Source: Chitinophagales bacterium (lineage in GTDB: Bacteria > Bacteroidota > Bacteroidia > Chitinophagales > S012-47). Taken from it: a DNA stretch of 40,126 nucleotides. Made by a program: the position numbers and the translations under genes. The stretch covers positions 1-40,126 of the forward strand of contig JALSIH010000212.1 in the NCBI GenBank assembly GCA_026981615.1, in the 5' to 3' direction. Shown here piece by piece: positions 1 to 40,126 of this stretch (position 1 is the first letter of the stretch; each line of letters opens with the position of its first letter). Under the pieces are notes generated by a model. That model was not told the origin of the DNA, made no database searches, and saw nothing but the letters and a program-made list of their open reading frames with translations.

Positions 1-26
1 CGGGATGCGCTGCCAACTGAGCAGTT
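1..26 (-). repeat. Copy 1 of tRNA-like direct repeat (D-arm/anticodon-stem-like), truncated by the window edge
   Basis: cgggatgcgctgccaactgagcagtt. The reverse complement AACTGCTCAGTTGGCAGCGCATCCCG resembles a tRNA D-arm (GCTCAGTTGGNAG.GC). It matches 319-344 at 24/26 positions. Confidence 0.7.
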
Positions 27-282
27 AATTGTGATAATTTTCAATTAAATACTCAATGTATTTTCTGCTCTTCTTCCTTTTAATCTCCAGTTCCCGCCTA
101 TTTGCTTCTATTTTGGTATCAAAGGATTCCAAATATACAAAAGACCAAGGGCCTTTATTTCGTGTGGCTTTAACCTTACCACTATTGTGTTGGATCAAAC
201 GTTCCTCTAAGTTACCGGTATGACCGATATAAAAGCGGTTGCTTTTGCTGGAAATTAATATATATACAAAGAACTTATTCAT
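25..282 (-). CDS. GIY-YIG (URI-like) endonuclease domain protein, 85 aa
   Basis: MNKFFVYILISSKSNRFYIGHTGNLEERLIQHNSGKVKATRNKGPWSFVYLESFDTKIEANRRELEIKRKKSRKYIEYL has the GIY-YIG pattern (VYIL...FYIGHT..LEERL..HN.G....T....PW..VY.E). The listed 151-aa ORF N-terminus reads through a tRNA-like sequence, so the start is moved to the ATG at 282. Confidence 0.9.
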   Translation of the reverse strand: MNKFFVYILISSKSNRFYIGHTGNLEERLIQHNSGKVKATRNKGPWSFVYLESFDTKIEANRRELEIKRKKSRKYIEYLIENYHN

Positions 283-300
283 CTGAACGGTCAATTTAGC

Positions 301-344
301 GACCCTCCCGATTTGCATCGGGATGCGCTGGCAACTGAGCTGTT
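301..344 (-). repeat. Copy 2 of tRNA-like repeat, upstream of the GIY-YIG gene
   Basis: Minus strand reads AGCTCAGTTGCCAGCGCATCCCGATGCAAATCGGGAGGGTCGC: D-arm-like segment, TCCCGA-TGCAAA-TCGGGA stem-loop, variable-loop-like AGGGTCGC, then homology to a tRNA stops. Confidence 0.65.
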
Positions 345-480
345 CCCGTCCGGCTGTCCGGATAAAATCCGGCCCGCAAGCGGATGCAAATATACAATAT
401 TTGGATTTTGGAAAAAGGAATTTGAAGGGAGAAAATAAGGGAATATTTTGCCGGGCCGCTGTCTGCGCAAGTCCGGGCAA

Positions 481-1815
481 TCAGTTCGTGCTTTCCGGAA
501 TCTTCTGCAAGGGCGACCACACAATGAGCAGGAGGGGCAGGGTTAGTATGGCCGGAACGAGATAGAGGTAGTGATAGGGTATCTGAATAAAAGCATAAAA
601 AACGGCCAGGTATATTTTTAGGCTGCCGGTCAGGTAGAGGCGCAGTTCGTATCGCCCTCGATGGCGGAAAAAAAGGAGGGCGGGAAGCAGGACTGCGAGA
701 AGGCTGAGAATAAGGTGGCTGCGCTGCAGTACATGCAGTTTGTGGACGAGATATCCCGGAATATACTCGTAGAAAAAGAGCGCCAGCCCATAGCCCCGGT
801 AGAGATGCCAGGGCCCGGCATCTGCTCCGCGGGGGGTCCATTCGGCCAGGGCGGCCACACTGTGATAACGGTAGCCGTTAAAAAATATGGAGGGATCCTG
901 TAAAAGGAAGGGAAATACATAAATGGCCAGAAAGCCGGCCAGCAATATGATTGCAATGCGTATGGCTTTGCTCCGGAAGGGAGAAAAGAAAAGCGCCAGA
1001 AAATAGAAGGGCGTCCAGAGGACGATGGAAAAGCGGGAAAGCAGCGTGAGGAGGAGGCCGCTGGCAGCAGGCAGGAGGCGCAAAGAAAAGAGAGACAGGG
1101 CGAAGATGAGATAATATCCGGCTATCAGGGCCTCGATGGTAAAAGCGAAAAGTGCAGGGTCGTAGTGGAAGTATAGCGCAGTGAAGGCGAAAGGAAGAAG
1201 CGAGAAGATCATAAAATGTATGTCCTTGTGAAAATGCTTGCGGGCATAGCGGAGAAGAAGAAAGATCGAGAAGAAATAAACGGCAAAGCTCATCCAGCGG
1301 TAGTCGAAGCCGAGCCATTCGGGAAGTAGAAAAGGCAGCCACTGCAGGGGGAGATAGGTGGGATAAAGCGTGTATCCCCAGATATCGATGGGCAGGTAGG
1401 GAAAGGCTCCGCTGAGTAATCTTCGCACCAGCACCATCACCTGCGGGATGATATCGGAGCGGGCGGCATCGTTAACGGCCAGCGGGACACTGCCGATGAT
1501 GGCATCATAGCGCTGTGCAAGAATCAAGAGCAGGAGGAGGGGGAGCAGCCAGGGCAGAAATCTTTTCGCAGATGCTTTGGAAAGGGTGGAGGCGGGCAAG
1601 GTAAACCTCCGGCTGAGCCATGTCACGGCCACTCCGCTAAGCAGGGAGGCCGCCAGCAGAACGAGAGGGCTCAGATGGGGACCCAGGCTGCCCCGGGCAA
1701 ATGTGAGAAGGGCCCATTCGAGGAGGACCGCGGCCGTTACCATCCATCGAATTTTTCGCAGAGACAAGGCCTGCCGGACCGTATTGCCGCCCGGGACACT
1801 TTCAGAGTGGCTCAT
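481..1815 (-). CDS. Polytopic membrane protein, GT-C/DUF2029-like glycosyltransferase candidate
   Basis: 444 aa, many hydrophobic segments. Motif-like stretch SDIIPQVMVLVRRLLSGAFPYLPIDIWGYTLYPTYLPLQWLPFLLPEWLG. Start overlaps the mutS stop (ATGA-type overlap at 1812-1815). Confidence 0.7.
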   Translation of the reverse strand: MSHSESVPGGNTVRQALSLRKIRWMVTAAVLLEWALLTFARGSLGPHLSPLVLLAASLLSGVAVTWLSRRFTLPASTLSKASAKRFLPWLLPLLLLLILAQRYDAIIGSVPLAVNDAARSDIIPQVMVLVRRLLSGAFPYLPIDIWGYTLYPTYLPLQWLPFLLPEWLGFDYRWMSFAVYFFSIFLLLRYARKHFHKDIHFMIFSLLPFAFTALYFHYDPALFAFTIEALIAGYYLIFALSLFSLRLLPAASGLLLTLLSRFSIVLWTPFYFLALFFSPFRSKAIRIAIILLAGFLAIYVFPFLLQDPSIFFNGYRYHSVAALAEWTPRGADAGPWHLYRGYGLALFFYEYIPGYLVHKLHVLQRSHLILSLLAVLLPALLFFRHRGRYELRLYLTGSLKIYLAVFYAFIQIPYHYLYLVPAILTLPLLLIVWSPLQKIPESTN

Positions 1816-4457
1816 CCTTTCAGTTTCTCTTTAAGTTCATTCAGTTTCATCAGGGCTTCTACGGGCGTGAGGGCGTTGATATCGAGACTTCGGAGCATGT
1901 CGGCTACTTCCTGCAGCTCGGGCTGGTCGAGCTGGAAGATACTCAGCTGCATATCTCCGGGTGGGGTTTGTGCCTTCAGTACCTGTTCCGGGTCGCGCCC
2001 GATGCTTTTTTCCTCCAGTTCCTTCAGTATCTGCCGGGCGCGTTCCAGCACTTTGGGCGGCATTCCCGCCATGCGGGCCACATGAATGCCAAAGCTGTGA
2101 TGGCTGCCTCCTTTTTCGAGTTTGCGCAGGAAGAGCACCTTCTTTCCGATTTCGCGTGTGCTTACATGGAAGTTTTTTATCCGCTCCAGTTTTCCTTCCA
2201 ATTCGTTCAGTTCGTGGTAGTGGGTAGCAAAAAGGGTCTTCGGGCGAAACTTGCCGTTGCTGTGCAGATACTCGGCAATCGACCAGGCGATAGAGATGCC
2301 GTCATAGGTGCTTGTGCCACGGCCGATCTCATCGAGGAGGATAAGGCTGCGCTCCGATATATTGTTCAGAATGCTTGCGGTTTCGTTCATTTCCACCATA
2401 AAAGTGGACTCGCCCGAGCTGATATTGTCCGAGGCTCCCACCCGTGTAAATATCTTGTCAACCAGGCCGATGCGTGCTTCGCGGGCGGGGACAAAACTGC
2501 CGGTCTGGGCCATGAGCGTTATCAGGGCCGTCTGGCGCAGCAGGGCCGACTTTCCGCTCATATTGGGGCCTGTGATGATGAGAATCTGCTGGCTGTTGTC
2601 GTCCAGATAGATATCGTTGGGTACATATTGCTCGCCCGGGTCGAGTTGATGCTCGATGACCGGGTGCCTCCCTTCCCGGATATCGATGATGTGCTCATTG
2701 CTGAGATCGGGCCTGCGATAGTTGAGGCGCAGTGCATTGCGGGCAAAAGTGAGCAGGCAGTCGAGCTGCGCAATGATGCGGGCATTTTGCTGAATGGCCT
2801 CCACATGCAGGGCCACTTCGTTCACCAGTTTTTCGAAGAGCTCTTTTTCGAGACTCAGTATTTTATCGCCTGCCGAAAGTATTTTTTCTTCGAGTACCTT
2901 CAGTTCATCGGTGATGTAGCGCTCGGCACTTACCAGTGTTTGTTTGCGCACCCATTCGGGCGGCACCTTTTCTTTGTGTGTATTGCGCACCTCGAGGTAA
3001 TATCCGAAGACATTGTTGTAGCCGATTTTGAGCGAGGCAATGCCCGTTCTCAGCATTTCCCTCTCCTGAAGGGCCGCCAGACGTCCTTTGCTGTTTTTGA
3101 CCAGGTCGCGCAATTCATCAAGTGCCGGTTCAACTCCTTCGGCAATGGTATGTCCTTTTTCCAGGCTCACGGGTGCCTGCTCCGAGAGGGTGTTTTTTAT
3201 TTTTTTTCTGATCAGTTCGCAGGGGTTGATTTGTTCGCCCAGTGCCGCCAGTTCCTTCGATTCCGAAGCGAGTGCCGCCTGGCGTATGGGCAGCATGGCT
3301 TCCAGCGCCCTGTGCAGGGCAAGCAGTTCGCGGGGGTTGATGCGTTTCAGGGCCACCTTGGAGATGATGCGTTCCACATCTCCCATCTTTTTGATTTCCG
3401 GCTCCATCTTTTCGCTCAGTTCCCTGTTTTTTACGAGATGTTCCACGGCATTGAGGCGGTAGTTGATGGCATCGACATTCTTAAGGGGCAATACCAGCCA
3501 CTGTCGCAGGAGCCGGGCGCCCATGGGGCTTTGTGTCTGATCCAGCACTTCGAGCAGCGAAGTGCCGCTTTCGAAAGGCGTGGAAAGCAACTCGAGATTG
3601 CGGATGGTAAAGCGGTCGAGCCAGACGTGGTCTTCCTCCGGAATGCGGGCGATGCGGGTGATATGCCCGATATTGGGGTGCTCGGTCTCGTCCAAATAGT
3701 GCAGAGCCGCTCCCGCGGCCGCAATGGCGGCTTCCATGCCTTCGATGCCAAAGCCTTTGAGGCTGGCCGTGCCGAAATGCCGCAAGAGCTTCTCGAGGGC
3801 AAATTCTGCACTGAAAATCCACTCGTCCAGCGGATATACATAAAATTGCTGCCCGAAAAGTTCATGAAATTTTTTGACCCGCGGGCGCGAGACGATGATC
3901 TCGCTCGGCAGAAATCCCTGAATCAGCTTGTCGATGTATTCCCGCGATCCCGAGCTGGCAAGAAACTCTCCGGTACTGACATCCAGCAGGGCCAGGCCAA
4001 ACTCGTTGCGTTCAAAACTGATGGCTGCCAGGAAATTATTCGATTTGTGATCCAGAATCTGATCATTGAGGGCCACCCCGGGGGTGACCAGTTCTGTGAC
4101 ACCCCGCTTGACAATGCTTTTGGTGCTTTTCGGGTCTTCCAGCTGGTCGCAGATGGCTACCCGGTAGCCGGCTTTCACCAGTTTGGGCAGGTAGGTCTCG
4201 AGGGCATGATGCGGAAATCCGGCCAGCTCGACCTCCGAGGCCGATCCGTTGGCCCGTTTGGTGAGGACAATGCCGAGGGTGCGGGCCGTGGTCACCGCAT
4301 CGCTGCCGAAGGTCTCGTAGAAGTCGCCCACACGGAACAGCAGCAGCGCATCGGGGTATTTGGCCTTGATGCGTTTGTACTGTGCCATCAAAGGGGTTTC
4401 CTTTGCTTTGGGCCGGCTGCCTTTGGAGCTTTTTTTATGGGTCGAAATATTTGCCAA
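1812..4457 (-). CDS. mutS: DNA mismatch repair protein MutS (start uncertain, possible TTG at 4457; ORF open to 4541)
   Basis: KAKETPLMAQYKRIKAKYPDALLLFRVGDFYETFG, ITGPNMSGKSALLRQTALI (Walker A), LLDEIGRGTSTYDGISIAWSIAEYL, FATHYHELNEL are MutS hallmarks. Confidence 0.97.
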   Translation of the reverse strand: MANISTHKKSSKGSRPKAKETPLMAQYKRIKAKYPDALLLFRVGDFYETFGSDAVTTARTLGIVLTKRANGSASEVELAGFPHHALETYLPKLVKAGYRVAICDQLEDPKSTKSIVKRGVTELVTPGVALNDQILDHKSNNFLAAISFERNEFGLALLDVSTGEFLASSGSREYIDKLIQGFLPSEIIVSRPRVKKFHELFGQQFYVYPLDEWIFSAEFALEKLLRHFGTASLKGFGIEGMEAAIAAAGAALHYLDETEHPNIGHITRIARIPEEDHVWLDRFTIRNLELLSTPFESGTSLLEVLDQTQSPMGARLLRQWLVLPLKNVDAINYRLNAVEHLVKNRELSEKMEPEIKKMGDVERIISKVALKRINPRELLALHRALEAMLPIRQAALASESKELAALGEQINPCELIRKKIKNTLSEQAPVSLEKGHTIAEGVEPALDELRDLVKNSKGRLAALQEREMLRTGIASLKIGYNNVFGYYLEVRNTHKEKVPPEWVRKQTLVSAERYITDELKVLEEKILSAGDKILSLEKELFEKLVNEVALHVEAIQQNARIIAQLDCLLTFARNALRLNYRRPDLSNEHIIDIREGRHPVIEHQLDPGEQYVPNDIYLDDNSQQILIITGPNMSGKSALLRQTALITLMAQTGSFVPAREARIGLVDKIFTRVGASDNISSGESTFMVEMNETASILNNISERSLILLDEIGRGTSTYDGISIAWSIAEYLHSNGKFRPKTLFATHYHELNELEGKLERIKNFHVSTREIGKKVLFLRKLEKGGSHHSFGIHVARMAGMPPKVLERARQILKELEEKSIGRDPEQVLKAQTPPGDMQLSIFQLDQPELQEVADMLRSLDINALTPVEALMKLNELKEKLKG

Positions 4458-4522
4458 TATTTGTATCCTGATTTTGCAAAGCGAAGATAAAACAACTAAA
4501 ATAGGACTGAAAGTTAGGTCGC

Positions 4523-5107
4523 TTGCAATTGTTCTCAACAAAAATGCTGTGGATGCAGAGTTTCAGGAAAAAAAAGATCGCGGAACTGGGCCGCATCGAC
4601 CCGCTTCGATACAGGGAGTTGCCGCGCTTGCCCCTTGCCGTTTGGCTCGACCGCATTCGCAGCCATCACAATGTGGGCTCGGTGTTTCGCACGGCCGATG
4701 CTTTCCGTGTGGCACACATTTACCTCGGGGGCTACACTCCGGCTCCTCCGCACCGCGACATTCACAAAACCGCCCTCGGAGCCACCGAAACGGTCGCCTG
4801 GTCGTCAGAGCCGGAGAGCCTGGCCGGCCTCCGCAGGCGCAAGGAAGAGGGATATACGATCGTGGGGGTCGAGCAGGCTTTCGGCAGCATTCCCCTGCAA
4901 GCGTTTGAAGTGGACAAAAACGCCCGCTATCTCCTCGTTCTGGGCAACGAGGTGAACGGCATCGATGAGGAGCTGATGGGCGAACTCGATCATTGCATCG
5001 AAATTCCCCAGTTTGGCAGCAAGCACTCATTGAATATTTCGGTAGCGGCCGGGCTTCTCATCTGGCATTTTGCCGCGGCTTTCGGATTCAAAGCGGGAGC
5101 GGAGTGA
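4523..5107 (+). CDS. TrmH/SpoU-family RNA methyltransferase (start may be an internal ATG at 4544 or 4553)
   Basis: SHHNVGSVFRTADAF, LVLGNEVNGIDEELM, IEIPQFGSKHSLNISVAAGLLIWH are SpoU motifs 1-3. Confidence 0.93.
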   Translation: MQLFSTKMLWMQSFRKKKIAELGRIDPLRYRELPRLPLAVWLDRIRSHHNVGSVFRTADAFRVAHIYLGGYTPAPPHRDIHKTALGATETVAWSSEPESLAGLRRRKEEGYTIVGVEQAFGSIPLQAFEVDKNARYLLVLGNEVNGIDEELMGELDHCIEIPQFGSKHSLNISVAAGLLIWHFAAAFGFKAGAE

Positions 5108-5115
5108 GGAAGTGT

Positions 5116-5904
5116 ATGAGAACCCGGGACATGCTGGGCCGCCAGGTGGAAATCCCGGAGGATCTGCAGCGCATTGTTTCTCTCGTTCCCTCGCAGACCG
5201 AGCTGCTTTATGACCTCGGCCTCGACAGGGAAGTCAGGGGCATCACGCGCTTTTGCATACATCCGGAGCACTGGTACCGGAGCAAGACCCGCGTGGGAGG
5301 TACCAAAAAACTGCACCTTGACAAGATCCGGGCGCTGGCTCCCGATTTGATCATTGCCAACAAAGAAGAAAACAGGAAGGAAGAAATTGATGCGCTTGCC
5401 GATGAGTTTCCGGTCTGGATCAGCGATGTAAAAAATCTGGAGGAAGCACTTGCGATGATTTCGGGTGTGGGCCGCATCTGCGGACGTCAGGAAAAGGCAC
5501 ATGCCGTCTGCCGTGAGATTGTGCAAGCATTTGAGGCGCTCAGACGGGTACAGCCGCTGCAGGTGGCCTACCTCATCTGGGAAGAGCCCCTGATGGTGGT
5601 CGGGGGCAATACCTTTATTAATGATATCCTGCAACGATGGGGCCTTTACAATATATATGAAAAACACGGGCGATATCCGTGTACCGATCCGGATGAGCTC
5701 AAAAGCCTGTCGCCCGATCTGCTCATTCTGGCATCCGAACCTTTTCCTTTTCAGGAAAAACACGCCAGGCATCTGCAGGCGTGGATGCCGGGTGTGCAGA
5801 CCGTCATTGCCGATGGGGAGCTTTTTTCCTGGTACGGGAGCCGTTTGCGCCATACTCCGGCCTATCTCAACCGCCTGGCCGCTTCCCTGCAAATATTGAA
5901 ATAA
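5116..5904 (+). CDS. Helical-backbone metal receptor / BtuF-like ABC substrate-binding-domain protein, apparently without a signal peptide
   Basis: RIVSLVPSQTELLYDLGLDREVRGITRFCIHPE...RALAPDLIIANKEENRKEEIDAL. In-frame ATG at 5116 follows the upstream stop at 5107. The listed upstream extension overlaps the methyltransferase gene. Confidence 0.85.
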   Translation: MRTRDMLGRQVEIPEDLQRIVSLVPSQTELLYDLGLDREVRGITRFCIHPEHWYRSKTRVGGTKKLHLDKIRALAPDLIIANKEENRKEEIDALADEFPVWISDVKNLEEALAMISGVGRICGRQEKAHAVCREIVQAFEALRRVQPLQVAYLIWEEPLMVVGGNTFINDILQRWGLYNIYEKHGRYPCTDPDELKSLSPDLLILASEPFPFQEKHARHLQAWMPGVQTVIADGELFSWYGSRLRHTPAYLNRLAASLQILK

Positions 5905-5943
5905 AAGTGAGGAGAAAGCACCTCCGCTGCCCGGGGGAAATGT

Positions 5944-5951
5944 TATATTTG
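5944..5951 (+). promoter_or_regulatory. Putative Bacteroidota -7 box (TATATTTG) upstream of the aldolase gene
   Basis: Matches TAnnTTTG about 25 nt before ATG 5977. No convincing -33 element identified. Confidence 0.45.
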
Positions 5952-5976
5952 CTGCGAAAAATCAAACTGAAATATC

Positions 5977-7050
5977 ATGAGCACGGACCAGATCATTCGC
6001 CTTCTCGGTGACAAAGCGGAATACCTTCTGCAGCATGAAAGCAAAAGCATTCCGCGAGATCTTTTGCACCTTCCCGGCCCCGATTTTATCGACCGGGTTT
6101 GGATCGACTCGGACCGCAATCCGCGGGTTCTCAATTCCCTGCAAACCCTCTTCAGTCACGGACGCCTGGGCGGTACGGGATACCTTTCCATTTTGCCGGT
6201 GGATCAGGGCATTGAGCACAGTGCCGGAGCTTCTTTTGCAAAGAATCCCCTCTATTTCGATCCGGAGAACATTGTAAAGCTGGCCATCGAAGGGGGTGCA
6301 AATGCCGTGGCTTCCACTTTTGGTGTGCTCGGAGCGGTGGCCCGGAAGTATGCACATAAAATTCCTTTCATCGTGAAGATCAATCACAATGAACTGCTGA
6401 CCTATCCGAACAGCTATGATCAGATCATGTTTGGCAGCGTAGAGGAAGCCTGGAACATGGGAGCCGTGGCCGTGGGAGCGACCATTTATTTCGGTTCGCC
6501 CGAATCCAACCGCCAGATTATCGAAGTGGCGGAAGCCTTCGAGCGGGCCCACGAGCTGGGAATGGCTACCATTCTGTGGTGCTACCTGCGCAACAGCGCC
6601 TTCAAGAAAGACGGGGTGGATTACCATACGGCTGCCGACCTGACGGGCCAGGCCAATCACCTCGGGGTGACCATACAGGCCGACATTGTAAAACAGAAAC
6701 TGCCGACCACCAATGGCGGCTACAAAGCACTGAATACGGGGGGCAGCAGCTACGGAAAACTGGATGAGCGCATCTATACGGAGCTGAGCAGCGATCATCC
6801 CATTGACCTGACACGCTATCAGGTGGCCAACGGCTACATGGGTCGTGCCGGTCTTATCAACTCGGGCGGGGCTTCAAGCGGGGCCTCCGACCTGGCACAG
6901 GCAGTCGAAACGGCCGTGATCAACAAGCGGGCCGGTGGCATGGGTCTGATTTCCGGAAGAAAGGCCTTTCAACGGCCAATGAAAGAAGGAGTGGAAATTT
7001 TGAATGCCATACAGGATGTCTACCTCAACAAAGAGATCGACATCGCTTAA
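5977..7050 (+). CDS. fbaB: Class I (DhnA-type) fructose-bisphosphate aldolase
   Basis: [50 protein letters not shown]...[10 protein letters not shown]...[41 protein letters not shown]. Confidence 0.93.
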
Positions 7051-7113
7051 GTATTTTGCACACTCCTCTTTTAATACTACCTTTAATTTCGTTCACCCGA
7101 ATAAGGAACTTTT

Positions 7114-7962
7114 ATGAGCTGGTTCAGACGACTTAGGGAAGGGATCACTACTTCTACCATCGAAAAAAAAGAAGCTCCGGACGGACTTTGGCACAAGTGC
7201 AAAGGCTGCGGAGAAACGATTCCGATGAAGAAATACAAAGAAAACCTTTGGGTTTGCCCTTCCTGCGCGCTGCACGGCCGCATCGATTCTTTGGAGTATT
7301 TCCAGTTTCTTTTTGATGATCCCGACCGGGTTTCCCTCCTTTTTGAACATCTCGACCCGGTGGACATGTTGCGCTTCGAGGATTTGAAACCTTATACACA
7401 GCGCCTGAAAGAGGCCAAAGCCAAAAACAGGGTCAGCGAGGCAATCACGGTGGCCACGGGCGACATCAATGAAAAAGCCTGGGTGATAGCCGCCATGAAT
7501 TTTAAATTCATCGGAGGGTCTATGGGTTCGGTGGTCGGAGAGCGTATCTCGAGGGCTATCGACTATGCCATTGAGCAGAAACTGCCCCTGCTCATTATCT
7601 CAAAAAGCGGAGGCGCCCGCATGATGGAGGCGGCTTTTTCGCTCATGCAGATGGCCAAAACCTCGGCCCGCCTGACCCGCCTGGCCGAAGCCGGCCTGCC
7701 CTATATTTCGCTGATGACCGACCCGACCACGGGCGGTGTCACCGCCAGCTATGCCATGCTCGGGGATATCAATATCGCTGAACCCGGTGCCCTCATCGGT
7801 TTTGCCGGCCCCCGTGTGATCAAAGAAACCATCAAGCGCGATCTTCCCGAAGGCTTCCAGCGCTCCGAGTTCCTGCTCGAAAAAGGTTTTCTCGATTTTA
7901 TCGTTCACCGGCACGAACTCAAAGAGAAGCTCACTGAGATGCGATCTTATTTTCTGGACTGA
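7114..7962 (+). CDS. accD: Acetyl-CoA carboxylase carboxyltransferase subunit beta
   Basis: Zinc ribbon CKGCGETIPMKKYKENLWVCPSCALHGRI; SGGARMMEAAFSLMQMAKTSARL; PTTGGVTASYAMLGDINIAEPGALIGFAGPRVI. Confidence 0.97.
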   Translation: MSWFRRLREGITTSTIEKKEAPDGLWHKCKGCGETIPMKKYKENLWVCPSCALHGRIDSLEYFQFLFDDPDRVSLLFEHLDPVDMLRFEDLKPYTQRLKEAKAKNRVSEAITVATGDINEKAWVIAAMNFKFIGGSMGSVVGERISRAIDYAIEQKLPLLIISKSGGARMMEAAFSLMQMAKTSARLTRLAEAGLPYISLMTDPTTGGVTASYAMLGDINIAEPGALIGFAGPRVIKETIKRDLPEGFQRSEFLLEKGFLDFIVHRHELKEKLTEMRSYFLD

Positions 7963-8004
7963 AGCTGCCGGCATTTTTTCTCCGAATAATAACTTGCTTT
8001 TTCA

Positions 8005-8012
8005 TAACTTTG
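8005..8012 (+). promoter_or_regulatory. Putative -7 box TAACTTTG for rpsO
   Basis: cataacTTTGCacc, TAnnTTTG, about 40 nt upstream of the rpsO ATG. Confidence 0.5.
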
Positions 8013-8051
8013 CACCTCGAAAAACAGTAAGAGAATTAAATCAGTATTACC

Positions 8052-8324
8052 ATGCCTTACATGACGAAGGAAACCAAAACGGAGATTTTTAAAGAATATG
8101 GAGGAAGCGAAGAAAACACCGGATCGATCGAAGGTCAGGTAGCGCTTCTTACTTTAAGGATCAAAGAAATTTCCGACCACCTCAAAACACACAAAAAAGA
8201 TCACTCCACCCGGAGGGCGTTGCTCAAAATGGTAGGTCAGCGAAAAAGACTGCTCAAATATCTGGCAAAACGTGATATCAATGGCTACCGTGAGCTTATT
8301 AAGAAACTCGGAATCAGGAAATAA
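8052..8324 (+). CDS. rpsO: 30S ribosomal protein S15
   Basis: [67 protein letters not shown]. Confidence 0.98.
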
Positions 8325-8347
8325 TCTCCTGTTCTTACCGAACGCAT

Positions 8348-8456
8348 ACAAGGGACTTGCTGCCAGCGGATGATTGACACCGGCTTGCTTGCGCAGCTTT
8401 TGCTGCGGCATGGCAATGCATGGTGACGGCCCGGCCGCTCTGCCCTTGTTTTTTTA
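8348..8456 (+). other. Nested inverted-repeat RNA structure plus T-tract in the rpsO-pnp intergenic region (terminator or pnp-leader candidate)
   Basis: Co-nested stems: ACAAGGG 8348-8354 / CCCTTGT 8443-8449; AGCGG 8365-8369 / CCGCT 8435-8439; CACC 8378-8381 / GGTG 8422-8425; TTGC 8385-8388 / GCAA 8413-8416; CGCAGC 8392-8397 - TTTT - GCTGCG 8402-8407. Followed by a run of T. Confidence 0.5.
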
Positions 8457-8494
8457 TATACATATACGATACATTACACGAAAACGAAAAGAAG

Positions 8495-10690
8495 ATGACA
8501 AACGAAAGCGCATTTAAACAACTCTTCCCCAACTACAAATCCGTAGAATTTGACATGCCTGACGGCAAAAAAATAAAAATTGAAACGGGCAAACTGGCCA
8601 ACCAGGCCCATGGTGCCGTCCTGGTCACTTGCGGCAATACCGTCCTGATGGCCACCGTGGTTTCGGCATACGAGCCCAAAGAAAACGCCAGTTTCTTTCC
8701 CCTCACCGTGGATTACCAGGAAAATTATTCGGCAGCCGGAAAAATCCCGGGCGGATTCTTCAAAAGGGAAGGCCGCCTTTCCTCTTATGAGATTCTTACC
8801 AGCCGGCTGATCGACCGGGCTCTGCGCCCCATGTTTCCGGACAACTACTATCATGAGACCCAGGTACTGGTCAAGTTGATGTCTTATGACAAAAACGATG
8901 TATTTCCCGATGCCTTGGCGGCTTTTGCGGCTTCCAGCGCCATCATGGCCAGCGACATCCCCTTCAACGGGCCCATCTCCGAAGTGCGTGTGGCACGGGT
9001 AAACGGTGAGTTTAAACTGAATCCCAACTTCCAGGAAATGGAAGAAAGCGATTTGGAAATGATCGTAGCAGCCACAATGGACAATGTGGTGATGGTGGAA
9101 GGCGAGATGAAGGAGGTAAGCGAAGCGGAGATGGTGGAAGCCATCAAAGTGGCACACGAGGCCATCAAATTGCAGTGCCGGGCACAAATACAACTGATGG
9201 AAGAAAGCGGCAACACGGTAAAACGCAGCCTGGTGCCGCAGAGTGAAAACGAAGAAGTGAAAGCCAGGGTGGAAGAACTGGCCAAAGAGAAGATATATGA
9301 AGTGGCCCGGGGCGGATACAGCAAGGTAGAGCGCAGCGAAAAGCTCAAAGCCATTAAGGAAGAGGTCAAAGGCCTCTACGAAGAGGAGGAAGAGAGCGAA
9401 GAACTGGAACTGGCCATGCGCTACTACAAAAACCTTGAGAAAGAGGTCATCCGTGAGGTTATTCTGAAAGAAAAGCGCAGACTGGATGGCCGGGGACTGG
9501 AAGAAATCAGGCCGCTGTACATGGAAATTGATGTATTGCCGCGAACACACGGCTCGGCCCTCTTTACCCGGGGCGAAACCCAGGTGCTGGCATCGACCAC
9601 GCTCGGCAACAAGCTGGACGAGCAAATGATTGACAATGCCACATACAAGGGATTTGAAGATTTTATTCTGCACTACAACTTTCCGCCCTTTTCTACCGGT
9701 GAGACCAAGCCGATGCGCGGCCCGGCCAGAAGGGAAATCGGACACGGCAACCTGGCACACCGTTCGCTGAAGCAGGTAATGCCCGACAGCGAAGAGAATC
9801 CTTATACGGTGAGGATTGTAGCCGATGTGCTGGAGTCCAACGGATCCTCATCCATGGCCAGCGTTTGCGGAGGCTCTCTTGCCCTGATGGATGCGGGAAT
9901 CAAAATAAAAAGCCACGTCTCGGGCATTGCCATGGGACTGATCTCGGGAGACAACGGAGAAGTGGCCGTGTTGACCGATATTCTGGGCGATGAAGATCAC
10001 CTCGGTGATATGGACTTTAAAGTCACCGGTACCCGAAACGGTATTTGCGCCTGTCAGATGGATATTAAAATTGAAGGACTCTCCTATGAGGTGCTTGGAC
10101 AGGCCCTCGAACAGGCCCGCAGAGCGCGTCTGGAAATACTGGATAAGATGTATGAAGTGATTGATCAGCCGCGCTATGAGTTTAAGCCTTTTGTGCCTAG
10201 AATTCACAAGATTTTCATTGCCCGCGATTTCATAGGTGCGGTGATTGGCCCGGGAGGTTCTACCATCCAGGAAATGCAGCGTGAAACCGGAACGACCATC
10301 ACCATTGACGAAGTGGGCGATCAGGGTGAAATTGTAATCAGTGGAGACGACAAGGATTCCATCGAAGCAGCCATTCGGAAAATAAAAGCCATTACGGCTG
10401 TTCCGCAAACCGGGGAGGTCTATGAGGCCAAAGTGAAATCCATTATGCCTTACGGTGCTTTTGTGGAATTTCTGCCCGGCAAAGAAGGTCTCCTGCATAT
10501 CAGCGAAATTTCCTGGAGCCGCATCGAGAAGGTGGAGGATGTGCTGAAAGTGGGAGATATGATCAAGGTGAAACTGCTCGACATTGACAAGCGCTCGGGC
10601 AAGTTCAAGCTCTCCAGAAAAGTGCTTCTCGATCCCCCGGCCCACATCAGGGAAAAGATGGAAAAACGGGACTCGGGACAACACGAATAA
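8495..10690 (+). CDS. pnp: Polyribonucleotide nucleotidyltransferase (PNPase)
   Basis: FFPLTVDYQENYSAAGKIPGGFFKREGRLSSYEILTSRLIDRALRPMFP; FIARDFIGAVIGPGGSTIQEMQRETGTTI (KH); S1 domain GEVYEAKVKSIMPYGAFVEFLPGKEGLLHISEIS. The listed 8420 start is upstream of the natural ATG at 8495. Confidence 0.97.
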   Translation: MTNESAFKQLFPNYKSVEFDMPDGKKIKIETGKLANQAHGAVLVTCGNTVLMATVVSAYEPKENASFFPLTVDYQENYSAAGKIPGGFFKREGRLSSYEILTSRLIDRALRPMFPDNYYHETQVLVKLMSYDKNDVFPDALAAFAASSAIMASDIPFNGPISEVRVARVNGEFKLNPNFQEMEESDLEMIVAATMDNVVMVEGEMKEVSEAEMVEAIKVAHEAIKLQCRAQIQLMEESGNTVKRSLVPQSENEEVKARVEELAKEKIYEVARGGYSKVERSEKLKAIKEEVKGLYEEEEESEELELAMRYYKNLEKEVIREVILKEKRRLDGRGLEEIRPLYMEIDVLPRTHGSALFTRGETQVLASTTLGNKLDEQMIDNATYKGFEDFILHYNFPPFSTGETKPMRGPARREIGHGNLAHRSLKQVMPDSEENPYTVRIVADVLESNGSSSMASVCGGSLALMDAGIKIKSHVSGIAMGLISGDNGEVAVLTDILGDEDHLGDMDFKVTGTRNGICACQMDIKIEGLSYEVLGQALEQARRARLEILDKMYEVIDQPRYEFKPFVPRIHKIFIARDFIGAVIGPGGSTIQEMQRETGTTITIDEVGDQGEIVISGDDKDSIEAAIRKIKAITAVPQTGEVYEAKVKSIMPYGAFVEFLPGKEGLLHISEISWSRIEKVEDVLKVGDMIKVKLLDIDKRSGKFKLSRKVLLDPPAHIREKMEKRDSGQHE

Positions 10691-10697
10691 ATATGCA

Positions 10698-10714
10698 GGT
10701 GTAAAAAATACACC
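10698..10714 (+). other. Perfect 6-bp hairpin between pnp and rpoD
   Basis: GGTGTA-AAAAA-TACACC. Confidence 0.5.
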
Positions 10715-10734
10715 GAAAATGAAACCAAGTGGAA

Positions 10735-10765
10735 TGGGGAGCGTACCTATGGTACAAATACCCCA
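10735..10765 (+). promoter_or_regulatory. Nested stem-loop abutting the rpoD start codon
   Basis: TGGGG(10735-10739)...GTACC-TAT-GGTAC(10743-10755)...CCCCA(10761-10765); ATG at 10768. Confidence 0.45.
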
Positions 10766-10767
10766 CC

Positions 10768-11637
10768 ATGAAGCATTACAAAATCAGGCAAAGCATCACG
10801 CAGCGGGAGACCCCCGCGCTGAACCGCTATCTTAATGAGATCGGCAAAGAGCAGATGGTCAGCTCCGAAAAGGAGATCGACCTTGCCCGGAGGATTCAGG
10901 AAGGTGACCAAAAGGCACTGGAAGAACTGACACGGGCCAACTTGCGCTTTGTCGTATCCATTGCCAAGCAATACCAAAATCAGGGCTTGCCGCTCAGTGA
11001 TCTTATCAATGAGGGCAACATCGGCCTTATCAAGGCGGCCCAGCGTTTTGATGCCTCCAAGGGTTTTAAGTTCATTTCCTATGCTGTCTGGTGGATTCGC
11101 CAGAGCATTTTGCAGGCCATTGTGGACAATGCCCGCCTGGTACGTCTGCCGCTCAACAAGGCTGCCGCTTATCACAAAATAAACAAAGCCACCCGTGAGT
11201 TTCAGCAAAGCAATGAGCGTGTGCCTACATTGGAAGAACTCTCGGAGATGGTGGACCTGAAGCCCGCTACCCTGGGTGTGGTGATGAACAATTCCATCCG
11301 GCATCAGTCTACGGATGCACCGCTCGGAAATGACGAGGATTTTAGCTTTTCGGATACCCTCGAAGACCGCTCGGCCCAGGGCCCCGAGAAAGTGCTCATG
11401 TTCGAAACGCTGAAAAAGGAATTGAAGCGCCTGCTCGAAGTGCTGAGCCTTCGCGAGCGCAAGATCATTGAGATGTACTTTGGCATGGACGGGGCGCCCC
11501 GCATGACGCTGGCCGAAATCGGTGATCGCATGGGCCTGACACGCGAGCGCATTCGTCAGATCAAAGAACGGGCGCTGCGCAAATTGCGCAGGTATTCCGG
11601 AAACAAGGTACTGCAATCCTACTTTTACGATAGCTGA
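10768..11637 (+). CDS. rpoD: RNA polymerase primary sigma factor (RpoD/SigA)
   Basis: MKHYKIRQSITQRETPALNRYLNEIGKEQMVSSEKEIDLARRIQEGD...LPLSDLINEGNIGLIKAAQRFDASKGFKFISYAVWWIRQSILQAI...LAEIGDRMGLTRERIRQIKERALRKLR. Confidence 0.97.
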   Translation: MKHYKIRQSITQRETPALNRYLNEIGKEQMVSSEKEIDLARRIQEGDQKALEELTRANLRFVVSIAKQYQNQGLPLSDLINEGNIGLIKAAQRFDASKGFKFISYAVWWIRQSILQAIVDNARLVRLPLNKAAAYHKINKATREFQQSNERVPTLEELSEMVDLKPATLGVVMNNSIRHQSTDAPLGNDEDFSFSDTLEDRSAQGPEKVLMFETLKKELKRLLEVLSLRERKIIEMYFGMDGAPRMTLAEIGDRMGLTRERIRQIKERALRKLRRYSGNKVLQSYFYDS

Positions 11638-11671
11638 AAGGGAGAGAGTAAACACGGCAAATCCGCATTCC

Positions 11672-12181
11672 TCAGAGCGGGAGAATGTCTTTGTTGATTT
11701 CTTTCTTCAGTGCCAGCATCTGAATGGCTGCTACGGCACATTCCACCCCTTTGTTGCCATGTGCTCCGCCTGCTCTTTCGAGCGCCTGCGCTTTATTATT
11801 GACGGTCAGCAATCCGAAAATCACGGGGATATCCAGTTCGGAATTCATTTTTGCGATGGCCGTGGAGACGGCCTGGTTGATATAGTGGTCGTGAGAGGTC
11901 TCTCCTTTGATGACACAGCCCAGGGTGATGATGGCATCCGGAGATAATTTACGCGCCACCCAGGCAGCTCCGGCCACCAATTCGAAGGCTCCGGGCACAT
12001 GAAAAATGCCGATGCTGTCCTTTGCCGCACCCCGTTCCATCAGGGTCTGCCGGCACCCCTCCAGCAGGGCTTCGCCTATCTGCCGGTTGTAGTCCGATAC
12101 CACAATGGCAAAAGTCATATTTGAAGCAGCCGCAATGCGGTCTGTCTGATAATCGGACAGGTTTTTCTCAGCGCTTGCCAA
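11672..12181 (-). CDS. ribH: 6,7-dimethyl-8-ribityllumazine synthase
   Basis: FAIVVSDYNRQIGEALLEGCRQTL...IFHVPGAFELVAGAAWVARKLSPDAIITLGCVIKGETSHDHYINQAVSTAI...PVIFGLLTVNNKAQALERAGGAHGNKGVECAVAAI. Confidence 0.97.
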   Translation of the reverse strand: MASAEKNLSDYQTDRIAAASNMTFAIVVSDYNRQIGEALLEGCRQTLMERGAAKDSIGIFHVPGAFELVAGAAWVARKLSPDAIITLGCVIKGETSHDHYINQAVSTAIAKMNSELDIPVIFGLLTVNNKAQALERAGGAHGNKGVECAVAAIQMLALKKEINKDILPL

Positions 12182-12182
12182 G

Positions 12183-12851
12183 TCAGGAGTATTTTAGCTT
12201 TGCATCTACCAGCTTGAGGTACTTGACCACTTCCCGGCCCTGGGCCGAGAGCGGATATTTTTCTTCTATTTCCTGATACATTTCGCGGGCCTCTTCGTAC
12301 TTGCCGAGGTTCAGGTAGTAGTCACCGGCCAGTTGCAGATAGTAAGGCGTGAAAAAATCGTGCTCCACGGCATGGGCGGCCCGCTCATAGTATTTGGCGG
12401 CTTTTCCGCTTTCGCCCTGCTGCGCGTAAGCGTGCCCCAGCAATTCATATTTGCGGGCGGCAAGGAGATCGGTACCGGGCGAGAAATCATCCAGATAATC
12501 GATGGCCGATTGCACATCGCCCAGCTTCAGATAGGAAACACCGGCATAGTAATTGGCAAGATTGGCTGCGCTGCTTGCCGGATATTCGTCAATGATATCC
12601 AGAAAACCCGGATTGGCTCCGTCTCCGTTGAGTGCGAGCGAGAATGAATCTATGCGGAAATATTCCTGGGGATAGCTCATCAGCGGCAAGGCTTCTTCTT
12701 CCTGCTTGCCGGCCCGGTAATCTTTGTAGATGTATGCCGCCACACCCAGCACGATGGCCAGCGTCACACCGATGAGGATGTTCTTGTAGCGGTTGTAAAA
12801 GTTCTGTGCTTCTTCGAGAAAATTGCGTTCCTGTTCTTTATGTTTCGTCAT
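12183..12851 (-). CDS. TPR-repeat, single N-terminal TM protein (YfgM-like topology)
   Basis: FYNRYKNILIGVTLAIVLGVAAYIYKDYRAGKQEEEA TM, then TPR-like repeats (ANYYAGVSYLKLGDVQSAIDYL; ELLGHAYAQQGESGKAAKYYERA; LAGDYYLNLGKYEEAREMY). Confidence 0.85.
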   Translation of the reverse strand: MTKHKEQERNFLEEAQNFYNRYKNILIGVTLAIVLGVAAYIYKDYRAGKQEEEALPLMSYPQEYFRIDSFSLALNGDGANPGFLDIIDEYPASSAANLANYYAGVSYLKLGDVQSAIDYLDDFSPGTDLLAARKYELLGHAYAQQGESGKAAKYYERAAHAVEHDFFTPYYLQLAGDYYLNLGKYEEAREMYQEIEEKYPLSAQGREVVKYLKLVDAKLKYS

Positions 12852-12864
12852 GGTCTTTTTTGGC

Positions 12865-13854
12865 TTAATCTTTTATAAACGGATAATCGGCTTGTACATA
12901 AATATCTTCATACAGTGCATCTGCGGAAGGGAAGGGTGAACTTTCGGCAAATGCAACGGCCTCTTCCACCTCTCTTTTCACTTCGTCCTGGATTTTCTTC
13001 AGTCCGGCTTCATCGAGGTATCCTTTCTCCAGCAGGTCGTGTGCCACGCCCGGGATGGGGTCCTTTTTGCGATAGGCTTCCAGCTCTTCACGGGTGCGAT
13101 ATTTGGCCGGATCCGACATGGAGTGGCCTTTGTAGCGATAGGTTTTCAGTTCGAGCACATAGGGGCCTTTTCCGGCTCTGCATTGCTTCAGCGCTTTTTC
13201 AAGGGCCTTGTGTACCGGCAGCGGGTGCATGGCATCTACCGCTTCGTGAGTGATGTCGTAGGCGCAGGCCATGTGGTGAAGGTCTTTCACCGGCCCCGAC
13301 CGTTCGACCGAGGTACCCATGGCGTAATGGTTGTTTTCGATCAGGAAGATGACGGGCAGTTTCCAGAGGGCGGCCATGTTGAGTGTTTCGTGCCAGGAGC
13401 CCTGTTTGATGGCACCATCGCCCAAAAAGGTGAGGCTGACATTTTTATTCTCTTTATACTTTTCGGCAAAGGCAAGTCCTGCCCCAAGGGGAATCTGTCC
13501 GCCCACGATGCCGTGGCCGCCATAAAAGCGCCCGTCCACATGGAAAAAGTGCATGCTGCCGCCTTTTCCTTTTGTGCAGCCCGTCACTTTTCCGTAGAGC
13601 TCGGCCATGCCTTCATTCATTGTTACACCCCGCATCAGGGCCAGTCCGTGATCGCGATAGGCAGTGATAATCGGATCGCTCACCTCACAAGCCGAGTCCA
13701 CCGCTGCCGCTATGGCTTCCTGTCCGATATACAGATGAAGAAAACCCCTGATCTTCTGCTGTGCATACATCTGTGCAGCCTTCTCTTCAAAGCGTCTGAT
13801 CCGGAGCATCAGACGGTACCATTCAATGTAGGTGCCCTTTGTTATTTTTGCCAT
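12865..13854 (-). CDS. pdhA: Pyruvate dehydrogenase E1 component subunit alpha
   Basis: RIRRFEEKAAQMYAQQKIRGFLHLYIGQEAIAAAV...GKGGSMHFFHVDGRFYGGHGIVGGQIPLGAGLAFA...LGDGAIKQGSWHETLNMAALWKLPVIFLIENNHYAMGTSVER...YRYKGHSMSDPAKYRTREEL. Confidence 0.97.
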   Translation of the reverse strand: MAKITKGTYIEWYRLMLRIRRFEEKAAQMYAQQKIRGFLHLYIGQEAIAAAVDSACEVSDPIITAYRDHGLALMRGVTMNEGMAELYGKVTGCTKGKGGSMHFFHVDGRFYGGHGIVGGQIPLGAGLAFAEKYKENKNVSLTFLGDGAIKQGSWHETLNMAALWKLPVIFLIENNHYAMGTSVERSGPVKDLHHMACAYDITHEAVDAMHPLPVHKALEKALKQCRAGKGPYVLELKTYRYKGHSMSDPAKYRTREELEAYRKKDPIPGVAHDLLEKGYLDEAGLKKIQDEVKREVEEAVAFAESSPFPSADALYEDIYVQADYPFIKD

Positions 13855-13878
13855 TATAGCTTCTGTGTTTTACTGGCG

Positions 13879-13886
13879 CAAAAATA
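13879..13886 (-). promoter_or_regulatory. Putative -7 box TATTTTTG for pdhA
   Basis: Minus-strand TATTTTTG, about 25 nt upstream of the pdhA ATG, in the 54-nt pdhA/recF divergent gap. Confidence 0.45.
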
Positions 13887-13908
13887 TAAAATTAAAAGGG
13901 AAAACCCA

Positions 13909-15012
13909 TTGTTCGTCCACACGCTTCAACTTACTAATTTCAAATGCTATTCCCGTGCTGAGCTGGGTTTTGAATCGCAGATCACCGGCTTTGCCGGACC
14001 CAACGGAGCGGGCAAGACCAACCTTCTGGATGCGCTTCATTTTCTCTGCAGCGGCAAGAGCTATTTTAACCCGCCCGACCGGCAGAATATCCGATTCGGA
14101 GCCTCTTTTTTTCGTCTTTCGGGCGAGATTGAAGCCGGAGGGGAAAGAGACCGGGTACTTTGCATTCACGAAAGCGGCAGGCGCAAGCGAATTTCCGTGA
14201 ATGAGGTACCTGTCACACGCATGTCCGGGTTTATGGGCCGCTACCCCGTGGTGGTCATTGCCCCCGATGACGTGATGATGATCAACGGAGGGAGCGAAGA
14301 GCGCAGACGTTTTCTGGATATGAGCATTTCTTTCTCCGGGAAGGATTATCTCGAAGACCTGTCGCTCTACAAAAAAGTGCTGCTGCAGCGCAACAGCCTC
14401 CTCAAGGACCCGGCACGCAGGGGCCGCGTCAATGAAGACCTGCTGCAGGCCTATGACCGGCTGCTTGTCCCGGCTGCCCATCGCATCTACGAGAGAAGAA
14501 AAGCTTTTCTTCAGCGTTTTATGCCTTATTTCACGCGCTTGTACAGCGAGCTGACGGGCGTCAGTGAGTTGCTCGAAATTCACTATCAGAGCGGTCTGCA
14601 TGAAAAAGACATGAACACGCTCCTCGAAGAGGCCAGGCCCCGCGATGAAATGCTGCAACGAACCACGGCCGGCCCGCACCGCGATGACCTTCAGTTTCTT
14701 CTGAATAGCAACGAACTCAGGCACTACGGGTCGCAGGGGCAGAAGAAATCCGCACTCATTGCCCTCAAGCTGGCTCAGTTTCACTATCTGAAGGATCATA
14801 CCGGACGTACTCCGCTCCTTCTGCTGGACGATATCTTCGACCGCCTGGATGAAGCCCGGAGCCGGCAGCTCGTGGAAATGGTACAGTGCAAGGTTTTCGG
14901 GCAGGTTTTTCTGAGCGACACCTCTGCCGGGCGATTGTTGCAGATTTTCGGCACCGGAGCGCTATCTTTTGATATATTTGAAGTGGAAGATGCCAGAATA
15001 AAGAAATTATGA
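13909..15012 (+). CDS. recF: DNA replication/repair protein RecF (TTG start inferred)
   Basis: LFVHTLQLTNFKCYSRAELGFESQITGFAGPNGAGKTNLLDALHFLCSGKSYF...RTTAGPHRDDLQFLLN...GSQGQKKSALIALKLAQF...PLLLLDDIFDRLDEARSRQLVEMV. The part of the listed ORF before 13909 is antisense to pdhA. Confidence 0.95.
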   Translation: MFVHTLQLTNFKCYSRAELGFESQITGFAGPNGAGKTNLLDALHFLCSGKSYFNPPDRQNIRFGASFFRLSGEIEAGGERDRVLCIHESGRRKRISVNEVPVTRMSGFMGRYPVVVIAPDDVMMINGGSEERRRFLDMSISFSGKDYLEDLSLYKKVLLQRNSLLKDPARRGRVNEDLLQAYDRLLVPAAHRIYERRKAFLQRFMPYFTRLYSELTGVSELLEIHYQSGLHEKDMNTLLEEARPRDEMLQRTTAGPHRDDLQFLLNSNELRHYGSQGQKKSALIALKLAQFHYLKDHTGRTPLLLLDDIFDRLDEARSRQLVEMVQCKVFGQVFLSDTSAGRLLQIFGTGALSFDIFEVEDARIKKL

Positions 15013-15299
15013 ACGACCACAATCAGGAGCGCCTTAAAGATGTCATTGAAGACTTTTTCAATGCCTACGGACTGAAAGAGCAATATCTTCAAAACCGCAT
15101 CATTTGCGGCTGGCAGGAGATCATGGGCTCCATGGTGGCACGCCACACCAACGATCTGTTTATTAAAGGAAACAAACTCTTCCTCTATCTCGACTCGGCC
15201 CCCCTGCGGCATGAACTCACAATGATCAAGGCCCAGGTAATCAAAAAGGTAAACGAGGCGGTGGGGGTCGAAATGATCAAAGAGCTCATCATCAAATGA
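15009..15299 (+). CDS. DUF721 domain protein (DciA-like)
   Basis: 96 aa: LKDVIEDFFNAYGLKEQYLQNRIICGWQEIMGSMVARHTNDLFIKGNKLFLYLDSAPLRHELTMIKAQVIKKVNEAVGVEMIKELIIK. ATGA overlap with recF. Confidence 0.85.
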   Translation: MNDHNQERLKDVIEDFFNAYGLKEQYLQNRIICGWQEIMGSMVARHTNDLFIKGNKLFLYLDSAPLRHELTMIKAQVIKKVNEAVGVEMIKELIIK

Positions 15300-16075
15300 A
15301 AGTGATAAAATACCTTATTCCGATTCTCCTCTTCTCATCCCCGGGCCTTCATGCCCAGCGCGATGCCACCAGGGATATGCTGGAGATAGCGGCTGCCGGC
15401 CTGAGCGACAGCAGCGGACCGGAAAGCCGCTATTTCGTTCTGAAAGGGCGCAATGCCTATTTTTTCAGGCAATACAAAGAAGCGCTTGAATATGCGGGCA
15501 ATGCGATGAAGCTTGATGACGGCAACAAAGATGCTTATGTGCTGGCAGCGGATGCCTATGCCGCCCTTGCCAAAGACAAGCGGGCCCTGAAATACTACCG
15601 GAAGGCGGCAGCACTGGATGGCGATGATCCCGTCCTGCTTTACCATCTGGCCCTGAGCAATATGAAACTGGGCCACAACGTGGCGGCCATGGAGAACCTG
15701 GACAGGGCCATTGAAATAGAGCCGGACAACAACGCTTTCTATCTACTCAGGGGGGAAGCAAAGATGGCAGTAGGCATTTTTGCAACGGCCATACAGGATT
15801 TTGAGGTGGTGCTTGAATTGAACCCGGGAGACGAAGAAGCCATTATAAAAACAGGCGTTTGCCTTCGCGAGATAGGCAATTATGCCGAGTCCATCGAAGA
15901 GTTGAGCAAAGCCGTATCAGCCAATCAGGGCAATGCGGATGCCTTCCTCGAACGGGGGAAAACCTACCTCCGGGCATTTAACAAAAACAAAGCCTGTGAA
16001 GACTTTCGAAAAGCCGTAGAACTGGGCAGCCGTGAAGCCGGCAAATTGCTGGAAAGCAACTGCGGCAGCAATTGA
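15296..16075 (+). CDS. Tetratricopeptide-repeat protein with signal peptide
   Basis: N-term MKVIKYLIPILLFSSPGLHAQ; repeats such as AYVLAADAYAALAKDKRALKYYRKAAALDGDDPVLLYHLALSNMKLGHNVAAMENLDRAIEIEPDN. Confidence 0.88.
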   Translation: MKVIKYLIPILLFSSPGLHAQRDATRDMLEIAAAGLSDSSGPESRYFVLKGRNAYFFRQYKEALEYAGNAMKLDDGNKDAYVLAADAYAALAKDKRALKYYRKAAALDGDDPVLLYHLALSNMKLGHNVAAMENLDRAIEIEPDNNAFYLLRGEAKMAVGIFATAIQDFEVVLELNPGDEEAIIKTGVCLREIGNYAESIEELSKAVSANQGNADAFLERGKTYLRAFNKNKACEDFRKAVELGSREAGKLLESNCGSN

Positions 16076-17161
16076 TTATATCTTCACGATCCAGCCGTGG
16101 CGGTCTTCTTTCAAGCCTCTTTTTATGCCCATCAGCTCGGCTTTCAGTTGATTGGATATTTTTCGGCTTTCGATGGCCGGCAAAACAAGGCGTTCGCCTT
16201 TGTATCCGATTTCAGAGATTTGGGCAATGGTGGCAGCCGTTCCCGCCCCGAATGCCTCTTCCAGGCGTCCGCTGTGAAAAGCCTCAATGACTTCTTTAAT
16301 CGTTACGATGCGGTCTTCTACGGGTATGCCCATCTCCTTGGCCAGTGTAATCACACTGTCGCGGGTGATGCCTTCCAGTATTTCGCCCGTCTCGATGGTC
16401 GGGGTGATGAGCTTGCCGTCTATGACGAAGAAAACATTCATGGTGCCGATCTCATGCACCTGCTCGAAGCGGCAGCCGTCAAGCCATAAAATCTGGTCGT
16501 AGCCCTCTTTTTTTACTTCGATGGCGGGCAGAAGAGTGGCCGCATAGTTGCCGGCCGTCTTGGCATATCCCGTGCCGCCTTTGAAGGCACGCACATATTT
16601 CTCGGCCACTTTCACCTTCACCGGATGATCGTAATAGGGGCCGACCGGACTGGTGAAAATGATAAATCGATAGGTGTCGGAGGGTCGTATGCCCACATAC
16701 TCATCGGTGGCAAACATAAAGGGACGGATATAGAGCGAACTGTTGATGCCTGAGGGCACCCAGTCGCGGTCGAGTTCCAGCAGCTTCAGCAATCCCACTT
16801 CAAAGACTTCGCGGGGCAGGGCCGGCATCGCCATCCGGTGGGCTGAGCGGTTTAAGCGAAGAAAATTCTTCCGGTGCCTGAACAAATTGACTCCTCCATC
16901 GGCACTGCGGTGGGCTTTCAACCCTTCAAATATCAGCTGTCCGTAATGGAGGGCCGACATGGCCGGATTGTATTTAATCGCTCCAAAAGGCTCTATTTTA
17001 AGGTTTTGCCAGTGCCCGTCTCTGTACTCGGCCGTAAACATATGATCCGAAAAAATCTTTCCAAAGGGGATATTGTCAAAATCGACCCCGGGAAGCCGGC
17101 TTTTCTCTACGCGCTCAATTCGGATCTGATACTGATCTTTCGTAATCTCTGCTTGTTCCAT
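16076..17161 (-). CDS. ilvE: Branched-chain amino acid aminotransferase
   Basis: GAIKYNPAMSALHYGQLIFEGLKAHR...YAKTAGNYAATLLPAIEVKKEGYDQILWLDG...EIGTMNVFFVIDGKLITPTIETGEILEGITRDSVI. Confidence 0.97.
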   Translation of the reverse strand: MEQAEITKDQYQIRIERVEKSRLPGVDFDNIPFGKIFSDHMFTAEYRDGHWQNLKIEPFGAIKYNPAMSALHYGQLIFEGLKAHRSADGGVNLFRHRKNFLRLNRSAHRMAMPALPREVFEVGLLKLLELDRDWVPSGINSSLYIRPFMFATDEYVGIRPSDTYRFIIFTSPVGPYYDHPVKVKVAEKYVRAFKGGTGYAKTAGNYAATLLPAIEVKKEGYDQILWLDGCRFEQVHEIGTMNVFFVIDGKLITPTIETGEILEGITRDSVITLAKEMGIPVEDRIVTIKEVIEAFHSGRLEEAFGAGTAATIAQISEIGYKGERLVLPAIESRKISNQLKAELMGIKRGLKEDRHGWIVKI

Positions 17162-17263
17162 ATACTGCTTTTTGATTGATCAAAATATTGGAGGGATCTG
17201 ATGTAAATTTGAAATCAGATTGTATTTCCCATTGCTGGGAATTTAAGTAAAAATGATCAAATA

Positions 17264-17734
17264 ATGGGGAATATGAAGGTGGAATTAAATGATGTAAGTG
17301 CATATTATCTTAAGGAATATTCACAAGAAACTGAAAATTACCTGCTAAGGGGAGAGGCCGGGAGTGATGTGCTTTTTTTGCTCTGCAAAGAATCGGAGGA
17401 GGATCATCCGGAAGAAAGTGAAATGCTGACCCGCCTGACACAGGCCATTGGCCGCAATCCGGAGGAATTGGCCTTCGTGGCTGCAAGGAAGGAAGAACTC
17501 CCGCCCTATAAGCGGCTTAATAAGGATTTCTCTTTTGAATACATGATTGCCTTCGGAATTCAACCCTCTGACCTGGGCCTGAATATCGAAGCAAAAATAA
17601 ATGAGATTGTCCGGATGGGCGGGCGCAGCCTTTTGTTCACCCGCAGCTACCGCAAGCTGGAAGGGGAGCAGGAGTCGAAGGCGGATTTGTGGCGATCGAT
17701 GCAAGTACTTTTTGGACTGAAAAAAAGCAAGTGA
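17264..17734 (+). CDS. HolD-like (DNA polymerase III psi-like) candidate, otherwise hypothetical
   Basis: VLFLLCKES...EMLTRLTQAIGRNPEELAFVAARKEELPPY...FSFEYMIAFGIQPSDLGLNIEAKINEIVRMGGRSLLFTRSYRKLEGEQESKADLWRSMQVLFGL. Overall layout (LL..L....P......; small domain; C-terminal K.xLW..m/L) resembles HolD. TGATG coupling to rdgB. Confidence 0.5.
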   Translation: MGNMKVELNDVSAYYLKEYSQETENYLLRGEAGSDVLFLLCKESEEDHPEESEMLTRLTQAIGRNPEELAFVAARKEELPPYKRLNKDFSFEYMIAFGIQPSDLGLNIEAKINEIVRMGGRSLLFTRSYRKLEGEQESKADLWRSMQVLFGLKKSK

Positions 17735-18321
17735 TGGAATTGATATTTGCCACGGGCAACCCGCACAAAGTGGCGGAAGTGCAGTATCTGCTGCCGGAAG
17801 GAATACGGATAAAGACCCTGCGCGAGATCGGCATCGAAGAGGAGATTCCCGAGACGGGCCAAACGCTGGAAGAAAATGCCCTTTTGAAAGCCGAATACGT
17901 CAGGCAGCGGGGCAGCCGGGATGTATTTGCCGAGGATACCGGACTGGAGGTGAAAGCCCTTCACAACGCACCGGGGGTGTATTCGGCACGCTATGCCGGC
18001 CCCGCGTGCGACAGCCGGGCCAACCTCGTAAAACTCCTGAAAGAAATGGAGGGTCAAAATGACCGGAGGGCCCGCTTCCGCACCGTCATTGCATTGATAC
18101 TAAACGAAGAAATCCACCGTTTTGAAGGCATTGTGAACGGGCAAATTGCTGAAACGGCCAGCGGGAGCGGAGGCTTCGGATATGATCCGGTTTTTGTTCC
18201 GGAGGGATTTGACCGCTCCTTTGCCGAGCTGGGAGACGAGGTCAAAAGCCGCATCAGCCACCGCGCCCGGGCCATGAAAAAAATGATTTCCTTTTTAAAC
18301 ACGCTCCGCATACAACCATAA
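17734..18321 (+). CDS. rdgB: XTP/dITP diphosphohydrolase (RdgB/HAM1)
   Basis: MELIFATGNPHKVAEVQYLLPEGIRIKTLREIGIEEEIPETGQTLEENALLKAEYV...VFAEDTGLEVKALHNAPGVYSARYAG...GSGGFGYDPVFVPEG...ISHRARAMKKM. Confidence 0.97.
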   Translation: MELIFATGNPHKVAEVQYLLPEGIRIKTLREIGIEEEIPETGQTLEENALLKAEYVRQRGSRDVFAEDTGLEVKALHNAPGVYSARYAGPACDSRANLVKLLKEMEGQNDRRARFRTVIALILNEEIHRFEGIVNGQIAETASGSGGFGYDPVFVPEGFDRSFAELGDEVKSRISHRARAMKKMISFLNTLRIQP

Positions 18322-18346
18322 TTCATTAAATTCCGTCATTAAATCA

Positions 18347-18922
18347 GTGCCAATGAGCACGTCCCGTGCAGCATATCCCGAGAAAGAGCTGATCAGGCAA
18401 TGCCTGAAAGGCCGGGCCAATGCACAACGGCAACTCTACGAGCACTTTGCTCCGCGGATGTTTGCCGTTTGCCTGCGCTACGCCAAAAACCGGCACAATG
18501 CCGAGGATATTCTGCAGGAAGGGTTCATTAAGGTGTTCAAATACCTCAAGAACTTCCGGGGCGATGGTTCATTCGAGGGGTGGATGAGGCGAATTTTTGT
18601 GAATACGGCCATCGAGCATTATCGCAAAAATTCCAAAGTTTACAGTGTTGAGGATATCCCGGTCGACTACCAGGAAACAACCGTCAATCCGGCCATTCAG
18701 AATATGAGCGTGGATGAGTTGCTCGAGCTGGTGGAGCGATTGCCAAACGGTTATCGCATGGTTTTCAACCTCTATGTGATGGAGGGATTGAACCACCGGG
18801 AAATAGCCGGAGAACTGGGGATTAGCGAAGGCACCTCCAAGAGCCAGCTGGCACGGGCCAGGGCACAGTTGCAGAAAATGATTGCAGAAAGGGAATTAAA
18901 AGAATATGGAACAGCCATCTGA
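18347..18922 (+). CDS. ECF-type RNA polymerase sigma factor
   Basis: ELIRQCLKGRANAQRQLYEHFAPRMFAVCLRYAKNRHNAEDILQEGFIKVFKYLKNFRGDGSFEGWMRRIFVNTAIEHYRK...LVERLPNGYRMVFNLYVMEGLNHREIAGELGISEGTSKSQLARARAQLQKMI. Confidence 0.95.
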   Translation: MPMSTSRAAYPEKELIRQCLKGRANAQRQLYEHFAPRMFAVCLRYAKNRHNAEDILQEGFIKVFKYLKNFRGDGSFEGWMRRIFVNTAIEHYRKNSKVYSVEDIPVDYQETTVNPAIQNMSVDELLELVERLPNGYRMVFNLYVMEGLNHREIAGELGISEGTSKSQLARARAQLQKMIAERELKEYGTAI

Positions 18923-20114
18923 CCATTCGTTTGACCGGGCATTCAGAGAAAAGATGCAGGGTGTGGAGCGCATGCCCTCGGAGTTGCCGTGGATCGGAAT
19001 CTCGGCCGCCCTGGATCAAATGCGCAGAAAGCGCAGAAGAGGATGGCTCCTGGGCATGGCCTTTGCAGCGGCACTTCTTGCACTGCTGCTTCTCTTCAAA
19101 CCTTTTTCATCAGATAATAGCACGGCCGGTGATGAGCAGTGGATCAATGCATTTTCCGCACTGCCTGCATGGGAAACCCCCGCTCTGCGAGGCGGGACAG
19201 AATCGGGAAGCGGGAACAGCAACAGCGAAGCATCTGCGCTATCGGGCACAGAAAGCACGTCCGCTGCCCCGGCCCTGAAAAGCGGCAGGATGGTAGAGCA
19301 GGGACTTGCTTCGAGCCCGCTTGCCGAGCAGCGAATGTCTTATGCCGCTGCGCGCGGGGATGTGAAGCCGGCCATGAACCCGCATAAGGATCCGGTTCCG
19401 CCCGGCCCGGGCATGCCCGGATACCTCTCTGCCATCCATGCATCGGGCATCCCCCGTGATGAGCAAATGTCTGTTGAACGAAAATCTTTTGTATTGCCTG
19501 ACGGCAGTTTCGATCCGCTTTCCTTCCGCATGCTGCGCATCGGATTTATCGGCATGGCACAGGCGACATCGCTCGGCAGCAGCGGCATTGACAATTTCCT
19601 GGCCGATGCAGCGGGCCGCAAGCGGATGAAGGTACGGGCCGCTTACGGACTGAGTGCCGCCCTTGATTTTTCGCGTTCCTTCGGGGTGGAGGTCAACCTG
19701 CTCATCAGCAGCAGCGAAGGCCAGGCATTTAAGGCCGGTGGCAGGCGCCCCGACCTGCGCAGCAATTATATCCGCGTGCCCGTGATGCTTAAATATCGCT
19801 TTCTGCGTGCCGGAGCCCTTCGCGGACTGCCCGAGGCATTTTGTCTGAAGGCCGGAGTAGAGTACGGGCGCCTCAATTGGGTGAACATGGATGAATTCTC
19901 CAACTTTATTGAGCCTTCACAATTCAACCCGACAGAGTTCGGGGCCGTTGCGGATATTTCTTACGAAAAATATCTCAGTCCGCAACACATTCTTACCAGC
20001 GGCTTTCGTGCACGGCTGGGAAGTCCCGGCAAGGCAGGAAATGCCTCTGTCCGCTCGGCAGCACTTGCATTCTATTTGCAACTGCATTACGGCTTTTTTA
20101 AGAGGAATCGTTGA
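18906..20114 (+). CDS. Single-TM, outer-membrane-beta-barrel-like protein; candidate anti-sigma regulator of the adjacent ECF sigma
   Basis: About 47-aa charged N-terminus, TM RRGWLLGMAFAAALLALLLLFKPF, Ser/Pro/Gly-rich linker, C-terminal alternating beta-type segments (RAAYGLSAALDFSRSFGVEVNLLISSS...YIRVPVMLKYRFL...AGVEYGRLNWV...LAFYLQLHYGFF). Start overlaps the sigma gene by 17 nt. Confidence 0.75.
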   Translation: MEQPSDHSFDRAFREKMQGVERMPSELPWIGISAALDQMRRKRRRGWLLGMAFAAALLALLLLFKPFSSDNSTAGDEQWINAFSALPAWETPALRGGTESGSGNSNSEASALSGTESTSAAPALKSGRMVEQGLASSPLAEQRMSYAAARGDVKPAMNPHKDPVPPGPGMPGYLSAIHASGIPRDEQMSVERKSFVLPDGSFDPLSFRMLRIGFIGMAQATSLGSSGIDNFLADAAGRKRMKVRAAYGLSAALDFSRSFGVEVNLLISSSEGQAFKAGGRRPDLRSNYIRVPVMLKYRFLRAGALRGLPEAFCLKAGVEYGRLNWVNMDEFSNFIEPSQFNPTEFGAVADISYEKYLSPQHILTSGFRARLGSPGKAGNASVRSAALAFYLQLHYGFFKRNR

Positions 20115-20117
20115 TTT

Positions 20118-20294
20118 TCAGTGTTTCCCGCCCGCCAGCGCGGTCAGCAAAAGCGCCATTATTCCGATAATCAAAAGAAGTGAATAGAAAAGGGAGCGCC
20201 AGATGGATACCCCCGTTTCCCGGTGGTTTCGTATGGCCAGAAAAACGGCTGCAAGGATCATGATCACAAGAAGCAAATAAAGCCATGCATTCAT
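20118..20294 (-). CDS. 58-aa predicted two-TM protein, not in the ORF track
   Basis: Manual translation: MNAWLYLLLVIMILAAVFLAIRNHRETGVSIWRSLFYSLLLIIGIMALLLTALAGGKH*. Two hydrophobic helices; 3 nt from the convergent upstream gene stop. Confidence 0.6.
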   Translation of the reverse strand: MNAWLYLLLVIMILAAVFLAIRNHRETGVSIWRSLFYSLLLIIGIMALLLTALAGGKH

Positions 20295-20299
20295 GCCTG

Positions 20300-20307
20300 C
20301 AAAGATA
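20300..20307 (-). promoter_or_regulatory. Putative -7 box TATCTTTG for the 58-aa ORF
   Basis: Minus strand aatTATCTTTGcaggcATG, five nt before the ATG. Confidence 0.45.
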
Positions 20308-20407
20308 ATTCCTTCCCCCTTCTTTCGTTCATGCAGCGATGTCGTTTGCTTCCGATATTTATTTTTTCAATGTAATAGGAACCCGCTGCCTTCGCATAGA
20401 GGCTGAA

Positions 20408-20433
20408 ATTGAGCATTTTTGCAGCAGCTCAAT
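20408..20433 (+). repeat. Inverted repeat upstream of the TonB-dependent receptor
   Basis: ATTGAGC (20408-20414) / GCTCAAT (20427-20433), 12-nt spacer, 13 nt before ATG 20447. Confidence 0.5.
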
Positions 20434-20446
20434 GAAAAGTTGAACC

Positions 20447-22792
20447 ATGAAATATCTACTCCTCTGCTTTTTTTTCTTCCCTTTTGCCATGTTTGCACAA
20501 ACACATACCATCAGCGGCTATGTGAAGGATGCCGAAACGGGTGAGGTGCTGATAGGGGCAAATGTGTACGATCTGAAGACCCTGGAAGGGACGGCCGGCA
20601 ACCGCTATGGTTTTTTCAGCCTGACACTGCCCGCAGACAGCGTGTTTCTGCGTGTTTCCTTTGTCGGCTATCGTCCGTTTACCCGGACTTTTCTGCTGCT
20701 CGAGGATATGGAAATAAATGTGGAATTGCAGCCGGCCAGTGAACTGGAAGAAGTGGTGATACGCGGGGATGCCATAGAGAAGATTGAAGAGCGAAGCCAG
20801 ATGAGCAGCATTCATCTTCCCATCCGGCAGATCAAGTCCATCCCGGCTTTTCTGGGAGAGGTGGATGTGCTGAAAGCGGTGCAATTGCTGCCGGGTGTGC
20901 AAAGCGGCAATGAGGGCTCGAGCGGCATCTTCGTGCGCGGGGGCAGTCCCGATCAAAACCTGATTCTTCTGGACGGAGTGCCGGTCTATAATGTGTCCCA
21001 CCTTTTCGGATTTTTCTCGGTTTTCAATGCCGATGCCATCAACAATGTGGAGCTGATCAAGGGGGGCTTTCCGGCACGCTATGGCGGCCGCCTCTCTTCG
21101 GTGCTTGACATCACCATGAAGGAAGGCAACCAGAAAAAGTTCTCGGGCTCCGGCTCTGTCGGGGTGGTGGCTTCCAAACTAACCCTCGAAGGGCCCATCG
21201 TCAAAGACAAAGGTTCTTTTATTGTCAGTGGCAGGCGCACCTATCTCGACCTCTTGGCGCGGCCTTTTATCAAGCGTTCGATTGACGGCAATGCGGGCTA
21301 TTACTTTTACGATTTCAACGTCAAAGCCAACTACCGGATCGGAGCGCGCGACCGCATCTATCTGAGCGGATACTTCGGCCTGGATGATTTCTATTTTAAG
21401 AATACCGACAGCTATGAATCGAACGGAAATACGCTGCGAGACAGCTACGGGGCGGGCCTCGACTGGGGCAACCGAACGGGCGTTCTTCGCTGGAACCATC
21501 AGTTTGCTCCGAAGCTCTTCAGCAACCTGACGCTCAACTACAGCCGTTACCAGTTCAACACCCGGGTAGAGGTATCCGAAGAATCCCTCGTCAACGGACA
21601 AGTGGACCGGTCGGCCTTTCTGCTCCGGTATTTTTCGGGTATCCGCGACTGGGGCGCTTCATATACCTTCGACTTTATTCCCCGCCCGAGCCACTATCTC
21701 AAATTCGGTGGAAGTGCCGTGTATCATACTTTCAAGCCGGGAACCGTTCAGCTGCAAATAGAAAGCGGGCAGAATGAAATCGATACTTCCCTGAACAATT
21801 CATTTACCGATGCCTTTGAATATCGCTTGTTTTTTGAAGATGACTGGCGCATCAGCGATCTGCTCAAAGTCAATGCCGGTGTGCATCTCTCCGCCTTTTA
21901 TGTGGATCGCGAGTGGTTTTCATCCGTTGAACCGCGCATTTCGATGCGCTATATGATTGCAGACGGACTCAGTCTGAAAGGCTCGTACAGCCGCATGAAC
22001 CAATACATACACCTTTTGACCAACAGCGGCATCGGCCTGCCTACGGACTTGTGGGTGCCGGCCACTTCACGGGTTATTCCGGAGCAGAGCTGGCAACTGG
22101 CCACGGGCCTGGCCAAAAGCATGAAACACGGCATCGAGCTGAGTGTGGAAGCCTACTACAAGTCGATGAAGAACATCATCGAATACCGCGAAGGAGCCAA
22201 CTTTCTTCTGAATGAAGGCTGGGAGTCGCAGGTGGTCAGGGGCAGGGGATGGAGCTATGGCGGGGAGTTCTTTTTACAGAAAAAAAGCGGCAAAACCACC
22301 GGATGGATTGCCTACACCCTCTCCTGGACCTACCGGCAGTTTGAGGATCTGAATTTCGGGAAGCGCTTTCCTTTCAAATATGACCGGAGGCATGATGTGT
22401 CCGTGACCATTGCCCACCGCCTTAACGAGCGCTGGGAGCTGGCAGCCACCTGGGTCTATGGCACCGGCAATGCCATTTCGCTTCCCGTGGCGGTTTACAA
22501 AGGCGATGCCGGCCTCTTTGCCGGGAGTTCATACGGCCTCCCGGTTTATTACTATCCGGAGCGCAACAACTACCGCATGCGCGCTTATCACCGCCTGGAT
22601 ATCGGAGCCAACTACAGCAAAAAGACGAGCTGGGGACAGTGGGGCCTCAACTTGGCTGCTTATAATGCATATAACCGGAGGAATCCCTTTTTTATTTATC
22701 AGGGGCTGGATGAGTTCAGCGGTGAAAGGGCTTTCAAGCAGGTCAGCCTCTTTCCGGTCATTCCTTCCCTGGCCTTAAACTTTGAATTCTGA
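20447..22792 (+). CDS. TonB-dependent receptor with N-terminal carboxypeptidase-regulatory-like domain
   Basis: Signal peptide; ISGYVKDAETGEVLIGANVYDLKTLEGTAGNRYGFFSLTLP; plug domain GVQSGNEGSSGIFVRGGSPDQNLILLDGVPVYNVSHLFGFFSVFNADAINNVELIKGGFPARYGGRLSSVLDI. Confidence 0.95.
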   Translation: MKYLLLCFFFFPFAMFAQTHTISGYVKDAETGEVLIGANVYDLKTLEGTAGNRYGFFSLTLPADSVFLRVSFVGYRPFTRTFLLLEDMEINVELQPASELEEVVIRGDAIEKIEERSQMSSIHLPIRQIKSIPAFLGEVDVLKAVQLLPGVQSGNEGSSGIFVRGGSPDQNLILLDGVPVYNVSHLFGFFSVFNADAINNVELIKGGFPARYGGRLSSVLDITMKEGNQKKFSGSGSVGVVASKLTLEGPIVKDKGSFIVSGRRTYLDLLARPFIKRSIDGNAGYYFYDFNVKANYRIGARDRIYLSGYFGLDDFYFKNTDSYESNGNTLRDSYGAGLDWGNRTGVLRWNHQFAPKLFSNLTLNYSRYQFNTRVEVSEESLVNGQVDRSAFLLRYFSGIRDWGASYTFDFIPRPSHYLKFGGSAVYHTFKPGTVQLQIESGQNEIDTSLNNSFTDAFEYRLFFEDDWRISDLLKVNAGVHLSAFYVDREWFSSVEPRISMRYMIADGLSLKGSYSRMNQYIHLLTNSGIGLPTDLWVPATSRVIPEQSWQLATGLAKSMKHGIELSVEAYYKSMKNIIEYREGANFLLNEGWESQVVRGRGWSYGGEFFLQKKSGKTTGWIAYTLSWTYRQFEDLNFGKRFPFKYDRRHDVSVTIAHRLNERWELAATWVYGTGNAISLPVAVYKGDAGLFAGSSYGLPVYYYPERNNYRMRAYHRLDIGANYSKKTSWGQWGLNLAAYNAYNRRNPFFIYQGLDEFSGERAFKQVSLFPVIPSLALNFEF

Positions 22793-23688
22793 TGATTATG
22801 AAACGAATACTTCCTTTGGCATTGCTCAGCGGCTTCAGTGCAATGTTCTTTTCCTGTGAGATGACCGTTGATGTCGAGCTTCCCGCAAGCGATCCCGTGC
22901 TGGTGGTCAACGCACAGCCCGAAAGCGGAACCCCTTTGCTGGTGGACGTGACCCTCAGTCAATCGGTGCTTAGTAATGATCCCGGTGTTTTTCCTCCGCT
23001 GACGAATGCCCGCGTACTGCTCATCCGAAACGGAAGCGACAGTCTCTATGCAGACTATTTTGATCCGCTCAAGCTTTATGCTTTCCCGCTGATTCCCGCG
23101 GAGGGAGACTTCTTTGAGTTGCAGGTTTCGCATCCCGGCTATCCCGCGGTGCGTGCCGAAGCCCGAATCCCGCAGGCTTTAAAGATTGAGAACGTCACAC
23201 TGGAACACCGCGTGGAAAAGGACCGCGATGGCAATGAACTGGCGCGCCTGAGCTTCGACATCTCAGATCGCCCTGACGAGGCCGATTATTTCAGCCTTGA
23301 GCTGAAATATCTGGGTACGGACAGCATCGTCAATTCCGCTTGCTTTCAAAGCGATGAACCGGTTTTTTTCAGGCAGGGAGAATTGCAGGAACCGGGTGAC
23401 CGGAGCTGGTTTTGCGAAGAATTCTACTTTGACGACAGCTACATGACAGAGCATCCCTACCGGGTTACGGTCTATCTGATGGAAAGTGAATTTCAGCTTG
23501 CCCGTGAATTGATTCTGCGCCTGAAGACCCATGAGGCGGCTTCCTATTTGTACAGAACTTCCCTGGAGGATCAGCTGGCGGTGTACGGAAATCCCTTTGC
23601 CGAGCCCGTGATCGTGTACAGCAACATCGAAAACGGACTGGGAATCTTTGCCGGAAGTGCCGCTTCCGAGAGCCGCATCCCGTGGTAG
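22792..23688 (+). CDS. DUF4249-type outer-membrane lipoprotein partnered with the TonB-dependent receptor
   Basis: Lipobox MFFSCEMTVDVELPASDPVLVVNAQPESGTPLLVDVTLSQS; TGATG coupling to the receptor gene. Family assignment from pattern memory. Confidence 0.8.
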   Translation: MIMKRILPLALLSGFSAMFFSCEMTVDVELPASDPVLVVNAQPESGTPLLVDVTLSQSVLSNDPGVFPPLTNARVLLIRNGSDSLYADYFDPLKLYAFPLIPAEGDFFELQVSHPGYPAVRAEARIPQALKIENVTLEHRVEKDRDGNELARLSFDISDRPDEADYFSLELKYLGTDSIVNSACFQSDEPVFFRQGELQEPGDRSWFCEEFYFDDSYMTEHPYRVTVYLMESEFQLARELILRLKTHEAASYLYRTSLEDQLAVYGNPFAEPVIVYSNIENGLGIFAGSAASESRIPW

Positions 23689-23710
23689 GGGCCCCGTAGC
23701 TTTAAAATAA

Positions 23711-23746
23711 AAAAAGCCGCTCTCATTTTTGAAAGCGGCTTTCTTT
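23711..23746. terminator. Bidirectional intrinsic terminator between the DUF4249 gene (+) and rplS (-)
   Basis: aaaaAAAGCCGCT-ctcatttttgaa-AGCGGCTTTcttt: 9-bp stem flanked by A-tract on the left and T-rich sequence on the right. Confidence 0.8.
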
Positions 23747-23761
23747 GTGCTTCTTTTGCTA

Positions 23762-24109
23762 TTATCTTTTTTCCCTGATACGGGCTTTCTTGCCTTTCAG
23801 TTCACGCAGATAGAAAATACGCGCTCTTCGCACTTTTCCTCTCTGGTTTACTTCAATTTTTGAAATATTGGGAGAATGCACGGGGAAGATACGTTCCACA
23901 CCGATCTGGTTGGCCGAGATCTTGCGAACGGTAAAGGTTTCCGTAATGCCGCTTCCCTTTCGCTGAATCACGATGCCTTTGAATGCCTGAGGGCGTGTTT
24001 TTTCGCCTTCCTTGATCATATAGGTTACCGTGACAGTGTCTCCGGCAGCGAATTCGGGAATTTCACGCTTTGTGCTGATTTCCCCGTGTATGTCTGTAAT
24101 CTTGTCCAT
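23762..24109 (-). CDS. rplS: 50S ribosomal protein L19
   Basis: [100 protein letters not shown]. Confidence 0.98.
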
Positions 24110-24142
24110 GCTTGTATTTCTTGCCTTTTGCTAAAACGAATG

Positions 24143-24177
24143 CAAATTTAAATAGTTTTTGTAAGAAAGTGCGCAAA
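24143..24177 (-). promoter_or_regulatory. Putative rplS promoter: -33 TTTG and -7 TAAATTTG
   Basis: Minus strand aaTTTG ... 23 nt ... TAAATTTG, matching the Bacteroidota TTG/TAnnTTTG layout, about 34 nt upstream of the rplS ATG. Confidence 0.6.
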
Positions 24178-24207
24178 TTCAAAAAGAAAAAGAATCTCAA
24201 AGAGGAG

Positions 24208-24888
24208 CTACTCCTCGTCCAGCAAGTCGGGTCTTCGCTGTCGGGTTCTTTTCAGGGCTTCTTCTTCGCGCCAGGCTTCGATGGCCGCAAAATTTCCTGA
24301 GAGCAGTACATCGGGCACCTTCCATCCGCGAAACTCGGCCGGCCGGGTATAGACGGGCGGAGAAAGGATGCCGTCCTGGAAACTGTCGCTGAGGGCGGAG
24401 CTTTCGTCTCCCAGCACACCCGGCAGGAGGCGACCGATCGCATCAATGAGTACAAGAGCCGGCAGTTCTCCTCCCGTAAGGACATAATCCCCGATCGATA
24501 TTTCCATAGTCACGAAGTGCTCCCGTACGCGCTCGTCTATGCCTTTGTAATGCCCTGCAATGATCAGCAGTTCTTTTTTCAGCGAGAGCCGGTTGGCCAT
24601 CTTCTGTTGCAGGCGAGGTCCGTCCGGGGTCATGTAGATGATCTCATCGTAGCGGTGCTCCTTTTGCAACGATTCAATGCAGCGTACCAGCGGCTCGGCC
24701 ATCATCACCATGCCGGCACCGCCTCCGTATTGATAGTCGTCCACCTGTCCGTGTTTGTAGGGGGTGTAGTCGCGCAGGTTGTGCAGCTGCACCTCCAGGA
24801 GGCCTTTCTCCCGGGCACGTTTCAATATGGAGTGGCTCAGCGGGCTCTCCATCAGTTCGGGCAATATGGTAATCACATCAATCCGCAT
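24208..24888 (-). CDS. trmD: tRNA (guanine-N1)-methyltransferase TrmD
   Basis: [67 protein letters not shown]...[35 protein letters not shown]. Confidence 0.98.
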
Positions 24889-25405
24889 CGAGGTATATGT
24901 CTAAGAGTCCGTCAGGCAGTTGCATATCCAGGCGCTGTTTCTTCTCATCGATTCGCAGAATGAGGTCTTCGTTGAGGGGAATCAGAAGCTCCCGCTCGTG
25001 AAAATAAAGCAATGCCAGCTCCTGTCCCGGCATTTGCAGTATTTCTTCGATTTTCCCCAGTGTTCCGTGCTGCTCATCATGTATTTCGTATCCGCTGAGA
25101 TATCCGTAGTTTCCTTCCGCTTCGGCCGGGCTTTCGGCTATCATCTCACGGGGCAGGTAAAGAATCCGGCCGGCCAGTTGGTAGGCTTCCTCTTTGCTGC
25201 CGGCCTCTTCAAACTTGATCACTGCATGATCGCTTTCCCATTCGATGCTTTCGATGAAGCAGGGAAGGGGCAGGCCGTTGTCGTCTTCAATAAAAAAGGC
25301 TTCGATTTGATCGAAGCCTTCCTTATCTGTTTCGAGCAAGGCTTTCAGATGACCACTTGTGCCTTTGGGCGATGCCAGGCGACCGATCACTGTATAGCCT
25401 TCCAT
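24878..25405 (-). CDS. rimM: 16S rRNA processing protein RimM
   Basis: [22 protein letters not shown]...[16 protein letters not shown]...[70 protein letters not shown]. Confidence 0.93.
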
Positions 25406-25407
25406 CT

Positions 25408-26148
25408 TTATTCTCCTTCCTTGCTTTCCTCTTTTTCTTCTTCCGCTTTTTCTTCTTTCGGCTCTTCGCTCTTCTCTTCTTTCTGTTCCGCACTTGCTTC
25501 CGGAGCGCTTTCTTCGGCCGGAGCTTCCTCGCTTCCGCTTGCGGCTGTTTCGGCTGCAGCTTCCCCTTCGGCCGGGCTTTCACCGCGCTCGGCAGCAGCG
25601 GCAGCAGCTACCTCATCGATGGTCTCGGCTTTCTTCTCTTCTTCGGCTTCGCTTGCTGCTTTTTCTTTGGCTTCGGCATCTTCTCTTTCTTTGGCAGCAG
25701 CGGCAGCCCGGGCAGCTTCTTCTTTCTCGCGTTTTTCTTTGGCGATTTTTTCGTTTTTGTTGAACTCGGCCATGGCATCCTGCTCGGCCTTTTCTTTGGC
25801 TTTGCGCATTTGCTCCTCGCGTTCGATCATGAAGGCTTCAAAACGCTTCTCGGCTTCTTCTTCCGTGAAAGCACCCTTTGCCACTCCCCGGTAAAGATGT
25901 TTTTTGTACAGCACGCCTTTGTAGGAAAGGATGGCACGCACCGTATTGGTCGGTTGCGCTCCGTTGAGCAGCCATTTCATGGCGGCATCCACGTCAATGC
26001 TGATTTCGGCAGGAATGCGGGTCGGGTCGTAATGCCCCAGTTTTTCAATGACTTTGCCATCCCGCTTTACGCGCTGGTCGGCCACTACAATGTGATAAAA
26101 AGGCCGCTTGGTTCGGCCAAAACGCTGAAGTCTGATTCTTACGGACAT
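25408..26148 (-). CDS. rpsP: 30S ribosomal protein S16 with a long acidic/Ala-Glu-Lys-rich C-terminal extension (246 aa)
   Basis: MSVRIRLQRFGRTKRPFYHIVVADQRVKRDGKVIEKLGHYDPTRIP...DAAMKWLLNGAQPTNTVRAIL, followed by a roughly 130-aa low-complexity tail. Listed upstream 28 aa is probably untranslated leader. Confidence 0.95.
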   Translation of the reverse strand: MSVRIRLQRFGRTKRPFYHIVVADQRVKRDGKVIEKLGHYDPTRIPAEISIDVDAAMKWLLNGAQPTNTVRAILSYKGVLYKKHLYRGVAKGAFTEEEAEKRFEAFMIEREEQMRKAKEKAEQDAMAEFNKNEKIAKEKREKEEAARAAAAAKEREDAEAKEKAASEAEEEKKAETIDEVAAAAAAERGESPAEGEAAAETAASGSEEAPAEESAPEASAEQKEEKSEEPKEEKAEEEKEESKEGE

Positions 26149-26175
26149 ATTGAATATGTTTTTGGTTTGATAAAT

Positions 26176-26211
26176 CCCGGTTTTTTCCAGGATAAGACCT
26201 GGCGGGCCGGG
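26176..26211 (-). other. Nested stem-loop in the rpsP 5' leader
   Basis: Inner CCAGG-TCTTAT-CCTGG and outer CCCGG/CCGGG (minus-strand reading). Confidence 0.45.
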
Positions 26212-26229
26212 TGATTTCTTAAAGTGCGG

Positions 26230-26237
26230 CAAAAATA
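26230..26237 (-). promoter_or_regulatory. Putative -7 box TATTTTTG for the rpsP-rimM-trmD operon
   Basis: Minus strand ccTTATTTTTGccg upstream of the leader hairpin. Confidence 0.4.
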
Positions 26238-26415
26238 AGGCTATTATTCGTAAAATGAAAGCATTGCAGCCGGGGAATCAAATCCGGTGACATGCGAAGG
26301 GCCGGGGCAGGCTCCGGAAGATGGCAAATGGCGGCCCTGCATTTTTTCTGCTTTCATAATAATGCCGTAATTTTATCTGTGGGCGTTTCCCTCTATCCTC
26401 AAAAATATTAAAGGC

Positions 26416-26940
26416 ATGAGAAAAAAATGCATCTTGCTCTTTTTGATGCTATCTGCCGCCTTTTCCGGACTCCTGGCCCAAAGGCCGGTTTTGTTGATGC
26501 ACAATGTAAAAAACGGAAAAGAAAAAGTCGTCCGCCAGGCCGATATGATCCGGGTGAAGGACCGGGAAGGAAATACGTATAAGGGCCGCATGGCCATAGT
26601 GAACGACAGTCTGCTGGTGATAGGGGCATCCGGAATTGCCATTCAGGATATCGTGGAAGTGCGCAAAGTGACGCTGGCGGCAAAAATTCTCGGGGGTTTG
26701 CTGGCCGGTACGGCCGGCCTGGCTACGGCCTATGGGGCATACGGCATCATTGTCCTTATTTCGGAAGGAGGGTTTGCCAGTGTTTTTGCCATAATTCTTG
26801 CCGTTCCCGTGGCCATTGCCGCGATTCTTACGGGCACAGGTTTGTTAATCATGAACTCGGGCAGGCGCTACAAAAATTCAAAGTGGAATTTTTCCATTGC
26901 CCCCGGCCCATCGAAAACGAAACCGGCAGGCAGCCGCTAA
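26416..26940 (+). CDS. Hypothetical protein: signal peptide plus two C-terminal Gly/Ala-rich TM segments
   Basis: MRKKCILLFLMLSAAFSGLLAQRPVLLMHNVKNGKEKVVRQADMIRVKDREGNTYKGRMAIVNDSLLVIGASGIAIQDIVEVRK + ILGGLLAGTAGLATAYGAYGIIVLI + FASVFAIILAVPVAIAAILTGTGLLIM. Confidence 0.75.
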   Translation: MRKKCILLFLMLSAAFSGLLAQRPVLLMHNVKNGKEKVVRQADMIRVKDREGNTYKGRMAIVNDSLLVIGASGIAIQDIVEVRKVTLAAKILGGLLAGTAGLATAYGAYGIIVLISEGGFASVFAIILAVPVAIAAILTGTGLLIMNSGRRYKNSKWNFSIAPGPSKTKPAGSR

Positions 26941-27860
26941 AATTCAAGTGAAAGTGTCATTCCGTTGACCGGATCACCGGGGTAGCTCAGGGCCGCAAAG
27001 GGCATCAAACGCAGTCTCTTCCCTTCTTTTTTCTTCGAGAGGTCATCGCTCAGGTCGAAATTGTAGAGGTGTGCATCCACAATGGCATCGACCACATTGA
27101 GGAGATAAATGCCCACCGTGGCGAGATAGGCCATGTCACGGTAATTTTTCCATTGCTCGGCTTCGCTCCTGAGTTGTGAGGTAAGGTAGGCCGATGTAAA
27201 TCCGGTTTCATATTCCGAAAGGGGGTCATCGTCTGTCCGCGTGGCATAGGCCAGGGCAAAATCGCGGTAAAAGCCATTGTAATAGGCCGAAAAACCGGCA
27301 GCGGTGGCTACCAGCCCGAAGGCCAGGGGGGCTTTCCAGTATTTGCGGTTGTAGAGCTGCCCCAGGCCCGGAAGGAGCACGGAATAATAGGCCGCACGCA
27401 AAGGGGCATGATCCTGAGGCGCTTGTTTCAGTCTGGCAACGACATAGGCATCCAGCGCATTGATGCCGTAGGCATACAGCGTGAAAAAAACCGAGTAGCG
27501 CTTGTAGTCTCCATAGCGGAAAGTATTCCGAAACACTTCCATATTCGAAAGGCCGGGGTAGGGATCGTCAAGCAAAGTGTTTTGCCCGATGCGCACGAGG
27601 GTCGATTTTTCATAGGCCGAACTGAGCAGCGAAAAGCGGACGCTTCCGTACACACCGGAAGCGGCCAGCGAAAACATGAGCGGGGCTTTGACAAACTGGC
27701 GGTTGCTCCATTGCCCGTAGCCCGGCAGGAGGACTGAGCGCATGGCCGTCTTTTCGGGGCTGAGAAGCGGGGCCGTTGAATCTGCTGCGGGAAGGCTGTC
27801 CCGGGCGGATAAATAGAGGGAAAAAAAGAGCAGAAAGAGGAAAGCCGGCAGCTTAGCCAT
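26937..27860 (-). CDS. DUF5683-like membrane protein with signal peptide, downstream of parB
   Basis: MAKLPAFLFLLFFSLYLSARDSLP...MRSVLLPGYGQWSNRQFVKAPLMF...YSVLLPGLGQLYNRKYWKAPLAFG...; stop codon overlaps the convergent gene's stop (ctaa). Confidence 0.8.
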   Translation of the reverse strand: MAKLPAFLFLLFFSLYLSARDSLPAADSTAPLLSPEKTAMRSVLLPGYGQWSNRQFVKAPLMFSLAASGVYGSVRFSLLSSAYEKSTLVRIGQNTLLDDPYPGLSNMEVFRNTFRYGDYKRYSVFFTLYAYGINALDAYVVARLKQAPQDHAPLRAAYYSVLLPGLGQLYNRKYWKAPLAFGLVATAAGFSAYYNGFYRDFALAYATRTDDDPLSEYETGFTSAYLTSQLRSEAEQWKNYRDMAYLATVGIYLLNVVDAIVDAHLYNFDLSDDLSKKKEGKRLRLMPFAALSYPGDPVNGMTLSLEF

Positions 27861-28767
27861 TTCCACCTTCTTCGATGATCTCGAGTATGCGGTTGAGGTC
27901 GTCATCCGAGTAGTATTTGATAACGATCTGTCCTTTGCCGCTATTGTCGTACTTCATATACACCCGCGTGCTGAGAGCGGTGGCCAGGCGGTCTTCCACA
28001 TGCTTGTATTCCGGGGGCAGGGGGCTTTTTTCTTTGGCCGCTTTTTTGATTTTTCGCAGGCCGTTTCTTACCAGGGCTTCGACCTGGCGCACCGACAGGT
28101 TTTTCTTAATGATTTCTTTGAAAATGAGCAACTGCTCTTCCACGTTTTCCACGTTGATGATGGCCCGTGCATGTCCCATGGTGATTTGTCGCTCTTTGAT
28201 GGCTTTCAGAATATCCGGGGGCAGTTTCAGCAGACGCAGGTAATTGCTTACGGTGGTACGTTTTTTCCCGACCCGCTCGGCCAGCACTTCCTGGGTGAGG
28301 TCGCATTCTTCCATCAGGCGCTTGTAGTTGATGGCGATTTCCACGGCATTGAGGTTTTCGCGCTGTATGTTTTCGATCAGGGCGATTTCCAGCATTTCCT
28401 GGTCGTTGGCCGTGCGTATGTAGGCCGGCACTTCCGTCAGGCCGGCCATTTTGGCGGCACGGATCCTTCGCTCTCCGGCTATGAGCTGGTATTTTCCGCC
28501 ACCGATCTTTCGTACCGAGATGGGCTGAATGACCCCGTGCACACGGATGCTGCCGGTAAGTTCTTCCAGTTTGTCGGCATCAAATTCGTTGCGGGGCTGA
28601 AAGGGGTTGACTTCCACCTTGTCAATAGGGATGGAGCTGACGGCTCCTACGGCCTGCAGTGCATTTGCTGACGGGCTTTTTTTGCTGTCCGCGGACAGGT
28701 CATCGTCCATGTTTTGAAGAAGGGCCCGGATGCCCTTTCCCAGGGCTTCTTTTTTATTTGCGCTCAT
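27853..28767 (-). CDS. parB: Chromosome partitioning protein ParB
   Basis: MSANKKEALGKGIRALL...VEVNPFQPRNEFDADKLEELTGSIRVHGVIQPISVRKIGGGKYQLIAGERRIRAAKMAGLTEVPAYIR...ALIENIQRENLNAVEIAINYKRLMEE. Confidence 0.97.
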   Translation of the reverse strand: MSANKKEALGKGIRALLQNMDDDLSADSKKSPSANALQAVGAVSSIPIDKVEVNPFQPRNEFDADKLEELTGSIRVHGVIQPISVRKIGGGKYQLIAGERRIRAAKMAGLTEVPAYIRTANDQEMLEIALIENIQRENLNAVEIAINYKRLMEECDLTQEVLAERVGKKRTTVSNYLRLLKLPPDILKAIKERQITMGHARAIINVENVEEQLLIFKEIIKKNLSVRQVEALVRNGLRKIKKAAKEKSPLPPEYKHVEDRLATALSTRVYMKYDNSGKGQIVIKYYSDDDLNRILEIIEEGGNG

Positions 28768-29581
28768 CAATGTCCTCCAATTTGTCTTCAATGGCCGCAT
28801 CGCTGATTACCTGTTCTATTTCTTCCCTTTCAATCAGCTCGCGCGCCAGGTTGAGATGGTTAATGGCGCCTTTCGAGTCGGCATCGTACATGATGGCCGG
28901 TTTGCCGAAGCTCGGGGCTTCGCCCAGGCGCGTATTGCGGTGTATGATGGTATTGAAAACAATATCCTGAAAATGTCTTTTGACTTCGGCCACCACCTGG
29001 TTGGACAGGCGGAGGCGGGTATCGTACATCGTCAGCAGAATGCCTTCGATCTGGAGATCGGGGTTCAACCGGTTTTGTACAATCTTAATCGTGTTCAGCA
29101 GTTTGCCCAGTCCTTCGAGGGCAAAATACTCGCACTGTACCGGGATGAGTACCGAGTCGGCACCCGAAAGCGCATTGACCGTGATCAGTCCGAGGGACGG
29201 AGAGCAGTCAATCAGAATGTACTCATAATCGGCCTGGAGCTTGTCGATGACCTTTTTCATGATCTTTTCCCGGTCGGGATGGTTGATGAGTTCGATTTCG
29301 GCCCCCACCAGGTCGAGATGCGAGGGCATCAGAAAGAGATTGGGGGTGTCGGTCTCGAGAATCACATCGCCCGGGGGCACTTCATTGATCATGCATTCAT
29401 AGATGCTTTGCCTGACCTCTTTCGGGTCGAAGCCCACGCCCGAAGTGGAGTTGGCCTGCGGGTCGGCATCGATGAGCAGGGTTTTCCGCTCAAGGATGGC
29501 CAGACTTGCGGCCAGGTTGATGGACGTTGTGGTTTTCCCTACTCCGCCTTTTTGGTTAGCTATTGCTATTACTTTCGCCAT
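28754..29581 (-). CDS. parA: Chromosome partitioning ATPase ParA
   Basis: MAKVIAIANQKGGVGKTTTSINLAASLAILERKTLLIDADPQANSTSGVGFDPKEV...YEYILIDCSPSLGLITVNALSGADSVLIPVQCEYFALEGLGKLL. Confidence 0.97.
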   Translation of the reverse strand: MAKVIAIANQKGGVGKTTTSINLAASLAILERKTLLIDADPQANSTSGVGFDPKEVRQSIYECMINEVPPGDVILETDTPNLFLMPSHLDLVGAEIELINHPDREKIMKKVIDKLQADYEYILIDCSPSLGLITVNALSGADSVLIPVQCEYFALEGLGKLLNTIKIVQNRLNPDLQIEGILLTMYDTRLRLSNQVVAEVKRHFQDIVFNTIIHRNTRLGEAPSFGKPAIMYDADSKGAINHLNLARELIEREEIEQVISDAAIEDKLEDIDERK

Positions 29582-29637
29582 ATCCTTTTTTCCCTTTCTG
29601 TAAAAGTGCTGTAAAATTCCGAATTAAGCGGGACAAT

Positions 29638-30318
29638 TTATATTTCCCTTGTTTCTCCGATCTCCATAAACTTCAATTCCACCTCTGCGTTTCTGAACTT
29701 CCTGACCGCTTCATCATGATCGATGCGGATCAGCTCGAAGGTGTCGTAATGCATGGGAATCACATGATTGCATTTCAGAAAACTGGAAGCCTGCACGGCA
29801 TCGTCAATGCCCATGGTGAAGTTGTCGCCAATGGGCAGAAAAGCCAGGCAAAGATCGCACTGCCGTCCGATGAGTTGCATGTCCATGCTGAGGGCCGTGT
29901 CTCCTGCATGATAAAAGGCACATTGCGGAGTATCGATGAGAAAGCCTCCGGGGTTGCCCCCGTTGCTGCCATCGGGCAGGGCACTCGAATGAACGGCATT
30001 TACATACTTCACCTTGCCGAAGTCAAATGCCCATTGTCCACCGATGTTCATCGGGTGTACCTTCTCCACGCCTTCTTTTTCGAGCCAGGTAGTGATTTCA
30101 AAATTGCTGATGACCGTGGCACCGGTCCGATTTGCAATGCGCTTCACATCCGCAATGTGGTCGTAGTGCCCGTGGCTTACCAGAATATAATCTGCCGGAA
30201 TCTGATCCACATCAATATCCGATGCCAGCGGATTTTCACTGATGAAGGGATCAAATAAAAGATGACGCCCGTTTATCTCCACTCCGAAACAGGAATGGCC
30301 ATAATAGCTTACTTTCAT
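29638..30318 (-). CDS. UPF0173-type metal-dependent hydrolase (metallo-beta-lactamase fold)
   Basis: MKVSYYGHSCFGVEINGRHLLFDPFISENPLASDIDVDQIPADYILVSHGHYDHIADVKRIANRTGATVIS...VHSSALPDGSNGGNPGGFLIDTPQCAFYHAGDTALSMDMQLI. Confidence 0.95.
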   Translation of the reverse strand: MKVSYYGHSCFGVEINGRHLLFDPFISENPLASDIDVDQIPADYILVSHGHYDHIADVKRIANRTGATVISNFEITTWLEKEGVEKVHPMNIGGQWAFDFGKVKYVNAVHSSALPDGSNGGNPGGFLIDTPQCAFYHAGDTALSMDMQLIGRQCDLCLAFLPIGDNFTMGIDDAVQASSFLKCNHVIPMHYDTFELIRIDHDEAVRKFRNAEVELKFMEIGETREI

Positions 30319-30427
30319 GATTGACAGCTTTGAAGTGAGAATGATTTCAATTCATTGATAAAGTTAAGAGAAATGCCAGTTCAAATGCTGAAATTTGTAA
30401 ACAAATACAGCACACAATGTTAATAAA

Positions 30428-30961
30428 ATGGAGATGATCACCATCCTGTCGGGGACCAATCGAAAAGACAATCTGAGCAGCCGCGTGGCGGCCGTCTATG
30501 CCGGGCTGCTTAAGAAGAAGGGCCTCCGTCATCATCTTCTTTCGCTCGAAGACCTGCCCGAGGACTTCCTCAGGGCTTCTCTCTTTCATGATACGGCAAA
30601 AGCCCCCGGCTTTGAGGCCTGGCAGGAAAAATATCTTGTTCCGGCAGGCAAATTCATCTTCGTCATGCCCGAATACAACGGTTCCATTCCGGGGATTCTC
30701 AAGCTGCTCATCGACTCGGTAGATATCAAAAGGGTTTTTTATCACAAAAAAGCCATGCTCACGGGTGTATCGAGCGGACGGGCAGGCAACCTCCGGGGCC
30801 TCGATCACCTGACAAATATTCTGAATTATCTGAAAGTAAGCGTATATCACAATAAATTGCCAATTTCGAGGATCAATGAAGAACTGGATGAAAGAGGATT
30901 TAAAGCGGCAGATACGCGCAGGGTGGTGGAAGACCAGCTTCTTGGTTTTCTTGATTTTTAG
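30428..30961 (+). CDS. NAD(P)H-dependent FMN reductase family protein
   Basis: MEMITILSGTNRKDNLSSRVAAVYAGLLKKKGL...FIFVMPEYNGSIPGILKLLIDSVDIKRVFYHKKAMLTGVSSGRAGNLRGLDHLTNIL. Confidence 0.92.
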   Translation: MEMITILSGTNRKDNLSSRVAAVYAGLLKKKGLRHHLLSLEDLPEDFLRASLFHDTAKAPGFEAWQEKYLVPAGKFIFVMPEYNGSIPGILKLLIDSVDIKRVFYHKKAMLTGVSSGRAGNLRGLDHLTNILNYLKVSVYHNKLPISRINEELDERGFKAADTRRVVEDQLLGFLDF

Positions 30962-32543
30962 TTTGCTCTCCTGCGGCAAGCGGCAGGAAGCCCCCCGTGA
31001 CGGACCATTTCGATACAACATGGTCAACGGGATCAGCAGCCTCGATCCGGCTTTTGCCCGCAATCAGGCCAACATGTGGGCCGTGCATCATCTTTACAGC
31101 GGCCTCTTACAGTTTGATTCCAGCCTCCGCATTTTGCCTGCTCTTGCCCGCAGCTGGGAGATTCTCGACAGCGGACGGACGTATATTTTTCATCTCCGGC
31201 AGGATGTTTTTTTTCATGATGATCCGGTCTTTGCCGCTGGCAAGGGCCGCAAAGTGGTCGCCTCCGACTTTGTTTTCAGTTTCATGCGCCTGATCGACCC
31301 TGCCACCGCCTCGCCCGGATCATGGATATTCAACGACCGGGTGGCAGACGAAAATCCCTTTGTGGCAGCGGACGACAGTACTTTCGTCATCCGGCTCAAA
31401 AGCCCCTTTGTGCCTCTGCTCGGCATCCTTACCATGCAATATTGCAGCGTAGTTCCGCGGGAAGCCGTGGAGCGCTACGGCCGCGATTTCCGGAGCCACC
31501 CTGTCGGCACGGGCCCCTTCCGCCTGCGCCACTGGGAAGAAGGCGAAGCCCTTATTCTGCAGCGCAATCCGGCCTACTTCGAAAAGCTGAATGGCGAAGC
31601 GCTGCCTTTTCTCGATGAAGTGATTATCACTTTCAATGCAAACAAGAGCATGGAGTTTCTGCAGTTTATGGACGGGCAGCTTGACTTCGTTTCCGATATC
31701 GATGCCAGCCTGAAGGACCTGATCCTCGATGAAGAAGGGCGGCTGAGGGCCCGCTATCACAATAAAATGAAACTCCTTCGCTCCGATTACCTGAATACCG
31801 AATACTTCGGATTTCTGCTTGATTCGAGCCTGCCTTCCATGGCCGGCAGTCCGCTGCGTTTCGCTGCGTTGAGGCAGGCAATCAATATGGGCTTCGATCG
31901 GAGGGAAATGCTGCGCTACCTGCGCAACAACAAAGGGACACCGGCCCTTCACGGAATGATCCCCAAAGGTTTGCCGGCCTATGACGAAGACGCGGCCTAT
32001 GGTTACGACTATGACCCCGACTCGGCAAGGGCCCTTGTTGAGGGATTGGGCTACAGCACGGAGCATCCGGCCGAAATCAGTATCTACACCCCTCCCTCCC
32101 ATGTCGATATCTGCGAGTACCTGCAACAGCGGCTGATGGACATAGGGATAGACCTGCACATCAAAACGAGCTCCTTCGGCCTGCTCTACCAGCGCATGGT
32201 GCAGGGCGAGGCGCCTTTCTTTCGGGCCTCATGGATTGCCGACTATCCCGATGCGGAGAGCTATATGGCGCTTTTCTACAGCAAACACGGTGCTCCGCCC
32301 AATTACACGCGCTATTCCGATCCCCGGGCCGACTCGCTCTACCGCCTGGCCGTGGCAACGGCTGATGAGCGCCTGCGCAACAGGATATACCGGGCCATGG
32401 ACAGCCTGGTCATGCTTTCGGCTCCCGTGGTGCCGCTTTATTATGACGAGGTGTACCTTTTTGTTCAGCCCGGCATTCGCGGCCTGAGTGTGAATCCGAT
32501 GAACCTGCTCGACCTGCGAAAGGTGAGAAAAATCGTAAATTAA
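30876..32543 (+). CDS. Family 5 ABC transporter substrate-binding lipoprotein (DppA/OppA-like)
   Basis: Lipobox FLIFSLLSC; NGISSLDPAFARNQANMWAVHHLYSGLLQFDSSLRILPALARSWEILDSGRTYIFHLRQDVFFHDDPVF...PVGTGPFRLRHWEEGEALILQRNPAYF. Overlaps the upstream gene by 86 nt (74 nt if it starts at the ATG at 30888). Confidence 0.92.
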   Translation: MKNWMKEDLKRQIRAGWWKTSFLVFLIFSLLSCGKRQEAPRDGPFRYNMVNGISSLDPAFARNQANMWAVHHLYSGLLQFDSSLRILPALARSWEILDSGRTYIFHLRQDVFFHDDPVFAAGKGRKVVASDFVFSFMRLIDPATASPGSWIFNDRVADENPFVAADDSTFVIRLKSPFVPLLGILTMQYCSVVPREAVERYGRDFRSHPVGTGPFRLRHWEEGEALILQRNPAYFEKLNGEALPFLDEVIITFNANKSMEFLQFMDGQLDFVSDIDASLKDLILDEEGRLRARYHNKMKLLRSDYLNTEYFGFLLDSSLPSMAGSPLRFAALRQAINMGFDRREMLRYLRNNKGTPALHGMIPKGLPAYDEDAAYGYDYDPDSARALVEGLGYSTEHPAEISIYTPPSHVDICEYLQQRLMDIGIDLHIKTSSFGLLYQRMVQGEAPFFRASWIADYPDAESYMALFYSKHGAPPNYTRYSDPRADSLYRLAVATADERLRNRIYRAMDSLVMLSAPVVPLYYDEVYLFVQPGIRGLSVNPMNLLDLRKVRKIVN

Positions 32544-32547
32544 GAGG

Positions 32548-33033
32548 ATGGACTGGGATATTCTGATTCTTGTATTGGCCGTTTTGCTGCAAATAGCCGG
32601 ACTGGTCGGGTGTTTTGTGCCGGTGCTGCCCGGCCCGCTGCTCAATTTTGCGGGGCTATGGATCCTCGATTACACGCGCTGGGCCGATTTTTCCCTTTCG
32701 TTCATTCTGCTTTTTCTTTTCCTGGCGCTGGCGGCCCAGATCATCGACACGGTGATCCCGCTTTGGGGGACAAAAAAATACGGGGGCAGCCGCTGGGGGA
32801 TACGCGGGGCCACCATCGGCCTCCTCATCGGATTTCTGTTTTTCCCGCCTTTCGGCATCCTGCTGGGTCCTTTTTTCGGAGCCCTTATTGCCGAATATCT
32901 TCACGGCCGCAATACGCAGCAGGCGATGCGCAGTGCCTGGGGCTCGCTGATGGGATTTCTGGCCGGCACCGGACTGAAACTCATGGTGTCGCTGCTGATC
33001 CTCTTCTTTTTCATACGGGTCCTGCTCTTTTGA
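32548..33033 (+). CDS. DUF456 domain membrane protein
   Basis: LQIAGLVGCFVPVLPGPLLNFAGLWILDYTRWADFSLSFILLFLFLALAAQIIDTVIPLWGTKKYGGSRWGIRGATIGLLIGFLFFPPFGILLGPFFGALIAEYL. Confidence 0.9.
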   Translation: MDWDILILVLAVLLQIAGLVGCFVPVLPGPLLNFAGLWILDYTRWADFSLSFILLFLFLALAAQIIDTVIPLWGTKKYGGSRWGIRGATIGLLIGFLFFPPFGILLGPFFGALIAEYLHGRNTQQAMRSAWGSLMGFLAGTGLKLMVSLLILFFFIRVLLF

Positions 33034-33045
33034 GGAGGAGGGGCT

Positions 33046-34599
33046 TTACTGCGGGCCGTAAACCGCAAAAGGTACTATCACCTCTTCGAGCGAGAGGCCT
33101 CCGTGCTGAAAAGTGTCTTTATAGTAATTCACGAAATAATTGTAGTTGTTCGGATAAACAAAGTACTTGTCTTCCGCAGCGAAGATATAGCGCGAACTGA
33201 CGTGCTGGCGCGGAAGACGTGCATCGTGCGGGTTTTTCACTTCAAAAACTTCCTTCGGATTGTAGTTCAGGTTTTTGCCCGTCTTGTAGCGCAGATTGGT
33301 GGTGGTGTTTTTGTCTCCCACCACCTTCACCGGATTGTTGACCCGCACCGTACCGTGGTCGGTGGCAATGACAAGGTTGAAAGGCTTGTCCGAAATGCGC
33401 TTGAGTGCTTTGAGAAGGGGCGAGTGCTCAAACCAGCTGCGGGTGATCGAGCGGTAGGCCGCTTCATCGCGGGCCAGTTCCCTGAGTACTTCCATCTCCG
33501 TTCGGGCATGGCTGAGCATGTCCACAAAGTTGTAAACGATCACGTTCAGGTCGTAATTGAAGATGTTGTGTATGTTGTCCACCAGTGCATTGCCCGATTG
33601 ATTGTTGACGATCTTCTGGTAGCTCATCTTGATGTCCAGGCGCATGCGGGTAATTTGCTCCTTCAGCAAGTCCTCTTCGTGCATATTCTTGCCGCCTTTT
33701 TCTTCATCGTTGAGCCAGTACCTCGGAAAGTCCTTTTCGATGTCAAGGGGCATCATGCCGGCAAACATGGCATTGCGGCTGTACTGTGTGGAAGTGGGCA
33801 GGATGGCATACATCGAGGATTCTTCCTGCAGCTTGAAGTGCTCGTTGAGGAAAGGCATGATAACGCGCCACTGATCGTAGCGCAGGTTGTCGATGAGCAG
33901 AAAAACCGTGGGCATCGACTTATTGACGAGGGGAAAAAGTTTCTCCTTCAGCACGGTGTGTGACATCACCGGGGCATCTTTTCGATCATTCACCCAGTCC
34001 AGATAATTGCGCATCACGAATTTGCTGAATTCCCGGTTGGCTTCCTGCTTTTGCATCAGCAGCACCTCCTTCATGTCACTCGTTTTGGATTCTTCGAGGC
34101 TTAGTTCCCAGTGCAATATCTTTTTATAGATGGCCGCCCACTCTTCGTGGTCGAGTTCGTTTTGAAAAGCCATGAAGATGCTTTGAAATTCCTGCTGGTA
34201 GGCCGAAGTGGTTTTTTCGCGCACCAGGCGGGTATTGTCAATTATTTTTTTGAGTGTCAGCAGTATCTGGTGCGGCTTTACGGGCTTGATCAGGTAATCG
34301 CTGATTTGCTGCCCGATGGCATCTTCCATCAGGTTTTCCTCTTCGCTCTTGGTGATCATCACCACCGGCAGGCCGGGGTGCTTTTCCTTGATGCGGCTGA
34401 GGGTCTCCAGGCCCGAGAGCCCCGGCATGTTCTCATCCAGAAAAATTACGTCATAAGCCGTTTCGGCACACTTTTCTATGGCATCAAGGCCATTGCTCAC
34501 CTCATCCACCTCATAACCTTTGTCATTGAGAAAAAAAATCTGGGATTTCAGCAGGTCGATTTCGTCATCTGCCCAGAGTATTCGGATATTATTGTTCAT
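33046..34599 (-). CDS. porX: PorX-type response regulator with C-terminal PglZ/alkaline-phosphatase-like domain
   Basis: Receiver domain ILWADDEIDLLKSQIFFLNDKGYEVDEVSNGLDAIEKCAETAYDVIFLDENMPGLSGLETLSRIKEKHPGLPVVMITKSEEENLMEDAIGQQISDYLIKPVKP; PglZ part PTVFLLIDNLRYDQWRVIMPFLNEHF...LVIATDHGTVRV. Confidence 0.92.
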   Translation of the reverse strand: MNNNIRILWADDEIDLLKSQIFFLNDKGYEVDEVSNGLDAIEKCAETAYDVIFLDENMPGLSGLETLSRIKEKHPGLPVVMITKSEEENLMEDAIGQQISDYLIKPVKPHQILLTLKKIIDNTRLVREKTTSAYQQEFQSIFMAFQNELDHEEWAAIYKKILHWELSLEESKTSDMKEVLLMQKQEANREFSKFVMRNYLDWVNDRKDAPVMSHTVLKEKLFPLVNKSMPTVFLLIDNLRYDQWRVIMPFLNEHFKLQEESSMYAILPTSTQYSRNAMFAGMMPLDIEKDFPRYWLNDEEKGGKNMHEEDLLKEQITRMRLDIKMSYQKIVNNQSGNALVDNIHNIFNYDLNVIVYNFVDMLSHARTEMEVLRELARDEAAYRSITRSWFEHSPLLKALKRISDKPFNLVIATDHGTVRVNNPVKVVGDKNTTTNLRYKTGKNLNYNPKEVFEVKNPHDARLPRQHVSSRYIFAAEDKYFVYPNNYNYFVNYYKDTFQHGGLSLEEVIVPFAVYGPQ

Positions 34600-34618
34600 G
34601 TTTTCAGCTAATTTTGTG

Positions 34619-34626
34619 CAAAGTTA
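34619..34626 (-). promoter_or_regulatory. Putative -7 box TAACTTTG for porX
   Basis: Minus strand cgTAACTTTGcac about 20 nt upstream of the porX ATG. Confidence 0.5.
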
Positions 34627-34733
34627 CGTTTATTGAAAAGGCAATCGGCCCTTAAAAGTTTGCTTTCGACTATTAACTCCCAAATTTATCTGCAGCATAT
34701 GCAGGGGGAGAAAAAAATTAAAAAAAGGATCAT

Positions 34734-35966
34734 TTGAATAAGCGCAAAATAGTTAACGATCCGGTCTACGGCTTCGTTTCCATTCCGTACGACATAATTT
34801 TCGACCTCATTGAGCATCCGTGGTTTCAGCGGCTCAGGCGCATCCGGCAGCTGGGGCTCACCGACTATGTCTATCCCGGGGCTTTGCATACCCGCTTCGG
34901 TCATGCCCTGGGTGCCCTGCATCTCACGCAGCAGGCCATTGCCGTTTTGCGCTCCAAGGGCCATGTTATTGACGAAGAAGAGGCCAAAGCCGTAAGCATT
35001 GCCATTCTATTGCACGACATCGGCCACGGGCCCTTTTCGCATACGCTGGAGAACACCATCCTGCCTTTTCATCACGAGCGCCTCTCCCTGGCCATTATGA
35101 ATGCCCTCAATGAAGCCTTTGACGGTCGTCTTTCCCTGGCCATACGAATCTTTAAAGATGAATATGAAAAGCCTTTTCTTCACCAGCTGATCTCGAGCCA
35201 GCTCGACATGGACCGCATGGATTACCTCAACCGCGACAGTTTCTTTACGGGCGTTTATGAGGGAGTGATCGGTTACGATCGCATTATCAAGATGCTGGAA
35301 GTCAAAGACGGCCGGCTGGTAGTGGAGGCCAAGGGGATTTATTCCATCGAGAAATTCCTCATTGCCCGCAGGCTGATGTACTGGCAGGTCTATCTGCACA
35401 AGACCGTCCTGAGTGCCGAGATCATGCTCCGCCACGTGGTGCAGCGGGCCCATCAACTGGCACTGGCCGGCAAGCTCAGTCACAGCAGCCCGGCTTTCGA
35501 CTACTTTCTCTTCACTCCGCACGAAGATTTGCAAAAAGAAAAGGCCGTGCATATTCTCGAGCCTTTTTCGCAGCTGGACGACAACGACATCATGGCTGCC
35601 GTCAAAATTTGGCGCAGGCACGATGATCCGGTGCTGCGCCTGCTTTCGGGGCGACTGATCGACCGGAAACTCTTTAAACTCGAATTCAGCAACAAACCCT
35701 TTGACCCCAGGATGATCGAAGACCTGCGGAAAAAAGCAATGCGGCTCTTCTCCGTTCCGGCCAGGGAGGCCGGCTGCTTTGTGACGGCCGATTCGAGCTC
35801 CAATCATGCCTACAAGCCCGAGAGCGAGCAAATCGGCATTTGCTACAAAGACGGAACGGTGAAAAACATTGCGCAGGCCTCCGAACAGCTCAATATGGGG
35901 GTACTCTCACAAGCTATGGTAAAGTATTATCTTTGCTACCCCAAAGAATTAAGCCCGAATCAATGA
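34734..35966 (+). CDS. HD-domain (dNTPase/SAMHD1-like) phosphohydrolase, TTG start
   Basis: [65 protein letters not shown]...[22 protein letters not shown]...[26 protein letters not shown]. Confidence 0.93.
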
Positions 35967-37012
35967 CCACAAACGCAGGCCAGATTGCTGACTTACTGAA
36001 CGGAAGAATAGAGGGAAACCCCGAAACCGTTGTCACGCACCCGGCCCGTATTGAGGAGGCCGGACCGCAGTCGCTCACCTTCATTGCACATCCCAAATAC
36101 AAGGAATATCTGGCCGCTACAAAGGCCGGAGTGATCATTGTACCGGAGTCGCTCGAACTGGAGAAGCCGGCCGGCAGCACCCTGATCCGGGTGGACGATG
36201 CCTACCGGGCATTTGCCCGTTTTTTGCAGTGGGTGGCCGATAAGCGCAGCGCGTTCAGCGGCATCCATCCTTCGGCCGTCATTGACGGGGAAGCGGTGCT
36301 GGCAGAAGATGTTTCCGTAGATGCACAGGCCGTCATCAGCAAGGGGGCCGTAATAGGCAGGGGTGCCAAAATCGGAGCCGGAGTGTATGTCGGGCAAGAT
36401 GTGGAGATCGGTGCGGAAACGCTGCTGCAGCCCGGAGTGGTGGTTTATCACAGTTGCCGCATCGGCAGGCGCTGTATCATACATGCCAACAGCGTCATCG
36501 GCAGCGATGGATTCGGCTTTGCTCCGCAGGAAGACGGCAGCTACGGCAAGATCCCCCAGCTGGGCAATGTGGAGATTGCCGATGAGGTCGAAATCGGAGC
36601 CAATTGCTGCATCGACAGGGCCACCATGGGCAGCACACGCATCGGGAAGGGGGTCAAAATAGACAACCTCGTGCAAGTGGCACACAATGTGGAAATCGGG
36701 GAACATACCGTGATTGCGGCCCAGGCCGGCATCTCGGGATCGACCAAAATCGGCCGTTACTGCCGCATTGGCGGGCAGGTGGGTTTTACCGGCCACCTCA
36801 GGATAGCCGACCGTTGCCAAGTGGGGGCGCAGTCGGGGGTCGGCAAAGACATAAAAACACCCGGCAGCCGGCTGAACGGCTCTCCGGCAATGGACTATTA
36901 CCGCTCTTTGCGGGCCGGGGCGGTCTATCGAAGACTGCCCGAGCTGGAAGAAAAAATCCGTAATCTGGAAAAAATAATAAATTCGCAGGCTCAGGACAGA
37001 AAGAATGAATAA
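35963..37012 (+). CDS. lpxD: UDP-3-O-acylglucosamine N-acyltransferase
   Basis: Hexapeptide repeats; [92 protein letters not shown] at 35963 has ATGA overlap with the HD gene. Confidence 0.97.
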
Positions 37013-38402
37013 AAATCAAAGTACGATAAAAGAGTCCGTCACCCTGGCGGGCATCGGCCTGCATACCGGTCGCGAAGTGGTCATGACCTTCCATCCCGCA
37101 GCCCCCGACTTCGGCATTCGCTTCAGACGCAGCGACCTGCCGGGCATGCCCGAGATAGAAGCTTTGGCTGAATATGTGAGTGGTGTGGCACGCGGTACGA
37201 CCCTGCAAAAAAACGGAGCCCGCGTGAGCACCGTTGAGCATGTGCTGGCCGCCCTGGCCGGATTGCAGGTGGACAATGTGCTCATTGACCTGAACAACGA
37301 GGAGACACCCATTATGGACGGCAGCTCCAGGGTTTTTGTGGAAGTGCTGCGCAATGTGGGCATTCAGGACCAAATGGTGCCGCGCAGATACTTTGAGGTG
37401 AAAGAGCCTCTCTGCTTTGAAGACCCGGCCAAAGATGCCAAATACAGCCTCCTGCCGGCAGACGGCTTTGAAGTGGAGGTAACCATCGACTACAACTCAA
37501 AGGTCCTGGGCCGGCAAAAAGCTACGCTCCCCGAAATCGGAGTCTTTAATGACGATTTTGCCGCCAGCCGGACTTTCTGCTTCCTGCACGAGCTCGAAAT
37601 GCTTCTCGACCGCGACCTCATCCGGGGGGGTGACCTCAGCAATGCCATCGTGGTAGTCGACAAGGCCGTGGAAGACCAGGAGCTCAAACGCCTTTCGGTG
37701 CTCTTTAATAATCGCGAAGTAGAAGTAAAAGAAGAAGGCATTCTCAATAACATTGAGCTGCGCTTCGAAAATGAACCGGCCCGCCATAAACTGCTCGATG
37801 TAGTGGGTGACCTAATGCTGGTCGGACGACCCCTCAAGGGCAAGGTGATTGCCGAAAAACCGGGCCATGCCTCCAACGTTGAATTTGCAAAACTTATCAG
37901 AAAAGAAATGAAAAAAAAGTCCAAATCGCCCCTCTTGCCCCATTACGATCCGACCGTGCCACCGGTGTACGATATCAATCAGATCAAGGAGTTTCTGCCT
38001 CACAAGTATCCCTTTCTCCTGGTTGACAAGATTATCTCACTGAACGATACACGGGTCGTAGGTATCAAAAATGTCACCTACAACGAACAGTTTTTTCTCG
38101 GCCACTTCCCGAATGAACCGGTCATGCCCGGTGTGCTCATTATCGAAGCCATGGCTCAGACAGGCGGCATTCTGGTGATGAACACACTGCCCGACCCGAA
38201 GGAGTACATTACCTATTTCCTGAAAATCGACAATGCCCGTTTTAAGAACAAGGTGGTGCCGGGCGATACGCTCATTTTTGAAATGGAGCTTACCGGCCCG
38301 ATCCGGAGAGGAATATGCGAAATGCACGGAAATGCCTATGTAGGCAATAAACTGGCCGCATCGGCAAACTTAATGGCACAAGTCGTAAAGAAGGAAATAT
38401 AG
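37005..38402 (+). CDS. lpxC/fabZ: Bifunctional UDP-3-O-acyl-N-acetylglucosamine deacetylase / 3-hydroxyacyl-ACP dehydratase (LpxC-FabZ fusion)
   Basis: Lpx[25 protein letters not shown]...[39 protein letters not shown]. Fab[21 protein letters not shown]...[25 protein letters not shown]. Confidence 0.97.
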
Positions 38403-38405
38403 ATC

Positions 38406-39194
38406 ATGAATCAACCGCTTTCATATATACACCCGCAGGCGAAACTGGCCGACAATGTCGTGGTAGAGCCCTTTGTCACCATCTCGAAGAACGTGGAAAT
38501 CGGGGAAGGAACCTGGCTGGGCCCCAATGTGACCATTCTCGAGAATGCACGCATCGGAAAAAATTGCAAGATTTTCCCCGGAGCCGTTATCTCGGCCATC
38601 CCCCAGGATTTGAAATACGCGGGCGAAGAGACCTGGACGGTCATTGGCGATCACACAACGATACGGGAGTGCGCCACCATCAACCGCGGCACCAATCACT
38701 CCAAAGAAACGGTGGTGGGTGAGCATTGCCTGCTGATGGCCTATACGCACGTGGCCCACGACTGCCGGGTGGGCAATCATGTGGTGATGGCCAACAACGC
38801 ATCGCTGGCGGGCCATTGCACACTCGATGATTATGTGATACTGGGCGGAGGAACGGGTGTTCAGCAGTTTACGCACATCGGAGCCCATGCCTACGTCTCG
38901 GGGCTGGCCATGGTTCGGAAAGACATCCCTCCGTTTATCAAAACCGCCCGAGAGCCGCTGAGTTATGCCGGAGTCAATTCGGTGGGGCTTCGCAGAAGGG
39001 GTTTCAGCAGCGAGGAGATCAACCACATCCAGGATATTTACCGCATCCTTTTCGTTCAGGGCTACAGTACCAGCAAAGCCATTCGCCTGATTGAGGCCGA
39101 ATTGCCGGCCACGGCCCTGCGCGATCAGATTCTCAATTTTATCAGAAACAGCAAACAGGGCATCCTCAAAGGCTTTTTTCAAAAAGGACTTTGA
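38406..39194 (+). CDS. lpxA: Acyl-ACP--UDP-N-acetylglucosamine O-acyltransferase
   Basis: YIHPQAKLADNVVVEPFVTISKNVEIGEGTWLGPNVTI...VISAIPQDLKYAGEETWTVIGDHTTIRECATINRGT...LMAYTHVAHDCRVGNHVVMANNASLAGHCTLDDYVILGG. Confidence 0.97.
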   Translation: MNQPLSYIHPQAKLADNVVVEPFVTISKNVEIGEGTWLGPNVTILENARIGKNCKIFPGAVISAIPQDLKYAGEETWTVIGDHTTIRECATINRGTNHSKETVVGEHCLLMAYTHVAHDCRVGNHVVMANNASLAGHCTLDDYVILGGGTGVQQFTHIGAHAYVSGLAMVRKDIPPFIKTAREPLSYAGVNSVGLRRRGFSSEEINHIQDIYRILFVQGYSTSKAIRLIEAELPATALRDQILNFIRNSKQGILKGFFQKGL

Positions 39195-39230
39195 GGCCCG
39201 GTTTCTTTTCCGAAACAGGGATAAAACGCC

Positions 39231-39851
39231 ATGAAAATTTCACTTCAAAATGCCGGCAAACGCTACAACAGGGAGTGGATATTCCGGGGGTTAAGTACGG
39301 AGTTGGAAGCCGGAGAGAGCTATGCCCTGCTCGGCCCCAACGGAAGCGGCAAATCGACCCTGCTCAAGGCGCTTTCTTCTTACCTGCGACTTTCCGAAGG
39401 AAGCATCGCCTACCGCGAGGGAAGCAGGGAAGTGGACCCGGAGCAAGTCGCTCCCCGCATCGGCTTTTCGGCTCCCTACATGGAGTTGATTGAAGAGCTG
39501 AGCGTGAGCGAGCACCTTTTTTTCCACCAACGATTCAAACCTTTTATCGAAGGCCTTGATGTGGAAAGCTGCCTGGCATACCTGGGCTTTGAGCGCCACC
39601 GCGACAAGGCGGTAAAATCGCTGTCGAGCGGCATGAAACAACGCCTCAAGCTGATGCTCGCCATCGGCAGCCGGAGCCGCATCCTCCTCCTCGATGAGCC
39701 GGCCACCAACCTCGATTCCGGGGGCGTCAGCTGGTATCACCGCCTGCTTTCGCACTACAGGAACGGCCGCACGCTTGTCATCGCATCCAACCGCAAGGAT
39801 GAATATGTGATGTGCAAGCATTATATTCAGATGGAAGATTACAAAGTATAG
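39231..39851 (+). CDS. ABC transporter ATP-binding protein
   Basis: ALLGPNGSGKSTLLKALSSYLRLSEG (Walker A), LSSGMKQRLKLMLAIGSRSRILLLDEPATNLDSGG (signature/Walker B). Confidence 0.93.
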   Translation: MKISLQNAGKRYNREWIFRGLSTELEAGESYALLGPNGSGKSTLLKALSSYLRLSEGSIAYREGSREVDPEQVAPRIGFSAPYMELIEELSVSEHLFFHQRFKPFIEGLDVESCLAYLGFERHRDKAVKSLSSGMKQRLKLMLAIGSRSRILLLDEPATNLDSGGVSWYHRLLSHYRNGRTLVIASNRKDEYVMCKHYIQMEDYKV

Positions 39852-39853
39852 AA

Positions 39854-40126
39854 ATGATGAAACTGGACATACTGGCCATTGTGGCCCATCCCGATGATGC
39901 CGAGCTGAGTTGCTCGGGCACCCTGATCAAAGCAGTGAAAGCCGGGCACCGGGTAGGAATAGCCGACCTCACGCAAGGCGAACTGGGTACCCGCGGAACT
40001 GCGGAGAAACGCATGCAGGAAGCCGCCCGCGCCTCCGCGTTGATGGGCATTCATGTGCGCGAAAACCTGGGCCTGGCAGACGGATTTTTTGAAGTGGACC
40101 GCGAGCATCTGATGGCGGTTATCCGG
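39854..40126 (+). CDS. bshB1: BshB1-like deacetylase, bacillithiol pathway (3' truncated by window end)
   Basis: Manual translation MMKLDILAIVAHPDDAELSCSGTLIKAVKAGHRVGIADLTQGELGTRGTAEKRMQEAARASALMGIHVRENLGLADGFFEVDREHLMAVIR... AHPDDAELSCSGT motif. Not listed in the ORF track because no stop lies in the window. Confidence 0.88.
   Translation, partial: MMKLDILAIVAHPDDAELSCSGTLIKAVKAGHRVGIADLTQGELGTRGTAEKRMQEAARASALMGIHVRENLGLADGFFEVDREHLMAVIR

Follow-up and report, generated by a model that had tools for sequence, protein, structure and literature searches.

A probable Das/Dma-type sigma/anti-sigma pair beside a Ham1-type gene in a Chitinophagales bacterium

Genes at the locus and parts of the partner protein

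The window is the whole stretch of DNA analysed (40,126 nucleotides of a Chitinophagales contig); all positions are given in its numbering. A gene encoding a Ham1/RdgB-type pyrophosphatase (17734-18321, plus strand; Pfam Ham1p_like, E 8.5e-65) lies directly 5' of an ECF sigma gene of the Das type (18347-18922, plus strand). The sigma protein has 191 aa when read from the GTG at 18347 and 189 aa when read from an alternative ATG at 18353, which may be used in place of the GTG. Its Pfam matches (Sigma70_r2, E 9.5e-18; Sigma70_r4_2, E 5.5e-17) are those of an ordinary ECF factor. The next gene encodes its partner, an anti-sigma of the Dma type (18906-20114, plus strand; 402 aa). According to an ORF check of the window, the sigma and partner reading frames share 17 nt; the ORFs, coordinates and overlap reported in the first-pass annotation proved exact. 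The partner gene is convergent with a gene of 58 aa (20118-20294, minus strand), which encodes two hydrophobic stretches (two-TM), is conserved and is present in a genome of the same genus. RNA families and tRNAs were searched for near the locus and none was found. No NigD-like gene was seen at the window locus.

The Ham1-type gene is context and lies outside the sigma switch. Other families of the order preserve its adjacency to the sigma gene, including in genomes where the partner now lies elsewhere (synteny of loci L196 and L235-L239).

The partner comprises four parts. Residues 1-44 (18906-19037, plus strand) correspond to the N-terminal anti-sigma domain, recognised by the motif D-x2-FR...P-x4-W-x6-L and by a profile match to the N-terminus of Bacteroidales Dma proteins. 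Residues 45-66 (19038-19103, plus strand) correspond to a single transmembrane helix, as indicated by hydropathy, AlphaFold2 and charge. The hydropathy maximum covers residues 46-64 (one TM). Ten K/R are found N-terminal to the TM, with RRKRRR just before it, and none in the next 24 residues; the partner is therefore predicted to be N-in by the positive-inside rule. Residues 67-205 (19104-19520, plus strand; about 139 aa) correspond to a disordered periplasmic tether, as indicated by low pLDDT, fast evolution and composition (65% S/G/P/A/E/T/N/Q). Residues 206-402 (19521-20111, plus strand) correspond to a predicted C-terminal 8-stranded outer-membrane beta-barrel (OMP_b-brl_2, AlphaFold2, Foldseek).

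The AlphaFold2 model of the partner, made from 25 window-family sequences, includes helices at residues 8-17 and 26-63, the second continuing into the TM. Residues 67-196 are modelled as disordered (pLDDT under 50, about 36-46 over most of them). Eight long antiparallel strands are found at residues 209-397 (local pLDDT mostly 72-96). Foldseek matches of this part are OprG, OmpW, OmpA, Ail and OmpX (best E 4e-9). The Pfam family OMP_b-brl_2, whose curated cut-off is 27 bits, is matched by the window partner with 25.3 bits in the Pfam scan and 27.4 bits in the genome search. It is matched by 22 of the 25 window-family members, including the window protein (E up to 0.01). The C-terminal end is predicted to be an outer-membrane barrel of the OmpW/OmpA type. 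The first-pass annotation had proposed a charged N-terminus, one TM, a long linker and a C-terminal barrel, and had suggested a structure prediction of residues about 200-402. Charge and hydropathy, AlphaFold2, Foldseek and Pfam all agree with its proposal. It is extremely unlikely that the partner is an ordinary anti-sigma whose beta-rich end is a soluble periplasmic sensor and no membrane barrel. The marginal Pfam barrel score of the window protein is in line with such a sensor, as are the soluble modules that some relatives do bear (PKD+CHU_C, DUF6265); the good local confidence of the eight strands, the outer-membrane barrels as best Foldseek matches and the barrel families matched by most family members argue against it. 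A soluble C-terminal fold was rejected because AlphaFold2 and Foldseek predict a barrel instead.

The partner has no Pfam match to the FecR domain at E up to 1. It has no Pfam match to the zinc-type anti-sigma domain zf-HC2 either, and its residues 1-45 contain no cysteine. A FecR-type or zinc-type anti-sigma identity was rejected on these missing Pfam matches.

A TonB-dependent receptor (TBDT)/DUF4249 gene pair begins after 333 bp that contain the conserved convergent 58-aa two-TM gene. Its position is kept within the genus; L196, the one same-family relative examined, has a different ECF set there. An alignment of the DNA 5' of the TBDT gene with its same-genus counterpart showed conserved blocks but gave no grounds for proposing an ECF promoter. 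The pair had been put forward as a possible member of the sigma regulon. This is not supported, as it is a separate unit behind the convergent small gene and is not in place in L196. Membership of the same operon was rejected on these grounds. Signalling from the cell surface of the FecI/FecR kind, with the downstream receptor as transducer, is very unlikely; the proximity of the pair and its retention in the same genus are compatible with it, but the partner lacks a FecR domain, the pair is absent from this place in the same-family genome and the 58-aa gene intervenes.

Selection and conservation of the pair

The four parts of the partner evolve at different rates (window versus a species of the same genus). 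The anti-sigma domain (residues 1-44) is 98% identical (dN/dS 0.03) and the barrel 86% identical (dN/dS 0.08). The TM is 73% identical (dN/dS 0.22). The linker is the fastest-evolving part (38% identity, dN/dS 0.33). Strong purifying selection at both ends with a nearly free middle is the pattern expected of a tether. Selection acting separately on the two ends, with a free tether between them, is a simple evolutionary argument that the chain is functional at each end.

When 150 genomes of the order were searched with the partner (E <= 1e-3), 54 had it. The same architecture is found in 25 full-length members within the order, and the two ends remain fused. A Das-type sigma gene is located immediately upstream in 22 of these 25 members, which were collected by partner and not by sigma; the overlap is mostly 8-26 nt. 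In three loci of one genus (L012, L017, L026), the partner has no adjacent sigma gene; in these genomes, a sigma ortholog 56-59% identical to the window sigma is found elsewhere, in its ancestral position beside Ham1. L239 retains Ham1, sigma and partner side by side, and in the same-family genome L196 the sigma is likewise beside Ham1. An unbiased search of named genomes with the sigma yielded 80 loci, 78 of which have a readable downstream ORF. This ORF starts with the W-motif domain in 77 of the 78, and a TM comes next in nearly all. Another figure, 167 of 168 sigma loci with a W-motif partner, is biased and was not relied on, because the partner had served to find some of the loci and the choice of ORF favoured the motif. 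In the order of Parabacteroides acidifaciens, such sigma relatives are found in 75 of 80 sampled genomes. The pair recurs across the order. The sigma/partner pair is not due to chance, given the codon-level purifying selection on both ends and the conserved pairing in other genomes.

The genome of the window carries a second Das/Dma-like pair on contig C94 (L197, 3579-4919, minus strand, sigma just upstream), whose partner matches OMP_b-brl_2 weakly at its C-terminal end (E 0.003). In three genomes (L003/L196, L005, L094), an unrelated second ECF sigma gene is found directly downstream of a Das/Dma pair. Two more genes come after it in L196, and L187, on another contig of the window's genome, has a similar set of three genes.

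Relationship to the Das/Dma family and proposed mechanism

The Dma family is defined by an anti-sigma domain, a TM helix, a long disordered tether and a C-terminal barrel, encoded beside an ECF21 sigma (PMC13088901, the Dma2 paper). Its description is attributed to Pardue et al. 2024 (PNAS 121:e2321910121, as cited in PMC13088901). Published genetics in B. thetaiotaomicron show that the phenotype of dma loss requires the sigma, and nigD1 is a target of Dma1/Das1 (PMC13088901). The family of P. acidifaciens and relatives was used here as a stand-in for B. thetaiotaomicron Dma1/Dma2. The P. acidifaciens pair adjoins a NigD-like gene (PF22221, E 2.9e-26), as expected for a Das1/Dma1 locus.

The window family and the Bacteroidales family were compared with hhalign. 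The first 44 residues match with a probability of 98.2 (E 5.5e-14), the N-terminus plus TM with 99.1 (E 1.7e-18), the barrel alone with 93.9 (E 1.5e-7) and the full-length profiles with 99.1 (E 1.5e-18). In a quick sigma tree, one branch (SH-aLRT 98) sets the Das-type sigmas, among them that of the window and the Parabacteroides sigma beside NigD, apart from seven outgroup ECFs, of which four belong to the genome of the window; details of this tree are unsure because some branches are long. The window family is homologous to the Parabacteroides Dma1-like pair at both ends, as judged from the profile matches.

The locus is a sigma/anti-sigma pair of the Das/Dma kind, a design already described. 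As it matches a recently described Bacteroidota family, it is not a new invention. It shares with Dma1/Das1 and Dma2/Das2 of B. thetaiotaomicron the four-part chain, the adjoining ECF sigma and the Bacteroidota host. It differs from them by its distant sequence (the aligned barrels of the window family and the Parabacteroides stand-in are about 11% identical) and by its neighbour, a Ham1-type gene, no NigD-like gene being seen. A diverged ortholog group of the Das/Dma design of gut Bacteroides can thus be recognised elsewhere in Bacteroidota, with the conserved Ham1 neighbour as its anchor. The same layout is found in M0N98_03760/03761 of P. vulgatus, a sigma gene followed by a gene for an anti-sigma predicted to span the periplasm and to end in an outer-membrane barrel; this sigma gene is up 33-fold on exposure to an envelope-active toxin (PMC9308784). 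The EcfO pair of B. fragilis (Ndamukong 2013, as cited in PMC9308784) likewise consists of a sigma and a periplasm-spanning barrel anti-sigma. Inducers are known for both, the toxin for the P. vulgatus pair and, as cited there, oxidative stress for the EcfO pair.

The window locus very probably works as a Das/Dma-type pair, in which an anti-sigma spanning two membranes holds the ECF sigma and a signal from the barrel frees it. The partner would sit N-in in the inner membrane. Roughly the first 44 residues would bind the ECF sigma and keep it inactive at the membrane, the tether of about 139 residues would cross the periplasm and the C-terminal 8-stranded barrel would reside in the outer membrane. 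The trigger could be a ligand or disturbance sensed by the barrel, or a failure of the barrel to assemble. The signal would run along the tether, the anti-sigma domain would release the sigma or be destroyed, and the freed sigma would transcribe its regulon. Domain order, structure prediction, selection and homology support the idea of the first-pass annotation that a single chain links the cytoplasmic sigma to a domain in the outer membrane and does without a FecR-type relay. A structure model of a natural sigma/anti-sigma fusion, made with sigma rows, gave a pTM of 0.40 and no usable contact information.

In FecI/FecR/FecA, an outer-membrane event also controls an ECF sigma via an inner-membrane anti-sigma, but there the receptor is separate and FecR acts as relay; the window partner, in which no FecR domain was found, carries its outer-membrane part on the same chain as the anti-sigma. 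The E. coli system RseA/DegS/sigma-E resembles the proposed one in that a one-TM anti-sigma reports on the outer membrane. RseA differs in having a periplasmic domain, in needing RseB and DegS and in lacking an outer-membrane barrel.

Release of the sigma may be driven by quality control, which is possible though less likely than not: the barrel would have no external ligand, its BAM-dependent assembly would itself be what is read, and unassembled chains would trigger a protease acting on the anti-sigma, as with RseA/DegS. The small size of the barrel (8 strands) fits this, and so does the P. vulgatus system, which responds to envelope damage and whose induced genes overlap those of a BamA-binding bacteriocin (PMC9308784). 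However, the barrel loops and the differences between families could equally reflect ligands. Such a sensor refines the main sigma-release reading and is no alternative to it.

Cleavage of the chain within the tether after synthesis, giving a free outer-membrane barrel and a short anti-sigma and no double-membrane chain, is improbable. It was kept because in some relatives (L041, L051) the anti-sigma is short and the barrel has a gene of its own, and poor conservation of the tether is consistent with it. Against it, fusion is the commonest state in the sampled sigma tree and the short forms branch among fused ones, the ends stay fused across the order and published Dma models take the chain as intact (PMC13088901).

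C-terminal variants in relatives

The split form consists of a sigma gene, a gene for a short anti-sigma (244-259 aa; about 240-260 aa in round figures) and a separate OMP-like gene. It is found in L041 (1501-3046), L051, L053, L056 and L058; the OMP_b-brl_2 match of the separate OMP gene was checked for L041 and L051.

In other relatives, the same N-terminal domain and TM are joined to another C-terminal end. In Flavobacteriales MAGs, PKD_4 plus a CHU_C type IX secretion signal replaces the barrel in L155 (4537-5499) and L161 (4537-5643), and CHU_C alone replaces it in L142 (4543-5613). The downstream ORFs of L150, L151, L158, L163, L165, L166 and L168 are similar to these type IX forms. In the sigma tree, type IX forms cluster together and are nested among barrel forms. 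SprA (type IX translocon) is encoded by 10 of 10 type IX-form genomes tested, SprA being common in that group. A text search of the literature found no published account of the type IX form, which is weak evidence of novelty.

The N-terminal domain and TM of Dma may, tentatively, be a general Bacteroidota adaptor with swappable outer-membrane contacts, in which the fused barrel is the commonest form and the PKD+CHU_C, TonB C-terminal and split forms are derived. The sigma of the type IX form would then monitor the secretion machine, since its anti-sigma, held in the inner membrane, would itself be a potential substrate. The C-terminal variants make it testable whether a tether plus an outer-membrane contact is the sensor. 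These swaps are a fresher lead than the window locus itself.

Other arrangements are found in single or few loci. In L101 (2020-2901), with the same sigma/anti-sigma arrangement, TonB_C (PF03544, E 3.8e-6) forms the C-terminal end; next come genes for a BlaI-like regulator and a BlaR1-like peptidase, as judged by eye. DUF6265 is found in place of the barrel in L092. The W-motif anti-sigma domain is tandemly duplicated after the sigma in L138, L142, L148, L154, L160, L173, L178 and L185. Sigma, anti-sigma domain and TM are encoded by a single ORF in L212 (1401-2327, minus strand), L217 (1177-2412, minus strand) and L218 (305-1567, plus strand). The sigma/anti-sigma fusions have 414-425 aa, belong to three genomes of one family and show no barrel.
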